Origin: an uncultured Sphingomonadales bacterium
GTDB taxonomy: Bacteria > Pseudomonadota > Alphaproteobacteria > Sphingomonadales > Sphingomonadaceae
DNA: 58,180 bases
Direction: 5' to 3'
Assembly: GCA_903848655.1 (NCBI GenBank)
Contig: CAINGT010000049.1
Coordinates: 1 to 58,180, forward strand
In this document: positions 1 through 58,180 of the stretch, in pieces
How positions within the stretch are numbered: position 1 is the stretch's first letter
Layout of the letters: every line of letters starts with the position of its first letter
The notes under the pieces: generated by a model
The model's database searches: none
Told to the model about the DNA's origin: nothing
Seen by the model: only the letters and a program-made list of their open reading frames with translations
Made by a program: the position numbers and the translations under genes

Positions 1-99
1 ATTCGAACGCGGACCACGCTTGCCCTTGCCTCCACCAGGAACCAATGGCTTCAGCAGTTCCCACTGCTCGTCGCTCAGTTCGTCAACCAAATGATCCAT
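1..99 (-). CDS. IS5-family transposase, N-terminal fragment (cut by window edge)
   Basis: The first 33 codons of a transposase are visible. Translation from ATG 99-97 contains LSDEQWELLKPLVP followed by a Gly/Lys/Arg-rich stretch, the typical opening of the IS5-type (DUF4096-like) transposase N-terminal domain. A GGAG ribosome-binding site lies about 6 nt upstream. The rest of the element runs out of the window, so intactness cannot be judged. The 152 bases between it and etfA (100-251) should hold the element's terminal inverted repeat and junction, but I could not place either confidently. Confidence 0.7.
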   Translation of the reverse strand, partial: MDHLVDELSDEQWELLKPLVPGGGKGKRGPRSN

Positions 100-251
100 G
101 ACCGATCTCCAAAAATCAGTCTTGAATCACAAATCTATCCCGTAAGGAATCCCCTCGAGGTTAAATTGTCACCACGACCTAGGGTACGGGAGAAATGCCC
201 TCGGAGTCTTTAATCTCATAACAATAAAGCAGTGCGATTGCTTCCCGCGCG

Positions 252-1184
252 TTACAGCTTGCCCGCCAGTTCCGGAACCGCGTTGAACAAATCCGCCACC
301 AGCCCAAGGTCGGCGACCTGAAAGATCGGCGCGTCTTCGTCTTTGTTGATCGCGATGATGGTCTTGCTGTCCTTCATCCCCGCCAGATGCTGGATCGCGC
401 CGGAAATGCCGACCGCGACATAGATTTCGGGGGCGACGATCTTGCCCGTCTGCCCGACCTGATAGTCGTTCGGCACATATCCGGCATCGACCGCCGCGCG
501 GCTCGCGCCGATGGCGGCGCCCAGCTTGTCGGCCAGCGGCGTGATCGTCGCCGCAAACGTCTCGGCATCTTTGAGCGCGCGGCCACCGGACACGATGATT
601 TTGGCGCTCGTCAATTCGGGGCGTTCAAGCTTGGCGATTTCGGCACCCAGATAGTGCGACAGGCCCGAATCCGCACCCGCGGCGACCGCTTCGATGCTTG
701 CGCTGCCGCCGGTCGGATCGGCTTTGGCAAACGCCGTGCCGCGCACGGTGATGACCAGTTTGGCGTCGGTCGATTGCACGGTGGCAATGGCGTTGCCGGC
801 ATAAATCGGGCGGGTAAACGTGTTGGGGCTTTCGACCGACAGGATATCGGACACTTGCGCCACATCGATCAGCGCGGCGACGCGCGGGGCGATGTTTTTG
901 CCCGTCGTTGTGGCGGGCGCGACAAAGGCATCGTGATCGGCGAGCAGCCCGGCGATCAGCGGCGCGACATTTTCCGCCAGCGCATGGGCATAAGCCGCAT
1001 CATCGGCGACGAGCACTTTGGCCACGCCGCTGATCTGCGCGGCCTCGGCAGCAACAGCGGCAACGCCCGATCCGGCGACCAGCGCGGTCACTTCGCCCAA
1101 GTGAGTCGCGGCGGTTACCGCCGACAGCGTCGCATCCTTGACGGCTGCGCCATCGTGTTCGACCCACACCAGAACTTTGGTCAT
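252..1184 (-). CDS. etfA: Electron transfer flavoprotein alpha subunit
   Basis: FAD-binding subunit of the soluble ETF heterodimer, which collects electrons from acyl-CoA and related dehydrogenases and passes them to ETF-ubiquinone oxidoreductase. It has 310 aa, the normal family length. The C-terminal FAD domain is intact: SGGR at 199-202, [10 protein letters not shown] at 226-235, QVGQTGK at 242-248, [12 protein letters not shown] at 259-270 and [10 protein letters not shown] at 279-288. It starts one base after the etfB stop codon, so the two are surely cotranscribed. It is the last gene of the leftward propionate-pathway block. The gene for ETF-ubiquinone oxidoreductase is not in the window. 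Confidence 0.97.
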
Positions 1185-1185
1185 G

Positions 1186-1938
1186 TCAGGCTACTCCCAG
1201 TTCTTTAAGCTTGGCGACGAGCGCATCGACATCGGCCACTTTGATCCCCGCGCTGCGCACCGGCGGTTCGCTGACTTTCAGCGTTTTGAGCCGGGGGGCG
1301 GTATCCACGCCGTAATCGGCGGGGGTCTTGGTCGCCAGCGGCTTGGTCTTGGCCTTCATGATATTGGGCAGGCTGGCATAGCGCGGCTCATTCAGGCGAA
1401 GGTCGGCAGTGACCACGGCGGGCAGCGCCAGCCGCACGGTTTCCAGCCCGCCATCGACTTCGCGCTTGACTACGACATGATCGCCTTCGATGCTGATCGC
1501 ATTGGCGAACGTGCCCTGACCGCGCCCCATCAGCGCGGCAATCATCTGGCCGGTCTGGTTGCTGTCATCGTCAATCGCCTGTTTGCCGGTGATGATCAGG
1601 CCGGGCGCTTCTTCGGCGGCAATCGCGGTGATGATCTTGGCCACTGCCAGCGGTTCGACCTCGTCATCGGTTGCAACCAGAATCGCCCGGTCCGCGCCCA
1701 TGGCCAGCGCAGTGCGCAAAGTTTCCTGCGCTTTGGCCGGGCCGATCGAGACTACCAGCACTTCGGAGACGACGCCCTTTTCGCGCAAGCGCAGCGCCTC
1801 TTCGACCGCGATTTCGTCAAACGGGTTCATGCTCATTTTGACATTGGCGAGATCGACCCCGCTGCCATCGGCCTTGACCCGGGGCTTGACGTTGTAATCG
1901 ATCACCCGTTTGACCGTGACAAGTGCTTTAACCGGCAT
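1186..1938 (-). CDS. etfB: Electron transfer flavoprotein beta subunit
   Basis: Partner of EtfA that binds AMP and docks with dehydrogenases. It has 250 aa, as expected, and opens with [16 protein letters not shown], the conserved EtfB N-terminus. The region around residues 115-150 ([17 protein letters not shown]) is the conserved ETF-beta signature. The start is supported by an AAAGGCG ribosome-binding site. It lies 87 bp downstream of pccA, so it may belong to the same long transcript or have its own promoter. The gap shows no clear terminator. Confidence 0.97.
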
Positions 1939-2025
1939 GTGTACGCCTTTCGTTTCTCTTTGCGCCGCCCTTACGCAGGGGCGGTGGTATCGTCAATTGG
2001 TGCCACGGGGCAAAGCCGCCCCCGC

Positions 2026-4047
2026 CTATTCCATTTCAAGAATAATCGCATCGACCGCCAGGCTGTCCCCGGCGGCGGCATTGACCTGCTTGACCGTGCC
2101 CGATTTATCCGCGCGCAAGATGTTTTCCATCTTCATCGCTTCGACCACCGCCAGCGGCTGCCCGGCTTCGACCGCATCGCCCGGCGCAACGTGCAGCGCC
2201 ACCAGCAGCCCCGGCATCGGGCAGATCAGATATCGTGACAAATCGGGCGGGACTTTGTCCAGCATATGCCGGGTCAGCGGCGCGATCCGCGCTTCCAGCA
2301 CCATCGCCAGATGGCTCGCCCCGCGCGTGGTCAGGCGAAACCCGCCGCGCACCGGTTCGACTTTCACGCTGAGCGGCCCGCTGGCGAGGTCGGCGTGGAT
2401 CAGCCGGTCACCGGGGGTATATTCCAGATCGAGATCGAGCGCTTCGCCATCGACGGTAACCAGATCGCCCGCCAGCACCACGGCATGACGCTGCCCGTCG
2501 ATCAGCACCGACCATGCGCCCGGCGGATCGAGCCGATCCCCCAACTGGCCATCGACCCGCCGCGCCCGATCCGCGCGCGCGGTGGCAAGGAACGCGGCAA
2601 TCGCGGCAAGGCTGCGCCGCACGTCGTCCGTTGCCGGCGCACCGTGAAACCCGTCGGGATATTCTTCGGCAATGAACCCGGTGGTCAACGCGCCCGAGCG
2701 AAAGCGCGGGTGCTGCATGATCGCGCTGAGGAAATCGATATTGTGCCCCAGCCCCTCGATTGTGAAAGCATCGAGCGCGGCGACTTGCTTGTCCGCCGCG
2801 TCATCGCGGGTCGGCCCCCACGTAATCAGCTTGGCGATCATCGGGTCGTAGAACATCGACACTTCGCCCCCGGCATAGACGCCATCATCGACGCGCACCC
2901 CGTCAACCCCGCGTCGGCCATGACCTGCGCCGTCATCCTGCCAGCCCGGCACCGGCGGCTGATAATGCACCAGCCGCCCGGTCGAAGGCAGAAACCCGCG
3001 ATAGGGATCTTCGGCATAGACGCGGTTTTCGATGGCCCAGCCGTCAATCCCGATATCGGCCTGCGCGAACGCCAGCCGCTCGCCCGCCGCGACGCGGATC
3101 ATCTGTTCGACCAGATCGATGCCCGTAATCGCCTCGGTTACCGGATGTTCGACTTGCAGCCGGGTGTTCATTTCGAGGAAGTAGAAACTTTCGCCGCTCG
3201 GGTCCGCGCCCGACACGATCAGTTCGACCGTTCCGGCGGAATAATACCCCACCGCGCGCGCGAGCGCGACGCATTGTTCGCCCATCGCTTTGCGCATGTG
3301 GGGCGTGACAAACGGCGAAGGCGATTCTTCGACCACTTTCTGGTGGCGGCGCTGGATCGAACATTCGCGTTCGTTGAGATAGAGAATCGTGCCGTGCTGA
3401 TCGCCCAGAATCTGGATTTCGATATGGCGCGGGTTGAGAATGAATTTCTCGATGAACACGCGGTCGTCGCCGAACGCATTCAGCCCCTCGCGCTTGACCG
3501 CCTCAAACCCCTCTCGCACGTCTTTTTCGCAGTACGCCAGCCGCATCCCTTTGCCGCCGCCGCCCGCCGAAGCCTTCATCATCACCGGATAGCCGATCTC
3601 GTCGGAAATCCGCACCGCGTGTTCGGTGTCATCGATTTCGCCGACAAAGCCGGGAACGACATTGACCCCCGCCGCTTTGGCCAGTTTCTTGCTCTCGATC
3701 TTGTCACCCATCGCCGCGATGGCGTTCACGGGCGGCCCGACAAAGGCAATGCCTTCCGCCGCCAGCGCCTCGGCAAAACTCGTGCGTTCGGACAAAAACC
3801 CATAACCGGGATGTACCGCATCGGCCCCGGTCGCCTTGCACGCGGCGATAATCTTGTCCGCCACCAGATAGCTTTGCGCGGCGGGCGCGGGGCCAATAGG
3901 CACCGCCTCATCCGCCATCCGCACAAACGGCGCGCGCGCATCGGCATCCGAATAGACCGCCACAGTCGCAAGTCCCATCCGGCGCGCGGTCTTGATGATC
4001 CGACAGGCAATTTCGCCGCGATTGGCGATGAGGATTTTTTTGAACAT
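2026..4047 (-). CDS. pccA: Propionyl-CoA (acyl-CoA) carboxylase alpha subunit, biotin carboxylase plus biotin carrier
   Basis: ATP-dependent carboxylation of biotin for conversion of propionyl-CoA to (S)-methylmalonyl-CoA. From Met 4047 (MFKKILIANRGEIACRI) it has 673 aa: biotin carboxylase N-terminal domain (about 1-110), ATP-grasp with the glycine-rich KASAGGGGKGMR loop, C-terminal biotin carboxylase domain, a linker, and a biotinyl domain ending the protein. Biotin is expected on Lys639 in EAMKMEN. A Met four codons earlier (4059) abuts the HNH stop without a ribosome-binding site, so 4047 is preferred. Its partner pccB is about 4.8 kb upstream on the same strand, separated by mce, mcm and the vapBC-HNH cassette. 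The substrate is inferred from those neighbours; 3-methylcrotonyl-CoA carboxylase is less likely. Confidence 0.93.
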   Translation of the reverse strand: MFKKILIANRGEIACRIIKTARRMGLATVAVYSDADARAPFVRMADEAVPIGPAPAAQSYLVADKIIAACKATGADAVHPGYGFLSERTSFAEALAAEGIAFVGPPVNAIAAMGDKIESKKLAKAAGVNVVPGFVGEIDDTEHAVRISDEIGYPVMMKASAGGGGKGMRLAYCEKDVREGFEAVKREGLNAFGDDRVFIEKFILNPRHIEIQILGDQHGTILYLNERECSIQRRHQKVVEESPSPFVTPHMRKAMGEQCVALARAVGYYSAGTVELIVSGADPSGESFYFLEMNTRLQVEHPVTEAITGIDLVEQMIRVAAGERLAFAQADIGIDGWAIENRVYAEDPYRGFLPSTGRLVHYQPPVPGWQDDGAGHGRRGVDGVRVDDGVYAGGEVSMFYDPMIAKLITWGPTRDDAADKQVAALDAFTIEGLGHNIDFLSAIMQHPRFRSGALTTGFIAEEYPDGFHGAPATDDVRRSLAAIAAFLATARADRARRVDGQLGDRLDPPGAWSVLIDGQRHAVVLAGDLVTVDGEALDLDLEYTPGDRLIHADLASGPLSVKVEPVRGGFRLTTRGASHLAMVLEARIAPLTRHMLDKVPPDLSRYLICPMPGLLVALHVAPGDAVEAGQPLAVVEAMKMENILRADKSGTVKQVNAAAGDSLAVDAIILEME

Positions 4048-4059
4048 TTCTCGACCCAT

Positions 4060-4830
4060 TCAAAAGCTTTGAATCTTTGCTAGGAACTGATCTTGCAATT
4101 CTTTCCAGTCATTTCCGAAATGCGCTCGCCGATGATCGTTCGCGCACAATGCAATCACATTGCGCATCGTGTCAGCGCCTTGCTCCTGAAGGCTAATTAC
4201 ATGGTGCGCTTCCAGATATCGCCCGCCGTCAACCTTCAGGAAGCCTAGTTTGCCGCAGTGTTCGCACCTTTCGCGCGCGCGCTTGAGCACTGCATTGCGG
4301 ACCGCGTTGTCACGAACGAAGGCCCCACTTAGCCGAATGCGGTACTCTGGATCCGGGTTACCAATCTCAGAATCCTCAATATCATCAATGGCGGAGTCGC
4401 CTTCCAGCATTAGATCAGCGACGCTGACGTCGCGTGTGATTGTAGCTGGCGGTACCTTGCCCTTGATCCGAGCAATTGTTCGCCCGGCTTCAAACGCCAC
4501 TTCCAGCGCAAGCAACTCGCGATTAAACCGCTTTCGCTTTCGGGGGCTTGCCGAGGGGTCATGAGCCTCGCACAAAATACCAAATGCTTCATAGCCTTGG
4601 TCCAGCACGCAGGCCATGTTGCGACGAAATTCGCGTGCTCCGTTTTCAGTGCGATTTGGGTCATTCAACCATGAAAGGTCTATGCTTGACCGTCGAGGCT
4701 GATCCAGCCGATCCTCCCATATCGTGAAGATAGCCTGCCTCTTCGCATCATTAACCGCCGACCAAGACCAGCGATCATTGCGCAGCGGAACACCTATTTC
4801 GGCGCAAAATTGCGAGAAAGTCTGTTTCAC
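4060..4830 (-). CDS. HNH endonuclease family protein
   Basis: Starts at GTG 4830, which overlaps the DUF2442 stop codon as GTGA. A longer reading to 5040 would run antiparallel in frame space over DUF2442 and has no support. It has 256 aa. The C-terminal 70 residues form a zinc-stabilised HNH fold: CEHC at 189-192, EAHH with His209-210, and CANDHRRAH with Cys229 and His233. The N-terminal about 180 residues resemble no domain I recognise and are fairly acidic around 150-165. It is last in the vapB-vapC-DUF4160-DUF2442-HNH cassette, ending 12 nt before the pccA start. Target unknown; it could be a solitary nuclease or a defence effector. Confidence 0.85.
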   Translation of the reverse strand: MKQTFSQFCAEIGVPLRNDRWSWSAVNDAKRQAIFTIWEDRLDQPRRSSIDLSWLNDPNRTENGAREFRRNMACVLDQGYEAFGILCEAHDPSASPRKRKRFNRELLALEVAFEAGRTIARIKGKVPPATITRDVSVADLMLEGDSAIDDIEDSEIGNPDPEYRIRLSGAFVRDNAVRNAVLKRARERCEHCGKLGFLKVDGGRYLEAHHVISLQEQGADTMRNVIALCANDHRRAHFGNDWKELQDQFLAKIQSF

Positions 4831-5087
4831 GCCGCTCTCGGAGCCGGTGCGCCACGCAGCAAACCTTCGGTGCTGAGATCTTCGTCGATCTCTGGCCAGT
4901 GAATGCCATAGCCGCCGCCACACAATTCCCAGTTCGCTCGCGCCACCGGCGTGGCGTGAAGCAGGCGCGGATACCAAGCGAGCGGGACAGAGATCGTCCG
5001 GCCGTCCATCAAATCGACGATCAAGTTGTGCTCGTCGCACCGCACATCGAGCACGCGCTCTTCGGTGACCTTAACCGAAATAGTCAT
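4827..5087 (-). CDS. DUF2442 domain protein
   Basis: 86 aa with the DUF2442 pattern: a short beta-strand region, then LIVDLMDGRTISVPLAWYPRL (the family's signature strand-turn) and GGGYGIHWPEIDEDLS near residues 58-74. An ideal AAGGAGG ribosome-binding site precedes ATG 5087. It overlaps the upstream DUF4160 gene by 17 bp and the downstream HNH gene by 4 bp, so the three are translationally coupled. DUF4160-DUF2442 pairs are common in bacteria and have been suggested to be toxin-antitoxin-like; no activity can be read from the sequence. Confidence 0.9.
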   Translation of the reverse strand: MTISVKVTEERVLDVRCDEHNLIVDLMDGRTISVPLAWYPRLLHATPVARANWELCGGGYGIHWPEIDEDLSTEGLLRGAPAPRAA

Positions 5088-5304
5088 GCCACGCCTCCTT
5101 CAGCATTTGGCGGTGTTCGTTCACCATAGCGAGAATGTCCCCGATCTCGTGCGAGCGAAAGCCACGGCTGCGCGCGACTTCCACCGGATCGAGCCAGATC
5201 TTGATCGTTGCCGGACCACGATCAACGTGGATGTGCGGCGGTTCGTTCGGTTCGTGGCTGAAAAAATAGAACCGGAATGCGCCGATCCGCAAGACCGTGG
5301 GCAT
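5071..5304 (-). CDS. DUF4160 domain protein
   Basis: 77 aa. It shows the DUF4160 hallmarks: MPTVLRIGAFRFYFFS, then EPPHIHVD (conserved PxHIHV motif, residues about 22-28) and a C-terminal helix with NEHRQMLKEAWHDYFG. It starts 1 bp after the vapC stop and overlaps DUF2442 by 17 bp. The conserved His-x-His could bind metal or be catalytic, but no function is established. The pair DUF4160-DUF2442 travels here with vapBC, which suggests a compound toxin-antitoxin or defence cassette (inference). Confidence 0.9.
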   Translation of the reverse strand: MPTVLRIGAFRFYFFSHEPNEPPHIHVDRGPATIKIWLDPVEVARSRGFRSHEIGDILAMVNEHRQMLKEAWHDYFG

Positions 5305-5305
5305 C

Positions 5306-5698
5306 TCAATCTACCCTCGCCAGACCGGCGTGGGCAAAATCATTGCCTTTGTAGAGCAGCGGCTCGCCGCGCTCCGTCGCGAGCGCATAGGCGAAGCAAT
5401 CGCCATAATTGAGTCGCGCCGGATGGCCACTACCTTTGCCGAAATCGCGGTAGGCTTGCCGGGCTGCGCGGGCGTGCGATGCTGTGACCGGTGCAATGTC
5501 AATCTTTAGGTCAACCAACAGGCTATCGAGCCGAGCGGAGACAACGGGATCGCGGTTGCCGTCAATCACGATCGACGCCTCCAGATAGTTGGCCGCAGAC
5601 ATTCGGGCTTCCCCGGACGCGAGGATAGCGCCCATGAACGCCGCCGCCTCGTCCTCGGCATTGAGGATGGCCACGATTGCCGAACTGTCGACAATCAT
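5306..5698 (-). CDS. vapC: VapC-type PIN-domain ribonuclease toxin
   Basis: 130 aa, the usual length for VapC. The four acidic metal-binding residues of the PIN active site are all visible: Asp4 in MIVDSSA, Glu40 in NYLEAS, Asp100 in NYGDCFAYALA and Asp120 in LLYKGNDFAH. The site appears intact, so an active ribonuclease (usually tRNA- or rRNA-cleaving) is expected. Its ATG overlaps the vapB stop as ATGA, the standard coupling for toxin-antitoxin pairs. It is embedded in the propionate operon, between mcm and pccA. Confidence 0.95.
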   Translation of the reverse strand: MIVDSSAIVAILNAEDEAAAFMGAILASGEARMSAANYLEASIVIDGNRDPVVSARLDSLLVDLKIDIAPVTASHARAARQAYRDFGKGSGHPARLNYGDCFAYALATERGEPLLYKGNDFAHAGLARVD

Positions 5699-5946
5699 TT
5701 CGGGAGACCCCGCTCGTCATAGAGTAATGCGTCGATGTCTAGCGAAGAAACCTTGTTCGTCATCCGCGCCGCCGTGTCGCGGCAGAGTTCCAGCAAGGCC
5801 GCGATCTTGGCTTCCTTGTTGAGCTCCCGCTCGCGCGCGCGCAAGGCTTCGAGCACGACCTGAGTCACGCTCTTGCCTTCCAATGCGGCAAGCTTGCCCG
5901 CAAGCTCGGCTGCTTCAGCATTCTTGATGTTCATCTGGACGCCCAT
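5695..5946 (-). CDS. vapB: VapB-type antitoxin
   Basis: 83 aa. The N-terminal half (MNIKNAEAAELAGKLAALEGKS) resembles the PSK/Rv0623-type antitoxin DNA-binding fold, and the C-terminal half (residues about 50-83, ending LDIDALLYDERGLPK) is the expected toxin-wrapping tail. The start at 5946 is supported by GGGAG about 5 nt upstream; an internal Met at 5934 is the alternative and is less well placed. A 22-bp dyad lies 13 bp upstream and is a candidate autoregulatory operator. Confidence 0.92.
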   Translation of the reverse strand: MGVQMNIKNAEAAELAGKLAALEGKSVTQVVLEALRARERELNKEAKIAALLELCRDTAARMTNKVSSLDIDALLYDERGLPK

Positions 5947-5958
5947 GGAACTCCCTTT

Positions 5959-5980
5959 CTACCACGCCATGGCATGATAG
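5959..5980 (-). promoter_or_regulatory. Candidate VapBC operator, 22-bp imperfect palindrome
   Basis: A dyad centred between 5969 and 5970 pairs 9 of 11 base positions, with a perfect GCCATGGC core at 5966-5973. It ends 13 bp before the vapB start. VapBC complexes typically bind inverted repeats just upstream of vapB, so position and symmetry fit autoregulation. A TACTAT sequence adjacent to it could be a -10 element. Binding is inferred, not shown. Confidence 0.45.
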
Positions 5981-6015
5981 TAGAAATAGACCAGATCGGC
6001 AATCACCGCGCTCAT
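5959..6015 (-). CDS. Possible 18-aa ORF coupled to mcm, perhaps a gene remnant
   Basis: An ATG overlaps the mcm stop codon as ATGA and opens an 18-codon frame, [18 protein letters not shown], ending at TAG within the vapB operator dyad. Coupling to mcm is the only argument for translation. It could be the truncated beginning of a gene interrupted when the vapBC cassette arrived, a small hydrophobic peptide, or chance. Confidence 0.2.
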
Positions 6016-8150
6016 TCCGCCGCCGCCAGCGCTTCGCCCGCAGGCGGCATATTGTGCCCGAGCAGGCGCAGCATGTCCGCCGCCGCCTCGACCACGTTGG
6101 TGCCGGGGCCATAGATTCCCTGCACCCCGGCTTCGCGCAAAAAGTCATAGTCTTGCGGCGGGATCACGCCACCTGCCACGACTTTGATATCGCCGCGTCC
6201 GGCCGCGCGCAGCCGCGCGATCAGATCGGGGATAAGCGTCTTGTGCCCGGCGGCGAGCGAGGAGGCGCCAATGGCATCGACAGCGTGGTCGAGCGCCAGC
6301 TTGACCGCTTCTTCGGTGGTCTGGAACAGCGGCCCGCTGGTCACGTCAAACCCCATGTCGCCAAACGCGCTGGCGATCACATTGGCCCCGCGATCATGGC
6401 CATCCTGCCCCATTTTGGCGACGAGCAGGCGCGGCGGGCGGCCCAGCCGCCGCGTGACCGAGGCGACGCCGTCGAGCACTTGGCCATAGCGCGCGTCCCC
6501 CGCATAAGCCGCGCCATAGACCCCTTTGACCGGGGTCGGCACCGTGCCGTGGCGGCCAAACACCACCTCCATCGCATCGGAAATCTCGCCCAGCGTGGCG
6601 CGTGCGCGCGCGGCTTCGACCGCGAGTTCGAGCAAATTGGCATTGCCCTTTGCCCCTTCGGTCAGGGCGGCCAGCGCGGCGCGGCACTGTGCCTCATCGC
6701 GGGTGTCGCGCACGCGTTTGAGCCGCGCGATCTGCCCTTCGCGCACCGCGTGGTTGTCGATGGTCAGCGTTTCCAGCGTGTCCTCGCTGGCGAGGCGGTG
6801 CTTGTTGACCCCGACGATCACGTCTTCGCCGCGATCCACCCGCGCCTGCCGTGCGGCGGCGGCTTCTTCGATCATCGCTTTGGGCCAACCGGCGGCCACC
6901 GCTTTGGCCATGCCGCCTTCGGCTTCGATACGTTCGATAATCGCCCACGCCTGATCGACCAGTTGCCCGGTCAAGGCCTCGATATAGTATGACCCGCCCA
7001 GTGGATCGACGACATGCGTCATCCCGGTTTCTTCTTGCAGCACGATCTGCGTGTTGCGCGCGATGCGGGCGGAAAAATCGGTAGGCAGCGCGATTGCCTC
7101 GTCCAGCGCATTGGTGTGCAGCGACTGCGTGCCGCCGAGCATCGCCGCCATCGCCTCAATCGTGGTGCGGATGACATTGGTATAAGGGTCTTGTTCCTGC
7201 AACGACACGCCCGATGTCTGGCAATGCGTGCGCAGCATGGTGCTGCGTTCGTCGCGTGCGCCCAGCCGCGTCATCACGCGGTGCCACAGCACGCGCGCGG
7301 CGCGCAGCTTGGCCACTTCCATAAAGAAATTCATGCCAATGGCGAAAAAGAACGACAGTCGCCCCGCGAACTGGTCGATATCAAGCCCCGAGGCGACACC
7401 GTATTTCACATATTCCATGCCATCAGCGATGGTGAACGCCAGTTCCTGCACTTGCGTCGCGCCCGCTTCCTGCATGTGATAGCCGGAAATCGAGATCGAA
7501 TTGAACTTGGGCATTTCGCGGCTGGTATAGCCAAAAATGTCCGAAATGATCCGCATCGATGGTTCGGGTGGATAGATATAGGTATTGCGGACCATGAACT
7601 CTTTGAGAATGTCGTTCTGGATCGTGCCGTCGAGCAAGGCGCGCGGCACGCCCTGTTCTTCACCCGTCACGATAAAGAACGCCAGAATCGGGATGACCGC
7701 ACCGTTCATCGTCATCGATACAGACATCTGGTCGAGCGGAATGCCGTCGAACAGGATCTTCATGTCTTCCACGCTGTCGATGGCGACGCCGGCTTTGCCG
7801 ACATCGCCGACAACGCGCGGATGATCGCTGTCATAGCCGCGATGCGTGGCCAGATCGAACGCGACCGACAGCCCCTTTTGCCCCGCCGCGAGATTGCGGC
7901 GGTAAAACGCGTTCGAATCCTCAGCGGTGGAAAACCCGGCATATTGCCGGATGGTCCATGGCCGCCCGGCATACATCGACGCGCGCACCCCGCGCGTAAA
8001 CGGGGCAAACCCCGGCAGACCCGGATCAGCCGGGACATCGGCGGCGGTATAGAGCGGTTTGACCGCGATCCCTTCGGGGGTGTGCCATGTCAGGTCTTTG
8101 CCTTTGACCTCTTTGGCGGCGGCCCGTTGCCAGTCGTCAATGCTCGCCAC
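6012..8150 (-). CDS. mcm: Methylmalonyl-CoA mutase, single-chain adenosylcobalamin enzyme
   Basis: Isomerises (R)-methylmalonyl-CoA to succinyl-CoA, feeding propionate carbon into the TCA cycle. It has 712 aa, the length of catalytic mutase chains. The N-terminal TIM barrel contains the [24 protein letters not shown] region (residues about 50-75) and YIEALTGQL. The C-terminal B12 domain carries DGHDRG with His585 as the expected cobalt ligand, plus the GASSLAAGH motif. The gene overlaps mce by 14 bp, which supports coupled translation. The GTPase chaperone gene (meaB/argK) is not in the window. Confidence 0.97.
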
Positions 8151-8574
8151 GCGGTGTCTCCATGATTTCGGTCAGTTGTCCGCCCATGTCTTTGGGATGG
8201 ACAAAGAAAATCGGCGTGCCGTGCGCGCCGATGCGCGGTTCGCCCAGAACTTTTTTGCCGAGCCGTTCAAACCACGCTTTGGCGGCATGAATATCGGGCA
8301 CTTCGTAACAGACATGGTGCTGGCCCCCCAGTGGGTTCTTGGCCAACCACTTGCCCACCGCGCTGTCGGCCACGGTCGGTTGCAGCAATTCGATCTGCGT
8401 GCCCGCCGTGCCATGTTCGCCCGGCGTGTTGACGAAGCACACGCGCACGTGCTGCGATTCCAGCACGAACGGCGCGGTAATGTCCGACGCCCCCAGCACA
8501 TCGCGATAAAACGCGATCGCCGCATCGAGATCCGGCACCGCCACACCAATATGGTTCAACCGACCCAGTTTCAT
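8137..8574 (-). CDS. mce: Methylmalonyl-CoA epimerase
   Basis: Converts (S)- to (R)-methylmalonyl-CoA between the carboxylase and the mutase. It has 145 aa in the vicinal-oxygen-chelate fold. Expected metal ligands are visible: His8 in LNHIGVAV, a Glu near 62, His86/87 in [10 protein letters not shown] and Glu136 in LTEIME. Its 3' end overlaps mcm. It lies 237 bp downstream of pccB, across a GC-rich inverted-repeat region, so it may be read through from pccB or have its own promoter. Confidence 0.95.
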
Positions 8575-8634
8575 GTACCAATCCTAACAAGCCCCCGCCC
8601 CTCTAGGGCAAAGCTATCGCACAAGAAATCAAGG

Positions 8635-8768
8635 CCCTCCCCCTCTGGGGGAGGTGGCAGCGCGCAGCGCTGACGGAGGGGGTGAAAAGGGTAAAATATC
8701 GTGCAAGTCCGCAAGCTTGCGCCCCCTCCGTCAGCCCTACGGGCTGCCACCTCCCCCAAAAGGGGAGG
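8635..8768. repeat. Inverted pair of GC-rich palindromic repeats
   Basis: Two copies of a roughly 48-bp repeat face each other (8635-8683 and 8721-8768), sharing GGGGGAGGTGGCAGC and GCTGACGGAGGGGG. Each has its own small hairpin whose loop-proximal pairs differ but remain complementary: CAGCGCGCAGCGCTG on the left and CAGCCCTACGGGCTG on the right. The whole can also fold as one long stem with a 37-nt loop. It sits between pccB and mce. A related GC-rich fragment is at about 18879-18915. Confidence 0.75.
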
Positions 8769-8811
8769 ACTTTGGGTATCGCCGCCAGTCGCGAGCGGAG
8801 CAGGCCCCACC

Positions 8812-10338
8812 TCACAGCGGAATATTATCATGTTTCTTCCAAGGGTTTTCCAACACTTTGTGCCGCAGTTTGCGCAACCCCAGCGCGATCCGCCGCCGCG
8901 TAGAATGCGGGTGGATCACTTCATCGACAAAGCCTTTTGACGCGGCAACAAACGGATTGGCAAAGCGGTCTTCATATTCGCGCACTTTGTCCGCCTGCTC
9001 TTCGCCCGACAGCCCGCGAAAGATGATTTCGACCGCGCCTTTGGCCCCCATCACCGCGATTTCGGCGGTCGGCCAGGCATAGTTGAGATCGCCGCGCAGA
9101 TGCTTTGACGCCATCACGTCATAGGCCCCGCCATAAGCCTTGCGCGTGATTACGGTGATCTTGGGCACGGTCGCTTCGGCATAAGCGAACAGCAGCTTGG
9201 CACCATGCTTGATAATGCCGTTGTGTTCTTGCGCGGTGCCGGGCAGGAATCCGGGAACATCGACGAACGTGATGATCGGAATCTCGAACGCATCGCAAAA
9301 CCGCACGAACCGCGCGGCTTTTTTCGAGGCATTGATATCGAGCACACCCGCCAGCACCAGCGGCTGGTTGGCCACCACGCCTACGCTGCGCCCCTCGATC
9401 CGGCCAAACCCGCACAAGATATTGCCCGCGTGTTTGGGCTGGATTTCAAAGAAATCGCCTTCATCGAGCACTTTGCGGATCAATTCGTGCATGTCATAGG
9501 GCTGCGCCGCCGAAGCGGGGATCAGCGTGTCGAGCGTTTCATCGATCCGGTCCCAGCGATCGCTGCTCGGGCGTTCGGGCACGCCGGTGCGGTTGGTCAG
9601 CGGCAGAAAGTCGAACAGTTCGCGCGCCGCGAGCAAGGCGTCGATATCGTTTTCACAAGCCAGATCGGCCACCGAAGTCTTGGTCGTGTGGGTCACCGCG
9701 CCGCCAAGGTCTTCCTGGCTGACGACTTCGTTGGTCACCGTGCGCACCACTTCGGGGCCGGTGACGAACATATAGCTCGAATCTTTCACCATCAGGATAA
9801 AGTCTGTCATCGCCGGCGAATAGACCGCACCGCCCGCGCAAGGCCCCATGATGAGCGAAATCTGCGGCACCACGCCCGATGCCAGCGCATTGCGCTGAAA
9901 GATTTCGGCATAACCGCCAAGGCTCGCCACGCCCTCCTGAATCCGCGCGCCGCCCGAATCGTTCAGCCCGATCACCGGCGCGCCGACTTTCAGCGCGGTG
10001 TCCATGATCTTGCAGATTTTCATGGCATGGCGTTCGGATACCGCGCCGCCAAACACGGTGAAATCCTGCGAAAACACGAACACCAGCCGCCCGTTGATCG
10101 TGCCCGACCCGGTGACCACGCCATCGCCGGGAATCGTGGTCGCAGGCATCCCGAAATCGACACAGTTGTGTTCGACATAAGCATCGACTTCTTCAAAGCT
10201 GCCTTCGTCGAGCAGGATATCGAGCCGTTCGCGCGCGGTCAGTTTGCCTTTGGCATGTTGCGCATCGATGCGGCGCTGCCCCCCGCCCAGATGCGCGGCA
10301 GCGCGGCGCTTTTCCATTTCGGCAATATTGGCGGACAT
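8812..10338 (-). CDS. pccB: Propionyl-CoA (acyl-CoA) carboxylase beta subunit, carboxyltransferase
   Basis: Transfers carboxyl from biotin to propionyl-CoA, with PccA as partner. It has 508 aa from [13 protein letters not shown]. The start at 10338 is chosen because AGGGA lies 6 nt upstream; the ATG two codons earlier (10344) touches that site, and longer readings run through the promoter region. It contains both crotonase-like carboxyltransferase halves, with [14 protein letters not shown] and [12 protein letters not shown] in the N-domain and [23 protein letters not shown] and [10 protein letters not shown] in the C-domain. First gene of the leftward block and divergent from pccR. Confidence 0.95.
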
Positions 10339-10409
10339 GCGCATTCCCTGATCAAACCGGCCAAAGACCGCATCTGGCCGATTGCTTTGCCCATGTCCAA
10401 TGTTAATCA

Positions 10410-10438
10410 GCAAAGTTGTAAACCCGCACTTTGCAAAG
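10410..10438. promoter_or_regulatory. Candidate PccR operator between pccB and pccR
   Basis: The region holds a perfect CTTTGCAAAG palindrome at 10429-10438, a degenerate half (GTTGTAAA) at 10415-10422 and a GCAAAGT at 10410-10416. A further CTTTGC lies at 10385-10390. As I recall, regulators of this family (PccR of Rhodobacter, RamB) bind repeated TTTGCAAA-like sites. Placement between the divergent regulator and pccB fits dual control of both. The spacing between halves differs from what I remember for Rhodobacter. Confidence 0.6.
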
Positions 10439-10451
10439 AAAGCACCGCGCC

Positions 10452-11843
10452 ATGACCACACGCCAGCGTCTGTTTGCCGGGGCGGCCTTGCGCGCATTGC
10501 GTGCGCGGCGCGGGGTTCGCCAGGCGCAGATGGCGGCGGCGCTGGGGATCAGCGCCAGCTATCTGTCGCAACTCGAAAACGATGAGCGCCATCTGACCCC
10601 CGCGCTCGCTGATGGCTTGCGCGCCGCGTTTCCGCTCGATTGGGCCGATCTGGCCCCGGCGGGCGGCGATGCGCTGGTGGCCAGCTTGCGCGACGTGCTG
10701 GCCGATCTGCCGGGCGAGGCGGTCGAACGGCTGGCGCGCCAGTTCCCGGGGTTTGCCGCCGCATTCGTGCGCTTGCACGATGAGCACAGCCAGACCCGGC
10801 TGCGGCTCGACATGCTCGATGAAACTATCGGCACCAGCCTTGCCGCCGGGGGCCGCCTGCCGTGGGAAGAAGTGCGCGACTGGTTCCAGCAGGCGAACAA
10901 TTATGTCGATCCGCTCGACCGCGCCGCGCAAGCATTGGCCGCGCGGATCGCGCCCGACGATGCCTCGCCGCCCGTTGCCGCGATGGTGGCGTGGTTGCGC
11001 GCGCAAAGCGTAACCGTGGCGTGGACCAGCGGCGGGCCGATGCGCCGGTTTGACCCGGCGCGCCGCCTGCTCGAACTCGATGGCAACCAGCCGAACGAAA
11101 GCGGGCGGTTCCAGCTTGCCTGGCAAGTCGCCGCGCTCGCACTGTCGGACGAAATCGGCACAATCGTTGCGCAATCGGCGCTGCAAAGCGAGGCGGCGCG
11201 CCAGTTGCTGACCATCGGCCTCGGCAATTATGCCGCCGGGGCGCTGCTCATGCCCTACGAACGCTTTCGTGCCGCCGCGCGGGAAGTGCGCCACGATATT
11301 GACCGGTTGCGGCTGCGCTTTCACACCAGCTTTGAACAGTGCTGCCACCGCCTGTCCACGCTGCAACGCCCGCGCGCGCGCGGGATTCCGGTCTATTTCT
11401 GCCGCGTGGACATGGCGGGCAATGTCACCAAGCGCCATTCGGCCACGCGGTTGCAATTTGGGCGGTTTGGCGGGGCCTGCCCGCTGTGGATCGTCCACGA
11501 AGCCGTCGCCATCCCCGACCGCATCCACGTGCAACTGGCGCAAATGCCCGATGGCATCAAATATGTGTCAATCGCCAAAGGCCTCGTCAAACCCGCCGCA
11601 TCCTATTACCGCCCGCCGCGCCGCTATGCCGTAACGCTCGGCTGCGAAGCCACCCACGCCGCCGAATTCGTCTATGCCGATGGCCTCAACCTCGCCTCAG
11701 CCGACGCCGCCGCGCAAATCGGCGCCTCGTGCCGCATCTGCCCCCGCGACACCTGCGACCAACGCGCCTTCCCCCCCAGCGACAAAGCCATCACCGTCGA
11801 TCCCGCAAGGCGCGAGCTGGTGCCATACCGGATCGTGGGGTGA
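10452..11843 (+). CDS. pccR: PccR-type short-chain acyl-CoA-responsive transcriptional regulator
   Basis: 463 aa from ATG 10452. It has an N-terminal XRE-type HTH (residues about 4-62, with [20 protein letters not shown] and [12 protein letters not shown]), a middle IrrE/ImmA-like domain in which the zinc-protease HExxH has become QLAWQ, and a C-terminal cysteine motif CRICPRDTC. This architecture is the ScfR/PccR/RamB family, whose members sense short-chain acyl-CoAs and control propionyl-CoA or glyoxylate-cycle genes. Divergent from pccB across a promoter region with TTTGC-type sites. A TTG start at 10431 would lie within the operator palindrome and is rejected. Confidence 0.92.
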
Positions 11844-11970
11844 GGCCAAACGGCCAAGCCGCTGCGGATGGGCCAGGGGCTTGAGCCGAATTTTCGCGTT
11901 TTTGCGCCCGGTTGTGTTCCGCAGGAATACCCGGCGAAACCAAGGCGCTTGCGCTAAAGTGTTGAAAGAT

Positions 11971-12047
<77 letters not shown>

Positions 12048-12130
12048 GTGGGTTGGGCGCAACTAGCAGCAATTGCGGGGGGGTGCCAGTGGTTTTGGCA
12101 TGGCGCGGATATGTGCTGCGGGGTTGGAAT

Positions 12131-12145
12131 GTTTCTTATTTGTTC
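12131..12145 (+). promoter_or_regulatory. Candidate LexA (SOS) box upstream of mmcB
   Basis: GTTTCTTATTTGTTC matches the alphaproteobacterial LexA box GTTC-N7-GTTC with one mismatch (GTTT-N7-GTTC). It ends 12 bp before the mmcB start codon, where repressor binding would block transcription. Caulobacter mmcB is SOS-regulated, as I recall, which supports the assignment. Confidence 0.5.
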
Positions 12146-12157
12146 TTATGATGGTGC

Positions 12158-12655
12158 ATGGTCGAATCACTCCAGGCTGATGGTCAGGCGAACGACGCGC
12201 GCGAGCGCGAGGCGGTGGCGGTGGCGCGGGGTATTGCGCGGTTGTTTGCGCGCAATGACATCTGGTGCATTGCGGAAATGCCGCTGCGCAATGGGCGGCG
12301 GGCCGATTTGATGGGGATTGATGCGCGCGGGCATGTGATCGTGGTGGAAATCAAAGTCAGCCGGGCCGATTTGCTGGGTGATGCCAAATGGCCCGATTAT
12401 CTCGACCATTGTGACCGGTTTTACTGGGGGCTGGCGGCCCATCTGGATCGGCAAGTGCTGGGCAGCGCGGCGTTCCGGCCCGAAGCGTGCGGTGTTATCG
12501 TTGCTGATGGCTATGATGCCGAAATTGTGCGCCCCGCGCCGCTGCTGGCGCTGGCATCGGCACGGCGCAAAGTGGAAGTGGAGCGGCTGGCGCGCGCGGC
12601 CTTGCGGCGCATGACTTTGGGTAGTGATCGCGACAGCGTACCGCGTGGCGGATGA
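12158..12655 (+). CDS. mmcB: MmcB family DNA repair protein
   Basis: 165 aa with a nuclease-like core: EMPLRNGRRADLMGID followed by HVIVVEIKVSRADLLGDAKWPDY, an (D/E)-x-K arrangement resembling the PD-(D/E)XK fold. In Caulobacter, MmcB contributes to mitomycin C resistance and is induced by DNA damage. The start is at ATG 12158; two nearby ATGs upstream are out of frame. A LexA-like site immediately precedes it. Its 3' end is followed 22 bp later by a copy of the palindromic element. Confidence 0.88.
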   Translation: MVESLQADGQANDAREREAVAVARGIARLFARNDIWCIAEMPLRNGRRADLMGIDARGHVIVVEIKVSRADLLGDAKWPDYLDHCDRFYWGLAAHLDRQVLGSAAFRPEACGVIVADGYDAEIVRPAPLLALASARRKVEVERLARAALRRMTLGSDRDSVPRGG

Positions 12656-12677
12656 CGCGTGAGGGATGACCGGCTGA

Positions 12678-12800
12678 TAGCGTGATGCGAAAAAGTGGGA
12701 ACCGGTTTTTACCTTCGGTGGACTGCGGCTCGCAATAAATCACGCGAAAACAAAGACTCTAGAACGGAATGCGATTCAATCTCATCGCATCACGCTCTAG
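12678..12800 (+). repeat. Palindromic intergenic element, copy 1 (one arm)
   Basis: 123 bp. Order: TAGCGTGATGCG, AAAAAGTGGGAACCGGTTTTT core, one 20-nt arm ACCTTCGGTGGACTGCGGCT, CGCAATAAATCACGCG, linker GAAAACAAAGACTCTAGA, then a second hairpin CGGAATGCGATT...ATCGCATCACG with mismatched arms. Lies between convergent mmcB and the pyrC-like gene. The terminal TAG on the minus strand is that gene's stop codon. Confidence 0.92.
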
Positions 12801-14026
12801 CCGATCCGCATTCCACCCTTGAACAGCGCGGTTACGCGGCCTTCGACCGGGCGGCGGTCGAAGGGGGTGTTGCCTGCGCTTGCGGCCATCTTGTCGGACG
12901 ATACCACCCATGGGCGCGTGGCATCGACCAGCGCGATATCGGCCTCTGCCCCCAGTGCCAGCACCCCGGCATTGACGCGCAACAGCCGCGCGGGTGCCCC
13001 GGCGAGGCAATCGAACGCGCGGGCAATGGCGATATGCCCATCGCGCACCAGCGTCAGCGTCAGCGGCAGCAGCGTTTCGGCCCCCGCCATGCCCGGTTCG
13101 GCATCGTCAAACGGCAGGCGTTTGTCTTCGGGCCCGCGCGGATCGTGGCCAGAGGCGATCACATCGATGGTGCCATCGGCGATGGCGGCGACCACCGCGC
13201 GGCGGTCATGATCCTGCCGCAAGGGCGGGGACATTTTGGCAAATGTGCGAAAATCGGTGAGTTCGAGGTCTGACAGCATGAAGTGCGCCGGGGTTACTCC
13301 GGCGGTTACGCGAATCCCGCGCGCTTTGGCCGCGCGCACCAGATCGAGCGCGCGCGCGGTGGTGATCTGGCGAAAATGGACATGCGCGCCGCTCAAGTCG
13401 GCGAGCGCGATATCGCGCGCCACGGCCAGCGCTTCGGCTTGGGCAGGGGCGCTCGGCAGCCCCAGCCGCGTCGCCATTTCGCCCGCCGTGGCGACCGCTG
13501 CGCCGGTCAGCCCGGCATCTTCGGCATGGGTTACAACCGCCAGATCGAGCATCGCGCAATATTGCAACAGCCGCAGCATGACACCCGAATCGCTAATCCA
13601 GCGCCGCCCGGTCGCCACCGCGCGCGCGCCCGCTTCGCGCATCAGCGCCAGTTCGGCCAGTTCGACCCCGGCCAGCGCGCGCGTGGCGGCGGCGAGCGGG
13701 TGAATCCACATATCGGGTTTGCCCGACAGCGCGGCAAACCGCACCCGCGCCGGATGGTCGAGCGGCGGGCCCTGATCGGGCATCAGCGCGGCGCGCGTGA
13801 TCCCGCCAAAATGAAACGCGGGCTTGTCCACCGCGAACACCCCCAGATCAACCAATCCGGGGGTGATAAGCTGCCCTTTGGCATCGATCACATCGTCGCC
13901 CGGTTCGGGCGCAATCGCGCCCAAAGCCGCGATCCGCGCCTCACCAAGGCGAATCGCGCCCGGTTGCGGCGCACCGTGCGGCAATACCAGCAGCCCGTTG
14001 ACGATAGTGACCGGGCGCGGAATCAT
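12797..14026 (-). CDS. pyrC: Noncatalytic dihydroorotase-like protein (PyrC-prime) paired with PyrB
   Basis: 409 aa from ATG 14026, which overlaps the pyrB stop as ATGA with a GGTGG upstream. It has the amidohydrolase fold of class I dihydroorotase ([41 protein letters not shown]). The metal-binding His-x-His of active enzymes is replaced: DLGVF where DLHVH is expected, and the catalytic DHAPH-type motif reads GHDPRG. This is the pattern of inactive PyrC-prime subunits, which in Pseudomonas stabilise dodecameric aspartate carbamoyltransferase. A true dihydroorotase should exist elsewhere. The stop codon lies inside repeat copy 1. Confidence 0.9.
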
Positions 14027-15042
14027 GCCACCACCCACCCCGGAACCGCGCGCGCGCGGCGGGTCAGCACGTCAAGACAGGCCATGCGAATCGCCACTCC
14101 GCTTTCGACCTGGCGGGTAATCAGGCTGCGCGCCGCATGATCGGCAACCTGACTGTCGATTTCGATCCCCCGGTTCATCGGGCCGGGATGCATGACCAGC
14201 GCGTGGGGGGCGGCGCGCGCCAGCCGGTCGAGCGTCAGCCCGTACAAATGGCGGTATTCGCGCGGCGAGGGGATGAATTGGCCCTGCATCCGTTCCTGTT
14301 GCAGCCGCAGCATCATCACCACATCGGCCCCGGCGAGCGCGGCGTCGAAATCGTGAAACACATCGACCCCCATCGCGGCGATTTCGGCGGGCATCAGCGC
14401 AGGCGGGGCACAGACACGCACCCGCGCGCCCAGCGCGGTCAGCGCGAGAATGTTCGACCGCGCCACCCGGCTGTGCAGGATATCGCCGCAGATCGTGACA
14501 GTCACGCCATTGAGATCGCTGCCCGGCGGCAGATGCAGCGCATGGCGGATGGTCAGCGCATCGAGCAACGCTTGCGTCGGGTGTTCGTGCTGGCCATCCC
14601 CGGCGTTGAGTACCGGGCAATCGACTTTGCCCGCGATCAGCCGCACCGCGCCCGAACTGGCATGGCGGATCACGATGGCATCGGCGCGCATGGCATTGAG
14701 CGTCATCGCCGTGTCGATCAGCGTTTCGCCCTTTTTCACGCTCGATGTGGCGGCGTGCATATTGACGACATCGGCCCCGAGCCGCTTGCCGGCGATTTCA
14801 AACGACAGCAGCGTGCGCGTGGAATTTTCGAAAAACGCGTTGATGATGGTCAGCCCCGCCAGCAGCGCGGCGCGCTTGTGCGGTTGGCGGTTGAGCGCGA
14901 CCCATTGTTCGGCCTCATCGAGCAAATAGAGGATCTCGTGCCGCGCCAAATGGCCGATTCCGGTCAGATCGCGATGGGGAAACGCCAGCCCGCCTTCGGG
15001 ATAAGCGCGCGCAGCGGGCGTGTGGGGGGCCGATGGGGGCAT
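14023..15042 (-). CDS. pyrB: Aspartate carbamoyltransferase catalytic subunit
   Basis: Condenses carbamoyl phosphate and aspartate in pyrimidine synthesis. From ATG 15042 it has 339 aa, normal for the family; a longer open frame upstream overlaps sppA and is spurious. The carbamoyl-phosphate loop STRT is at residues 74-77, SVKKGE near 101-106, [10 protein letters not shown] and HPGPMNRG follow. It has an N-terminal extension of about 20 residues before the core, usual when PyrB works with an inactive PyrC. It is coupled to the pyrC-like gene by an ATGA overlap and divergent from sppA with an 84-bp gap. Confidence 0.95.
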
Positions 15043-15126
15043 CGAGAACAAGGCCCTATCGGCTGGTGCACCAATTGCCAAGCGTTTCGGCTGGCGCATT
15101 GCGTCAAGCCTGCCTAGATATCCCCC

Positions 15127-17037
15127 ATGAAAGTCGCTCGCTTGGTCTGGAAGATCCTCGTTGGCATCAAGGACGCGCTGGTGCTCGCCTTGTTGTTGCT
15201 GTTTTTTGGCGGGTTGTCGCTCGCGCTGTCGCTCAAGCCCGCGCCGGGTCGCGTGCACGAAGGTGCATTGGCGATCACCCTCGATGGGCCAGTGGTCGAA
15301 GAGCGCACGGCGATCAAGGCGAGCGCGCTGCTGTTCGGCAGCGGCAGCAACCAGCACCAGTTCCTTGCGCGCGATCTCGTGCGCAGCATCGAGGCGGCGG
15401 CAACGGACAGCCGCATCCGCGCGGTTACGCTCGATCTCGATGATTTTGGCGGGGGCAGTCAGGTTACGCTGGCGCGCATCGGTGCCGCCATCGACGCCGT
15501 GCGCCACGCTGGCAAGCCGGTGCTTGCACACGCGGTGGTCTATGATGATGGCGCGCTGCAATTGGCCGCTCATGCCAGCGAAATCTGGGTCGATCCGCTG
15601 GGCGGCGTGCTGGTGCGCGGCCCCGGCGGGACGGGGCTGTTCTTTCGCGATCTGCTCGACCGGCTGAAGATCAAGGCGCACGTGTTCAAAGTCGGCACGT
15701 ACAAAAGCGCGGTCGAACCGTTCATCCGCAACGATTTTTCGCCCGAAGCGAAAACCGCGACCACGGCGGTCTATGATGCGCGGTGGCGCGATTGGCAGAC
15801 CGAAGTCAAAACCGCGCGGCCCCGCGCCGACATTGCGCTCGCCACACAAGAAACGGCGCGCTGGCTGGCCGCCTCGGATGGCGATGCCGCGCGCGCGGCG
15901 ATCAAGGCCGGGCTGGCTGACACCATCGGCGACAAAGTGGCATTCGGGCGCCATGTCGCCGAACTCGTCGGCAGCGACAAGACCGGCACAGCGGGTGCCT
16001 ATCAGGCGACCGGTTATCGTACGTATCTGGCGTCGTTGCCCGAACAGCGCGCGGGCAAGCCGATTGCCGTGGTTACCGTCGCGGGCGATATTGTCGATGG
16101 CAAGGCGGGGCCGGGCACTGCCGGGGGTGATCGCATTGCCACGCTGATCGACAAAGCGGCGGCGAGCGGCGACTATGCCGCGCTGGTGGTGCGGATCGAT
16201 TCGCCCGGTGGATCGGTGCTTGCCTCAGAACGTATCCGCGCCGCGATTGTGCGGTTCAAAGCCGCCAAACTGCCGGTCGTGGTGTCGATGGGCAATCTGG
16301 CGGCGAGCGGGGGCTATTGGATCGCCACCCCGGCCGACCGGATTTTTGCCGCCCCGGCCACGATTACCGGCTCGATCGGCATTTTTGCGGTGATCCCCAG
16401 CTTTGAAGCCGCGCTGGGCCGTGTGGGCATCGGCACCGATGGCATCCGCACCACGCCGCTGTCGGGCCAGCCCGATCTCGCGGGCGGGTTGAGCCCGGCG
16501 ATGGAGGCGGTGATCCAGTCGGAAATCGATGTGGGCTATCGCCGCTTTGTCGGACTCGTTGCCGAATCGCGCCATCAGACGCCTGCGGCCATCGACACCA
16601 TCGCGCAAGGGCGCATCTGGGATGGCACGACCGCGCGCAAGCTGGGGCTGGTCGATGATTTTGGCGATCTGGATGCCGCGCTTGCGTGGGCGGCGCAGCG
16701 CGCCGGTGCGGCGAAATGGCATGCGGTCTATCTGGGGGACAAGCCGGATTCGTTTGGCGCAGTCGTGCAGCAGATCCTGAGCGATGAGGACGACAGCGCC
16801 AGCGATGAGGCGCGGGGCACCGGTCGCGACATCGTCGCGCGCGTGGCAGGGGCGCGGATGACGCTCGCCGGGCAATTGGCGGGCAGCCTCGACCGGCTGC
16901 TCGGTGGCCATGGCGCGCAGGCTTATTGCCTTGAATGCGCGGGGCTGGCGATGCCGCGCGCCGATGCCGCTGCCCCGGCTGCGGGCGCTGGCGCATGGCT
17001 GACGCTGCTGTTCGGAGCACCCGGTCCGGGCGCGTGA
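15127..17037 (+). CDS. sppA: Signal peptide peptidase SppA, 67K type
   Basis: Membrane-anchored protease that degrades cleaved signal peptides. It has 636 aa with one N-terminal membrane segment (residues about 16-36) and two tandem S49 domains. The Ser/Lys dyad is visible: Lys193 in [11 protein letters not shown] in the first domain and Ser394 in NLAASGGYW in the second, about 200 residues apart as in E. coli SppA. The second domain also has [12 protein letters not shown]-terminal tail after about 560 is alanine- and glycine-rich. Confidence 0.95.
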
Positions 17038-17118
17038 TCGCGCCACGCCAAAGCGCTGCTCCAAGGCTTGCCCTTTGTTGATCGCTGCGATAGGGGCGGC
17101 GCTTGCTTTTCGCCGGAT

Positions 17119-17203
17119 GCGGGCGTGGCGGAACTGGTAGACGCGCTGGATTTAGGTTCCAGTATCGCAAGATGTGGGGGTTCGAGTCCCTTCGCCCGCA
17201 CCA
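17119..17203 (+). tRNA. tRNA-Leu(TAG)
   Basis: An 85-nt class II tRNA with encoded CCA. The acceptor stem is GCGGGCG/CGCCCGC, the anticodon loop TTTAGGT within CTGGA/TCCAG gives anticodon TAG (reads CUA and CUN codons), a long variable arm follows, and the T-loop is TTCGAGT. It lies between sppA and tig on the same strand. Confidence 0.97.
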
Positions 17204-17283
17204 GACCCGCCAGCCCGCCAATTTATGCCATCCCTGCGATGGCGCACGCCGTACCATTGACCAGAAAGTTGGACCTGACCGCA

Positions 17284-18756
17284 ATGCAGATTGTCGAAAC
17301 CAGCAACGAGGGGCTGAAGCGCGCCTATACCTTGACCATTGCCGCAGCGGATATCGCCGCGCGAATCGATGGTGAGGTGAAGAAAATCGCACCGCAAGTG
17401 CGGATGCCCGGTTTCCGCCCCGGCAAAGTTCCGACCAATCTGGTGCGCAAACTGCACGGCCCCGCGCTGCATCAGGACGTGCTGCAAACCGCGATCCGCG
17501 AAGCGATTGACGCCTTGGTGGCCGAACACGCGTTGCGCCCTGCCAACCAGCCGGATGTTGCCTTGGCCGATGGCTATGAACAGGGCAAAGATGCCGAATT
17601 GGCCGTTTCGCTCGAAGTGCTGCCGGTGATTGCCGCGCCGTCGATTGACGGGCTGAAGCTTGACAAGCTGATCGTGCCGGTGACCGATGCCGAAGTCGAT
17701 GAAGCGGTGCTGCGCCTGGCCGGGGGGCAGAAAAACTTCGTTGCCGCCGCCGAAGGCGCGGTTGCGGCGACGGGCGATCAGATCGTGGTGGACTTTGTCG
17801 GCAAGCTTGATGGCGTGGCGTTTGACGGCGGCTCTGCCGAAGACGCGGCGATTGAACTGGGTGCCGGGCAATTCATCCCCGGGTTCGAAGAGCAGTTGAT
17901 CGGCGTAAGCGTCGGTACGGAAACGACGATCTCGGTCACGTTCCCCGCCGATTATCCCGCCGCCCAGCTCAAAGGCAAACAGGCCAGCTTTGACGTGACG
18001 GTCAAAGCGGTGAATGTTGCGGGTGAAGTCGTCGCCGATGATGATTTTGCCAAGCGCTTCGGCCTTACTGGCATCGACCAATTGCGCGGCTTGCTGCGCG
18101 ATCAGCTTGAACGCCAGAATGCCGATCAGACGCGCACGCAGATGAAGCGCCAGTTGCTCGACGTGCTCGCCGCCGGGCATGACTTCGCCGTGCCGCCGTC
18201 GATGGTCGAAGCCGAATTCGAACAAATCTGGCAGCAATTGACCAAAGAAGCCGCCAGCGATGACAACCCCGAACAGGCGATGGGCGAAATCACCGCCGAA
18301 CGCGACGATTACCGCCGCATTGCCGAACGCCGCGTGCGGCTGGGCTTGTTGCTGTCGGAAATCGGCCAAGCCAATGGGGTGGCTATTTCCAATGCGGAGA
18401 TGGAAGGGCTGATCCGCGAAGCGGCGCAACAATACCGCACCGAAGATCGCCAGCGCTTCATCGACTATATCCGCTCTGACGCGCTTGCCGCCGCGCAACT
18501 GCGCGCGCCGTTATACGAAGACAAAGTGGTCGATTTCCTGTTCGCCACCGCCGAAGTGACCGAACGCGAAGTGACGCGCGAGGCGCTGCAAGCCGCGATT
18601 GAGGCCGATGAAAACGGCAAACCGGCCGAAACGCCCGCTGAAGCCCCGGTCGAAGCAGCGCCTGCTGCCGAAGAACCTGCTGCTGAAGCTCCCGCGCCCA
18701 AAAAGCGCGCGCCGGCGCGCAAGAAAGCGGCAGCCGAACCGGTAGAAACCGACTGA
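17284..18756 (+). CDS. tig: Trigger factor, ribosome-associated chaperone and peptidyl-prolyl isomerase
   Basis: 490 aa from ATG 17284 (MQIVETSNEGLKRAYTL); the open frame extends upstream through the tRNA and is not real there. Ribosome-binding signature GFRPGKVP is at residues about 41-48, followed by the FKBP domain (about 150-240, with GDQIVVDFVGKLDG) and the helical C-domain. The last about 45 residues form a low-complexity Ala/Pro/Glu then Lys/Arg tail with KKRAPARKKAAAEP. The gene precedes clpP-clpX, the common bacterial order. Confidence 0.96.
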   Translation: MQIVETSNEGLKRAYTLTIAAADIAARIDGEVKKIAPQVRMPGFRPGKVPTNLVRKLHGPALHQDVLQTAIREAIDALVAEHALRPANQPDVALADGYEQGKDAELAVSLEVLPVIAAPSIDGLKLDKLIVPVTDAEVDEAVLRLAGGQKNFVAAAEGAVAATGDQIVVDFVGKLDGVAFDGGSAEDAAIELGAGQFIPGFEEQLIGVSVGTETTISVTFPADYPAAQLKGKQASFDVTVKAVNVAGEVVADDDFAKRFGLTGIDQLRGLLRDQLERQNADQTRTQMKRQLLDVLAAGHDFAVPPSMVEAEFEQIWQQLTKEAASDDNPEQAMGEITAERDDYRRIAERRVRLGLLLSEIGQANGVAISNAEMEGLIREAAQQYRTEDRQRFIDYIRSDALAAAQLRAPLYEDKVVDFLFATAEVTEREVTREALQAAIEADENGKPAETPAEAPVEAAPAAEEPAAEAPAPKKRAPARKKAAAEPVETD

Positions 18757-18920
18757 CGCGCGGGTTTTCTGCTGGTCAAGGTTGAGCGATGTCTTGCTTT
18801 TGCTTTCCCAGCGCGCTTTTTTGAGAGGGGCGCGGGGTGTGTATCTGCACCACGCGCTCACCAAGCCAAGAGGCCCCACCCCCAACCCCCTCCCCTAAAG
18901 GGGCGGGGGCTTTGGGAGTG

Positions 18921-18960
18921 TTTGTTTTCGCATCGTTTATTGCAATGAACCGGTGCCCAC
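18921..18960 (-). repeat. Decayed, armless copy of the palindromic element
   Basis: Read on the plus strand this matches the reverse orientation of the element: TTTGTTTTCGC is identical, then TTTATTGC and CCGGTGCCCAC align with TTTATTGC and CCGGTTCCCAC. By hand alignment about 33 of 40 positions match an armless copy. It lacks the second hairpin module. Unlike the intact copies it lies between codirectional genes (tig and clpP). Confidence 0.6.
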
Positions 18961-18995
18961 GTGTTTGCCCGATGTGGCAATCGTCACCGGTTACC

Positions 18996-19011
18996 CCCGC
19001 ATTCGTGCGGG
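18996..19011 (+). terminator. Hairpin with TTCG tetraloop, possible terminator or attenuator
   Basis: CCCGCA-TTCG-TGCGGG is a perfect 6-bp stem closed by the very stable UUCG tetraloop, followed by TTAT rather than a long T run. It could end the tig transcript or act in the clpP leader. The weak T tract keeps confidence low. Confidence 0.35.
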
Positions 19012-19086
19012 TTATGGGTTAACGCCCTTGAACATCGCGCTCTGGCACGCGACATAGGCGCATCTTGCTCACGAACGAGGATTCTC

Positions 19087-19782
19087 ATGCTCGACCTGTT
19101 TGGCGCATCGGGTGCCCAAGGCCAATTTTCCCATGATCCGGTAACGGGCGCGCTGATTCCGGTGGTGGTCGAGCAATCGAGCCGCGGCGAGCGCAGCTTT
19201 GACATTTATTCGCGGCTGCTGCGCGAACGAATCATTTTTCTGACCGGCGAAGTCGAAGACCACATGGCCTCGGTCATCATCGCACAATTGCTGTTCCTTG
19301 AATCGGAAAACCCGTCAAAGGACATCGCGATGTATATCAATTCGCCCGGCGGCGCGGTGACGGCGGGCATGGCGATCCATGACACGATGAAATATATCCG
19401 CCCGCGCGTTTCGACGGTGTGCATCGGGCAGGCCTGTTCGATGGGCAGTTTCCTGCTCGCGGCGGGCGAACCGGGGTTGCGCGTGGCGCTGCCCAATGCG
19501 CGGATCATGATCCATCAGCCTTCGGGCGGCGCGCGCGGCATGGCATCGGACATCGAGATTCAGGCGCGCGAAATCTTGCGCATCCGCAAACGCATGAACG
19601 ATCTCTATGTCAAATATACCGGTCGTGCGCTTGAAGAGATCGAGCGCGCGCTTGACCGGGACACGTTCCTTGAAGCGGATGAGGCAAAGGGGTTTGGTCT
19701 GGTCGACAAAGTGATCGAATCGCGCCCAGCATCAGAGCAGACGGGGATCGTCGAAGGGTCGGGCGCATCACCCGACGCATGA
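19087..19782 (+). CDS. clpP: ATP-dependent Clp protease proteolytic subunit
   Basis: Serine peptidase barrel that works with ClpX. From ATG 19087, with GAGG about 9 nt upstream, it has 231 aa. The catalytic triad is intact: Ser118 in [11 protein letters not shown], His143 in MIHQPSGG and Asp192 in LDRDTF, with the spacing of E. coli ClpP. The C-terminus extends about 15 residues beyond the core. It is 123 bp upstream of clpX. Confidence 0.98.
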
Positions 19783-19905
19783 TCGAGCCGGGCACGCAGC
19801 AGCCGGATCGGGCGCACGGGTTGTCTTTCGTGTCCGGTTGTTTAATATCCTGCTGCTAGTAAAGTCTGGACCCGCCGCTGGCCAAGCGGCTGCTGGGATT
19901 GAAGA

Positions 19906-21159
19906 ATGACGAAACTGACCGGATCGGATACCAAGAGCACACTCTACTGCAGTTTCTGCGGGAAATCGCAGCACGAGGTGCGCAAGCTGATTGCCGGACC
20001 GACCGTGTTCATCTGCGATGAATGCGTGGAACTGTGCAACGATATCATCCGGGAAGAGACCAAAGCCGGGATCGCGGGCAAGAAAGATGGCGGGGTGCCC
20101 ACCCCGCGCGATATTTTTGCCACGCTCAATGACTATGTGATCGGGCAGGACCGCGCCAAACGGGTGCTGTCGGTGGCGGTGCACAACCATTACAAGCGGT
20201 TGAAGCACAGCGGCAAAGGCGGCGAAGTCGAACTGTCGAAATCGAACATCCTGCTGGTCGGCCCCACCGGTTCGGGCAAGACTTTGCTGGCGCAGACGCT
20301 GGCCAAGACATTCGATGTGCCGTTCACGATGGCCGATGCCACCACGCTGACCGAAGCGGGCTATGTTGGCGAAGATGTCGAAAACATTATCCTGAAGCTG
20401 TTGCAGGCGAGCGATTATAACGTCGAAAAGGCGCAGCACGGCATCGTCTATATCGATGAAATCGACAAGATCAGCCGCAAGGCGGAAAATCCGTCGATCA
20501 CGCGCGATGTGTCGGGCGAAGGGGTGCAGCAGGCGCTGTTAAAGCTGATGGAGGGCACCACCGCCAGCGTGCCACCGCAAGGCGGGCGCAAGCATCCGCA
20601 GCAGGAGTTCCTGCAAGTGGATACCACCAATATCCTGTTCATTTGCGGCGGGGCGTTTGCCGGACTGGAACGCATCATTTCCGACCGGCTGCAAAAGCGC
20701 TCGATCGGCTTTGGCGCGCATGTCGCCGATCCGGACAAGCGCAAAGTCGGCGAACTGCTGCAAAAGGCCGAACCCGAAGACTTGCTGAAATTCGGGCTGA
20801 TCCCCGAATTCGTCGGCCGTCTGCCGGTGATCGCCACGCTCAACGATCTCGATATCGAAGCGCTGGTGCGGATCTTGCGCGAACCCAAGAACGCGCTCGT
20901 CAAACAGTATCAGAAGCTGTTCGATCTTGAAGATGTCGCGCTGACCTTCACCGACGAAGCGCTCGAAGCCATCGCGCGGCGCGCAATCGAGCGCAAGACC
21001 GGCGCGCGCGGGCTGCGCTCGATTGTCGAAAGCCTGCTGCTCGACACGATGTTCGATCTGCCCACGCTCGATGGTGTTGTCGAAGTCGTGGTTGACCGCG
21101 ATGTGGTCGAAGGCCGCAAGGAACCGGTGCAAGTGCACAAGGGCAAAGAAGCCGCCTGA
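19906..21159 (+). CDS. clpX: ClpX, ATP-binding unfoldase subunit of Clp protease
   Basis: 417 aa AAA+ unfoldase. The N-terminal zinc-binding domain has Cys15, Cys18, Cys37 and Cys40; Walker A GPTGSGKT is at 119-126; Walker B is [10 protein letters not shown]; the IGF-type loop for ClpP docking is represented by SIGFGAHV near residue 267. It feeds substrates to ClpP encoded just upstream. It ends 8 bp from the convergent CDF gene. Confidence 0.98.
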
Positions 21160-21167
21160 GCGAGAAG

Positions 21168-22103
21168 TTACACGACGCTTTCGCTGACCAACGCGCAAGC
21201 AACGGGGTGCGGATCGGTTTCGATCTGCACCGTGGCATGGCCGATGCCGAACCGGTGATCGAGCGCCTGCGCCAAATCGTGCAGAAAGGCATCGCCGGGG
21301 TGGCCCGCCGGGATCACCAGATGCGCGGTCAGCGCCGTTTCGGTCGTGCTCATTGGCCAGATATGCAAATCATGCACCGCCGAAACCCCGGCTAGTTCGC
21401 GCAGGAACCCGCGCACTGCGCGCTGGTCGATCCCCGGCGGCACAGCCTGCAACCCCATATGCAGCGCATCACGCGCCAACCCCCAACTGCTCCAGCCGAT
21501 CAGCCCAACGATCGCCAGGCTGACCGCCGGGTCGATCCACCAGGCATGGGTCAGCGCGATCACCAGCCCCGCCACCACCACCCCGCCCGATACCGCCGCA
21601 TCGCCCGCCATATGCAGGAAAGCGCCGCGCACGTTGAGATCGGTGTGGCGCCCGCGCAAGAACAGCAAGGCAGTGCCAGTGTTGATGGCAATGCCCAGCG
21701 CGGCCACCGCGATCACCGGGCCGGTCGTGATCGGTTGCGGGTCGAACAGGCGCTGCACGGTTTCCACCAGAATCGCGCCCAGCGCGATCAGCAACAGCGC
21801 GGCATTGGCCAGCGCCGCCAGTATCGAACTCGACTTCCAACCATACGTAAACCGCGCTGACGGCGCCCGCGTGCTGAGCACGGCGGCGCTCCACGCGATC
21901 AACAGCCCCAGCACATCGGACAGATTGTGCCCCGCATCGGCCACCAGTGCCATTGATCCGGACGCAATCCCGGCCACCGCTTCGACCACCACAAACCCGC
22001 CATTAAGCGCCACACCCACCGCAAACGCGCGGCCAAAGCTGGCCGGGGCATGACCATGATGCGCGTGTCCATGGTGGTGATCGTGATCGTGATGATGGGC
22101 CAT
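21168..22103 (-). CDS. Cation diffusion facilitator, zinc/cadmium-type exporter
   Basis: Inner-membrane metal/proton antiporter. From Met 22103 it has 311 aa. The N-terminus is very histidine-rich (HHHDHDHHHGHAHHGHA), a typical metal-loading segment of CzcD/ZitB-like proteins. Six membrane segments follow. Metal-site residues appear in ALVADAGHNLSDV (HxxxD, membrane site) and LHMAGDAAVSGG (HxxxD). A cytoplasmic C-domain has HDLHIWPMS. An alternative start 18 codons upstream lacks a ribosome-binding site. A divergent promoter region lies between it and the SDR gene. Confidence 0.93.
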   Translation of the reverse strand: MAHHHDHDHHHGHAHHGHAPASFGRAFAVGVALNGGFVVVEAVAGIASGSMALVADAGHNLSDVLGLLIAWSAAVLSTRAPSARFTYGWKSSSILAALANAALLLIALGAILVETVQRLFDPQPITTGPVIAVAALGIAINTGTALLFLRGRHTDLNVRGAFLHMAGDAAVSGGVVVAGLVIALTHAWWIDPAVSLAIVGLIGWSSWGLARDALHMGLQAVPPGIDQRAVRGFLRELAGVSAVHDLHIWPMSTTETALTAHLVIPAGHPGDAFLHDLAQALDHRFGIGHATVQIETDPHPVACALVSESVV

Positions 22104-22276
22104 GGCCGCGCTGTAGCGAACCCCGGCACCGGTGGGAATCGCCTTGTGCCGGGCCATGATGATGGATGCGCTGGGAGCAGGCGGATATCCGGCGCAGACA
22201 CACGATCACGAATCCGGATTTGCAGATTTTGCATTACGCGATAAGCGCGAAGCACGCAAAAGGGAGATGGGCGGCG

Positions 22277-23044
22277 ATGGAGATCGAAGGTTTGGCGGCG
22301 GTCGTTACAGGCGGCGCTTCGGGGCTGGGCGCGGCGACGGCGGATCTGCTGGCCGCGCGCGGCGCGAAAGTTACAATCTTTGACCTGAACGCTGATCTTG
22401 GAGCAGCCAAGGCGCAGGAAATCGGCGGACACTTCCTTGCTGTCAACGTGACGGACGAAGCGGCGGTCGAAGATGCGCTGCAAGCCGCCGAAGGGCTGCA
22501 TGGCAAAGCGCGCATTCTGGTCAATTGCGCCGGTATCGGGCCTCCCGCCAAAGTGCTGGATCGCGATGGCAAAGCGCTGGCGCTGGGTGATTTTGCGCGG
22601 ATCATTCAGATCAACCTGCTCGGCAGTTTCAATGTGCTGGCCAAATTTGCCGCGCGGATTTGCGATGCCGAACCGCTGGGTGAAGATGGCGAGCGCGGGG
22701 TCATCATCAACACCGCCAGCGTGGCTGCGTTCGACGGACAAATCGGCCAAGCCGCCTATGCCGCGAGCAAAGGCGGGATCGTGGCCATGGCTTTGCCGAT
22801 TGCGCGTGAATTCGCGCGTTATGGCATTCGCGTCAATACGATCGCGCCGGGTATTTTCTGGACCCCGCTGCTGGCCGGATTGCCGCAGGAAGCGCAGGAT
22901 TCGCTGGGCCGTCAGGTGCCGTTCCCCAGCCGTCTGGGCCGCCCGCCCGAATATGCCCAACTGGTTGAATCGATCGTCACCAACCCGATGCTCAACGGCG
23001 AAGTCATCCGGCTGGACGGCGCAATCCGTATGGCACCGCGATAA
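22277..23044 (+). CDS. Short-chain dehydrogenase, probable 3-hydroxyacyl-CoA dehydrogenase type II
   Basis: 255 aa Rossmann-fold oxidoreductase from ATG 22277, preceded by AGGGAG. Cofactor motif TGGASGLG near residue 10, NCAGIG, the catalytic Ser in INTASVAAF and YAASKGG are present. The loop AKVLDRDGKALALGDF and the closing segment PSRLGRPPEYAQLVESI are like mitochondrial HSD17B10 and bacterial 3-hydroxy-2-methylbutyryl-CoA dehydrogenases, so a role in acyl-CoA or isoleucine breakdown is likely (inference). Repeat copy 2 follows its stop codon by 7 bp. Confidence 0.88.
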   Translation: MEIEGLAAVVTGGASGLGAATADLLAARGAKVTIFDLNADLGAAKAQEIGGHFLAVNVTDEAAVEDALQAAEGLHGKARILVNCAGIGPPAKVLDRDGKALALGDFARIIQINLLGSFNVLAKFAARICDAEPLGEDGERGVIINTASVAAFDGQIGQAAYAASKGGIVAMALPIAREFARYGIRVNTIAPGIFWTPLLAGLPQEAQDSLGRQVPFPSRLGRPPEYAQLVESIVTNPMLNGEVIRLDGAIRMAPR

Positions 23045-23051
23045 CACGCTC

Positions 23052-23177
23052 TTAGAGCGGAATGCGATTAGATTGAATCGCACTCCGCTCTAGAGTCATT
23101 GTTTTCGCGTGATTTATTGCGAGCCGCAGGCCACCGAAGGTAAAAACCGGTTCCCACTTTTTCGCATCACGCTCTAA
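23052..23177 (-). repeat. Palindromic intergenic element, copy 2 (one arm)
   Basis: 126 bp in reverse orientation relative to copy 1. It holds the second hairpin (AGAGCGGAATGCGATT paired with AATCGCACTCCGCTCT), the linker, and the GTGGGAACCGG core with one arm of the C-type (GGTGGCCTGCGG). It fills the gap between convergent SDR and comM genes, and comM ends with the element's terminal TAG. Confidence 0.92.
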
Positions 23178-24679
23178 GCGCGCGGTGCGATCCGGCGATA
23201 ACTGAGCGCTTCGGCAATATGCACCCTCCCGATCTGGTCCGCCCCGGCCAAATCGGCTATGGTGCGCGCCACGCGCACGATGCGGGTGTAGCCGCGCGCC
23301 GACAGCTTCATCGCCGATGCCGCGCGCACCAGCAAATCCTGACCGGCGGCATCGGGCTGGGCGTGCAATTCGAGCAGATCGCCATCGAGTTCGGCATTGC
23401 TGCGCCGCCCGGTCCCCGCCAGCCGCGCGGTCTGCACCGCGCGCGCAACCGCCACCCGGTGGGCGACTTGCGCTGATCCTTCGGTCGGCGGGGGCAGCGC
23501 CATATCGCTTGCGGCGACCGGATCGACTTCGACATGCAAGTCGATCCGGTCGAGCAAAGGGCCGGAAATTTTGGTCTGGTAATCGGCGGCGCAACGCGGG
23601 GCACGGCTGCACGCGAGCGCGGCATCGGCCAAGTGCCCGCAGCGGCACGGGTTCATCGCCGCGATCAGCTGCACCCGCGCCGGAAAGGTCACATGGGCAT
23701 TGGCGCGCGCCACTGTCACTTCGCCGGTTTCGAGCGGCTGGCGCAGCGAATCGAGCGCGGCACGCTGAAATTCGGGCAATTCGTCAAGGAACAGCACCCC
23801 CAGATGCGCCAGGCTGACTTCGCCGGGCCGCGCCTTCAGCCCGCCGCCGGTCAGCGCGGCAATCGAGGCGGAATGATGCGGGCTGCGAAACGGGCGCGCG
23901 CGGCTGATCCGCCCGCCATCCAGCCCGCCCGCGACCGAGGCGACCATCGACACTTCGAGCGCTTCAGCCGGGGTCAGCGGCGGCAGGATTCCCGGCAGAC
24001 ACGCCGCCATGAGCGATTTGCCCGCGCCCGGCGGTCCGATCATCAGCAAGTTGTGCGCCCCGGCCGCCGCGATTTCGAGCGCGCGGCGCGCCACTTCCTG
24101 CCCTTTGACTTGTTTGAGATCAGGCCCGCGCACCGGGGGTTCGGGTTCACCCGGCAGCGGCGCGGGCAGCACTTGCGTGCCCTTGAAATGGTTGAGCAAG
24201 CCGATCAGATCGGGCGCGGCGATGACTGCGGTGTCTGCCCAGCTCGCCTCGGTCCCTTGCGCCGCCGGGCAGATCAGCCCGCGTTCGGTTGCCCCGGCGT
24301 GGAGCGCGGCGAGCAGCACGCCGGGGCTGGCGATGATCCGCCCGTCAAGCGCCAGTTCGCCCACTGCGACCAGATCGGCCAGCGCTTCGCGATCCACCAC
24401 GCCCATGGCCGCGAGCAACGCGAGCGCGATGGGCAGATCGTAGTGCGATCCTTCCTTGGGCAGATCGGCGGGCGACAGATTGATGGTGATGCGTTTGGGC
24501 GGCAGCGACAGCCCCATCGCCGCCAGCGCCGAATGGACTCGCTCGCGGCTTTCACCCACCGCCTTGTCCGGCAGGCCGACCACGCGAAAGCTCGGCAATC
24601 CGCCCGATATCTGGCACTGAACTTCGACGGCGCGCGCCTCAAGCCCAAGATAGGCGACTGTCGCCACGACTGCGACCAT
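23174..24679 (-). CDS. comM: YifB/ComM family Mg-chelatase-like AAA+ ATPase
   Basis: 501 aa. The N-terminal Lon-like domain begins VAVVATVAYLGLEARAVEV and includes GLPDKAVGESRERV and INLSPADLPKEGSHYDLPIAL. The AAA+ core has Walker A GPPGAGKS (near residue 216) and Walker B GVLFLDELPEF. Four cysteines (CRCG, ACSRAPRCA) form the usual zinc-like insertion. ComM in naturally competent bacteria is a helicase promoting branch migration during recombination; in others the role is open. The stop codon lies in repeat copy 2. Confidence 0.95.
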   Translation of the reverse strand: MVAVVATVAYLGLEARAVEVQCQISGGLPSFRVVGLPDKAVGESRERVHSALAAMGLSLPPKRITINLSPADLPKEGSHYDLPIALALLAAMGVVDREALADLVAVGELALDGRIIASPGVLLAALHAGATERGLICPAAQGTEASWADTAVIAAPDLIGLLNHFKGTQVLPAPLPGEPEPPVRGPDLKQVKGQEVARRALEIAAAGAHNLLMIGPPGAGKSLMAACLPGILPPLTPAEALEVSMVASVAGGLDGGRISRARPFRSPHHSASIAALTGGGLKARPGEVSLAHLGVLFLDELPEFQRAALDSLRQPLETGEVTVARANAHVTFPARVQLIAAMNPCRCGHLADAALACSRAPRCAADYQTKISGPLLDRIDLHVEVDPVAASDMALPPPTEGSAQVAHRVAVARAVQTARLAGTGRRSNAELDGDLLELHAQPDAAGQDLLVRAASAMKLSARGYTRIVRVARTIADLAGADQIGRVHIAEALSYRRIAPRA

Positions 24680-24779
24680 GGTTGATCCTGTTCTGTCCGC
24701 CGCGATTGGCCCCGCCTTTGCATAAAGCTTTCAGGAGCGATTGGCCAAGGGGCCTATTTCGGCCAAACTGGCGACAGTT

Positions 24780-25088
24780 TCAGGACCAGATCTCGTCCGC
24801 AATCGGATCGCTGATCGCATCATCATGCCCGCTGCCATGCGACACGAACACCAGCCCCATCAGCGCGCCGACCAGCATTATCATCAGGCCAAAGCCCAGC
24901 GCGGTCGCGATATAGAGGTGGATCGAAACCAGCCCGAATTCATGATAGAGCCATACCCATACGATGGCGACGACCGCTACCGCCAGATCCGCGCTCCAGC
25001 GCATCATCCGGCAATAATGCGCCATGGCGCGCGCGGCGGCATCGGGCTGATCGAGCGGTGATGGCGGGATGGAGCGTGTATCGGGCAT
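24780..25088 (-). CDS. Small membrane protein of unknown function
   Basis: 102 aa from ATG 25088, which has a perfect GGAGGAAAC ribosome-binding sequence. Two hydrophobic segments are visible (about residues 32-50 and 58-82, the latter with ATALGFGLMIMLVGALMGLV), followed by a polar C-terminus with SHGSGHDDAISD. I do not recognise a family. It is upstream of comM on the same strand (100 bp gap containing a TTGGCC/GGCCAA dyad) and divergent from the CBS-domain gene. Confidence 0.75.
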   Translation of the reverse strand: MPDTRSIPPSPLDQPDAAARAMAHYCRMMRWSADLAVAVVAIVWVWLYHEFGLVSIHLYIATALGFGLMIMLVGALMGLVFVSHGSGHDDAISDPIADEIWS

Positions 25089-25212
25089 GTTTCCTCCATG
25101 CGCCAAGCCGAATGACGCGGCAACTGCCTTGCGTGCATTTGCAACTGTGGCATGATCGCACGATGCGGGGGTGAACACCCGTTCTTTGGGGAATGCAGGA
25201 AAGGAAACGGCG

Positions 25213-25644
25213 ATGACGCTGGCAAAGCTGATTGCCGGGCGGTCCGGCCCGGTCTGGACGATCCGCGCGGATGCCACGGTTACCGAAGCGATCACGCTCT
25301 TGGCCGAACGCCGGATCGGCGCGGTGCCGGTGAACGATGATGGTGTTGACGTGGCGGGGATATTTTCCGAACGCGATGTGCTCTATTCGCTGCGCCGCCT
25401 TGGGGCAGCGGCGCTGACGCGCACGGTGCGCGAGGTGATGACCGCGCCGGTCATTTCGGTCCATCCCGACCAGTCGGCGCTCGAAGCGCTGGCACTGATG
25501 ACGCGGCGGCGCATTCGCCATTTGCCCGTGGTCGAAGCCGGGCGAATGGTGGCATTCATTTCCATCGGCGATTTGGTCAAATACCGCATCGAGCGGATCG
25601 AGGCCGAAGCCGAGGCGTTGCGCAGCTATATTCAATCCGCTTGA
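25213..25644 (+). CDS. CBS-domain pair protein
   Basis: 143 aa from ATG 25213, preceded by AGGAAAGGAAAC. Two tandem CBS motifs fill the protein: EAITLLAERRIGAVPVND...GIFSERDVL (about 25-60) and ALEALALMTRRRIRHLPVVE...FISIGDLVKYRI (about 87-128). CBS pairs bind adenosine nucleotides and usually act as sensors; as a stand-alone protein its partner is unknown. The family is common in Alphaproteobacteria. Confidence 0.92.
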   Translation: MTLAKLIAGRSGPVWTIRADATVTEAITLLAERRIGAVPVNDDGVDVAGIFSERDVLYSLRRLGAAALTRTVREVMTAPVISVHPDQSALEALALMTRRRIRHLPVVEAGRMVAFISIGDLVKYRIERIEAEAEALRSYIQSA

Positions 25645-25675
25645 GCGCGGGCGGCATGATCCCTATCTAAGGCGC

Positions 25676-26008
25676 ATGACCACACCCGCCATTTCGTTGT
25701 CGCCCAGCGCCGCCGCGCGAATCGCGGTGATTGCCGCCCGGCAGGACCGGCCGGCAATCTTGCGCCTGTCGGTCGAAGGCGGGGGGTGTTCGGGGTTTCA
25801 GTACCGCTTTGGTCTGGCCGATGCGCCCGATGCCGATGATTGCGTGGCGCAGACCGACGGGGTGCGGCTGGTGGTCGATCCCGTCAGCCTCGATCTGGTG
25901 GCAGGCGCCCAAGTCGATTATGTCGAATCGCTGGGCGGTTCGGCATTTCGGGTGAACAATCCGGTGGCGGCATCGGGCTGCGGCTGTGGGGCCAGTTTCA
26001 GCATATGA
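25676..26008 (+). CDS. A-type Fe-S cluster carrier (ErpA/IscA family)
   Basis: 110 aa with the HesB fold and its three conserved cysteines: Cys in GGGCSGFQY (near 38) and the C-terminal CGCG pair (near 102-104). It delivers Fe-S clusters to apoproteins. The assignment between ErpA and IscA cannot be made from sequence alone; no isc or suf genes are nearby. It overlaps xth by 4 bp (ATGA). Confidence 0.92.
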   Translation: MTTPAISLSPSAAARIAVIAARQDRPAILRLSVEGGGCSGFQYRFGLADAPDADDCVAQTDGVRLVVDPVSLDLVAGAQVDYVESLGGSAFRVNNPVAASGCGCGASFSI

Positions 26009-26811
26009 ATGGCACGGCGGCGGGTTCGAACGCCTCGTTCACCATTGCCACGTTCAATGTCAACGGGATCAAGGCGCGGCTGCCCCGGCTGATCGAATGG
26101 CTCGATGAAACCCGCCCCGATGTTGCCTGCTTGCAGGAAATCAAGACGCAAGATGACGGCTTTCCCGCCGCTGAGCTGGCCGAAGTCGGCTATCAGGCGA
26201 TCTGGCACGGGCAAAAATCGTTCAACGGCGTGGCGATTCTGGCGCGCGGCACCACCCCGGTCGAAGTGCGGCGCGGGCTCGATGGCGATGCGGAGGATGA
26301 ACAGGCGCGCTATCTTGAAGCCGATGTGGCCGGGTTGCGCATCGCCTGCATCTACCTTCCCAACGGCAACCCGCAGCCGGGGCCGAAATTTGCCTATAAA
26401 TTGCGCTGGATGGAGCGGCTGGCCGCGCGCATGGCGCAGATTGCGGCGGAAGAAGTGCCCGCATTGGTGATCGGCGATTACAATGTGGTGCCCGCCGACC
26501 ATGACATCTGGGACCGGCGCGCGCTCGCCGATGATGCGCTGATGCAGCCCGAATCGCGCGCCGCTTGGGCGCGGCTGTGCCATGCCGGGTGGACTGACGC
26601 GCTGGGGCTGCACAATCCGCGCGGCGGGGTGTGGACATATTGGGATTATCAGGCCGGGGCTTGGCCGCGTGACCATGGCTTTCGCATCGATCATGCGCTG
26701 CTGTCGCCCGAACTGGCCGACCGCTTGCAGGCTTGCGGGGTCGATAAAGCATTTCGCGGGCGCGAAAAGGCCAGCGACCATGCGCCCGTCTGGGTGCGCG
26801 TGACGCGATGA
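26005..26811 (+). CDS. xth: Exodeoxyribonuclease III (AP endonuclease)
   Basis: 268 aa from ATG 26005, coupled to the Fe-S carrier gene. Exonuclease III signatures: FNVNGIKARL, ACLQEIKTQDD with the metal-binding Glu, IYLPNG, VIGDYNVVPADHDIWD and SDHAPVWV at the end. It acts in base-excision repair, cutting 5' to abasic sites and removing 3' blocks. The GDFN signature reads GDYN, a conservative change. Confidence 0.96.
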   Translation: MNGTAAGSNASFTIATFNVNGIKARLPRLIEWLDETRPDVACLQEIKTQDDGFPAAELAEVGYQAIWHGQKSFNGVAILARGTTPVEVRRGLDGDAEDEQARYLEADVAGLRIACIYLPNGNPQPGPKFAYKLRWMERLAARMAQIAAEEVPALVIGDYNVVPADHDIWDRRALADDALMQPESRAAWARLCHAGWTDALGLHNPRGGVWTYWDYQAGAWPRDHGFRIDHALLSPELADRLQACGVDKAFRGREKASDHAPVWVRVTR

Positions 26812-26902
26812 TGCGGGCGGCGCGCGCGACCAGCCGCGTGCCAGCCTGATCGACAAAGCGGGGGTGGTGCGCGTATGACGGGCTGACCAAAGGACACCCG
26901 TG

Positions 26903-27040
26903 ATGACGCCATTTGGCAAAGATTTCTTCCGCGCTTTGCTGATCGGCTTTTTGATCGGTTGCGTCGGCATGGCGATCAACGCCAACGGGTTTGCCGACCA
27001 CGCCATGGCCGCTGTCGGTTCGCCTGCCAGCCACCACTGA
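26903..27040 (+). CDS. Tiny membrane protein, 45 aa, upstream of zur
   Basis: ATG 26903 follows AAAGGACACCCG. The product opens MTPFGKDFFRALLIGF and has one membrane segment (residues about 11-27) and a short histidine-bearing tail ending SHH. The hydrophobic composition and a correctly spaced AGGAC support translation. It ends 58 bp before the Zur-like regulator, so it may share its transcript. No family recognised. Confidence 0.6.
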   Translation: MTPFGKDFFRALLIGFLIGCVGMAINANGFADHAMAAVGSPASHH

Positions 27041-27098
27041 ACCCGTACCTTCACCCCAAACCTTTACCCCGCAGCGCAGCGCGGCTATGCGCGGGGCT

Positions 27099-27566
27099 AT
27101 GGCCATCCACCCCCACCACGATCTTTCCGGTGACCCGCTGATCGCGGCGGCGCGCGATGCACTGGTGCGCGCGGGCGAACAGTGGACCGACATGCGCGCC
27201 GATGTCTTTGCCGCGCTGACCGCGCGTTCAACCCCCGCATCAGCGTATGATATTGCCGAAAATGTCGGCGCGGGGCGCGGCAAACGCGTTGCGGCGAACA
27301 CCGTCTATCGCATTCTCGATCTGTTCGTGCGCGCCAATCTGGCGCGCCGGGTTGAAAGCGCGAATGCTTATGTTGCCAATCCGCACCCCGGCTGCCGCCA
27401 CGACTGCATCTTTCTGATCTGCGATGCCTGCGGACAGGCCACCCACATCGACGATGATCGCCTGACCGGTGCCTTGCGCGATGCCGCGCGCGAGGCGGGG
27501 TTTGCCGATGTGCGCCCGGTGGTCGAATTGCGCGGGCTGTGTGGCGGCTGCGGCACGCTGCAATAA
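27099..27566 (+). CDS. Fur-family regulator, Zur-like
   Basis: 155 aa from ATG 27099. The winged-helix DNA-binding half includes SAYDIAENVGAGRGKRVAANTVYRILDLF. The dimerisation half has HPGCRHDCIFLICDACGQATHID with CxxC (CDAC) and a second CGGC near the end, giving the structural zinc site; His and Asp/Glu residues for a regulatory site are present. Zur rather than Fur or PerR is favoured by the CDACG...CGGCG pattern. A Met at 27087 is an alternative start. Not adjacent to the CDF exporter (5 kb away). Confidence 0.87.
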   Translation: MAIHPHHDLSGDPLIAAARDALVRAGEQWTDMRADVFAALTARSTPASAYDIAENVGAGRGKRVAANTVYRILDLFVRANLARRVESANAYVANPHPGCRHDCIFLICDACGQATHIDDDRLTGALRDAAREAGFADVRPVVELRGLCGGCGTLQ

Positions 27567-27638
27567 GATTTGGCCACAACAATCGGGATGCTGATCGCGC
27601 TGTCAGGCGGTATTTCTGGTGCCAAAGGAGATTGCGCC

Positions 27639-28106
27639 ATGATAACCCGGATTGTCGCGTTGGCGGCCCTGATGGTCGCCACCGGCGTGGCCCATGCGGC
27701 TGATCCGGCCAAAGGTTGGACGCCCGATACGATTGTCTGGCAGACCAACGCGCCCAACGGTACCGGCTATGCCTTGCTCGAAGGGAACCGCGACAGCGGC
27801 GCGGCCCCGTTTTCTTATGCGTTCAGGATTCCTGAAGGCGTCTACGATACCCCGCACAGCCATAGCGCCACCGTGCGCGTGTTCGTTGCCAAAGGAGCGC
27901 TGCGGATCGGGTTCGGCAGCGTGTTCGATCGGTCGCGGCTGATGACATATCCGGCGGGCAGTTATGTCATCGTGCCCGGCGGCGCGGTGCATTTTGACGG
28001 TGCGGATGTCGATACCGTGATTTACGGCACCGCCACTGGGCCGTGGTCAACCACGTATCTCGACCATTCAGCCCCCGCTTCGGCTGGCACCCCGGTCAAG
28101 CCATAG
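27639..28106 (+). CDS. Secreted cupin-domain protein
   Basis: 155 aa from ATG 27639 with AAAGGAG upstream. A clear signal peptide (MITRIVALAALMVATGVAHA, cleavage after AHA) precedes a single cupin: metal-type motif PHSHSATVRVFVAKGALRIGFG and the second motif SYVIVPGGAVHF with one His. Exported to the periplasm; substrate unknown. The 3' end overlaps the convergent acetyltransferase gene by 11 bp. Confidence 0.85.
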   Translation: MITRIVALAALMVATGVAHAADPAKGWTPDTIVWQTNAPNGTGYALLEGNRDSGAAPFSYAFRIPEGVYDTPHSHSATVRVFVAKGALRIGFGSVFDRSRLMTYPAGSYVIVPGGAVHFDGADVDTVIYGTATGPWSTTYLDHSAPASAGTPVKP

Positions 28107-28647
28107 GAATCACGCCAAATTCTTTGCGCATCCGTTTGAGCGGAACCGGCGCGCCGCCGCGATCATCCATGATTGCTTCGACCACGCGATAGCCTGCCGC
28201 AAGGTACAGCGGCAGCCCGGACAGCGTGCCCATCAGTTCGCACGCGGAAAACCCGGCGGCCTGTGCCGCGCTTTCGCACTGCGCCAGCAGCGCGCGGCCC
28301 ACACCGCGCCGGGCGAAATCTGGGTGGGTATACATCGCGCGGATGCGGGCGGGTTCGCATGCCGGGTCCAGCAGGCGGGGTTCGCGCAACCCCGCGCTGT
28401 GATCGCCGCCATAGAGCGTGGCGCGGCGGCTCCACCCGCCGCACCCGGCGATATCCGCGCCGATCAGGGCGATGAAATAGGTGCCATCATCGACCAATTG
28501 CCGGTCAAGCCCCATCACCGCGCGGCTGGCCGCGATCTGGTCGGGGGTCAGAAAGTCGCGCTGCAATTCGCCGATGGCGGCGTCCATAATGGTGCGCAAA
28601 GCGGCAAGATCGGCGGGCAGCGCCAAACGAAAAGTGAAATCGGTCAT
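28096..28647 (-). CDS. GNAT family N-acetyltransferase
   Basis: 183 aa from ATG 28647, with AAGGG upstream. The acetyl-CoA loop motif HPDFARRGVGRALLAQCE lies near residues 115-132, with the following AGFSACELMGTLSGLPLYLAAGYRVVE segment completing the GNAT fold. Substrate not predictable. Divergent from dxs. Confidence 0.9.
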   Translation of the reverse strand: MTDFTFRLALPADLAALRTIMDAAIGELQRDFLTPDQIAASRAVMGLDRQLVDDGTYFIALIGADIAGCGGWSRRATLYGGDHSAGLREPRLLDPACEPARIRAMYTHPDFARRGVGRALLAQCESAAQAAGFSACELMGTLSGLPLYLAAGYRVVEAIMDDRGGAPVPLKRMRKEFGVIPMA

Positions 28648-28742
28648 CGGACAAACCCTTGCCGCGTGCGCGGCGTTGCGGCAAACAGATCGGCCTGCAC
28701 TCGCTGTTCGACAGCGCCCGTGCAAGCGTATAAGGACGATGA

Positions 28743-30665
28743 ATGCCCGCAAACCCGGCCACACCGCTGCTCGATACGGTCAACCTTCCGGCCGATGTCC
28801 GCAAACTTCCTGCCAACCGCTTGCGGCAACTGGCGGACGAATTGCGCGCCGAGATGATTTCTGCGGTTGGCCAGACCGGCGGGCACCTTGGGTCCGGGCT
28901 GGGTGTGGTCGAATTGACCGTGGCGCTGCATTACGTGTTCAACACGCCTGACGATCAGGTGATCTGGGATGTCGGGCATCAGGCCTATCCGCACAAAATT
29001 CTGACCGGGCGGCGGGATCGCATGAACACCTTGCGGCAGGGCGGCGGGCTGTCGGGGTTTACCCGCCGCAGCGAAAGCATCTATGATCCGTTTGGCGCAG
29101 CGCATTCGTCCACCTCGATTTCGGCGGCGCTCGGTTTTGCCATCGCCAACAAGCTGACCGGGCAGCCGGGCAAATCGATCGCGGTGATCGGCGATGGCGC
29201 GATGAGCGCGGGCATGGCTTATGAGGCGATGAACAATGCCGACGCAGCGGGCAACCGCCTGATCGTGGTGTTGAACGACAATGATATGTCGATTGCCCCC
29301 CCGGTGGGCGGGCTGTCGGGTTATCTCGCGCGGCTGGTATCGTCGCGCCCGTTCCTTGAATTGCGCGATCTGGCGCGGCGGCTGTCGCGGCACTTGCCGC
29401 GCCCGCTGCACGAAGGGCTGCGCAAGACCGATGAATTCGCGCGCGGGCTGGCGATGGGCGGCACGCTGTTCGAAGAACTGGGCTTTTACTATGTCGGGCC
29501 GATTGACGGGCACAACCTCGATCAACTGATCCCGGTGCTGGAAAATGTGCGCGATGCCGCCGAAGGGCCGTGCCTGATCCATGTCGTGACGCAAAAGGGC
29601 AAAGGCTATGCCCCCGCCGAAGCGGCTGCCGACAAATACCATGGCGTGCAGAAATTCAACGTCATCACCGGCGAACAAGCCAAGAGCGCGCCGGGCGCAC
29701 CCAGCTATACCGGCGTATTCGCCGATGCACTGGTGGCAGAGGCCACGCGCGATTCGCGGATTTGCGCGATCACCGCCGCGATGCCATCGGGCACCGGGCT
29801 TGACCGGTTTGCCAAGCTGTTTCCCGACCGCATGTTCGATGTCGGGATTGCCGAACAGCACGCGGTGACATTTGCCGCCGGGCTGGCGGCGCAAGGGATG
29901 CGCCCGTTTTGCGCGATCTATTCGACATTTCTGCAACGCGCCTATGACCAGGTGGTGCACGATGTGGCGATCCAGAATCTGCCGGTGCGCTTTGCCATCG
30001 ACCGCGCCGGGCTGGTCGGCAACGACGGGGCCACCCATGCCGGATCATTCGACGTAACCTATCTGGCCAGCCTGCCCAACATGGTGGTGATGGCAGCGGC
30101 GGACGAGGCGGAACTGGTGCACATGACGCATACCGCCGCGCTCCATGACAGCGGGCCGATTGCATTTCGCTATCCGCGCGGCAATGGTACCGGGGTGCCG
30201 CTGCCCACTGTGCCGCAGCAATTGGCAATCGGCAAAGGGCGGCTGGTGCGCGAAGGCAGCAAAGTCGCGATCCTGTCGCTTGGCACGCGGCTGGCCGAAG
30301 CGCTCAAGGCCGCCGATCAACTCGATGCGCGCGGGCTATCAACGACGGTCGCGGATTTGCGCTTTGCCAAACCGCTCGATGAAGCGCTGATCCGCCGGCT
30401 GATCGCCACGCACGAAGTCGTGATCACCATCGAGGAAGGCGCGATTGGCGGGCTGGGCGCGCATGTGCTGACATTGGCGAGCGACGAAGGGTTGACCGAC
30501 GCCGGGCTCAAAATCCGCACGATGCGCCTGCCCGATGTGTTTCAGGATCACGATTCGCCCGACCGGCAATATGACCAATCAGGGCTGACCGCGCCGCATA
30601 TCGTGGACACCGTGCTCAAAGCCTTGCGCCACAACAGCGCCGGGGTCCACGAAGCGCGCGCCTGA
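28743..30665 (+). CDS. dxs: 1-deoxy-D-xylulose-5-phosphate synthase
   Basis: First enzyme of the MEP isoprenoid pathway (pyruvate plus glyceraldehyde 3-phosphate). It has 640 aa: thiamine diphosphate site with [19 protein letters not shown] (near 150-168), [12 protein letters not shown]-type region [17 protein letters not shown], the transketolase pyrimidine domain with [17 protein letters not shown] (catalytic Glu near residue 372) and a C-terminal domain with [14 protein letters not shown]. Starts 95 bp from the divergent acetyltransferase gene. Confidence 0.98.
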
Positions 30666-30667
30666 TT

Positions 30668-31360
30668 TCAATAGGGCAGTTCGGGAAACAGATACCACGG
30701 CCCGAGCGGAACAGTGATGATCCGTGTCAACACCCAGACCATGACCAGCCACGGCACGACTGCCCCCACCCACGCCAGACCGAGCGCGCCGCATTGCCGC
30801 AGATCGGGCCAGAACCGCGTGCGCGTCATCCACACGCCCCATTCGCGCGGGGCGAGCGCGCGTTTCTTGCGATCCTGACCCTGCGCACCCACCAGCGCCA
30901 GCACGACAAACCCGCCGCTGGTTATCAGATTGCGCCACGCCGGCAGCAGCAACAGCACCGCCAGCGACCACAACACGATACCAAACATCGCCGGGTGGCG
31001 CGTTACCAGCATCGCGCCGCCAGGCATACGCGTTGACAGTCCGTTGAGATTGGTGCCGATCCAGCCCGGATTGTTCGACAGCGACGCGATCAGCAGCACG
31101 GTCGCCACATAGCTGGCTATGCAGAACCCGGCCTGCACCACTGGATGTTCGGCGGTCCACAGCCGAGGACCGGTGGGTGCGTCATGATAGGCAATCAGCA
31201 CTGCCAGCACCATGATGACCGCGATCAGCGTATAAGCGATCGCGAACCCGGTATCGCCCAAGGCACGGCGCAATGCCGCACGCAAAGGATGCGCCAGCAC
31301 CAGATGGCTGCCGACCAATCCGGCCATGGCGATCAGCAACGCGATCAGACTTATCGGCAT
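30668..31360 (-). CDS. NnrU family membrane protein
   Basis: 230 aa with about six membrane segments and the NnrU family motif MLVTRHPAMFGIVLWSLAVLL near residues 117-137 (RHP conserved). NnrU was first noted near nitrite/nitric oxide reduction genes in Rhodobacter; related NnrU/ZdsD-type proteins act in carotenoid isomerisation. No denitrification or carotenoid cluster is seen here, though dxs (isoprenoid supply) is convergent with a 2-bp gap. Confidence 0.87.
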   Translation of the reverse strand: MPISLIALLIAMAGLVGSHLVLAHPLRAALRRALGDTGFAIAYTLIAVIMVLAVLIAYHDAPTGPRLWTAEHPVVQAGFCIASYVATVLLIASLSNNPGWIGTNLNGLSTRMPGGAMLVTRHPAMFGIVLWSLAVLLLLPAWRNLITSGGFVVLALVGAQGQDRKKRALAPREWGVWMTRTRFWPDLRQCGALGLAWVGAVVPWLVMVWVLTRIITVPLGPWYLFPELPY

Positions 31361-31397
31361 CGGTTTTCCGCCGGATTTGGGGTTATTGGCCGGACCA

Positions 31398-33203
31398 TCA
31401 GGTAACGCCGTGCATCAACCGTTTGAGCGGCCATGCCAGCACCAGCAGCACCGCGCCAATCGCCACCGACGCCCAGCCAATCAGCGTGAACACGCGGACA
31501 TAGGTTTCAAGGCTGAGTGCCGGGTTGGTGATCGCGCCGCCAACCGTTGCCACGCTGGCAACTTGCGCGACGATCCCGGCGACATATTGCGCCATCGCAA
31601 TCGACATCCACCACACCCCCATCATCAGACCGACAATGCGCGCGAGCGACAGCTTGGTAATCATGCTCAACCCCACCGGCGAAATGCACAGTTCGGCCAG
31701 CGTCTGGATCAGGTAAAGCCCGGCCAGCCACCACACTGACACTTTGAACGCGCCATCGGCAAAGCGCGTGCCCCAGACCAGAAACAGAAACCCCGCCCCT
31801 ACCCCCGCCAGCGCCAGCGCGAACTTGACCGGGATCGACGGTTCCAGCCCGCGCCGCCGCAGCGCGCCCCATGTGAGCGTCAGCAGCGGAGCCAGCATGA
31901 CAATGAAGATCGCATTGAAAAACTGCACTTGCGCCGAAGACAGCCGCAGATTGCCGATAATGCGCAGATCGGTGTTGCGATCGGCAAACAGCGTCAGCGA
32001 CGATCCGGCTTGTTCGAACAGCGTCCAGAACACGGTGTTGAACGTGACCAGCACCATCGCGGCCACCATCATCTGGAATTCGGCGCGATTGCCGGTGGCC
32101 CAGGCATAGCCAAGGATCGCCGGTATCGTGACCAGAAACGTGCCGAACAGCAGCTTGCCCATCACCGGCAGCGCGGCGATGTAGCCCCAGATGTCTGATC
32201 CCGCCGCCGCCGGGGCGGTCGCCATCAGGTTCTGGAACAGCAACATCATCGCCGGTACCGCCACCAGCGCCGCAGCAAAGATCGGCAAAGCGTGGTCGCG
32301 TTCGACCGGGGCATTGCCAATGACGCGCAACCGCCCGCCATCGAACTGGATCAGCACCCACGACAGCAGCATGCCGATCGCGGCGAGCAAAAACCCGGCG
32401 GACCATCCGACCCAATCAGCCAGCAACGGGCACAAAATCTGCGACAGCAGCGCGCCACAGTTGATCCCCATGTAAAAGATCGAAAACCCGGCATCCTTGC
32501 GCCGATCACCTGGGCGGTACAGCGCGCCGACCATGGTCGAAATGTTCGGCTTGAAAAATCCGGTGCCGATGGTGATGAGGGCAATGCCCAGCAGCAGCAA
32601 TCCTGTGGCAAGCGGAGAACGATCACCACCTGATTCGTACGCCGCAGCGCTGACATGGCGTGCCACGTGACCATCACCCGCGACCAGATCAATCGAGCCA
32701 TCGGCCTCACCCCGGATCGCCAGACGCTGCTGATCGATCACCACATAGCGCGCTTCGAGCCCGGTCGTGCTGGGCCGGTCGGCCACGTGCTGCTCGATCA
32801 CGGCATGGCGCACCCCGTCGATCTTCGCCCAAGGCCGCGCGGGCTCTCCGCCAAAACACAGCAGGAAATAGCCCCCCGCCATGACCAGCGCGCCAAATTT
32901 GACCGCGCGCTTGGCCCCGAGATAGCGATCCGCCAGCAATCCGCCGATCAGCGGGGTCAGATAGACCATCGCCGCAAACCCGGCATAAATGGCGTTGGTG
33001 GTGCGATCATTGAACAGGAAATGTTTGGTCAGATACAGTGTCAGCAGCGCGCGCATCCCGTAAAAGCCGAACCGTTCCCACATCTCGATGGTAAACAGCC
33101 GCGACAATTGCCGGGGATGGCCAAACCAGTCGCGCGCGGCATCGTCAGCAGGAATTGGGCCGGACGGGGCAATGGGCAATGTGGGATCTCCTGTCCGCGC
33201 CAT
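31398..33203 (-). CDS. Proton-dependent oligopeptide transporter (POT/PTR2 family)
   Basis: 601 aa inner-membrane symporter for di- and tripeptides. The family signature is clear: RLFTIEMWERFGFYGMRALLTLYL (ExxER of TM1 in the form EMWERF), LADRYLGAKR and GTGFFKPNISTMVG. A hydrophilic insertion of about 80 residues (about 118-200) separates the third and fourth membrane segments, longer than in most bacterial POTs. It is transcribed away from ihfB across a 258-bp divergent gap. Confidence 0.94.
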   Translation of the reverse strand: MARTGDPTLPIAPSGPIPADDAARDWFGHPRQLSRLFTIEMWERFGFYGMRALLTLYLTKHFLFNDRTTNAIYAGFAAMVYLTPLIGGLLADRYLGAKRAVKFGALVMAGGYFLLCFGGEPARPWAKIDGVRHAVIEQHVADRPSTTGLEARYVVIDQQRLAIRGEADGSIDLVAGDGHVARHVSAAAYESGGDRSPLATGLLLLGIALITIGTGFFKPNISTMVGALYRPGDRRKDAGFSIFYMGINCGALLSQILCPLLADWVGWSAGFLLAAIGMLLSWVLIQFDGGRLRVIGNAPVERDHALPIFAAALVAVPAMMLLFQNLMATAPAAAGSDIWGYIAALPVMGKLLFGTFLVTIPAILGYAWATGNRAEFQMMVAAMVLVTFNTVFWTLFEQAGSSLTLFADRNTDLRIIGNLRLSSAQVQFFNAIFIVMLAPLLTLTWGALRRRGLEPSIPVKFALALAGVGAGFLFLVWGTRFADGAFKVSVWWLAGLYLIQTLAELCISPVGLSMITKLSLARIVGLMMGVWWMSIAMAQYVAGIVAQVASVATVGGAITNPALSLETYVRVFTLIGWASVAIGAVLLVLAWPLKRLMHGVT

Positions 33204-33461
33204 GATCGCGTCTGGCCGGGCAAAGTCCTACCCCGCTGGTTCGCCACGGCAAAGGCCAATTCGCACCTTTGCCCGTCAAGCGCGCGATCACCGCATAAAA
33301 ATTGTCCGACCTTGCGGCAAAGTGCTTGAAATCCGCTCAAATTCGGGCATTTCAGGCGGGGATGGGTCGCGCAGGGCCTAGGTTCGGTTTGACGGGTTCG
33401 GTTAAACAGGCGCGGTTTGAAAAGCAGTGCCGGACGGGCACCATGGACAGGGGATGACGGG

Positions 33462-33749
33462 ATGATCCGATCCGAATTGCTGCAAGCTTTGGCGAGGCAG
33501 AACCCGGATTTGCGCGGTGACGATATCGAACGCGTGGTTGACGTGTTTTTCGATGAAATCAGCAAGCGGCTGGCCGAAGGGGGCCGGGTCGAACTGCGCG
33601 GCTTTGGCGCATTTTCAACCCGCGCGCGCGATCCGCGCAAAGGGCGCAACCCGCGCACCGGTGCCGCCGTCGATGTCCCGGCCAAACGCGTGCCCTATTT
33701 CAAACCGGGCAAAGACATGCGCCACCGGCTGAACGCCGACGGCGAATAG
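33462..33749 (+). CDS. ihfB: Integration host factor beta subunit
   Basis: 95 aa DNA-bending HU/IHF protein. It starts at ATG 33462 ([10 protein letters not shown]) with AGGGG upstream. The family core [28 protein letters not shown] includes the GFG turn and the DNA-intercalating arm around [12 protein letters not shown], followed by [10 protein letters not shown]. Its stop codon TAG is the first three bases of repeat copy 3. Confidence 0.96.
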
Positions 33750-33851
33750 AGCGTGATGCGAAAAAGTGGGAACCGGTTTTTCGCAATAAATCACGCGAAA
33801 ACAAAAACTCTACAGCGTGATGCGATTCGATTTAATCGCATCACGCGATAG
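33747..33851 (+). repeat. Palindromic intergenic element, copy 3 (no arms)
   Basis: 105 bp, the simplest form. TAGAGCGTGATGCG, then AAAAAGTGGGAACCGGTTTTT directly joined to CGCAATAAATCACGCG with no 20-nt arm, a linker, and a second hairpin whose arms are both of the GTGATGCG type. Located between convergent ihfB and hslU; ihfB ends on its terminal TAG. Confidence 0.92.
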
Positions 33852-33872
33852 CCGCAGCCGGGCGGGGCACGA

Positions 33873-35174
33873 TCACAGGATATATTTGGACAAGTCGGTA
33901 TTGCCCGCCAGATTGGCGAGCCGGTCGGCGACATATGCGGCATCGATGGTCACGGTCGTGTCAGTGCGGTCTTCGGCTTCAAAGCTGATTTCCTCCAGCA
34001 GCTTTTCCATTACCGTCTGCAAGCGGCGCGCGCCGATGTTTTCCAGCGTGTCGTTCACTTGCGCGGCAATCCGCGCGATGGCGCGCACCGCTTCGGCAGT
34101 GAAGTGCAGCGTGACTTGTTCAGTTGCCAGCAGCGCTGAGTACTGTTCGACCAGGTTGGCGCGGGTTTCGGACAAGATGCGTACGAAATCGTCTTCGGAC
34201 AGCGCCTGCAATTCCACGCGGATCGGCAGACGGCCCTGCAATTCGGGCAGCATGTCGCTCGGCTTGGCAATGTGAAACGCGCCCGAGGCGATGAACAGCA
34301 CGTGGTCGGTCTTCATCGGGCCATATTTGGTGGCGACGGTCGTGCCTTCGATCAGCGGCAACAGATCGCGCTGCACCCCCTCGCGGCTGACCGATCCGCC
34401 GCGTATGTCGCTAACCGCGATCTTGTCGATTTCGTCGATAAACACGATACCGTTGGTTTCGGCATTGGCGATCGCGACTCGCGCGACATCATCCTGATCC
34501 ATGCGCTTGTCCGATTCTTCCTCGACCAGCTTGTCCCAGGCATCGCCCACTTTCAGCTTGCGTCGGCGCGTCGCCTGACGGCCCATCGCCTTGCCCATCA
34601 TTTCGGACAAGTTGATCATGCCGATCCCGCCGCCCATGCCGGGTATGTCCAGCGGCAGTGGTGGGCTGTCTTCGACCTCGATTTCGACTTCGACATCGGC
34701 CATCGCGCCTTCGATAATGCGCTGGCGAAAGCTTTCGCGCGTCGCCTCGCTCGCGCTGTCGCCGACCAGCGCCTTGAGCAGGCGGTCCATCGCCGCTTTG
34801 CCCGCCGCATCGCGCACGGCAAGGCGGCGGCGCGCCTTTTCCAGCCGGATCGCCTCTTCGGCGAGATCGCGCGCGATCTGTTCGACATCGCGGCCGACAT
34901 AGCCGACTTCGGTGAATTTGGTTGCTTCGACTTTGACGAACGGGGCATCGGCCAGCCGCGCAAGGCGGCGGCTGATCTCGGTCTTGCCGCAACCGGTCGG
35001 CCCGATCATCAGGATATTCTTGGGGCTGACTTCATCGCGCAAGGCCGGGCTGAGCCGTTGGCGCCGCCAGCGGTTGCGCAAGGCCACCGCCACCGCGCGT
35101 TTGGCATCGGCTTGGCCGACGATATGCGCGTCGAGCGCGCGCACGATGGCTTTGGGGGTGAGCGCGTCGGTCAT
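33873..35174 (-). CDS. hslU: HslU, ATPase subunit of the HslUV protease
   Basis: 433 aa AAA+ unfoldase. Walker [11 protein letters not shown] is near residue 54, the pore motif GYVGRD near 88, the long I-domain spans about 105-235, Walker [12 protein letters not shown] follows, and the C-terminal [19 protein letters not shown] and final DLSKYIL docks into HslV. Translation is coupled to hslV by a 4-bp overlap. Confidence 0.98.
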
Positions 35175-35776
35175 GCGCTGATTTCTTCCAGCGTGATACG
35201 GTCATTGGTATAGACACAGATATCGGCTGCCACTTGCATGGCGCGCCGCGCGATGGTGTGCGCATCGGTTTCGTATCCGGCCAGCGCGCGTGCGGCGGCC
35301 AGCGCGAAATTGCCGCCCGATCCTATCGCCGCGATCACGGTTTCGCCATCGACCCCAGGCAGCGCTTCCGGCTCCAGCACATCGCCATTGCCGGTCAGCA
35401 CCAGCAAAGTCTGTGCATCGGCAACGATCATCAAAGCTTCCAGATTGCGCAGATATTTGTCGGTGCGCCAGTCTTTGGCGAGTTCGACCGCCGCGCGCAG
35501 CAATTGCCCGCGATGCGCCTCAAGCTTGCGTTCCAGCCGCTCGAACAAAGTAAAGGCATCGGCAGTGGCCCCGGCAAACCCGGCGATCACGCTGGCGCGG
35601 CCATCGGGGCCGGGATTGCCCAGACGGCGGACTTTGCGCGCGTTGGGCTTCATCACGATATTGCCCATCGACACCTGGCCATCGCCCGCAATGACGGTGC
35701 GGCCGTGTTTGCGCACCGCGATAATGGTCGTGCCGTGCCATTCGATCAGGCCATGGCTGGCCGCTTGTCTGCTCAT
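35171..35776 (-). CDS. hslV: HslV, peptidase subunit of the HslUV protease
   Basis: 201 aa from ATG 35776. The mature N-terminal threonine is expected at the first T of [10 protein letters not shown] (residue about 15), after a propeptide of about 14 residues, common in Alphaproteobacteria but absent from E. coli Hsl[10 protein letters not shown] and [14 protein letters not shown] are conserved in the family. A TTG at 35797 could extend it by seven codons but is not supported. Confidence 0.97.
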
Positions 35777-35827
35777 GCCCTGCGATATGGGGGGCAATCG
35801 TCAACGATCAAGCCTGTGCGGCGCGCA

Positions 35828-36364
35828 TCAACTGCCGTTAGGCCCTGTGCCACCACCGCCGCCGTTCGGACCGCCGCCTTGCGTTCCGCCCGGCAGCGCG
35901 CCAACCGAGCCGATATTGCCGAACAAGTCTTCGAAGAAGCTGCGATCACGGCCCAGCGTCGGCGTGCTGTGCTTGTCCGGTTCGATCCGCACCGCGCGTT
36001 CCACCCCGCCGCGCGACACATCCGCCACAGTACCGGCGCTGTCAAAGCTGACACGCATGATCGATCCGGCTTCGATCCGGGCGCGGGTAAATGGCTTGGC
36101 CACGGTGTCGAGCGACACGTAATACCATGCGGGCTGGCCAAATTGGCTTTTGAACGTGGGCTGGCCCAGCGAACGTTCGACCGACAGACGATTATCGATT
36201 CCCGGCAAGACCGACTGGGTCAGCGCCGGATCGACCAGATAGCCCCGGTGATCGCGGATATGCGTGCATCCCGCAGCGGTGATCGCCACCGTTCCGGCCA
36301 GCACGGCGCGCAAGGCCGTCTGAAAAAACCCGGTACTCCGGCTGTTCGTTGCCTCAATCCGCAT
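35828..36364 (-). CDS. bamE: BamE, outer membrane assembly lipoprotein
   Basis: 178 aa from ATG 36364. A lipobox ITAAGC (Cys near residue 32) predicts a lipoprotein. The SmpA/OmlA domain follows, with LPGIDNRLSVERSLGQPTFKSQFGQPAWYYVS (residues about 53-85), the BamE signature around VxxxLGxPT. It helps the BAM complex fold outer-membrane proteins. The C-terminal about 25 residues are a Gly/Pro/Asn-rich tail. Divergent from the bc1 chaperone gene. Confidence 0.9.
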   Translation of the reverse strand: MRIEATNSRSTGFFQTALRAVLAGTVAITAAGCTHIRDHRGYLVDPALTQSVLPGIDNRLSVERSLGQPTFKSQFGQPAWYYVSLDTVAKPFTRARIEAGSIMRVSFDSAGTVADVSRGGVERAVRIEPDKHSTPTLGRDRSFFEDLFGNIGSVGALPGGTQGGGPNGGGGGTGPNGS

Positions 36365-36533
36365 TGCCACTCATCGTCCTTGCTGTCCCGGACCGCGACG
36401 ACTGCCCTGCGGGTCGTTTGCCTTCGCCGTCAAGCATTCTATAGGACGTGCCATAAGCAGCAAAGCCCGTTCCCGCAAGGACAGGGTCGCGGCGGGCAGG
36501 CGACGCGCCTGCTTGAACAAGGACGGACCGACA

Positions 36534-37049
36534 ATGGCGTTACTGGCAAAGTGGCTGCGGCCTCGCCCCGACCCGCGCGAGGCTTTGCGCCCGCTGTGGC
36601 ACCGGGTGGTGGAAATTTCGCGTGAACCCGAATGGTATCGCGATTGCGGCATTGCCGATACCGTCGCCGGGCGGTTCGATGCGATCACGCTGATATTGGC
36701 GCTGGTGCTGATCCGCATGGAGCGCGAAGCCGAGCTGATCGATGCTTCGGTGCGGCTGACCGAACTGTTCGTCGATGATATGGATGGGCAATTGCGCCAG
36801 GGCGGGATCGGCGATCTCGTGGTGGGCAAACATATCGGCAAACTGGTCAGCACGCTGGGCGGGCGGCTCGGGGCCTACCGCGATGCACTCGATGCGGGCG
36901 AAGCGGCGACCACGGCTGCGGTGGCGCGCAATGTCACGCTGCAAGATGGCATCGATCCGGCGCTGGTGGCGCGGCGCGCGCGCGCTTTTGCCGCCGGGCT
37001 GGCGCTGGTGCCAGCCTATCGCGTGCTGGCGGCAGAAATCGGGCGATGA
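36534..37049 (+). CDS. Ubiquinol-cytochrome c chaperone family protein (CBP3-like)
   Basis: 171 aa from ATG 36534, preceded by AAGGACGGACC. Conserved features of the CBP3/UQCC1 family: WYRDCGIADTVAGRFDAITL, LFVDDMDGQLRQGGIGDLVVGKHIGKL and GRLGAYRDAL. In mitochondria these proteins assist cytochrome b of the bc1 complex; a similar role is inferred here. The bc1 structural genes are not in the window. Overlaps the DUF177 gene by 4 bp (ATGA). Confidence 0.92.
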   Translation: MALLAKWLRPRPDPREALRPLWHRVVEISREPEWYRDCGIADTVAGRFDAITLILALVLIRMEREAELIDASVRLTELFVDDMDGQLRQGGIGDLVVGKHIGKLVSTLGGRLGAYRDALDAGEAATTAAVARNVTLQDGIDPALVARRARAFAAGLALVPAYRVLAAEIGR

Positions 37050-37564
37050 CCGCGCTGCCCGCCAGCGAATGGGTGCGGATCATCGATATCCGCCACTTGC
37101 CCGCAGCGGTCCATCGGGTCAGCGCCAATGCGGATGAGCGCCGCCGCCTTGCCGCGCGGTTTGGCCTGTCGGCCATTGATCGGCTGGAAGCCACTGTCAC
37201 GCTGATCGCGCAAGATGCGCGGGTTTCGGTGGCGGGGCGAATCAGCGCCGATATCGTGCAGGCTTGCGCGATTTCGGGCGAAGACTTCGCGGTGGTGATC
37301 GATGAACCGGTCGCCTTGCGGTTCGTTCCCGCCGCGCAAGGTGTCGATCCCGAAATCGCGATCAGCGCCGATGATTGCGATGACATCGCCTATGACGGGC
37401 TGACGTTTGATCTGGGTGAGGCCTTGGCCCAAACGCTTGCGCTGGCGATTGATCCTTTTGCCGAAGGGCCGCAAGCAGACCGCGCCCGCGCTGAACATCG
37501 GCTGGCGGGCGATCCGGGCAGCGGGGCGTTTGGCGCGCTGTCCGCGCTCAGAATCCCGTCATGA
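37046..37564 (+). CDS. DUF177 (YceD-like) protein
   Basis: 172 aa. The family motif QACAISGEDFAVVIDEPVALRFVP (residues about 70-94; the first Cys is the conserved one) is followed by an acidic stretch and the DFDLGEALAQTLALAIDPF-type segment (here LTFDLGEALAQTLALAIDPF). In many bacteria it precedes rpmF and is linked to 23S rRNA or plastid-type rRNA maturation; here it is followed by a MATE exporter, overlapping by 4 bp. The trio chaperone-DUF177-MATE is likely one transcript. Confidence 0.9.
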   Translation: MTALPASEWVRIIDIRHLPAAVHRVSANADERRRLAARFGLSAIDRLEATVTLIAQDARVSVAGRISADIVQACAISGEDFAVVIDEPVALRFVPAAQGVDPEIAISADDCDDIAYDGLTFDLGEALAQTLALAIDPFAEGPQADRARAEHRLAGDPGSGAFGALSALRIPS

Positions 37565-38991
37565 CTGCCGCAGCCGATCAGCATGGCCCAGGGCAGCCCG
37601 GTGCCGGGGCGCGGCGCGGTGATCTGACGCGTGGGCCAATCCTGACCACGTTGCTGCGGTTTTGCGCGCCGACGCTGCTGGCCAGCGTGCTGCAATCGTT
37701 GAACGGCACCGTCAATGCCATCTGGGTCGGGCGGATGCTCGGCGGCAATGCGCTGGCCGCCACCGCCAATGCCAATGTCGTGATGTTTCTGGTGTTTGCC
37801 GCAACATTCGGGTTTGGCATGGCCGCCACGGTCAAAGTCGGGCAGGCGTTTGGCGCGGGCAATATCGATGCGGCGCGGCGCACATTTGGCACTGCGCTGG
37901 GGTTTTGCGTGGGGCTGTCGCTGCTGGTGGCGGTGATCGGCTGGATCGGCGCGCCCGCGCTGCTTCATGCGATGTCCACCCCTGCACCGGTGTTCGTGTT
38001 TGCGCTCGCCTATTTGCGCGTGGTGTTCATCGCCATGCCCGCGCAAATGGTCACGGTGATCTTGGGAATGGCCTTGCGCGGGGCGGGCGATGCCACCACG
38101 CCCTTGCGCTTTATGATCGTGTCGGTGGCGCTCGATATTGCGCTCAATCCGCTGCTGATCGGCGGGTTTGGCCCGATTCCGGCGCTGGGCATTGCCGGCT
38201 CGGCGCTGGCTACGACGCTCGCTTGCACTGTGACAATGGTGCTGTTCGGCATCGATCTTTATGCGCGCAACTTGCCGATCCGGTTGCGGGGGCGCGAATG
38301 GCGCTATCTGGTGCCGCATCGCGATGAATTGCGCTTCATCGTCACCAAAGGCCTGCCGATGGGCGCGCAGATGCTGCTGGTGTCGATGGCCGGGATCATC
38401 ATGGTCGGGCTGGTCAACCGCGAAGGCGCGACCGCCAGCGCCGCCTATGGGGCCAGCCTGCAAGTGTGGACTTATCTCCAGATGCCGGCGATGGCGATTT
38501 CGGCGGCGGTCAGCGCGATGGCGGCGCAGGCCATCGGGGCGCGGCTGGGCGACCGGCTGGGCGCGATAACCCGCGCCGGGATCACGCTCAATGTCGCACT
38601 GACCGGGGTAATGACCGTGCTGCTGCTGATCTTTGACCGCCCGGTGCTGCAACTGTTTCTGGGATCGCACAGCCCGGCGGTCGATCTGGCGCGGCATATC
38701 CAGTTTCTGGCAAGCTGGAGCTACGTGCTGTTCGGCGTGACAATCGTGCTGTTCGGCACGATGCGCGCGGCGGGCACGGTGCTGCCGCCGCTGGTGGTGC
38801 TGGCTATCGCGATGTACCCCGGGCGGCTGGGGTTTTATGCGCTGGCTTATCGCACGCTCGGGATGGACGCGATCTGGTTAAGCTTTCCGGTCGGGTCGAT
38901 GATCGCGGTCTTGCTGGCGATTGCCGCTTATCGCTTTATCGGCTGGCGCGACCGCACGCCGGTGCTGCGCGTGGTCGCGCAGCACCGTTGA
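37561..38991 (+). CDS. MATE family efflux transporter
   Basis: 476 aa with about 12 membrane segments in two homologous halves: TRGPILTTLLRFCAPTLLAS opens the first and DELRFIVTKGLPMGAQMLLV opens the second. Multidrug and toxin extrusion by proton or sodium antiport is the family role; substrate not predictable. Starts by overlapping the DUF177 stop (ATGA). Ends 2 bp before the convergent HerA-like gene. Confidence 0.94.
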   Translation: MTAAADQHGPGQPGAGARRGDLTRGPILTTLLRFCAPTLLASVLQSLNGTVNAIWVGRMLGGNALAATANANVVMFLVFAATFGFGMAATVKVGQAFGAGNIDAARRTFGTALGFCVGLSLLVAVIGWIGAPALLHAMSTPAPVFVFALAYLRVVFIAMPAQMVTVILGMALRGAGDATTPLRFMIVSVALDIALNPLLIGGFGPIPALGIAGSALATTLACTVTMVLFGIDLYARNLPIRLRGREWRYLVPHRDELRFIVTKGLPMGAQMLLVSMAGIIMVGLVNREGATASAAYGASLQVWTYLQMPAMAISAAVSAMAAQAIGARLGDRLGAITRAGITLNVALTGVMTVLLLIFDRPVLQLFLGSHSPAVDLARHIQFLASWSYVLFGVTIVLFGTMRAAGTVLPPLVVLAIAMYPGRLGFYALAYRTLGMDAIWLSFPVGSMIAVLLAIAAYRFIGWRDRTPVLRVVAQHR

Positions 38992-38993
38992 AT

Positions 38994-40694
38994 TTACCGG
39001 CTTTGCGCGCGCCAGCGCTGGGTGGTGCGGTCGATCATCTCGGCCTCGCCACCGGACCGACCCCATAGCGTCGAAAACGAGGGATCATCCGATGCCGGGC
39101 GCAATTCGGATTCGAGTTCGTCGAACGATACCCGCATCGGGATCGACACGCCTTCGCCGCAGATGATCGCTTCGCGGTTGCGCAGCGCGGGGATCGCATC
39201 CATGAATCCGCGCGCGCCTTCGGGCATGGCGGCGCGCACATGCGCCTGATCGCGCTCGTTGTTAAGCCGCATGGCGATGATCGTGCCGCATTGCGACAGC
39301 ACCCCTTCGGCCAAATCGGAAGGGCGCTGCGTGATAAGTCCCAGGCTGACGCCATATTTGCGCCCTTCCTTGGCGATGCGCGACAGCACGCGCGCCACTG
39401 ATGATCCATCGGAATTGCGCTCGTTAGGGACATAGCGGTGCGCTTCTTCGCACACCAGCAGGATCGGTCGGGTTTCTTCATCGCGCGCCCACACGGCAAA
39501 GTCGAACACCAGCCGCGACAGCACCGCTACCACTGTCTGGGTGATTTCCGATGGCACACCCGATACGTCGATGATCGAAATCGGTTTGCCATTGGCAGGC
39601 AGGCGGAACACCTGGCCGATAAAATCGGTCATGATATCGCCCACCAACATGCCCGAAAACATGAACTGATAGCGCGGATCGGCGCGCACTTCTTCGATCT
39701 TGGTGCGGATCCGCTGATAGGGGATGGTGCCGGTGCCTTTGTCGAGCTTGCCCATTTCGTTAAGCAAAATGGCCACCAGATCGGACAATAAGTACGGAAT
39801 CGGCGAATCGACAGTGATTTTGCCGATGGCCGCGGCCAGCCGGTTCTTGCTGCGTGCCTGTTGCAGGCAGCGCGCAAGAATGTCGGAATCGACCACGCGG
39901 TCCGGCCCGCGCGAGGTCAGGAACACTTCGCAATGTTCCTCGAAATTCATCAGCCAATAGGGCATCTGCAGGTTCGACACGTCGAGCAAATGACCCCGGT
40001 GACGAAATGCGGTGATGTATTCGCCGTGCGGGTCGATCATCACGATGTGCCCGGCGGGCGCCAGTTCGCAAATCCGGTGCAGGATCAGCGAGGTGGTGGT
40101 CGATTTGCCCGTCCCGGTCGATCCCAGCAGCGCGAAATGTTTGCCCAGCAGATTGTCGATATAGATCCCGGCGCGGATATCGCGGGTAGGGTGAACGGTG
40201 CCAATGCTGATATTGGCGCGTCCGTCGCTGGCGTAGATCTGGCGCAGATCATCGCTGGTGGCGACATGCGCCGCTGCGCCTGGCACAGGATAGCGCGTTA
40301 CCCCCCGGCGAAAGTTGTGGATCACCCCACTGGGCCATTCGGTATCGCCTTCGCCAAGGAAATCGACTTCGGCCACGATGCCGCCGTGTTCTTCGGCAGC
40401 GAACGCCTGGCGCATCGTGCGCACCACGCCCAGCAGCCAGCTTTTGCCGACGCGGATCTTGACCTGGCTGCTGACCTGGCTCGACATCGCGATCGACGGA
40501 TCGGTATCGGTTTGGCATTGTTGCAACCGAACTGGATCAATCACGATGATCGCGGTGCCGCCCGATACATCGCGCACCACCCCGATCGGGCGGCGGGCAT
40601 TGTCATCACCGCCCGGTGGCGCGAACAGCGCCTGTTCCGCCCCGCCAACCGGCGAAGGGGCGAACAACCCGGGGGTCATGCTGATGTCTGACAT
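38994..40694 (-). CDS. HerA-like (DUF87/VirB4-type) ATPase
   Basis: 566 aa from ATG 40694, with AAGGAAT upstream. N-terminal HAS-barrel-like beta domain (about 1-150), then Walker A GSTGTGKSTT (near 190) and Walker B PILLVCEEAHRYVP (near 415), with an arginine-rich SRIAKEGRKYGVSLGLITQRPSDL sensor region. HerA hexamers translocate along DNA and, with NurA-type nucleases, process ends or act in defence. No NurA or SIR2 partner is adjacent, so it is more likely a housekeeping version common in this group. Confidence 0.88.
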   Translation of the reverse strand: MSDISMTPGLFAPSPVGGAEQALFAPPGGDDNARRPIGVVRDVSGGTAIIVIDPVRLQQCQTDTDPSIAMSSQVSSQVKIRVGKSWLLGVVRTMRQAFAAEEHGGIVAEVDFLGEGDTEWPSGVIHNFRRGVTRYPVPGAAAHVATSDDLRQIYASDGRANISIGTVHPTRDIRAGIYIDNLLGKHFALLGSTGTGKSTTTSLILHRICELAPAGHIVMIDPHGEYITAFRHRGHLLDVSNLQMPYWLMNFEEHCEVFLTSRGPDRVVDSDILARCLQQARSKNRLAAAIGKITVDSPIPYLLSDLVAILLNEMGKLDKGTGTIPYQRIRTKIEEVRADPRYQFMFSGMLVGDIMTDFIGQVFRLPANGKPISIIDVSGVPSEITQTVVAVLSRLVFDFAVWARDEETRPILLVCEEAHRYVPNERNSDGSSVARVLSRIAKEGRKYGVSLGLITQRPSDLAEGVLSQCGTIIAMRLNNERDQAHVRAAMPEGARGFMDAIPALRNREAIICGEGVSIPMRVSFDELESELRPASDDPSFSTLWGRSGGEAEMIDRTTQRWRAQSR

Positions 40695-40878
40695 TGCCCA
40701 ATATTCCTTGTCGGCACGGGTGCGGTGCGGCTGCGTCAAAAATGGCGCCAGAGCGGTTAAGGACTGGCAAAAAATTAATATGATCGGATGGTTAGCAAGC
40801 GATCACGATCTTGAGTAGACCCATCGCGCTTGCGCGGCAACTATGATGCGTTTGCGCGGCAACCATGATGCGCGCGCT

Positions 40879-41991
40879 TCAAAACGGCAGCGTGCCCTGT
40901 TGCGCGGGGGCGAGGTCCGGCCCTGCGCTTCCCGACCCGTCGAGCGCTGACAGCGTGACTCCGATCAACCGTACCGGCTGGCGCAACGGCAGCAGCGCAT
41001 CGAGCAAGGCTTGCGCGGTCTGTGCCAATTCGTCGTGCCCGGAGAGGGCGTGGGGCAGCGACCGGGCGCGGGTGATGGTGTGGAAATCGGCCGAGCGCAG
41101 CTTTAGCGTCACCGTGCGGCCTTGCGCGCGGGTGGCTTCGATCCGCGTCCACGCCAGCGCGACGATCGTGGCAAGGCCCGCGCGCAAGGCCGTGCCAGAT
41201 CCGATATCGTGATCAAATGTGCGTTCGGCCCCCACCGATTTGCGCGGCCGGTCGGGCTCGATCCCGCGCAAGTCGATGCCGCGCGCGGCGCGGAACAAGT
41301 AATCGGCTTGCGCGCCGAAATGGTCGCGCAATATCGCCAGCGGTACAGTGCGCAAATCCGCGCCGGTATGAATGCCCAGCGCCGCCATCCGCTCTGCCCC
41401 GCGCGGGCCGACGCCGTGGAACCGCGCCACGGGCAAAGCGGCGACAAAGGCCGCGCCTTCGCCCGGGCGGATCACGCACAGCCCGTCGGGCTTGTTATGG
41501 TCCGAAGCCAGTTTGGCGAGGAACTTGTTGTACGATACCCCCGCGCTCGCGGTCAGCCCGGTTTCGGCGCGGATGCGCTGCCGGATGCGTTCGGCAATGC
41601 GCGTGGCGGAACCGATGCCGCGTTCATCATCGGTGACATCGAGATAAGCCTCATCCAGCGACAGCGGTTCGACCAGCGGAGTGTAATCGCAAAAGATCGC
41701 GTGGATCTGGCGGCTGACCGCGCGATAGACCTCAAATCGGGGCGGCACGAACACCAGTTCGGGGCACAACCGCGCCGCTTGCGCCGATGGCAGGGCCGAA
41801 CGCACCCCGAACCGCCGCGCTTCATAACTGGCGGCAGCGACCACCCCGCGCGCGGCCGACCCGCCAACCGCGACCGGGCGCCCGCGCAAGGCGGGATTAT
41901 CGCGCTGTTCGACGCTGGCGTAAAAGGCATCCATGTCGATGTGGATGACTTTGCGCAATCCTGATCGCACGGGTTCGGCGGCTTGCACCAT
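40879..41991 (-). CDS. dinB: DNA polymerase IV
   Basis: 370 aa Y-family translesion polymerase. The palm has VIHIDMDAFYASVEQRDNPALRG (first catalytic Asp) and SLDEAYLDVTD (second Asp/Glu pair); the fingers carry ASYEARRFGVRSALPSAQA; the little-finger domain follows. The C-terminus QGTLPF is a beta-clamp binding motif. No GTTC-N7-GTTC site is seen immediately upstream, so SOS control is not apparent. Confidence 0.97.
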   Translation of the reverse strand: MVQAAEPVRSGLRKVIHIDMDAFYASVEQRDNPALRGRPVAVGGSAARGVVAAASYEARRFGVRSALPSAQAARLCPELVFVPPRFEVYRAVSRQIHAIFCDYTPLVEPLSLDEAYLDVTDDERGIGSATRIAERIRQRIRAETGLTASAGVSYNKFLAKLASDHNKPDGLCVIRPGEGAAFVAALPVARFHGVGPRGAERMAALGIHTGADLRTVPLAILRDHFGAQADYLFRAARGIDLRGIEPDRPRKSVGAERTFDHDIGSGTALRAGLATIVALAWTRIEATRAQGRTVTLKLRSADFHTITRARSLPHALSGHDELAQTAQALLDALLPLRQPVRLIGVTLSALDGSGSAGPDLAPAQQGTLPF

Positions 41992-42066
41992 AAGACCGGC
42001 TTAACCCAAACTGGCGGTACAGATAAGGGGTGTGATCGCGTGGGCAGGCTGCGTATAGGCGCGCCA

Positions 42067-43350
42067 ATGGCCTCATCCTCCTCGCCCGTGCACCAATCCG
42101 CGCCGCCGCCCGCGCTGCCCATCGGCGCGCGCGAATTCGTCGGCATGATGGCCGCGACGATGGCGCTGCAGGCGCTGGCGGTCGATGCGATGCTGCCCGC
42201 GCTGGGGATGATCGCGCGCGATTTGGGGGTGTCGAACCCCAACCACCGGCAATTGGTGGTCGGGGTGTTTCTGGTCGCGGCGGGGGTCGGATCGCTGCTG
42301 CCGGGGCCGCTGTCGGACCGGTTCGGGCGGCGGCGGGTGCTGCTGGTGTGTTTTGGCGGTTATATCGCGCTGTCGCTGGGCTGTGCTCTCGCGCCGGGGT
42401 TCAACATGCTGATCGTGCTACGCGTGGCGCAAGCGCTGTGCAGCGCCGGGCTGACGGTGCTGCCATCGGCGATCATCCGCGATCGCCATGCCGGGGATGC
42501 GATGGCGCGGATGCTGTCCACCGTATCGATGGTGTTCATGATCGCGCCCATGCTTGCGCCCGGCGCAGGGCAAGTGGTGCTGCTGTTTGCCGGCTGGCGC
42601 GCGATTTTTGTGATGCTGGCGCTGCTGGCGGCGGTAATCGGCGGCTGGGTGTGGTGGCGGCTGCCCGAAACGATGGCGGTCGCGCATCGCCAGGCGATCC
42701 ACCCGGCGCGGATCATCAGCAATATGACTCACGCCGCGACGTATCGCCGTTCGGTCGGCTATGTGCTGGGCGGGTCGCTGACATTTGGCGCAATGCTCGG
42801 CTATATCAATTCATCCGAACAACTGGTGGCCGAACATTTCGGCGCCGGGGCGCTGTTTCCGCTGCTGTTTGGCGGCACCGCGATTCTGATGGGGTGCGCC
42901 AATTTCCTCAACGCGCGGATCGTCATGCGGTTTGGCGCGCGGCGCGTGTCACACGGGGCGCTGGTGGCGTTTCTGGCGCTGGCTCTGGTGCAGCTCGTTC
43001 AGGCGCATGCACCTGCCGAGACATTGTGGCAGTTCATGCCGGTGATGGCGCTCAATGCCTGTATGCTGGGGTTTATCGGGGCCAATTTCAGCGCGATTGC
43101 GATGCAGCCATTCGCCGGGATCGCCGGATCGGCCAGTTCGATCCACGCCTGCTTGCGGATGCTGATCGCCGCCAGCCTCGGCATCGTGATCGGCCAAGCC
43201 TATGACGGCACCGCGCTGCCGCTGGCGCTGGCGTTTCTGGGCTGCGGATCGGGCGCGTTGCTGCTGGTGCTGTTTTCCGAACGCGGGCGCTTGTTCGGCG
43301 CGCGTGAGCCGGTTGCGGTGCACGCGGTCCAGCACTTCGATCTGCACTGA
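42067..43350 (+). CDS. Bcr/CflA family multidrug efflux MFS transporter
   Basis: 427 aa from ATG 42067, with about 12 membrane segments. Family motifs include DAMLPALGMIARDLGV in TM1 and GPLSDRFGRRRVLLV, the loop 2-3 motif of drug/proton antiporters (residues about 80-95). Divergent from dinB. A longer reading from 41983 overlaps dinB and is not used. Ends 9 bp before the convergent LysR gene. Confidence 0.92.
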   Translation: MASSSSPVHQSAPPPALPIGAREFVGMMAATMALQALAVDAMLPALGMIARDLGVSNPNHRQLVVGVFLVAAGVGSLLPGPLSDRFGRRRVLLVCFGGYIALSLGCALAPGFNMLIVLRVAQALCSAGLTVLPSAIIRDRHAGDAMARMLSTVSMVFMIAPMLAPGAGQVVLLFAGWRAIFVMLALLAAVIGGWVWWRLPETMAVAHRQAIHPARIISNMTHAATYRRSVGYVLGGSLTFGAMLGYINSSEQLVAEHFGAGALFPLLFGGTAILMGCANFLNARIVMRFGARRVSHGALVAFLALALVQLVQAHAPAETLWQFMPVMALNACMLGFIGANFSAIAMQPFAGIAGSASSIHACLRMLIAASLGIVIGQAYDGTALPLALAFLGCGSGALLLVLFSERGRLFGAREPVAVHAVQHFDLH

Positions 43351-43359
43351 TGGAAACCA

Positions 43360-44178
43360 TCAGCCCTGCAACGCCGCAATCAGCGCGCGCACCTTTTTTT
43401 GCCGCCATTGCGGCAAAGGCGCGACCAGCCAATAGCCGCGCCGCCCGGCTTCGGCATCGCCCAGCGCGCGCACCCGCCCGCTGCTGATCGCCGCTTCGGC
43501 CAGCAGGCGCGGCACCCGCGCGCGGCCAAGGCCAGCCGCCGCCGCGCTGATCGCGGTACCGGCATCTCCGACCGAAATATGCACGTCGCGCAAGGGCGCG
43601 CCGCCATTGCCGTCATCGCCCGCCGGATCGCCCGGCCAGGCGATCCACGGCGCGTCGGGCGCGCTGTCGTGCCCCGACACGACGACGGTGCCAGCGGGGC
43701 CAAGCGCGATCCCTTCCAGATCGCCCGGCCCATCGCTCCAGCGCACTGCCAGATCGAGGTTGGCTTCGGCAAAATCGATATCGCCATCGCCGCCGATCAG
43801 CGCAAAGCGCACGTGCGGGCTGTTCTGCCGAAACGCCGCCAGCCGCGCCGATAGCCACGCGCCAAAGAAATCGCGCGGGCAGGCAATCGTATAGACATGG
43901 CTCGACTGCCCGGCGCGCATCGCCTGCACGCCTTCTTCAAACCGCAAAAAGCCCTCGCGGATGGCATCGAGCCCGGACGCGGCTTCGTCGGTCAGTTCCA
44001 GCCCTTTGGAGGTGCGGCGAAACAGGATCACCCCCAGCAGGTCTTCGAGTGCGCGAATCTGCTGGCCGACCGCCGCCGGGGTCACCGCCAGTTCGTCAGC
44101 CGCGCGGGTAAACGACAAATGGCGCGCGGCGGCATCGAGCACGCGCAAGCCGTTGAGCGGAAGATGGGTCCGTTTCAT
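43360..44178 (-). CDS. LysR family transcriptional regulator (GcvA-like)
   Basis: 272 aa. N-terminal HTH: LNGLRVLDAAARHLSFTRAADELAVTPAAVGQQIRALEDLLGVILFRRT (residues about 8-58), closest in style to GcvA/AmpR-type regulators. The effector domain covers about 90-270. LysR proteins usually regulate a divergent neighbour, but here the start lies 3 bp after the apaG stop, so it sits behind apaG and its target is unknown. Confidence 0.92.
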   Translation of the reverse strand: MKRTHLPLNGLRVLDAAARHLSFTRAADELAVTPAAVGQQIRALEDLLGVILFRRTSKGLELTDEAASGLDAIREGFLRFEEGVQAMRAGQSSHVYTIACPRDFFGAWLSARLAAFRQNSPHVRFALIGGDGDIDFAEANLDLAVRWSDGPGDLEGIALGPAGTVVVSGHDSAPDAPWIAWPGDPAGDDGNGGAPLRDVHISVGDAGTAISAAAAGLGRARVPRLLAEAAISSGRVRALGDAEAGRRGYWLVAPLPQWRQKKVRALIAALQG

Positions 44179-44181
44179 CCC

Positions 44182-44580
44182 CTATCCGGCAGGGGCAGAG
44201 GCAGCGAGCGCAAACCACGGGATCGCCACGGCAAGCTGCGAACCATCGTCGCGCTGCATCGTATAATGCCCCTGCATACTGCCATGCGGGGTGCCGAGCG
44301 GGCAGCCCGAAACATAATCGTGCGACTGGCCGGGCAAAAGCCGCGGCTGTTCGCCCACCACGCCTTCGCCATCGACAGCATTGACCACCCCGCGCCCGTC
44401 AGTGATGCGCCAGTGCCGGGTCAACAGTTGGACAGGGTCGGGCGAATGGTTTTCGATGCGGATGTGATAGATCCAGAACCATTTGCCCGCATCGACTTGC
44501 GACTGTTCGGGCAGAAAATTGACCGCGACACGCACGGTCACGCCCTCGGTCGTCGCGCTATGCTGGAATAGGTTCTTCAT
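44182..44580 (-). CDS. apaG: ApaG domain protein
   Basis: 132 aa. The fibronectin III-like ApaG signature is intact: WFWIYHIRIENHSPDPVQLLTRHWRITDG (about 34-62) and GVVGEQPRLLPGQSHDYVSGCPLGTPHGSMQGHY (about 73-106). ApaG is linked to Co2+ resistance and phosphate binding, with no defined activity. The open frame continues upstream to 45069 over recO on the other strand; the start at MKNLFQHS is the family norm. Divergent from recO. Confidence 0.95.
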   Translation of the reverse strand: MKNLFQHSATTEGVTVRVAVNFLPEQSQVDAGKWFWIYHIRIENHSPDPVQLLTRHWRITDGRGVVNAVDGEGVVGEQPRLLPGQSHDYVSGCPLGTPHGSMQGHYTMQRDDGSQLAVAIPWFALAASAPAG

Positions 44581-44700
44581 GCGGGCAAAGCTAAACCACA
44601 TCGCAGCCGCTTCCAACGCCGATTTTCGCCGACGAACCGCAATTTGCCGCGTCAACCTGCGCGGCTGGTCATCACGCGGCCAACTGGATAAGCACGTGCG

Positions 44701-45321
44701 ATGCTGACATGCGCCGATGCCCTGCTCTGTGCCAGCCGCGCGCATGGCGAACATGGCGCGGTGATCCGCGTGCTGACGCCCGCGCATGGTCTGATCGGGG
44801 CTTATGTTGCGGGCGCGCGCGGGCGGGTGCTGCGCCCGGTGCTGATCCCTGGCAACACGCTGGCGGTCGAATGGCGCGCGCGCGGCCCCGGCCAGTTGCC
44901 CGCAGCACGCGTCGAATTGCAGGTCAGCCGCGCGCCGTGGCTGGCCGAGCCGCTGCCCGCCGCCGGAATTGCCTGGGTAACCGCGCTGGCGGCGGCGGGC
45001 CTGCCCGAAGGTCATGCTTATCCCGCGCTCCACTCTGCGCTCGGGGCCGCGCTTGATGCAATCTGTCATGCGCCCTCGGCGCGTGGCTGGATTCAGGCGG
45101 TGGCGGGGTACGAAGCACTGGTGCAGCGCGAAGTCGGCTATGGCACCGCACCCACGCCGCCGGTCGACGAAAGCTGGCCCGACCTACTGGCGCGGCTCGA
45201 CCGGCAGGGCGCGGCGCTCGCGGCCCATCTGTTCGATGACCGGGGCCGCGCGCGCACGCGGATCCTAGACACACGCGCGCTGCTGATCGAACGGCTGCGG
45301 CGGATTGACCCGGACCGGTGA
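44701..45321 (+). CDS. recO: DNA repair protein RecO
   Basis: 206 aa, slightly shorter than the usual 220-250. The N-terminal OB fold is clear: [38 protein letters not shown]. The helical C-domain follows, with [17 protein letters not shown] (about 132-147) in place of the LLxxLGY segment; no zinc finger is seen. It loads RecA with RecR in recombination repair. It precedes leuB by 52 bp on the same strand. Confidence 0.88.
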
Positions 45322-45373
45322 GCGCGGCAAAGGGGCACCGGCATTGAACGCCAAGATAGACACGGGACCAGCG

Positions 45374-46429
45374 ATGAACATTGCGGTATTGCCGGGCGAT
45401 GGCATCGGCCCGGAAGTGATCGAACAGGCGGTGCGCGTGATCGCGGCGGTCGCACCGGACATCGCGCTGACATATGCGCCAGTCGGCGGCACCGCGTTCA
45501 AGGCGCATGGCCATCCACTTCCCCCCGCCACGCTGGCGATTGCCAGGGCCGCCGATGCCATCCTGTTCGGCGCGGTGGGGGATCCCGATTGCGACGCGCT
45601 TGAGCGGCATTTGCGCCCCGAACAGGCCATTCTGGGTTTGCGCAAGGCTTTGACCCTGTTTGCCAATCTGCGCCCCGCGCGGGTGTTTGCCGGGCTGGAA
45701 AGCCATTCGGCGCTGCGCCCCGAAATTGCGCGCGCGATTGACTTGCTGATCGTGCGCGAATTGAATGGCGATGTCTATTTCGGCGAAAAGGGCTTTCGCA
45801 CCACGCCGTCGGGCGAACGCCAGGGCTATGACGTGATGGCTTATGCCGACAGCGAAGTGCGGCGCATCGCCCATGTCGCGTTTCGCGCTGCACAAGGCCG
45901 CCGCCGCCGCGTCTGTTCGGTGGACAAAGCCAATGTGCTGGAAACCTCGCAACTGTGGCGCGACGTGGTGGTCGATGTGGCGCGCGACTATCCCGATGTG
46001 GCGCTCGAACATATGTATGTCGACAATGCGGCGATGCAACTCGTGCGCAATCCTGGGCATTTCGACGTGGTGCTGACGGGCAATCTGTTCGGCGATATCC
46101 TGTCCGATCAAGCCAGCATGTGCGTCGGTTCCATCGGCCTGTTGGCATCGGCCTCGCTGGGCGAGCGGCAGACGGCGCATGGCACATTTGGCCTCTACGA
46201 GCCGATCCACGGTTCGGCCCCCGATATTGCAGGCCAAGGCGTCGCCAATCCGTTGGCGACGATCCTGTCGGCGGCGATGCTGCTGCGCCATTCACTCGGT
46301 TTGGCCGCAGCGGCAGACCGGATCGAGATGGCGGTCGCGGGCGTGCTGGCCGATGGCGTACTGTCGCGCGATCTCGGCGGCAGCGCCGGGCTGGTGGAAA
46401 CAGGTGACGCCGTGCTGGCAAGGTTGTAG
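45374..46429 (+). CDS. leuB: 3-isopropylmalate dehydrogenase
   Basis: NAD-dependent oxidative decarboxylation in leucine synthesis. It has 351 aa from ATG 45374 ([15 protein letters not shown]). Substrate residues NLRPARVF and [17 protein letters not shown], Asp metal ligands in [12 protein letters not shown] and the NAD site [18 protein letters not shown] are present. leuC and leuD are not adjacent, so the gene is separated from the rest of the pathway. Confidence 0.96.
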
Positions 46430-46440
46430 GCGCAACAGCG

Positions 46441-47571
46441 ATGCTGGAACTGTCCGTAATCCTGCCCACGTTCAACGAGCGCAACAATATCGCGCTGATG
46501 GTCGAACGTCTGGCCGCCGCGCTTGACGGCATGGCGTGGGAAGTCATCGTGGTCGATGACAACAGCCCCGATGGCACCGCCGATGTCGTGCGCGCGCTGG
46601 CGCGCAGCGATGCACGGGTGCGCGTGATCGAACGGATCGGCCGCCGGGGCCTCGCCTCTGCCGCGATCGAAGGCATGTGCGCCAGTGCCGCGCCCATCGT
46701 GGCGGTGATGGACGCCGATGGCCAGCACGATCCCGCACTGCTGGTGCCGATGTATGCCGCGATCACCAGCGGTGATTACGATGTCGCCTATGCCTCGCGC
46801 TTTGCCGAAGGGGCCAGCACCGAAGCGTGGGGCCGCCCGGATCGCGTCAAAGCTTCGGGCTTTGCCAATGCGATTGCCCGGCGCGTGACCGGGGTCGATC
46901 TGACCGACCCGATGAGCGGGTTTTTCATGCTCCATGCGCAGACGTTGCGCGCCGATGCGCACCGGCTTTCGGGGGTGGGGTTCAAGATCCTGCTCGATAT
47001 TCTGGCGACGGTTGACCGTCCCTTGCGGATCAAGGAATTTCCCCTCAACTTTGCGGCCCGCATGGACGGCGAATCCAAACTGGACAGAACCATCGTGTTC
47101 GAATTTTTGATCGGTCTTTACGACAAGTGGCTCGGCCGCATTATCCCCACGCGCTTTGCGCTGTTCGGCACTGTCGGCGCGATGGGGGTGGTGGTGCAAT
47201 TCGCCGTGCTGTGGCTGGTGTTGAGCGTGATTCTGGGTGAACGCTTTGTCTATGGCCACTGGTCTGGCGGCGAAACCACCTTCACCATCGCCAATACCAT
47301 CGCCGCGCTGGCGGCGATGACGTTCAACTTCGTGCTCAACAACGAATTGACGTATGCCGACAAACGCCTGCGCGGGCTGATCCCGCTAATCAAAGGCTGG
47401 GCCAAGTTTTTTCTGACTTGCACCATCGGCATCTTGTCCAACATCGCCAGCGCCGACGCGCTCAAACGCATGCATGTCAACGACGTGATCGCCGTGCTGG
47501 TCGGCATCGTGCTCGCCTCGGTATGGAACTTTGCGCTGTCGAGCAAATTCGTGTGGGGCAAATACGGGTGA
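46441..47571 (+). CDS. Polyprenol-phosphate glycosyltransferase with GtrA-like membrane domain
   Basis: 376 aa. An N-terminal GT2 domain (about 1-230) has VILPTFNERNNI, VVDDNSPDGTADV and VMDADGQHDPALL (DxD-type), the hallmarks of dolichol/polyprenol-phosphate mannose synthases. A C-terminal GtrA-like domain with four membrane segments follows (about 240-375, with AALAAMTFNFVLNNELTY). It likely makes polyprenyl-phosphate sugar for a membrane glycosyltransferase such as the convergent GT39 gene. Starts 11 bp after leuB. Confidence 0.9.
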   Translation: MLELSVILPTFNERNNIALMVERLAAALDGMAWEVIVVDDNSPDGTADVVRALARSDARVRVIERIGRRGLASAAIEGMCASAAPIVAVMDADGQHDPALLVPMYAAITSGDYDVAYASRFAEGASTEAWGRPDRVKASGFANAIARRVTGVDLTDPMSGFFMLHAQTLRADAHRLSGVGFKILLDILATVDRPLRIKEFPLNFAARMDGESKLDRTIVFEFLIGLYDKWLGRIIPTRFALFGTVGAMGVVVQFAVLWLVLSVILGERFVYGHWSGGETTFTIANTIAALAAMTFNFVLNNELTYADKRLRGLIPLIKGWAKFFLTCTIGILSNIASADALKRMHVNDVIAVLVGIVLASVWNFALSSKFVWGKYG

Positions 47572-47578
47572 TATGCGT

Positions 47579-47598
47579 TTTGCGCCGATGCGCGCAAA
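47579..47598. terminator. Possible bidirectional terminator hairpin
   Basis: In the 31-bp gap between the convergent glycosyltransferase genes, TTTGCGC and GCGCAAA form a perfect 7-bp stem around CGATGC. The stem ends in A/T pairs, so on either strand the RNA would end in a short U stretch. Weak but well placed. Confidence 0.4.
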
Positions 47599-47602
47599 GC
47601 CC

Positions 47603-48979
47603 CTACCGCCAGCTAGCGAGCCACATATAGCTTAGCCATGCCCGGCTATCGGACAAAGGCCCGGCAGAGATGATCGGGTAAAAGCCGATGAAGATCGCCA
47701 TGGTCATGACCAGCGCGGTCTGGCCGGGCCAGGCGCGCCCGGCATCCCACCAGCGCCCCAGCACCAGCGCCAGCGCCGCGATCAGGAAACAGGCGGCAAG
47801 GTTGTAGTGATAATAGAACTGCACCGGCTTGCCATTCAGCGCCCAGAAAATCAGGCTGAGCGTATAGAGCACCGCGATCAGCGCGGGCAGGCCCTGCCGC
47901 CGCCACCCGGCCCACACGCACCAGCCCAGCGCGGGCAGGCCGGCGAGCATGGAAAATGGGTTGCCCAGCATCAGAATACCGCGCTGCGCGCCGTTGATAT
48001 GTTCATACAGAAACCAGATCGGGCGCACGTTGAAAACCCATTGCCACCACCGGCTCATATACCGGTGCGGTTTTATCACGCTGTCCTGCAATTGCAGCAT
48101 ATAGCGCTGCCAGTCGATCAGCCCCGACAGCGTCATCGGCTGCACGTGGTAGAAAAATGCCGGGGCAAATGTCGCAAGATAGACCAGCAGCGGCCAGACC
48201 CCCAGCCACAGCCCCGCTTCGGCAAGGCTGACCCCGCGCACCGGCCCCCTGTCGCGCGCCAGCAGCCAACGACGCAAAGCGGCCAGACCCGCGCGCCAGT
48301 CTTGCGGTCGGCGGAGCAGATCGAGCGCGACGGCGCGTTGCCACGCGAACAGCAGCCCCGGCACCACCATGATCGGCGCGCCGTTCCATTTGCCACCCAG
48401 CGACAGACCGAAAAACAGCCCTGCCAGCACCAGGTGCACGCGCCCACCGCGCCGCGTGGCCCATTGCGCGCGGCTTGACAGCGCCCATTGCCACATCGCC
48501 AGCGCAAACATCGCCGCCATCGCAATATCGAGCATCGCGATGCGCGACAGCACGAACCAGATGAAATCAGTCGCGAGCAGAACGCCAAACAGCAGCGCCA
48601 CCCGCCGCGATCCCGATGCCCACCACAGCGCGCGCGTCGCGGCAAACAGCCCCACACTGCCCAGCACCAGATTGGGGAAACGCCAGCCGAACGGATGATC
48701 GCCAAACGCCCGGATGCCGAGCGCGATCATTTCCTTGCCCAGCAGCGGGTGTTCGGGATTGAGCCGCCGCCCCAGTTCAAGCATCCGCCGCGCAGCAGGC
48801 ACATAGTGGATTTCATCGAACATCAGCTTTGACGGGATCGCCAGCCGACACAGCCCCAGCAGGAAAAACACCGCGACGATCAGCAGTGTGGCCATCAGCG
48901 GATCGCGGCGGACGATGATCGCGCGCAAGGTCCGCCACGGCGCGGCAAAGAAGGCAGGCATGGGCATCGCCGCGCGCAT
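47603..48979 (-). CDS. GT39-type dolichyl-phosphate-mannose-protein mannosyltransferase (PMT family)
   Basis: 458 aa from ATG 48979 (an earlier start up to 49069 is possible but overlaps metZ). About ten or more membrane segments. The first periplasmic loop has FDEIHYVPAARRML with the catalytic Asp-Glu pair of PMT proteins, followed by NPEHPLLGKEMIALG, the conserved HPPLGK-type motif. Other PMT features are WRFPNLVLG and LSLGGKWNG. In bacteria these transfer mannose to secreted proteins or modify cell-envelope glycans. The polyprenol-phosphate sugar synthase candidate faces it 31 bp away. Confidence 0.87.
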   Translation of the reverse strand: MRAAMPMPAFFAAPWRTLRAIIVRRDPLMATLLIVAVFFLLGLCRLAIPSKLMFDEIHYVPAARRMLELGRRLNPEHPLLGKEMIALGIRAFGDHPFGWRFPNLVLGSVGLFAATRALWWASGSRRVALLFGVLLATDFIWFVLSRIAMLDIAMAAMFALAMWQWALSSRAQWATRRGGRVHLVLAGLFFGLSLGGKWNGAPIMVVPGLLFAWQRAVALDLLRRPQDWRAGLAALRRWLLARDRGPVRGVSLAEAGLWLGVWPLLVYLATFAPAFFYHVQPMTLSGLIDWQRYMLQLQDSVIKPHRYMSRWWQWVFNVRPIWFLYEHINGAQRGILMLGNPFSMLAGLPALGWCVWAGWRRQGLPALIAVLYTLSLIFWALNGKPVQFYYHYNLAACFLIAALALVLGRWWDAGRAWPGQTALVMTMAIFIGFYPIISAGPLSDSRAWLSYMWLASWR

Positions 48980-49058
48980 AAGCCAAACCCGCCCGCTTGG
49001 GTAGCCCATGGCAAAACCGGCTCGCCCTCGCCCACCAATTCGCTTATGGGCCATGCCC

Positions 49059-50267
49059 ATGAAACGCACGACAGGTCAGGACCGCTCGATCACCCGCCAC
49101 TGGCGCCCCTCCACCCAGGCCGTGCGCGGCGGGACATGGCGGTCTGAAATGGGTGAAACGAGCGAGGCGCTGTTCCTTACATCGGGCTATTGCTACGACG
49201 ATGCCGCGACGGTGGCCGCACGCTTTGCCGGTGAAGCCGACGGGATGACGTATTCGCGGGTGCAAAACCCGACGGTGCAGATGCTCGAAGACCGCATCGC
49301 CTTGCTCGAAGGGGCGCAAGCCTGCCGCGCGCAAGCCAGCGGCATGGCGGCGATGACCACCGCGCTGTTGTGCCAATTGTCGGCGGGCGATCATATCGTC
49401 GCCGCCAAAGCCGCGTTCGGATCGTGCCGCTGGCTGGTGGACAATCTGCTGCCGCGCTTTGGCATTTCCGGCACCACGATCAACGCTTGCGACAATGATG
49501 CCTGGGCCGCAGCAATCCGCCCCAATACCAAAGTGTTCTTCTTTGAAAGCCCGGCCAACCCGACAATGGATGTGGTCGATCTGGAATTCATCTGCACGCT
49601 GGCGCGCGAACACGGCATTATCACCGTGGTGGACAATGCCTTTGCCACCAGCGCGCTGCAAAAACCGCTGGAATTCGGCGCCGATGTGGTGGCTTATTCG
49701 GCCACCAAGATGATGGACGGCCAAGGCCGGGTGCTCGCGGGCGCGGTTTGCGGTTCGGCGTCGTTCATCAACGATGTGCTGCTGCCGTTTCAGCGCAACA
49801 CCGGGCCGAATATCGCCCCGTTCAACGCATGGGTGGTGCTCAAAGGGCTGGAAACGCTCGATCTGCGGATTTTCCGCCAGAGCGAAAATGCGCTGAAAGT
49901 CGCGACATTTCTCGAAGGCCGGGTGCCGCGCGTGCTCTATCCTTATCTCCCCAGCCATCCGCAGTATGCGCTCGCGCGCAAGCAGATGAAGGCGGGCGGA
50001 TCGATCCTGTCAATCGAGCTCGCCGGTGGCCGCGCCGAAGCGCACGCGCTGCTCGATGCGCTGCGCTTGGTCGATATTTCCAACAATATCGGCGATTCGC
50101 GCTCGCTGATGTGCCACCCCGCCTCATCCACCCACCACGGCGTCGGGCCCGAAACCCGCGCCGACATGGGCGTGGGCGAAAACCTGCTACGGCTGAACGT
50201 CGGGCTGGAAGACGCGGATGACGTGATCGACGATCTCGATCAGGCCTTGCGCGCGGTCGGATTATAG
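49059..50267 (+). CDS. metZ: O-succinylhomoserine sulfhydrylase
   Basis: 402 aa from ATG 49059. PLP enzyme of the Cys/Met metabolism family making homocysteine from O-succinylhomoserine and sulfide. Conserved features: TYSRVQNPTVQMLEDRIALLEGA, the PLP-binding Lys in VAYSATKMMDGQGRVLAGAV, and SSTHHGVGPE near the C-terminus. MetZ rather than MetB/MetC is favoured by the KMMDGQGR segment and overall similarity. The stop TAG is formed by the end of repeat copy 4. Confidence 0.93.
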   Translation: MKRTTGQDRSITRHWRPSTQAVRGGTWRSEMGETSEALFLTSGYCYDDAATVAARFAGEADGMTYSRVQNPTVQMLEDRIALLEGAQACRAQASGMAAMTTALLCQLSAGDHIVAAKAAFGSCRWLVDNLLPRFGISGTTINACDNDAWAAAIRPNTKVFFFESPANPTMDVVDLEFICTLAREHGIITVVDNAFATSALQKPLEFGADVVAYSATKMMDGQGRVLAGAVCGSASFINDVLLPFQRNTGPNIAPFNAWVVLKGLETLDLRIFRQSENALKVATFLEGRVPRVLYPYLPSHPQYALARKQMKAGGSILSIELAGGRAEAHALLDALRLVDISNNIGDSRSLMCHPASSTHHGVGPETRADMGVGENLLRLNVGLEDADDVIDDLDQALRAVGL

Positions 50268-50408
50268 CGGAATGCGATTAGATTGAATCGCATTCCGCTA
50301 TAGAGTCTTTGTTTTCGCGTGATTTATTGCGAGCCGCAGTCCACCGAAGGTAAAAACCGGTTCCCACTTTTTACCTTCGGTGGACTGCGGCTCGCATCAC
50401 GCTCGATA
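50265..50408 (-). repeat. Palindromic intergenic element, copy 4 (two arms)
   Basis: About 144 bp, reverse orientation. The core CCGGTTCCCAC is flanked on both sides by the 20-nt arm, both with the T/A variant (GGTGGACTGCGG and its complement), giving a near-perfect hairpin of about 30 bp per side. The second hairpin has matched GGAATGCGATT arms. Located between convergent metZ and the helical-repeat gene; metZ ends on its TAG. Confidence 0.93.
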
Positions 50409-50431
50409 AGCGCTGAGTGCAAGCCGCGCGA

Positions 50432-52051
50432 TCAGCGCTTGCCTGCCTTGTCGCGCGCGGCCAGTTCCTCGGGCGAAGGGATCAACTGACGCAATTCGGC
50501 AATCACCGCATCGGCATCAAGATAGAACGAATCGATCATGTCGGGATCGCCGGGGTTGCCGAATTGGACCGATGTGTCGGACCATGTCCGGTTGGAACGC
50601 AAATAGACAAATCCCTTGAATCCGCGCGCTTTGGCGATCAGCGCAGCATCGAGCAGCAGTGCATCGGGCGCAACTTTTGCGTCAATCGGCTCAAGACTCC
50701 CGGGCGTGAGCATAAAATAGCGCGAATTCTTGGCTGGATTTTTCGAAATGACCCCGGTGCGGTCACCCTTCCACACTTTGCGGCTGACCTTTTCGTATTC
50801 ATCGACGCTCGAAAATGACACAATGTTGTTGAATTCGGTTTTGCCCCCGCTGATGCGCTTGAGCATATAGGCCCGAGACTTGTCTTCGCGCTCTTTCCAC
50901 AATTGATCTTCAGTCTTTGCCAGCGCGCCGATCAATTGGCCCGGCGTTGCTCCGGCACGCAACAGTCGCGTGGTCGCGACGATGGCGCCAAAACTGGGGG
51001 CGGACCATTCCGACCGCGCACCGAAACTCCGCCGGGCGTCATCGGCATGGCCGTCGTGGAAGGACTTGAGCACCCCGTAAAGGTCCATGACTTCAATCAC
51101 GTTGGCGCGGTCGGAGTCGGGCTTGCCATCGGCGTCAGCCTGATCGATCATGGCTTTTGCCCGGATGATCCGCTCTTCAGCGCGCGGCCAATCGCCCGCC
51201 AGCGCCCACGACAGGCCCGCCGTTGCGTCAAGCCACGACATCGTCAACTCGCTGTTGAAATTGTAGAGGCGTATCTTCAAGCCGTCGCGCAGGCGCGCCG
51301 CCTCGGCAAATTTGCCCAATTCGTCCAGACGCATGGCGTGGAACTGGGCAAAGCCCGCCGTAATCCGGTCGCGAGCCGCCAGTGCCGCATCTTCGGCTGG
51401 GCTTGAAGTCCGCAAGGCGTCAGAAAAATATGCCGCGGTCATCACCGGGTAGAACCCGAACCGGGTGCGTGCCGCTGTGCGCAACCCGATTTCGCGCGCG
51501 GCGGCAGCATCACCGTTGAGATATGTAGCTCGCGCACCAAGCAAATCGAATGACAGGCCAAAGGACTGATCAAAATAAGCATTGCCGACCAGATTGAGTG
51601 CTTTGGCTTCGCTGCGGGCTTTTTCCACATCGGCCAATGCGGCTGGGTAGTCCTTTGCTTCCATCCAGTGGATGGCGCGCGCCAGAATTAACCTGAGCCG
51701 TCGCAGACCGTTGGCTTCAGGCTTTGCCCCGTCGAGCAACTGGCTGCATACAGCGACACCCTCGGCCCCGAACAGTCGCTTATCGGGATCAGGCGATTCG
51801 CGCGCGGGCGCAAACAGCCCGAGCAGCGTGACTGCACCGATCAGCCGGGCGATACTTTCGCCATCCGACATGTTGGGCGGTTCGCCATCGCAACGCACAT
51901 GCAGCGATGGCAATTTGACTGGAGTGGCTGGCGCGGCAGCGGCAGGCGGGGTAGCAACAAGGCCCGGCAGTGGCTGCGGCGGCGCGGTATCGGCCAGTGC
52001 AGCTTGCGTGACGGGCAACAGCAGCGCTGTCGCCGCGACAATTTTCCGCAT
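50432..52051 (-). CDS. Secreted helical-repeat (TPR-like) protein, unknown function
   Basis: 539 aa from ATG 52051, 8 nt downstream of GGAAGG (an ATG two codons earlier is equally possible). A signal peptide (MRKIVAATALLLPVTQAALA) is followed by a Pro/Ala-rich linker and, from about residue 110, a series of helical hairpins with Ala-rich repeats such as AARLRDGLKIRLYNF and WPRAEERIIRAKAMID, reminiscent of TPR units. The C-terminal about 130 residues contain SSVDEYEKVSRKVWKGDRTG and AKARGFKGFVYLRSNR. I do not recognise a family. No operon partner; Mur ligase gene upstream on the same strand. Confidence 0.8.
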   Translation of the reverse strand: MRKIVAATALLLPVTQAALADTAPPQPLPGLVATPPAAAAPATPVKLPSLHVRCDGEPPNMSDGESIARLIGAVTLLGLFAPARESPDPDKRLFGAEGVAVCSQLLDGAKPEANGLRRLRLILARAIHWMEAKDYPAALADVEKARSEAKALNLVGNAYFDQSFGLSFDLLGARATYLNGDAAAAREIGLRTAARTRFGFYPVMTAAYFSDALRTSSPAEDAALAARDRITAGFAQFHAMRLDELGKFAEAARLRDGLKIRLYNFNSELTMSWLDATAGLSWALAGDWPRAEERIIRAKAMIDQADADGKPDSDRANVIEVMDLYGVLKSFHDGHADDARRSFGARSEWSAPSFGAIVATTRLLRAGATPGQLIGALAKTEDQLWKEREDKSRAYMLKRISGGKTEFNNIVSFSSVDEYEKVSRKVWKGDRTGVISKNPAKNSRYFMLTPGSLEPIDAKVAPDALLLDAALIAKARGFKGFVYLRSNRTWSDTSVQFGNPGDPDMIDSFYLDADAVIAELRQLIPSPEELAARDKAGKR

Positions 52052-52122
52052 GACCATGACCTTCCCCCCGCGTGATTCGACTCTATCGCCAAACATCCAC
52101 CACACTGCCCGTTTTGACAAGA

Positions 52123-53556
52123 TCAGCGCGACAAGGCCGCCAGCACATCGCGCGCAAAGCCGGCGAGCGTGTCGTCGCGTGCGCCCATGATGACCACGCG
52201 GTCGCCAGGGCGCGCCAGCTGCACGATGGCGTGGGCGGCATCGTCGCGCGCGGGGATATGGTGGGCGTGGCCGTGGGCCGCGTTGATCTGCGCGACGAGC
52301 GTGTCGGCACCGATGCTGCGGTCAACCGTGCCTCCAAAATAGACCGGGTCGGTCACGAACACGCAGTCGTCCTGGCCCAGCCGACTGGCGAACACCAGCG
52401 CGAGTTCGGCCCCCATCTGGCGCAAAGGGCCATAGCCGTGCGGCTGAAACAGCACAATCACCCGCCCCGGATGGGCGCGCACAGTATCGAGCGTCGCGGC
52501 GATCTTGTGCGGATTGTGGCCGAAATCGTCGATGACGGTAACCCCGGTGGGCGAAGTGCCGATCAGGTCAAAGCGGCGCGCCAGCCCGGCAAACGTGCCC
52601 AGCGCCGCGACTGCCGCAGCCAGCGGCACCCCGGCAAGATCTGCGGCGGCGAGCGCGGCGAGCGCATTCATCAGGTTGTGCCGTCCGGGCACGGGCAAAG
52701 TCAGCGCATGGTGCTGACCGTTGCGCCGGTCGATCACGCTGGCGCAAAGGCTGGTTGGCGACAAGCGCAGCGTTGCCGGGTCTGCGGCGATGACCGCTGC
52801 TGCGCCCAGCCCAAAGCGCAAGACCCGCGCCGCACGCGGGGCCAGCGCAAGGCTTTCGGGGTCATCGGCATTGATCGCAACCGCACCACAGCGCGCGACG
52901 AAATCGCCAAACAGCACGCGCAATTCGGCCAAGCTCTTGTGATCGAGGCTGATATTGCCGAGCACGCCGATGGCCGGGCGATAGAGCGCGATAGAACCAT
53001 CGCTTTCATCGACTTCGGCGACGAAATCCGCCCCTTGCCCGATCCGCGCGGCGGCAAACGGCGTAGCGGGGGCGACAAAGTTCTTCATCACCGCGCCGTT
53101 GACGATCGTCGGATCGCGGCCGGTTGCGGTCAATATCCAGCCGATCATCGCGGTTACGGTCGATTTGCCGCTGGTGCCCGCCACCGCGATGGGGCGCGGC
53201 GCGCGGTTGACCAGCGCTGCCAGGATATCGGCGCGCGACAGGCGCACCGCGCCGAGCGCGCGCGCGGCGATCACTTCGGGCACGCTGTCTTCGATGGCCG
53301 CCGAAGCGACGAGCACCTGATCGCGCGACACGACCCCGCTGCCATCTTGCGGAAACAGCGTGAGGCCTTGCGCTTCCAGCCACGCGAATTTGTCCGGGTT
53401 GCGGCCCTGATCGCGGCTGCGGTCAGACCCGGCGACGTGCGCGCCAAGGCCTTGCACGATCAGCGCCAGCGGCAGCATTCCCGATCCGCCGATGCCGCAG
53501 AAGAACCACGGCTGCGCGGCAGGGTGCGCGGCGAAAGAGTCGGCGGTGAGGTCCAT
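52123..53556 (-). CDS. Mur ligase family protein, Mpl/MurC-like (murein peptide ligase candidate)
   Basis: 477 aa with the three Mur-ligase domains. N-domain: FFCGIGGSGMLPLALIVQ and GSDRSRDQ; central ATPase: GTSGKST at 127-133 where GTHGKTT is usual; AEVDESDGS; and C-domain VIDDFGHNPHKI with HPGRVIVLFQPHGYGPLR. MurC-like order, but sequence and the neighbouring LD-carboxypeptidase gene suggest ligation of recycled tripeptide to UDP-MurNAc (Mpl role). The main cell-wall cluster (mraY, murG, ftsQ) is not here, supporting recycling rather than de novo synthesis. Confidence 0.85.
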   Translation of the reverse strand: MDLTADSFAAHPAAQPWFFCGIGGSGMLPLALIVQGLGAHVAGSDRSRDQGRNPDKFAWLEAQGLTLFPQDGSGVVSRDQVLVASAAIEDSVPEVIAARALGAVRLSRADILAALVNRAPRPIAVAGTSGKSTVTAMIGWILTATGRDPTIVNGAVMKNFVAPATPFAAARIGQGADFVAEVDESDGSIALYRPAIGVLGNISLDHKSLAELRVLFGDFVARCGAVAINADDPESLALAPRAARVLRFGLGAAAVIAADPATLRLSPTSLCASVIDRRNGQHHALTLPVPGRHNLMNALAALAAADLAGVPLAAAVAALGTFAGLARRFDLIGTSPTGVTVIDDFGHNPHKIAATLDTVRAHPGRVIVLFQPHGYGPLRQMGAELALVFASRLGQDDCVFVTDPVYFGGTVDRSIGADTLVAQINAAHGHAHHIPARDDAAHAIVQLARPGDRVVIMGARDDTLAGFARDVLAALSR

Positions 53557-53633
53557 GATCGCTCGGCGTCCTACAGCAATTGATCCACCAGTCCAGACTT
53601 GCGGGCGCGGCCCAATCGCTTATGCCAGCCGTG

Positions 53634-54461
53634 ATGCGTATTCGCTTGTGCGCCCCTTCAACCCCGCTGTCGCGCGACGATGCCGCGCGCGTGATCGACC
53701 TCGCGCGCGATTATCCGGGGCTGACGCTCGATTTCCATCCGCAGTGCTTTGCGATTGACGGCCATTTCGCCGGGACCGATGCCGCGCGGGCGGCGGCGTT
53801 TCGCGAATGCGCCAACGATCCCGCGTGCGATGCGGTGTGGTTTGCACGCGGCGGCTATGGCGCGGTGCGGATGGCCGAAGCGGCGCTGGCCGGGCTTGGT
53901 TCGGCAGCGCGTGGCAAAGTCTATCTCGGCTATTCCGATGCCGGAACGCTGCTCGCCGGGCTCTATCGCGACCGCATCGGCCACCCCGTCCACGCGCCAA
54001 TGCCCGCCGATCTGCGCCGCAACGGCGGTGCAGCGGCGGTGCGGCGCGTGCTCGGCTGGCTCTGCGGGGATCGCGCGGGTGAAGAGCCGGGGCTGGATGC
54101 GCGGCCCGCAGTGGCGTTCAATCTGATGACACTGGCGATGCTGACCGGTACCGCGCTGATGCCCGATCTGGCGGGGCATGTCGTGCTGGTCGAGGAAGTG
54201 TCCGAACATTTGTACGCGGTTGACCGGTTGTTGTTCCATGTCACCGCCGCGCTCGCGCCGCTGGGGATTGCCGGGCTGCGGCTGGGGCGGGTGAGCGATG
54301 TGCCCGCCAATGATCGCGCGTTCGGGGCCGAACCTGCGGAAATGGCGCAATTCTGGTGCGCGCGCACGGGGATTGCGTGGCTGGGCGCGGCGGATATCGG
54401 GCACGACAGCGAAAACCACATCGTCCCGTTCGGTCTTGCCGAGCGGCAGCGCGGTCAATAA
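53634..54461 (+). CDS. ldcA: LD-carboxypeptidase (peptidase S66)
   Basis: 275 aa from ATG 53634 (53622 is an alternative). S66 fold: IRLCAPSTPLS at the start, FARGGYGAVRM with the glycine-rich signature, KVYLGYSDAGTLLAGL where Ser is the nucleophile, LVEEVSEHLYAVDR supplying Glu, and a C-terminal GHDSEN with His. It trims the terminal D-Ala from recycled muropeptide tetrapeptides to give tripeptide. Divergent, 77 bp, from the Mur ligase gene, which would use that tripeptide. Confidence 0.93.
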   Translation: MRIRLCAPSTPLSRDDAARVIDLARDYPGLTLDFHPQCFAIDGHFAGTDAARAAAFRECANDPACDAVWFARGGYGAVRMAEAALAGLGSAARGKVYLGYSDAGTLLAGLYRDRIGHPVHAPMPADLRRNGGAAAVRRVLGWLCGDRAGEEPGLDARPAVAFNLMTLAMLTGTALMPDLAGHVVLVEEVSEHLYAVDRLLFHVTAALAPLGIAGLRLGRVSDVPANDRAFGAEPAEMAQFWCARTGIAWLGAADIGHDSENHIVPFGLAERQRGQ

Positions 54462-54496
54462 GGCGGCGCGCTGACCGGCAACCAGAAAGAGGCATA

Positions 54497-55432
54497 ATGC
54501 GCGCATTCGTTTTCCCCGGACAAGGCAGCCAGAAAGTCGGCATGGGGGTCGAACTCGCCCGCGCCAGCGCGGTGGCGCGCGCGGTGTTTGAAGAAGTCGA
54601 TGACGCGCTGGGGCAGAGCTTGTTCGCGATCATGGCCGAAGGGCCGGATGACGCGCTCACGCTGACCGAAAATGCCCAGCCCGCGATCATGGCGAATGCC
54701 ATCGCAGTGCTGCGCGTGTTGCAGGATGAAGGCGGGATCGTGCTGGCGGACAAAGCCGGGTTCGTCGCCGGGCACAGCTTGGGCGAATATACCGCGCTCT
54801 GTGCGGCGGGCGCGTTTTCGCTCGCTGATACCGCGCGGCTGTTGAAATTGCGCGGGCAGGCGATGCAGGCGGCGGTGCCGGTCGGGGTGGGCGCGATGGC
54901 GGCATTGCTCGGCGCGGATATCGACCGCGCCAGCGCGCTCGCCGAAGCCGCCGCGCAAGGCGAAATATGCACGATCGCCAACGACAATGATCCGGGCCAA
55001 GTCGTGCTGTCGGGCCATGCCGGGGCGATTGGCCGGGCGATTGCGCGGGTCAAGGACTTTGGCATCAAGCGCGGCGTGCTGCTGCCGGTATCGGCCCCGT
55101 TTCACTGCCCGCTGATGCAGCCCGCCGCCGACGCGATGGCCGCAGCGCTGGCGCAGACCGCGCCACGCGCCCTGACCGTCGCGCTCTATGCCAATGTTAC
55201 CGCCGCGCCAGTCACCGATCCCGCGCGGATCGCCGCGCTGCTGGTCGAACAAGTAACCGGGCGCGTGCGCTGGCGCGAAAGCGCCGCCGCGATGGCGGCC
55301 GCCGGGGTCAGCCGCTTCATCGAACTGGGCGGCAAAGTGCTGTCGCCGATGATCGCGCGCACCGTGGCCGATGCCACCACCAGCAGCGTGATCACGATGG
55401 CCGATATCGAAGCGATCATAAAGGACTTGTAA
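54497..55432 (+). CDS. fabD: Malonyl-CoA:ACP transacylase
   Basis: 311 aa from ATG 54497, with AGAGG upstream. Catalytic Ser94 lies in GHSLGEY, FPGQGSQ opens the protein and the second catalytic residue, His, lies in VSAPFHCPLM. Loads malonyl onto acyl carrier protein for fatty-acid elongation. A fabG follows 4 bp later; acpP and fabF are not in the window. Confidence 0.97.
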   Translation: MRAFVFPGQGSQKVGMGVELARASAVARAVFEEVDDALGQSLFAIMAEGPDDALTLTENAQPAIMANAIAVLRVLQDEGGIVLADKAGFVAGHSLGEYTALCAAGAFSLADTARLLKLRGQAMQAAVPVGVGAMAALLGADIDRASALAEAAAQGEICTIANDNDPGQVVLSGHAGAIGRAIARVKDFGIKRGVLLPVSAPFHCPLMQPAADAMAAALAQTAPRALTVALYANVTAAPVTDPARIAALLVEQVTGRVRWRESAAAMAAAGVSRFIELGGKVLSPMIARTVADATTSSVITMADIEAIIKDL

Positions 55433-55436
55433 GGCT

Positions 55437-56198
55437 ATGGACCACCGTCTGTTCGATCTGACCGGGATGACCGCGCTCGTCACCGGGGCCACTGGCGGCA
55501 TTGGCGCGGCGATCAGCCATGCGCTGGCCCGGCAGGGCGCGCGGCTTGCGCTGTCGGGCACCAATCCGGCCAAATTGCGCGCGTTTCGCGACGAACTGAA
55601 CGATACATATGGCCACGATCATGTCGAGATCACGTGCGATCTGGCGCAAGCCGAATCGGTCGAAAAGCTGATCCCGGCGACCATCGACACGCTGGGCAAA
55701 CTCGATATTCTGGTCAACAATGCCGGGATCACGCGCGACGGGCTGATCTTGCGGATGAAGGATGATGATTGGGATCAGGTGATCCGCATCAATCTCGAAG
55801 CCGCATTCCGGCTGATGCGCGCCGCCGCGCGCCCGATGATGAAGGCGCGCCATGGCCGCATCGTCACGATTACCAGCGTGGTCGGCACCACCGGCAATCC
55901 CGGGCAGGCAAACTATGCCGCCGCCAAAGCCGGGCTGGTCGGGATGTCGAAATCGCTGGCGCAAGAGCTCGCCAGCCGGGGGATCACGGTCAATTGCGTG
56001 GCACCGGGGTTCATCCGCACGGCGATGACCGATGGGCTGCCTGACGCGCAAAAAGACGCGCTCAATGCGCGCATTCCGCTCGGCCGGATGGGCGAAGGTG
56101 CGGATATCGGTGCGGCAGTGGCCTATCTTGCCAGCCGAGAGGCAGGTTACGTGACCGGCCAGACGCTGCACGTCAACGGCGGCATGGCGATGCTGTGA
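55437..56198 (+). CDS. fabG: 3-oxoacyl-ACP reductase
   Basis: 253 aa NADPH-dependent SDR. TGATGGIG at 16-23, NNAG near 94-97, catalytic Ser147, Tyr160 and Lys164 (ITSVVG and NYAAAKAG), and the C-terminal GQTLHVNGGMAML are FabG features. Functions after FabD in fatty-acid synthesis. It overlaps the following small-protein gene by one base (TGATG). Confidence 0.97.
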   Translation: MDHRLFDLTGMTALVTGATGGIGAAISHALARQGARLALSGTNPAKLRAFRDELNDTYGHDHVEITCDLAQAESVEKLIPATIDTLGKLDILVNNAGITRDGLILRMKDDDWDQVIRINLEAAFRLMRAAARPMMKARHGRIVTITSVVGTTGNPGQANYAAAKAGLVGMSKSLAQELASRGITVNCVAPGFIRTAMTDGLPDAQKDALNARIPLGRMGEGADIGAAVAYLASREAGYVTGQTLHVNGGMAML

Positions 56199-56722
56199 TG
56201 CGGATCACCCGCATCGGGCTGGCGCTGGGACTGCTGACCGCCAGCCCGGCACAGGCCCGCCCGGCAGAGGCGCTGGCTTGCGCTTTGCAGGCCGCGCCCG
56301 CCGGGCTCGATGCGCGGGTGGCCGATGTGATCATTGCCCAGGATGATGATCGCGGGCGGGCAACGCTCGATGCCGTGCGCGCGCTGACGGAGCGTTGCGC
56401 GGCAGACCAGTTTCTCGATGCGCGCCAGCAGGCGGCCTATTTCCGCTATGTGCTGGGCCGGATGGGGCGCGACGGGATCGACACCCGGCTGACGGCGGCG
56501 GGCCTGGCGGCGGGCGTGATCGATGCGGCGCTCGATATCGGGCCGGGCAATGCCAACAACCCCGCCAGCAGCGTGACCAAAGGCGATCTGCACATGGTGG
56601 CGCGCGCTTATGCCGCCGCCGGGCACGATCCGGCGCGGATCACCCCCGATCAATGGATGCTGATTACCGGCTGGATCACCGCAACCGCGACAATGTTCGA
56701 CGCCTTGCGCGATCTGGATTGA
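56198..56722 (+). CDS. Small secreted protein of unknown function, downstream of fabG
   Basis: 174 aa from ATG 56198 (GTG 56195 gives one more residue). A signal peptide (MRITRIGLALGLLTASPAQA) is followed by an alpha-helical, Ala-rich domain with two Cys (residues about 28 and 68) that could form a disulfide, and a motif NNPASSVTKGDLHMVARAYAAAGHDP. No family recognised. Coupled to fabG by the TGATG overlap, so it is expressed with fatty-acid genes. Confidence 0.75.
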   Translation: MRITRIGLALGLLTASPAQARPAEALACALQAAPAGLDARVADVIIAQDDDRGRATLDAVRALTERCAADQFLDARQQAAYFRYVLGRMGRDGIDTRLTAAGLAAGVIDAALDIGPGNANNPASSVTKGDLHMVARAYAAAGHDPARITPDQWMLITGWITATATMFDALRDLD

Positions 56723-56734
56723 GAATCTGCCGCG

Positions 56735-56754
56735 AATCGCGCGATTTATGCACA
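56735..56754. other. Perfect 12-bp palindrome abutting a DnaA-box-like sequence
   Basis: AATCGCGCGATT (56735-56746) is a perfect dyad and is followed by TTATGCACA (56746-56754), one mismatch from the DnaA box TTATCCACA. It lies upstream of dnaN. A single DnaA-like box is weak evidence, and no cluster or AT-rich unwinding region is seen, so this is not an origin call. Confidence 0.3.
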
Positions 56755-56856
56755 GCTTCGCCCTGCCCCATGCGGTCCTTGCTTGCGCAAGGTGCTGGTA
56801 CGGTTATGGAAGAAGGCCCTAACCCGCACCACAGCTTGTGCGATTCCGTACAAGGA

Positions 56857-56886
56857 CTGGATCAGGGGCGGCTGGATCAGGGGCGG
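56857..56886 (+). repeat. Exact 15-bp tandem duplication upstream of dnaN
   Basis: CTGGATCAGGGGCGG is repeated twice head to tail, 67 bp before the dnaN start codon. It could be a regulator-binding pair or a recent replication-slippage event; no known motif matches. Confidence 0.6.
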
Positions 56887-56953
56887 GGGAAAGGCCGGGC
56901 GCGCGCGCTGCTTGTCCTGACCCGGATGGCATGACCGAGGGATCGAGACGAGA

Positions 56954-58072
56954 ATGAAGGCGACCATCGAACGCGCGACCCTGCTGCGCTGCCTGTCCCA
57001 CGTGCAGTCGGTGGTGGAACGGCGCAACACGATCCCGATCCTGTCAAACGTGCTGATCGAAGCGGTGGCCGGTGGCACTGTCCGGTTAACCGCGACCGAT
57101 CTTGACCTGCAAATCGTCGAAGCGATGCCCGCCGCTGCGGTCGAAGCCGCGGGCGCGATTACGGTATCGGCGCATCTGCTGTTCGATATCGCGCGCAAGC
57201 TGCCCGATGGCGCGCAAGTCAGCCTGGAAACCGCCGACAACCGCATGGTGGTCAAAGCCGGGCGCAGCCGATTTCAGCTTCCCACTCTGCCGCGCGATGA
57301 TTTTCCGGTGCTGGCGCAAGGCGATCTGCCGACCAGTTTTGAACTCGGCGGGCGCGTGCTCGCCGAATTGATCGATCGCACGCGCTTTGCGATCTCGACC
57401 GAAGAAACGCGCTATTACCTCAACGGCATTTTCCTCCATGTCAGCGACGACGTGCTCAAAGCGGCGGCCACCGATGGCCACCGGCTGGCGCGCTATACGC
57501 TGGCCCGGCCCGAAGGGGCCGAAGCGATGCCCGATGTCATCATCCCGCGCAAATGCGTGGGCGAATTGCGCAAGCTGCTCGACGATGTGCTCGATTCGCA
57601 AGTGCTGATCGAACTGTCGGCGAGCAAAGTGCGCTTTACGCTGGGTGGGGAATTCGGCGTGGTGTTGACCAGCAAGCTGATCGACGGCACGTTTCCCGAT
57701 TACAACCGCGTTATCCCCACCGGTAATGACAAGCTGTTGCGGCTTGACCCGCGCGCCTTGTTCGAAGGGGTGGACCGCGTCGCCACCATCGCCAGCGAAA
57801 AGACCCGTTCGGTTAAACTGGCGCTCGATAACGACCGAGTGACTTTGTCGGTAACCAGCCCCGACAACGGCACCGCCGCCGAAGAAGTATCCGCCGATTA
57901 CCGCTCAACCGGTTTTGAAATCGGTTTCAACGCCAATTATCTCAAAGACATCCTCAGCCAGATCGATGGCGACAGCGTGGAACTGCATCTGGCTGACGCG
58001 GGTGCGCCAACGCTGATCCGCAAGGATGACCAATCGTCCGCGCTCTATGTGCTGATGCCGATGCGGGTGTGA
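56954..58072 (+). CDS. dnaN: DNA polymerase III beta subunit (sliding clamp)
   Basis: 372 aa, with three domains of the beta-clamp fold. Family features: SHVQSVVERRNTIPILSNVLIEA in domain 1, TRFAISTEETRYYLNGI and TDGHRLARYTL in domain 2, and the C-terminal DQSSALYVLMPMRV, ending in the MPMR-V-type tail typical of clamps. dnaA and recF are not adjacent, which is normal for many Alphaproteobacteria. Upstream 231 bp hold the palindrome and tandem repeat listed separately. Confidence 0.98.
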   Translation: MKATIERATLLRCLSHVQSVVERRNTIPILSNVLIEAVAGGTVRLTATDLDLQIVEAMPAAAVEAAGAITVSAHLLFDIARKLPDGAQVSLETADNRMVVKAGRSRFQLPTLPRDDFPVLAQGDLPTSFELGGRVLAELIDRTRFAISTEETRYYLNGIFLHVSDDVLKAAATDGHRLARYTLARPEGAEAMPDVIIPRKCVGELRKLLDDVLDSQVLIELSASKVRFTLGGEFGVVLTSKLIDGTFPDYNRVIPTGNDKLLRLDPRALFEGVDRVATIASEKTRSVKLALDNDRVTLSVTSPDNGTAAEEVSADYRSTGFEIGFNANYLKDILSQIDGDSVELHLADAGAPTLIRKDDQSSALYVLMPMRV

Positions 58073-58087
58073 TTACCGCCTATTCGC

Positions 58088-58180
58088 TTAGAGCGTGATG
58101 CGAGCCGCAGGCCACCGAAGGTAAAAAGTGGGAACCGGTTTTTACCTTCGGTGGCCTGCGGCTCGCAATAAATCACGCGA
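58088..58180 (+). repeat. Palindromic intergenic element, copy 5 (two arms, truncated by window end)
   Basis: TTAGAGCGTGATGCG, then arm, AAAAAGTGGGAACCGGTTTTT, arm, CGCAATAAATCACGCGA, with the second hairpin beyond the window. Both arms are of the G/C type (GGTGGCCTGCGG and its complement), matching each other but differing from copy 4. It begins 16 bp after the dnaN stop. Confidence 0.92.

Follow-up and report, generated by a model that had tools for sequence, protein, structure and literature searches.

A 20-nucleotide double mini-hairpin, a candidate mobile insert of Novosphingobium, and the lengthened stem of a dispersed hairpin repeat

The 20-nt arms that lengthen the stem of a dispersed palindromic repeat in one Novosphingobium genome are copies of a separate insert that is present in other loci, a fact not visible from the contig on which the arms were noticed. 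This insert is itself more unusual than the matching of the arms, which had been the subject of an earlier note on the same DNA. At the level of sequence, several hosts are shown to contain the 20-mer as a unit; that the hairpin in question (H1) gained it in this lineage is strongly suggested. We consider it probable that the system is nested, with a 20-nt insert residing in a two-hairpin repeat (H1-H2) and the second arm arising mainly by copying between the palindrome halves. More tentatively, we propose that the 20-nt double mini-hairpin may itself be a mobile DNA insert, perhaps smaller than any known so far, a reading that we hold to be a real possibility while leaning slightly against it. 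Across Novosphingobium, such an insert would enter the T-loops of tRNAs, genes for transposases, and palindromic repeats at exact positions; where the empty sites are clear, it would mostly go in between a T and a C, without a target duplication of 2 or more bases. It would be removed from or tolerated in RNA, and in one species it would have colonized a 200-copy hairpin and lengthened its stem.

The window, i.e., the whole stretch of DNA analyzed (58,180 nt), is one entire contig (G000:C49) of a genome of 2.95 Mb in 145 contigs that is 97.2% complete. The window contains five occurrences of the 15-nt core GTGGGAACCGGTTTT, versus 0.08 expected by chance, and six of the 20-nt arm. Searches with core and arm confirmed the five hairpin copies that the earlier note had described, along with their positions and the number and type of arms in each, the type being named after a variable base at position 12 of the arm. 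Oriented on the core, with the GGTTTTT side as the right, copies 1 and 2 have a right arm only, copy 3 has none, copy 4 is A/A, and copy 5 is C/C; the last stops 17 nt short of the contig end, and its right flank is absent. At the gathering score, Rfam 15 offers no family for the hairpin and gives only two tRNAs in the window. The features are as follows.

12690..12710, plus strand: H1 core (AAAAAGTGGGAACCGGTTTTT) of copy 1, a core match
12711..12730, plus strand: right arm of copy 1 (20-nt insert, A type; no left arm), an arm match
23142..23162, minus strand: H1 core of copy 2, a core match
23122..23141, minus strand: right arm of copy 2 (C type; no left arm), an arm match
33761..33781, plus strand: H1 core of copy 3, armless and read as the ancestral form, a core match
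50352..50372, minus strand: H1 core of copy 4, a core match
50332..50351, minus strand: right arm of copy 4 (A type), an arm match
50373..50392, plus strand: left arm of copy 4 (A type; same insert, other strand), an arm match
50263..50302, minus strand: H2, the second hairpin of copy 4, which contains GAATC (a GANTC site) and extends over the TAG stop codon (50265-50267) that ends the ORF at 49008-50267
58123..58143, plus strand: H1 core of copy 5, close to the contig end, a core match
58103..58122, minus strand: left arm of copy 5 (C type), an arm match
58144..58163, plus strand: right arm of copy 5 (C type), an arm match

A pattern search that asked for neither flanking base recovered 174 matches to the 20-mer in the source genome versus 44 in 35 of 194 congeners, some of the latter looking coding and possibly being due to chance (the reversed-pattern control gave 9). 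The relaxed form ACCTNCGGTSGNCTNCGGCTC, allowed one mismatch and, as in one further search, required to be followed by the C, has 53 matches in 19 of the 194 congeners and 161 in the source genome, against 6 in all for its reversed pattern. At one mismatch, the 20-mer is absent from the 95 genome_contigs loci examined (747 kb, mostly Bosea).

Several of the congener matches interrupt recognizable genes. A tRNA-Leu(TAA) gene in one genome (G003, locus L264) and a tRNA gene with a CAT anticodon in another (G195, locus L276) are each interrupted by the 20-mer at the T-loop/T-stem junction; the latter is read as Ile2, its ARAGORN label being Met. ARAGORN detected the neighboring intact tRNA in both genomes and missed the interrupted one in both, while the CAT tRNA is detected in each of nine versions from which 18 to 22 nt were removed. 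The two genomes each have one member of the same tRNA pair interrupted. A tRNA-shaped pattern gave no match in viral contigs. In G167, the 20-mer splits one codon of an IS3 orfB. The two flanks are open throughout the roughly 100 codons examined on each side and bear HTH_21 and rve domains, and when they are aligned with the pCAR3 plasmid's IS3 transposase, a gap of exactly 20 nt with clean edges remains. An IS3 orfA in the viral contig IMGVR_UViG_3300048597_000643 is likewise split by it, at the codon that follows MKRSRF; a relative on plasmid pDC03 is 20 nt shorter, in an alignment less clean than the one with pCAR3. The insert shifts the frame in the IS3 genes.

The remaining hosts are palindromes. 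In G082, the 20-mer lies inside a REP-like palindrome, REP-C (GTTT|CAGG), of which G065 has the empty form and to which plasmids have no match; in G094, two copies lie in a palindrome related to it. In G065, G196, and G207, the 20-mer occupies the loop of CCCTCTCCC...GGGGAGAGGG, for which no exact empty partner was present among the genus loci examined. Removal of exactly 20 nt restores the empty site, over the stretch compared, in the tRNA-Leu gene, REP-C, and H1. Each of these three exact filled/empty pairs leaves a single ambiguous base, the same T in all, and none has a target duplication of 2 or more bases. For the CAT tRNA, filled and empty forms are 20 nt apart in length but are also unlike at two bases of the loop. 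T precedes the insert and C follows it in H1, the tRNA-Leu gene, both IS3 genes, and the palindromes of G082, G094, G065, G196, and G207; for the CAT tRNA and two large repeat families, the preceding base is G. The flanks of 63 congener contexts comprise 46 of the form G..C and 12 of the form T..C. As to what moves the 20-mer, our guess is that it might be a single-stranded DNA or hairpin-based reaction.

Other matches were set aside. Two in viral contigs (L467 and L468) resemble coding sequence that stays in frame, and a third (L434) also looks coding; all are probably due to chance. The G010/G092 and TTCGACAAGC families were rejected as proof of insertion, as the 20-mer may be native there and no exact empty partner was found. 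In the TTCGACAAGCTCAG repeat family (L465, G156, G148, and G175), a G-type 20-mer, GACCTNCGGTCGCCTTCGGCT, is present in many copies and absent from others. A literature search, which is weak evidence of absence because subscription journals were mostly outside its reach, returned nothing on the H1 or 20-mer sequence or on such tRNA inserts.

The insert has the form ACC-TNC-GGT-G-GCC-TNC-GGC-T and is readable as two successive mini-hairpins with TNC loops. Among 59 congener 20-mers, several of which belong to the same repeat families, only the positions left free by the search pattern, which fixed most, are informative: pair 2-8 is CG in 53, GC in 5, and GG in 1, a compensated change; position 12, opposite G18, is C in 49, T in 8, and A in 2; only 45 have a standard pair at 1-9; and the loop positions 5 and 15 are variable. 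A or G occupies position 12 in 33 of 124 H1 arms, versus 2 of the 59 20-mers from elsewhere (P = 9e-5). This weaker constraint would be expected in H1 where the arm pairs with its partner arm instead.

The full host element consists of two hairpins, H1 (TAGAGCGTGATGCG-AAAAAGTGGGAACCGGTTTTT-CGCAATAAATCACGCG) and H2 (e.g., TAGAGCGGAATGCGATTCAATCTAATCGCATTCCGCTCTA), the second with GANTC in 97 of 123 copies that have a recognizable H2 start (a raw count, without a chance control). Among the matches listed, the unarmed core occurs in Bosea, Methylocystis, Devosia, Caulobacteraceae, Sphingomonas, Novosphingobium, and others, and unarmed H1 is present in 24 of 119 Novosphingobium genomes, the source genome counted. 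The host hairpin is an old, widespread alphaproteobacterial intergenic repeat. Its outer stem is kept (at least 6 of 7 pairs, scored as the best of nine offsets with G-T pairs allowed) in 130 of 136 distinct H1 copies outside the source genome; left sides re-paired with right sides of other stem types gave a mean of 37.9 and a maximum of 52 paired out of 136. None of these 136 copies carries the 20-nt insert on either side, an armlessness that is partly built in, since most were retrieved with the unarmed pattern. Better tests of the restriction of armed H1 are a search for arm plus core, which had no exact match in genome_contigs, and the 63 congener contexts of the 20-mer, none of which has an H1 core beside it. 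The armed element also has no match in plasmids. On the sequences searched, then, armed H1 was found only in the source genome. The proposal of the earlier note that an arm was gained at a fixed place is upheld, because the unarmed hairpin is widespread while the armed one was found only here.

In the relatives' loci examined, the orthologous region aligns across the upstream gene at 71-82% identity, and 29 congener loci scanned there contained no H1 other than one chance-like match (L227). As a candidate mover, the Y1 transposase domain (PF01797) was sought in the source genome and has no match there, at a completeness of 97.2%; 5 of 14 control genomes were positive. The left-edge TAG of the repeat closes an open frame of at least 100 codons in 25 of 83 source-genome copies, versus 281 of 2267 control-locus TAGs (P = 2e-5). 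Tandem arrays in which H1 units recur every 60 to 64 nt are present at L176 (from C25:30374 on), at L044 (C47), and in C76. Congeners can have their own compensated H1 stem, GCGC...GCGC in 23 of 23 copies in G188 and GCC...GGC in 13 of 16 in G010 (among the matches listed); hence, the H1 copies of any one genome seem to undergo concerted evolution. In the 111 unarmed H1 copies of the source genome, the outer triplet pair is GCG/CGC in 71, GCA/TGC in 21, GCG/TGC in 8, and GCA/CGC in none. Only one of the two strands therefore tolerates the G-T mismatch, a hint that the repeat functions as RNA or as one strand of DNA.

In the source genome, 219 distinct contexts yielded 203 complete copies, the 16 cut by contig ends being left out; a looser rule gives 262 core matches, and some copies are therefore unclassed. 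Among the 203, 111 are armless, 34 have only a right arm, 18 have only a left arm, and 40 have two. The growth series 0, 1, 2 read from the window is thus present there and incomplete genome-wide, given the 18 left-only copies. Two-arm copies number 40 versus 21.1 expected under independent halves (Fisher P = 2e-9) and, among interior copies, which lie wholly within contigs, 21 versus 10.8 (P = 5e-5), with P values that are only a guide, as copies are related by descent and the 40 include four duplicates. This excess could also be explained by the descent of ready-made two-arm copies. From the 174 matches in this genome, 126 distinct arm contexts were examined, most of them reached via the core, and all 124 that were testable lie inside H1, two of them in what we read as decayed H1; there, therefore, the 20-mer seems to travel with the repeat. 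A further search for arms without a preceding T run, which is blind to arms preceded by TTT elsewhere, found one, and it adjoins a core.

The two arms of a copy match more often than chance would have it and by no means always. With four duplicates from forked contig ends (L025, L027, L029, and L162) dropped, 36 two-arm copies were compared, and at position 12 they are C/C in 22, A/A in 4, G/G in 1, A/C in 3, C/A in 3, C/T in 2, and T/C in 1. Arms had been said to be identical within a copy; at this base, that holds for 27 of the 36, versus 20.9 by shuffling (P = 0.005). The other 9 differ at the variable base, so that mismatched two-arm copies, named beforehand as what would speak against the reading, exist in some number. 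The prediction that A/C copies should never occur fails, with 6 of the 36 being A/C or C/A and 3 more pairing T with C. Among interior two-arm copies, 12 of 21 match versus 10.0 expected (P = 0.20), and where either arm has a base other than C, 5 of 14 do. Contig-end copies are enriched in C/C, the commonest form, probably because identical repeats break assemblies, and the true matching rate may lie between those of the all-copy and interior-copy tests.

Over all 20 positions of the 36 copies, departures from the consensus are one-sided in 22 cases and shared in 7. Two copies have a private arm haplotype on both sides, G12 in one (C75:12264) and G5 with A12 in the other (C82:39493). Both haplotypes are absent from the other 122 arms counted, and shuffling of the 124 arms gives P = 0.0007, for positions 5 and 12 chosen after looking. 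Some arms were therefore copied within a copy. The private changes are transversions on both sides, without a wobble intermediate, and template copying makes such two-sided transversions in one step. Away from position 12, there are 17 departures in the 72 arms of two-arm copies versus 22 in 52 single arms (one-sided P = 0.048), which hints weakly that they are maintained or are younger.

These figures also bear on selection for an RNA hairpin, under which compensatory mutation would keep the arms paired. The covariation of the outer stem across taxa (130 of 136 versus 37.9 when mixed), an outer triplet matched in 92 of the 111 unarmed copies versus 60.9 expected, and the fewer departures in two-arm copies are all what such selection would produce. 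However, the changes in two-arm copies are mostly one-sided, and the shared private ones lack the wobble intermediate, and we regard this explanation as quite improbable. Another explanation follows from the symmetry of H1, which offers TTTTT|CGC on both strands, so that a second insertion could take place independently of the first: the 20-mer would enter this site on either strand, and left and right arms would be separate events. The status of the 20-mer as an independent unit in other hosts agrees with this, as do the presence of all four arm classes and the chance-level matching of interior arms. Yet two-arm copies are twice as common as it predicts, private haplotypes stand on both sides of two copies, the 124 testable arms (including the two in decayed H1) all lie in H1, and the only T-run-free arm found genome-wide adjoins a core; two independent insertions thus appear unlikely to us.

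Some copies are chimeras of others. In the copy at C15:13694, the left half corresponds to the right half, turned around, of an armed element of A type, H2 included; it is joined at the core to an unarmed C-type right half, making the copy a chimera of the right-right kind. Two further copies have a right half on the left, and five are left-left. Left arms can therefore derive from the right half of another copy. In addition, some unarmed and two-arm units of this genome stand next to each other as tandem pairs. Such joining at the core is what would be seen if a two-arm founder had arisen once and spread, with one-arm copies being its recombinants with unarmed copies at the 21-nt core. The mixed A/C copies fit exchange of this sort, and left-only copies often have TGC on the right (9 of 18), which some unarmed copies bear too. 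Against this, right-only copies (34) exceed left-only ones (18), GCA is on the left in just 2 of the 34 right-only copies compared with those 9 of 18 (P = 0.0005), and the private cis haplotypes require an extra step. Descent from such a founder is in our judgment doubtful, if somewhat less so than independent insertion.

We therefore return to the nested system. The 20-mer would have entered the H1 stem in this Novosphingobium lineage and multiplied with the repeat, probably entering the right half first, because right-only copies are the commoner. The other half would have been reached chiefly through copying from one palindrome half to the other. In at least 2 copies, this would have happened in cis, through a template switch or the repair of a folded strand; in others, it would have happened in trans, through an inverted exchange at the core that dispersed copies share. 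Such copying would be only occasional, because changes on one side are more numerous than those on both. There is support both for occasional copying inside a copy and for exchange from copy to copy, and the first interpretation of the window is partly supported. Its templated copying of an arm to the other half agrees with the two private haplotypes and the excess of two-arm copies; interior matching near chance, the 22 one-sided against 7 shared changes, and a left arm at C15:13694 that is the inverted right half of another copy do not.

If the exact 20-nt inserts in tRNA and transposase genes, with their visible empty sites, are what they seem, they represent a mobile unit much smaller than transposable elements usually are, and, if the 20-mer is mobile, its mode of movement and possible excision from RNA become direct questions. 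With about 200 copies in one genome, stem growth, copying in cis, and exchange in trans between palindrome halves can be counted. The armed hairpin bears on the origin of long hairpins and the persistence of their matching.

Several known systems offer partial parallels. Like a MITE or an insertion sequence, the 20-mer is precisely inserted with an empty site (tRNA-Leu, REP-C, and H1; orfB versus pCAR3), but it lacks a target duplication of 2 or more bases. REP/REPIN elements are short dispersed palindromic repeats that form clusters and tandem pairs and are associated with a RAYT transposase. H1 is of similar size and is likewise palindromic, dispersed, and found in clusters and tandem pairs; in contrast, no Y1 (TnpA_REP) domain was found in the source genome, and the 20-mer forms exact inserts in genes with empty sites. 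The mobile translational bypassing elements of mitochondria are, similarly, tiny inserts inside genes, whereas the 20-mer is also present in bacterial tRNA genes and intergenic repeats. The Rickettsia palindromic elements, in the available part of their description, are small palindromic inserts within genes, about 150 bp long, containing a reading frame and mostly in frame (PMC10969869); the present insert shares the first property, but it is 20 nt long and shifts the frame in IS3 genes. The CIR or CcrM-associated repeats are intergenic, alphaproteobacterial, and associated with methylation sites, and the same partial account mentions no inserted arm (PMC10969869); the GANTC in H2 is the point of likeness, in a comparison by description rather than by consensus. 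Finally, template switching at quasipalindromes is described as making reverse-complement copies, creating stems, and repairing their pairing (PMC8794818). Correction in H1 differs from this in being incomplete, with 9 of 36 copies mismatched, and in being accompanied by exchange between copies. Nonetheless, quasipalindrome correction, so described, fits the two private haplotypes on both sides of H1 copies and is the known counterpart of the step by which an arm would be copied to the other half (PMC8794818).
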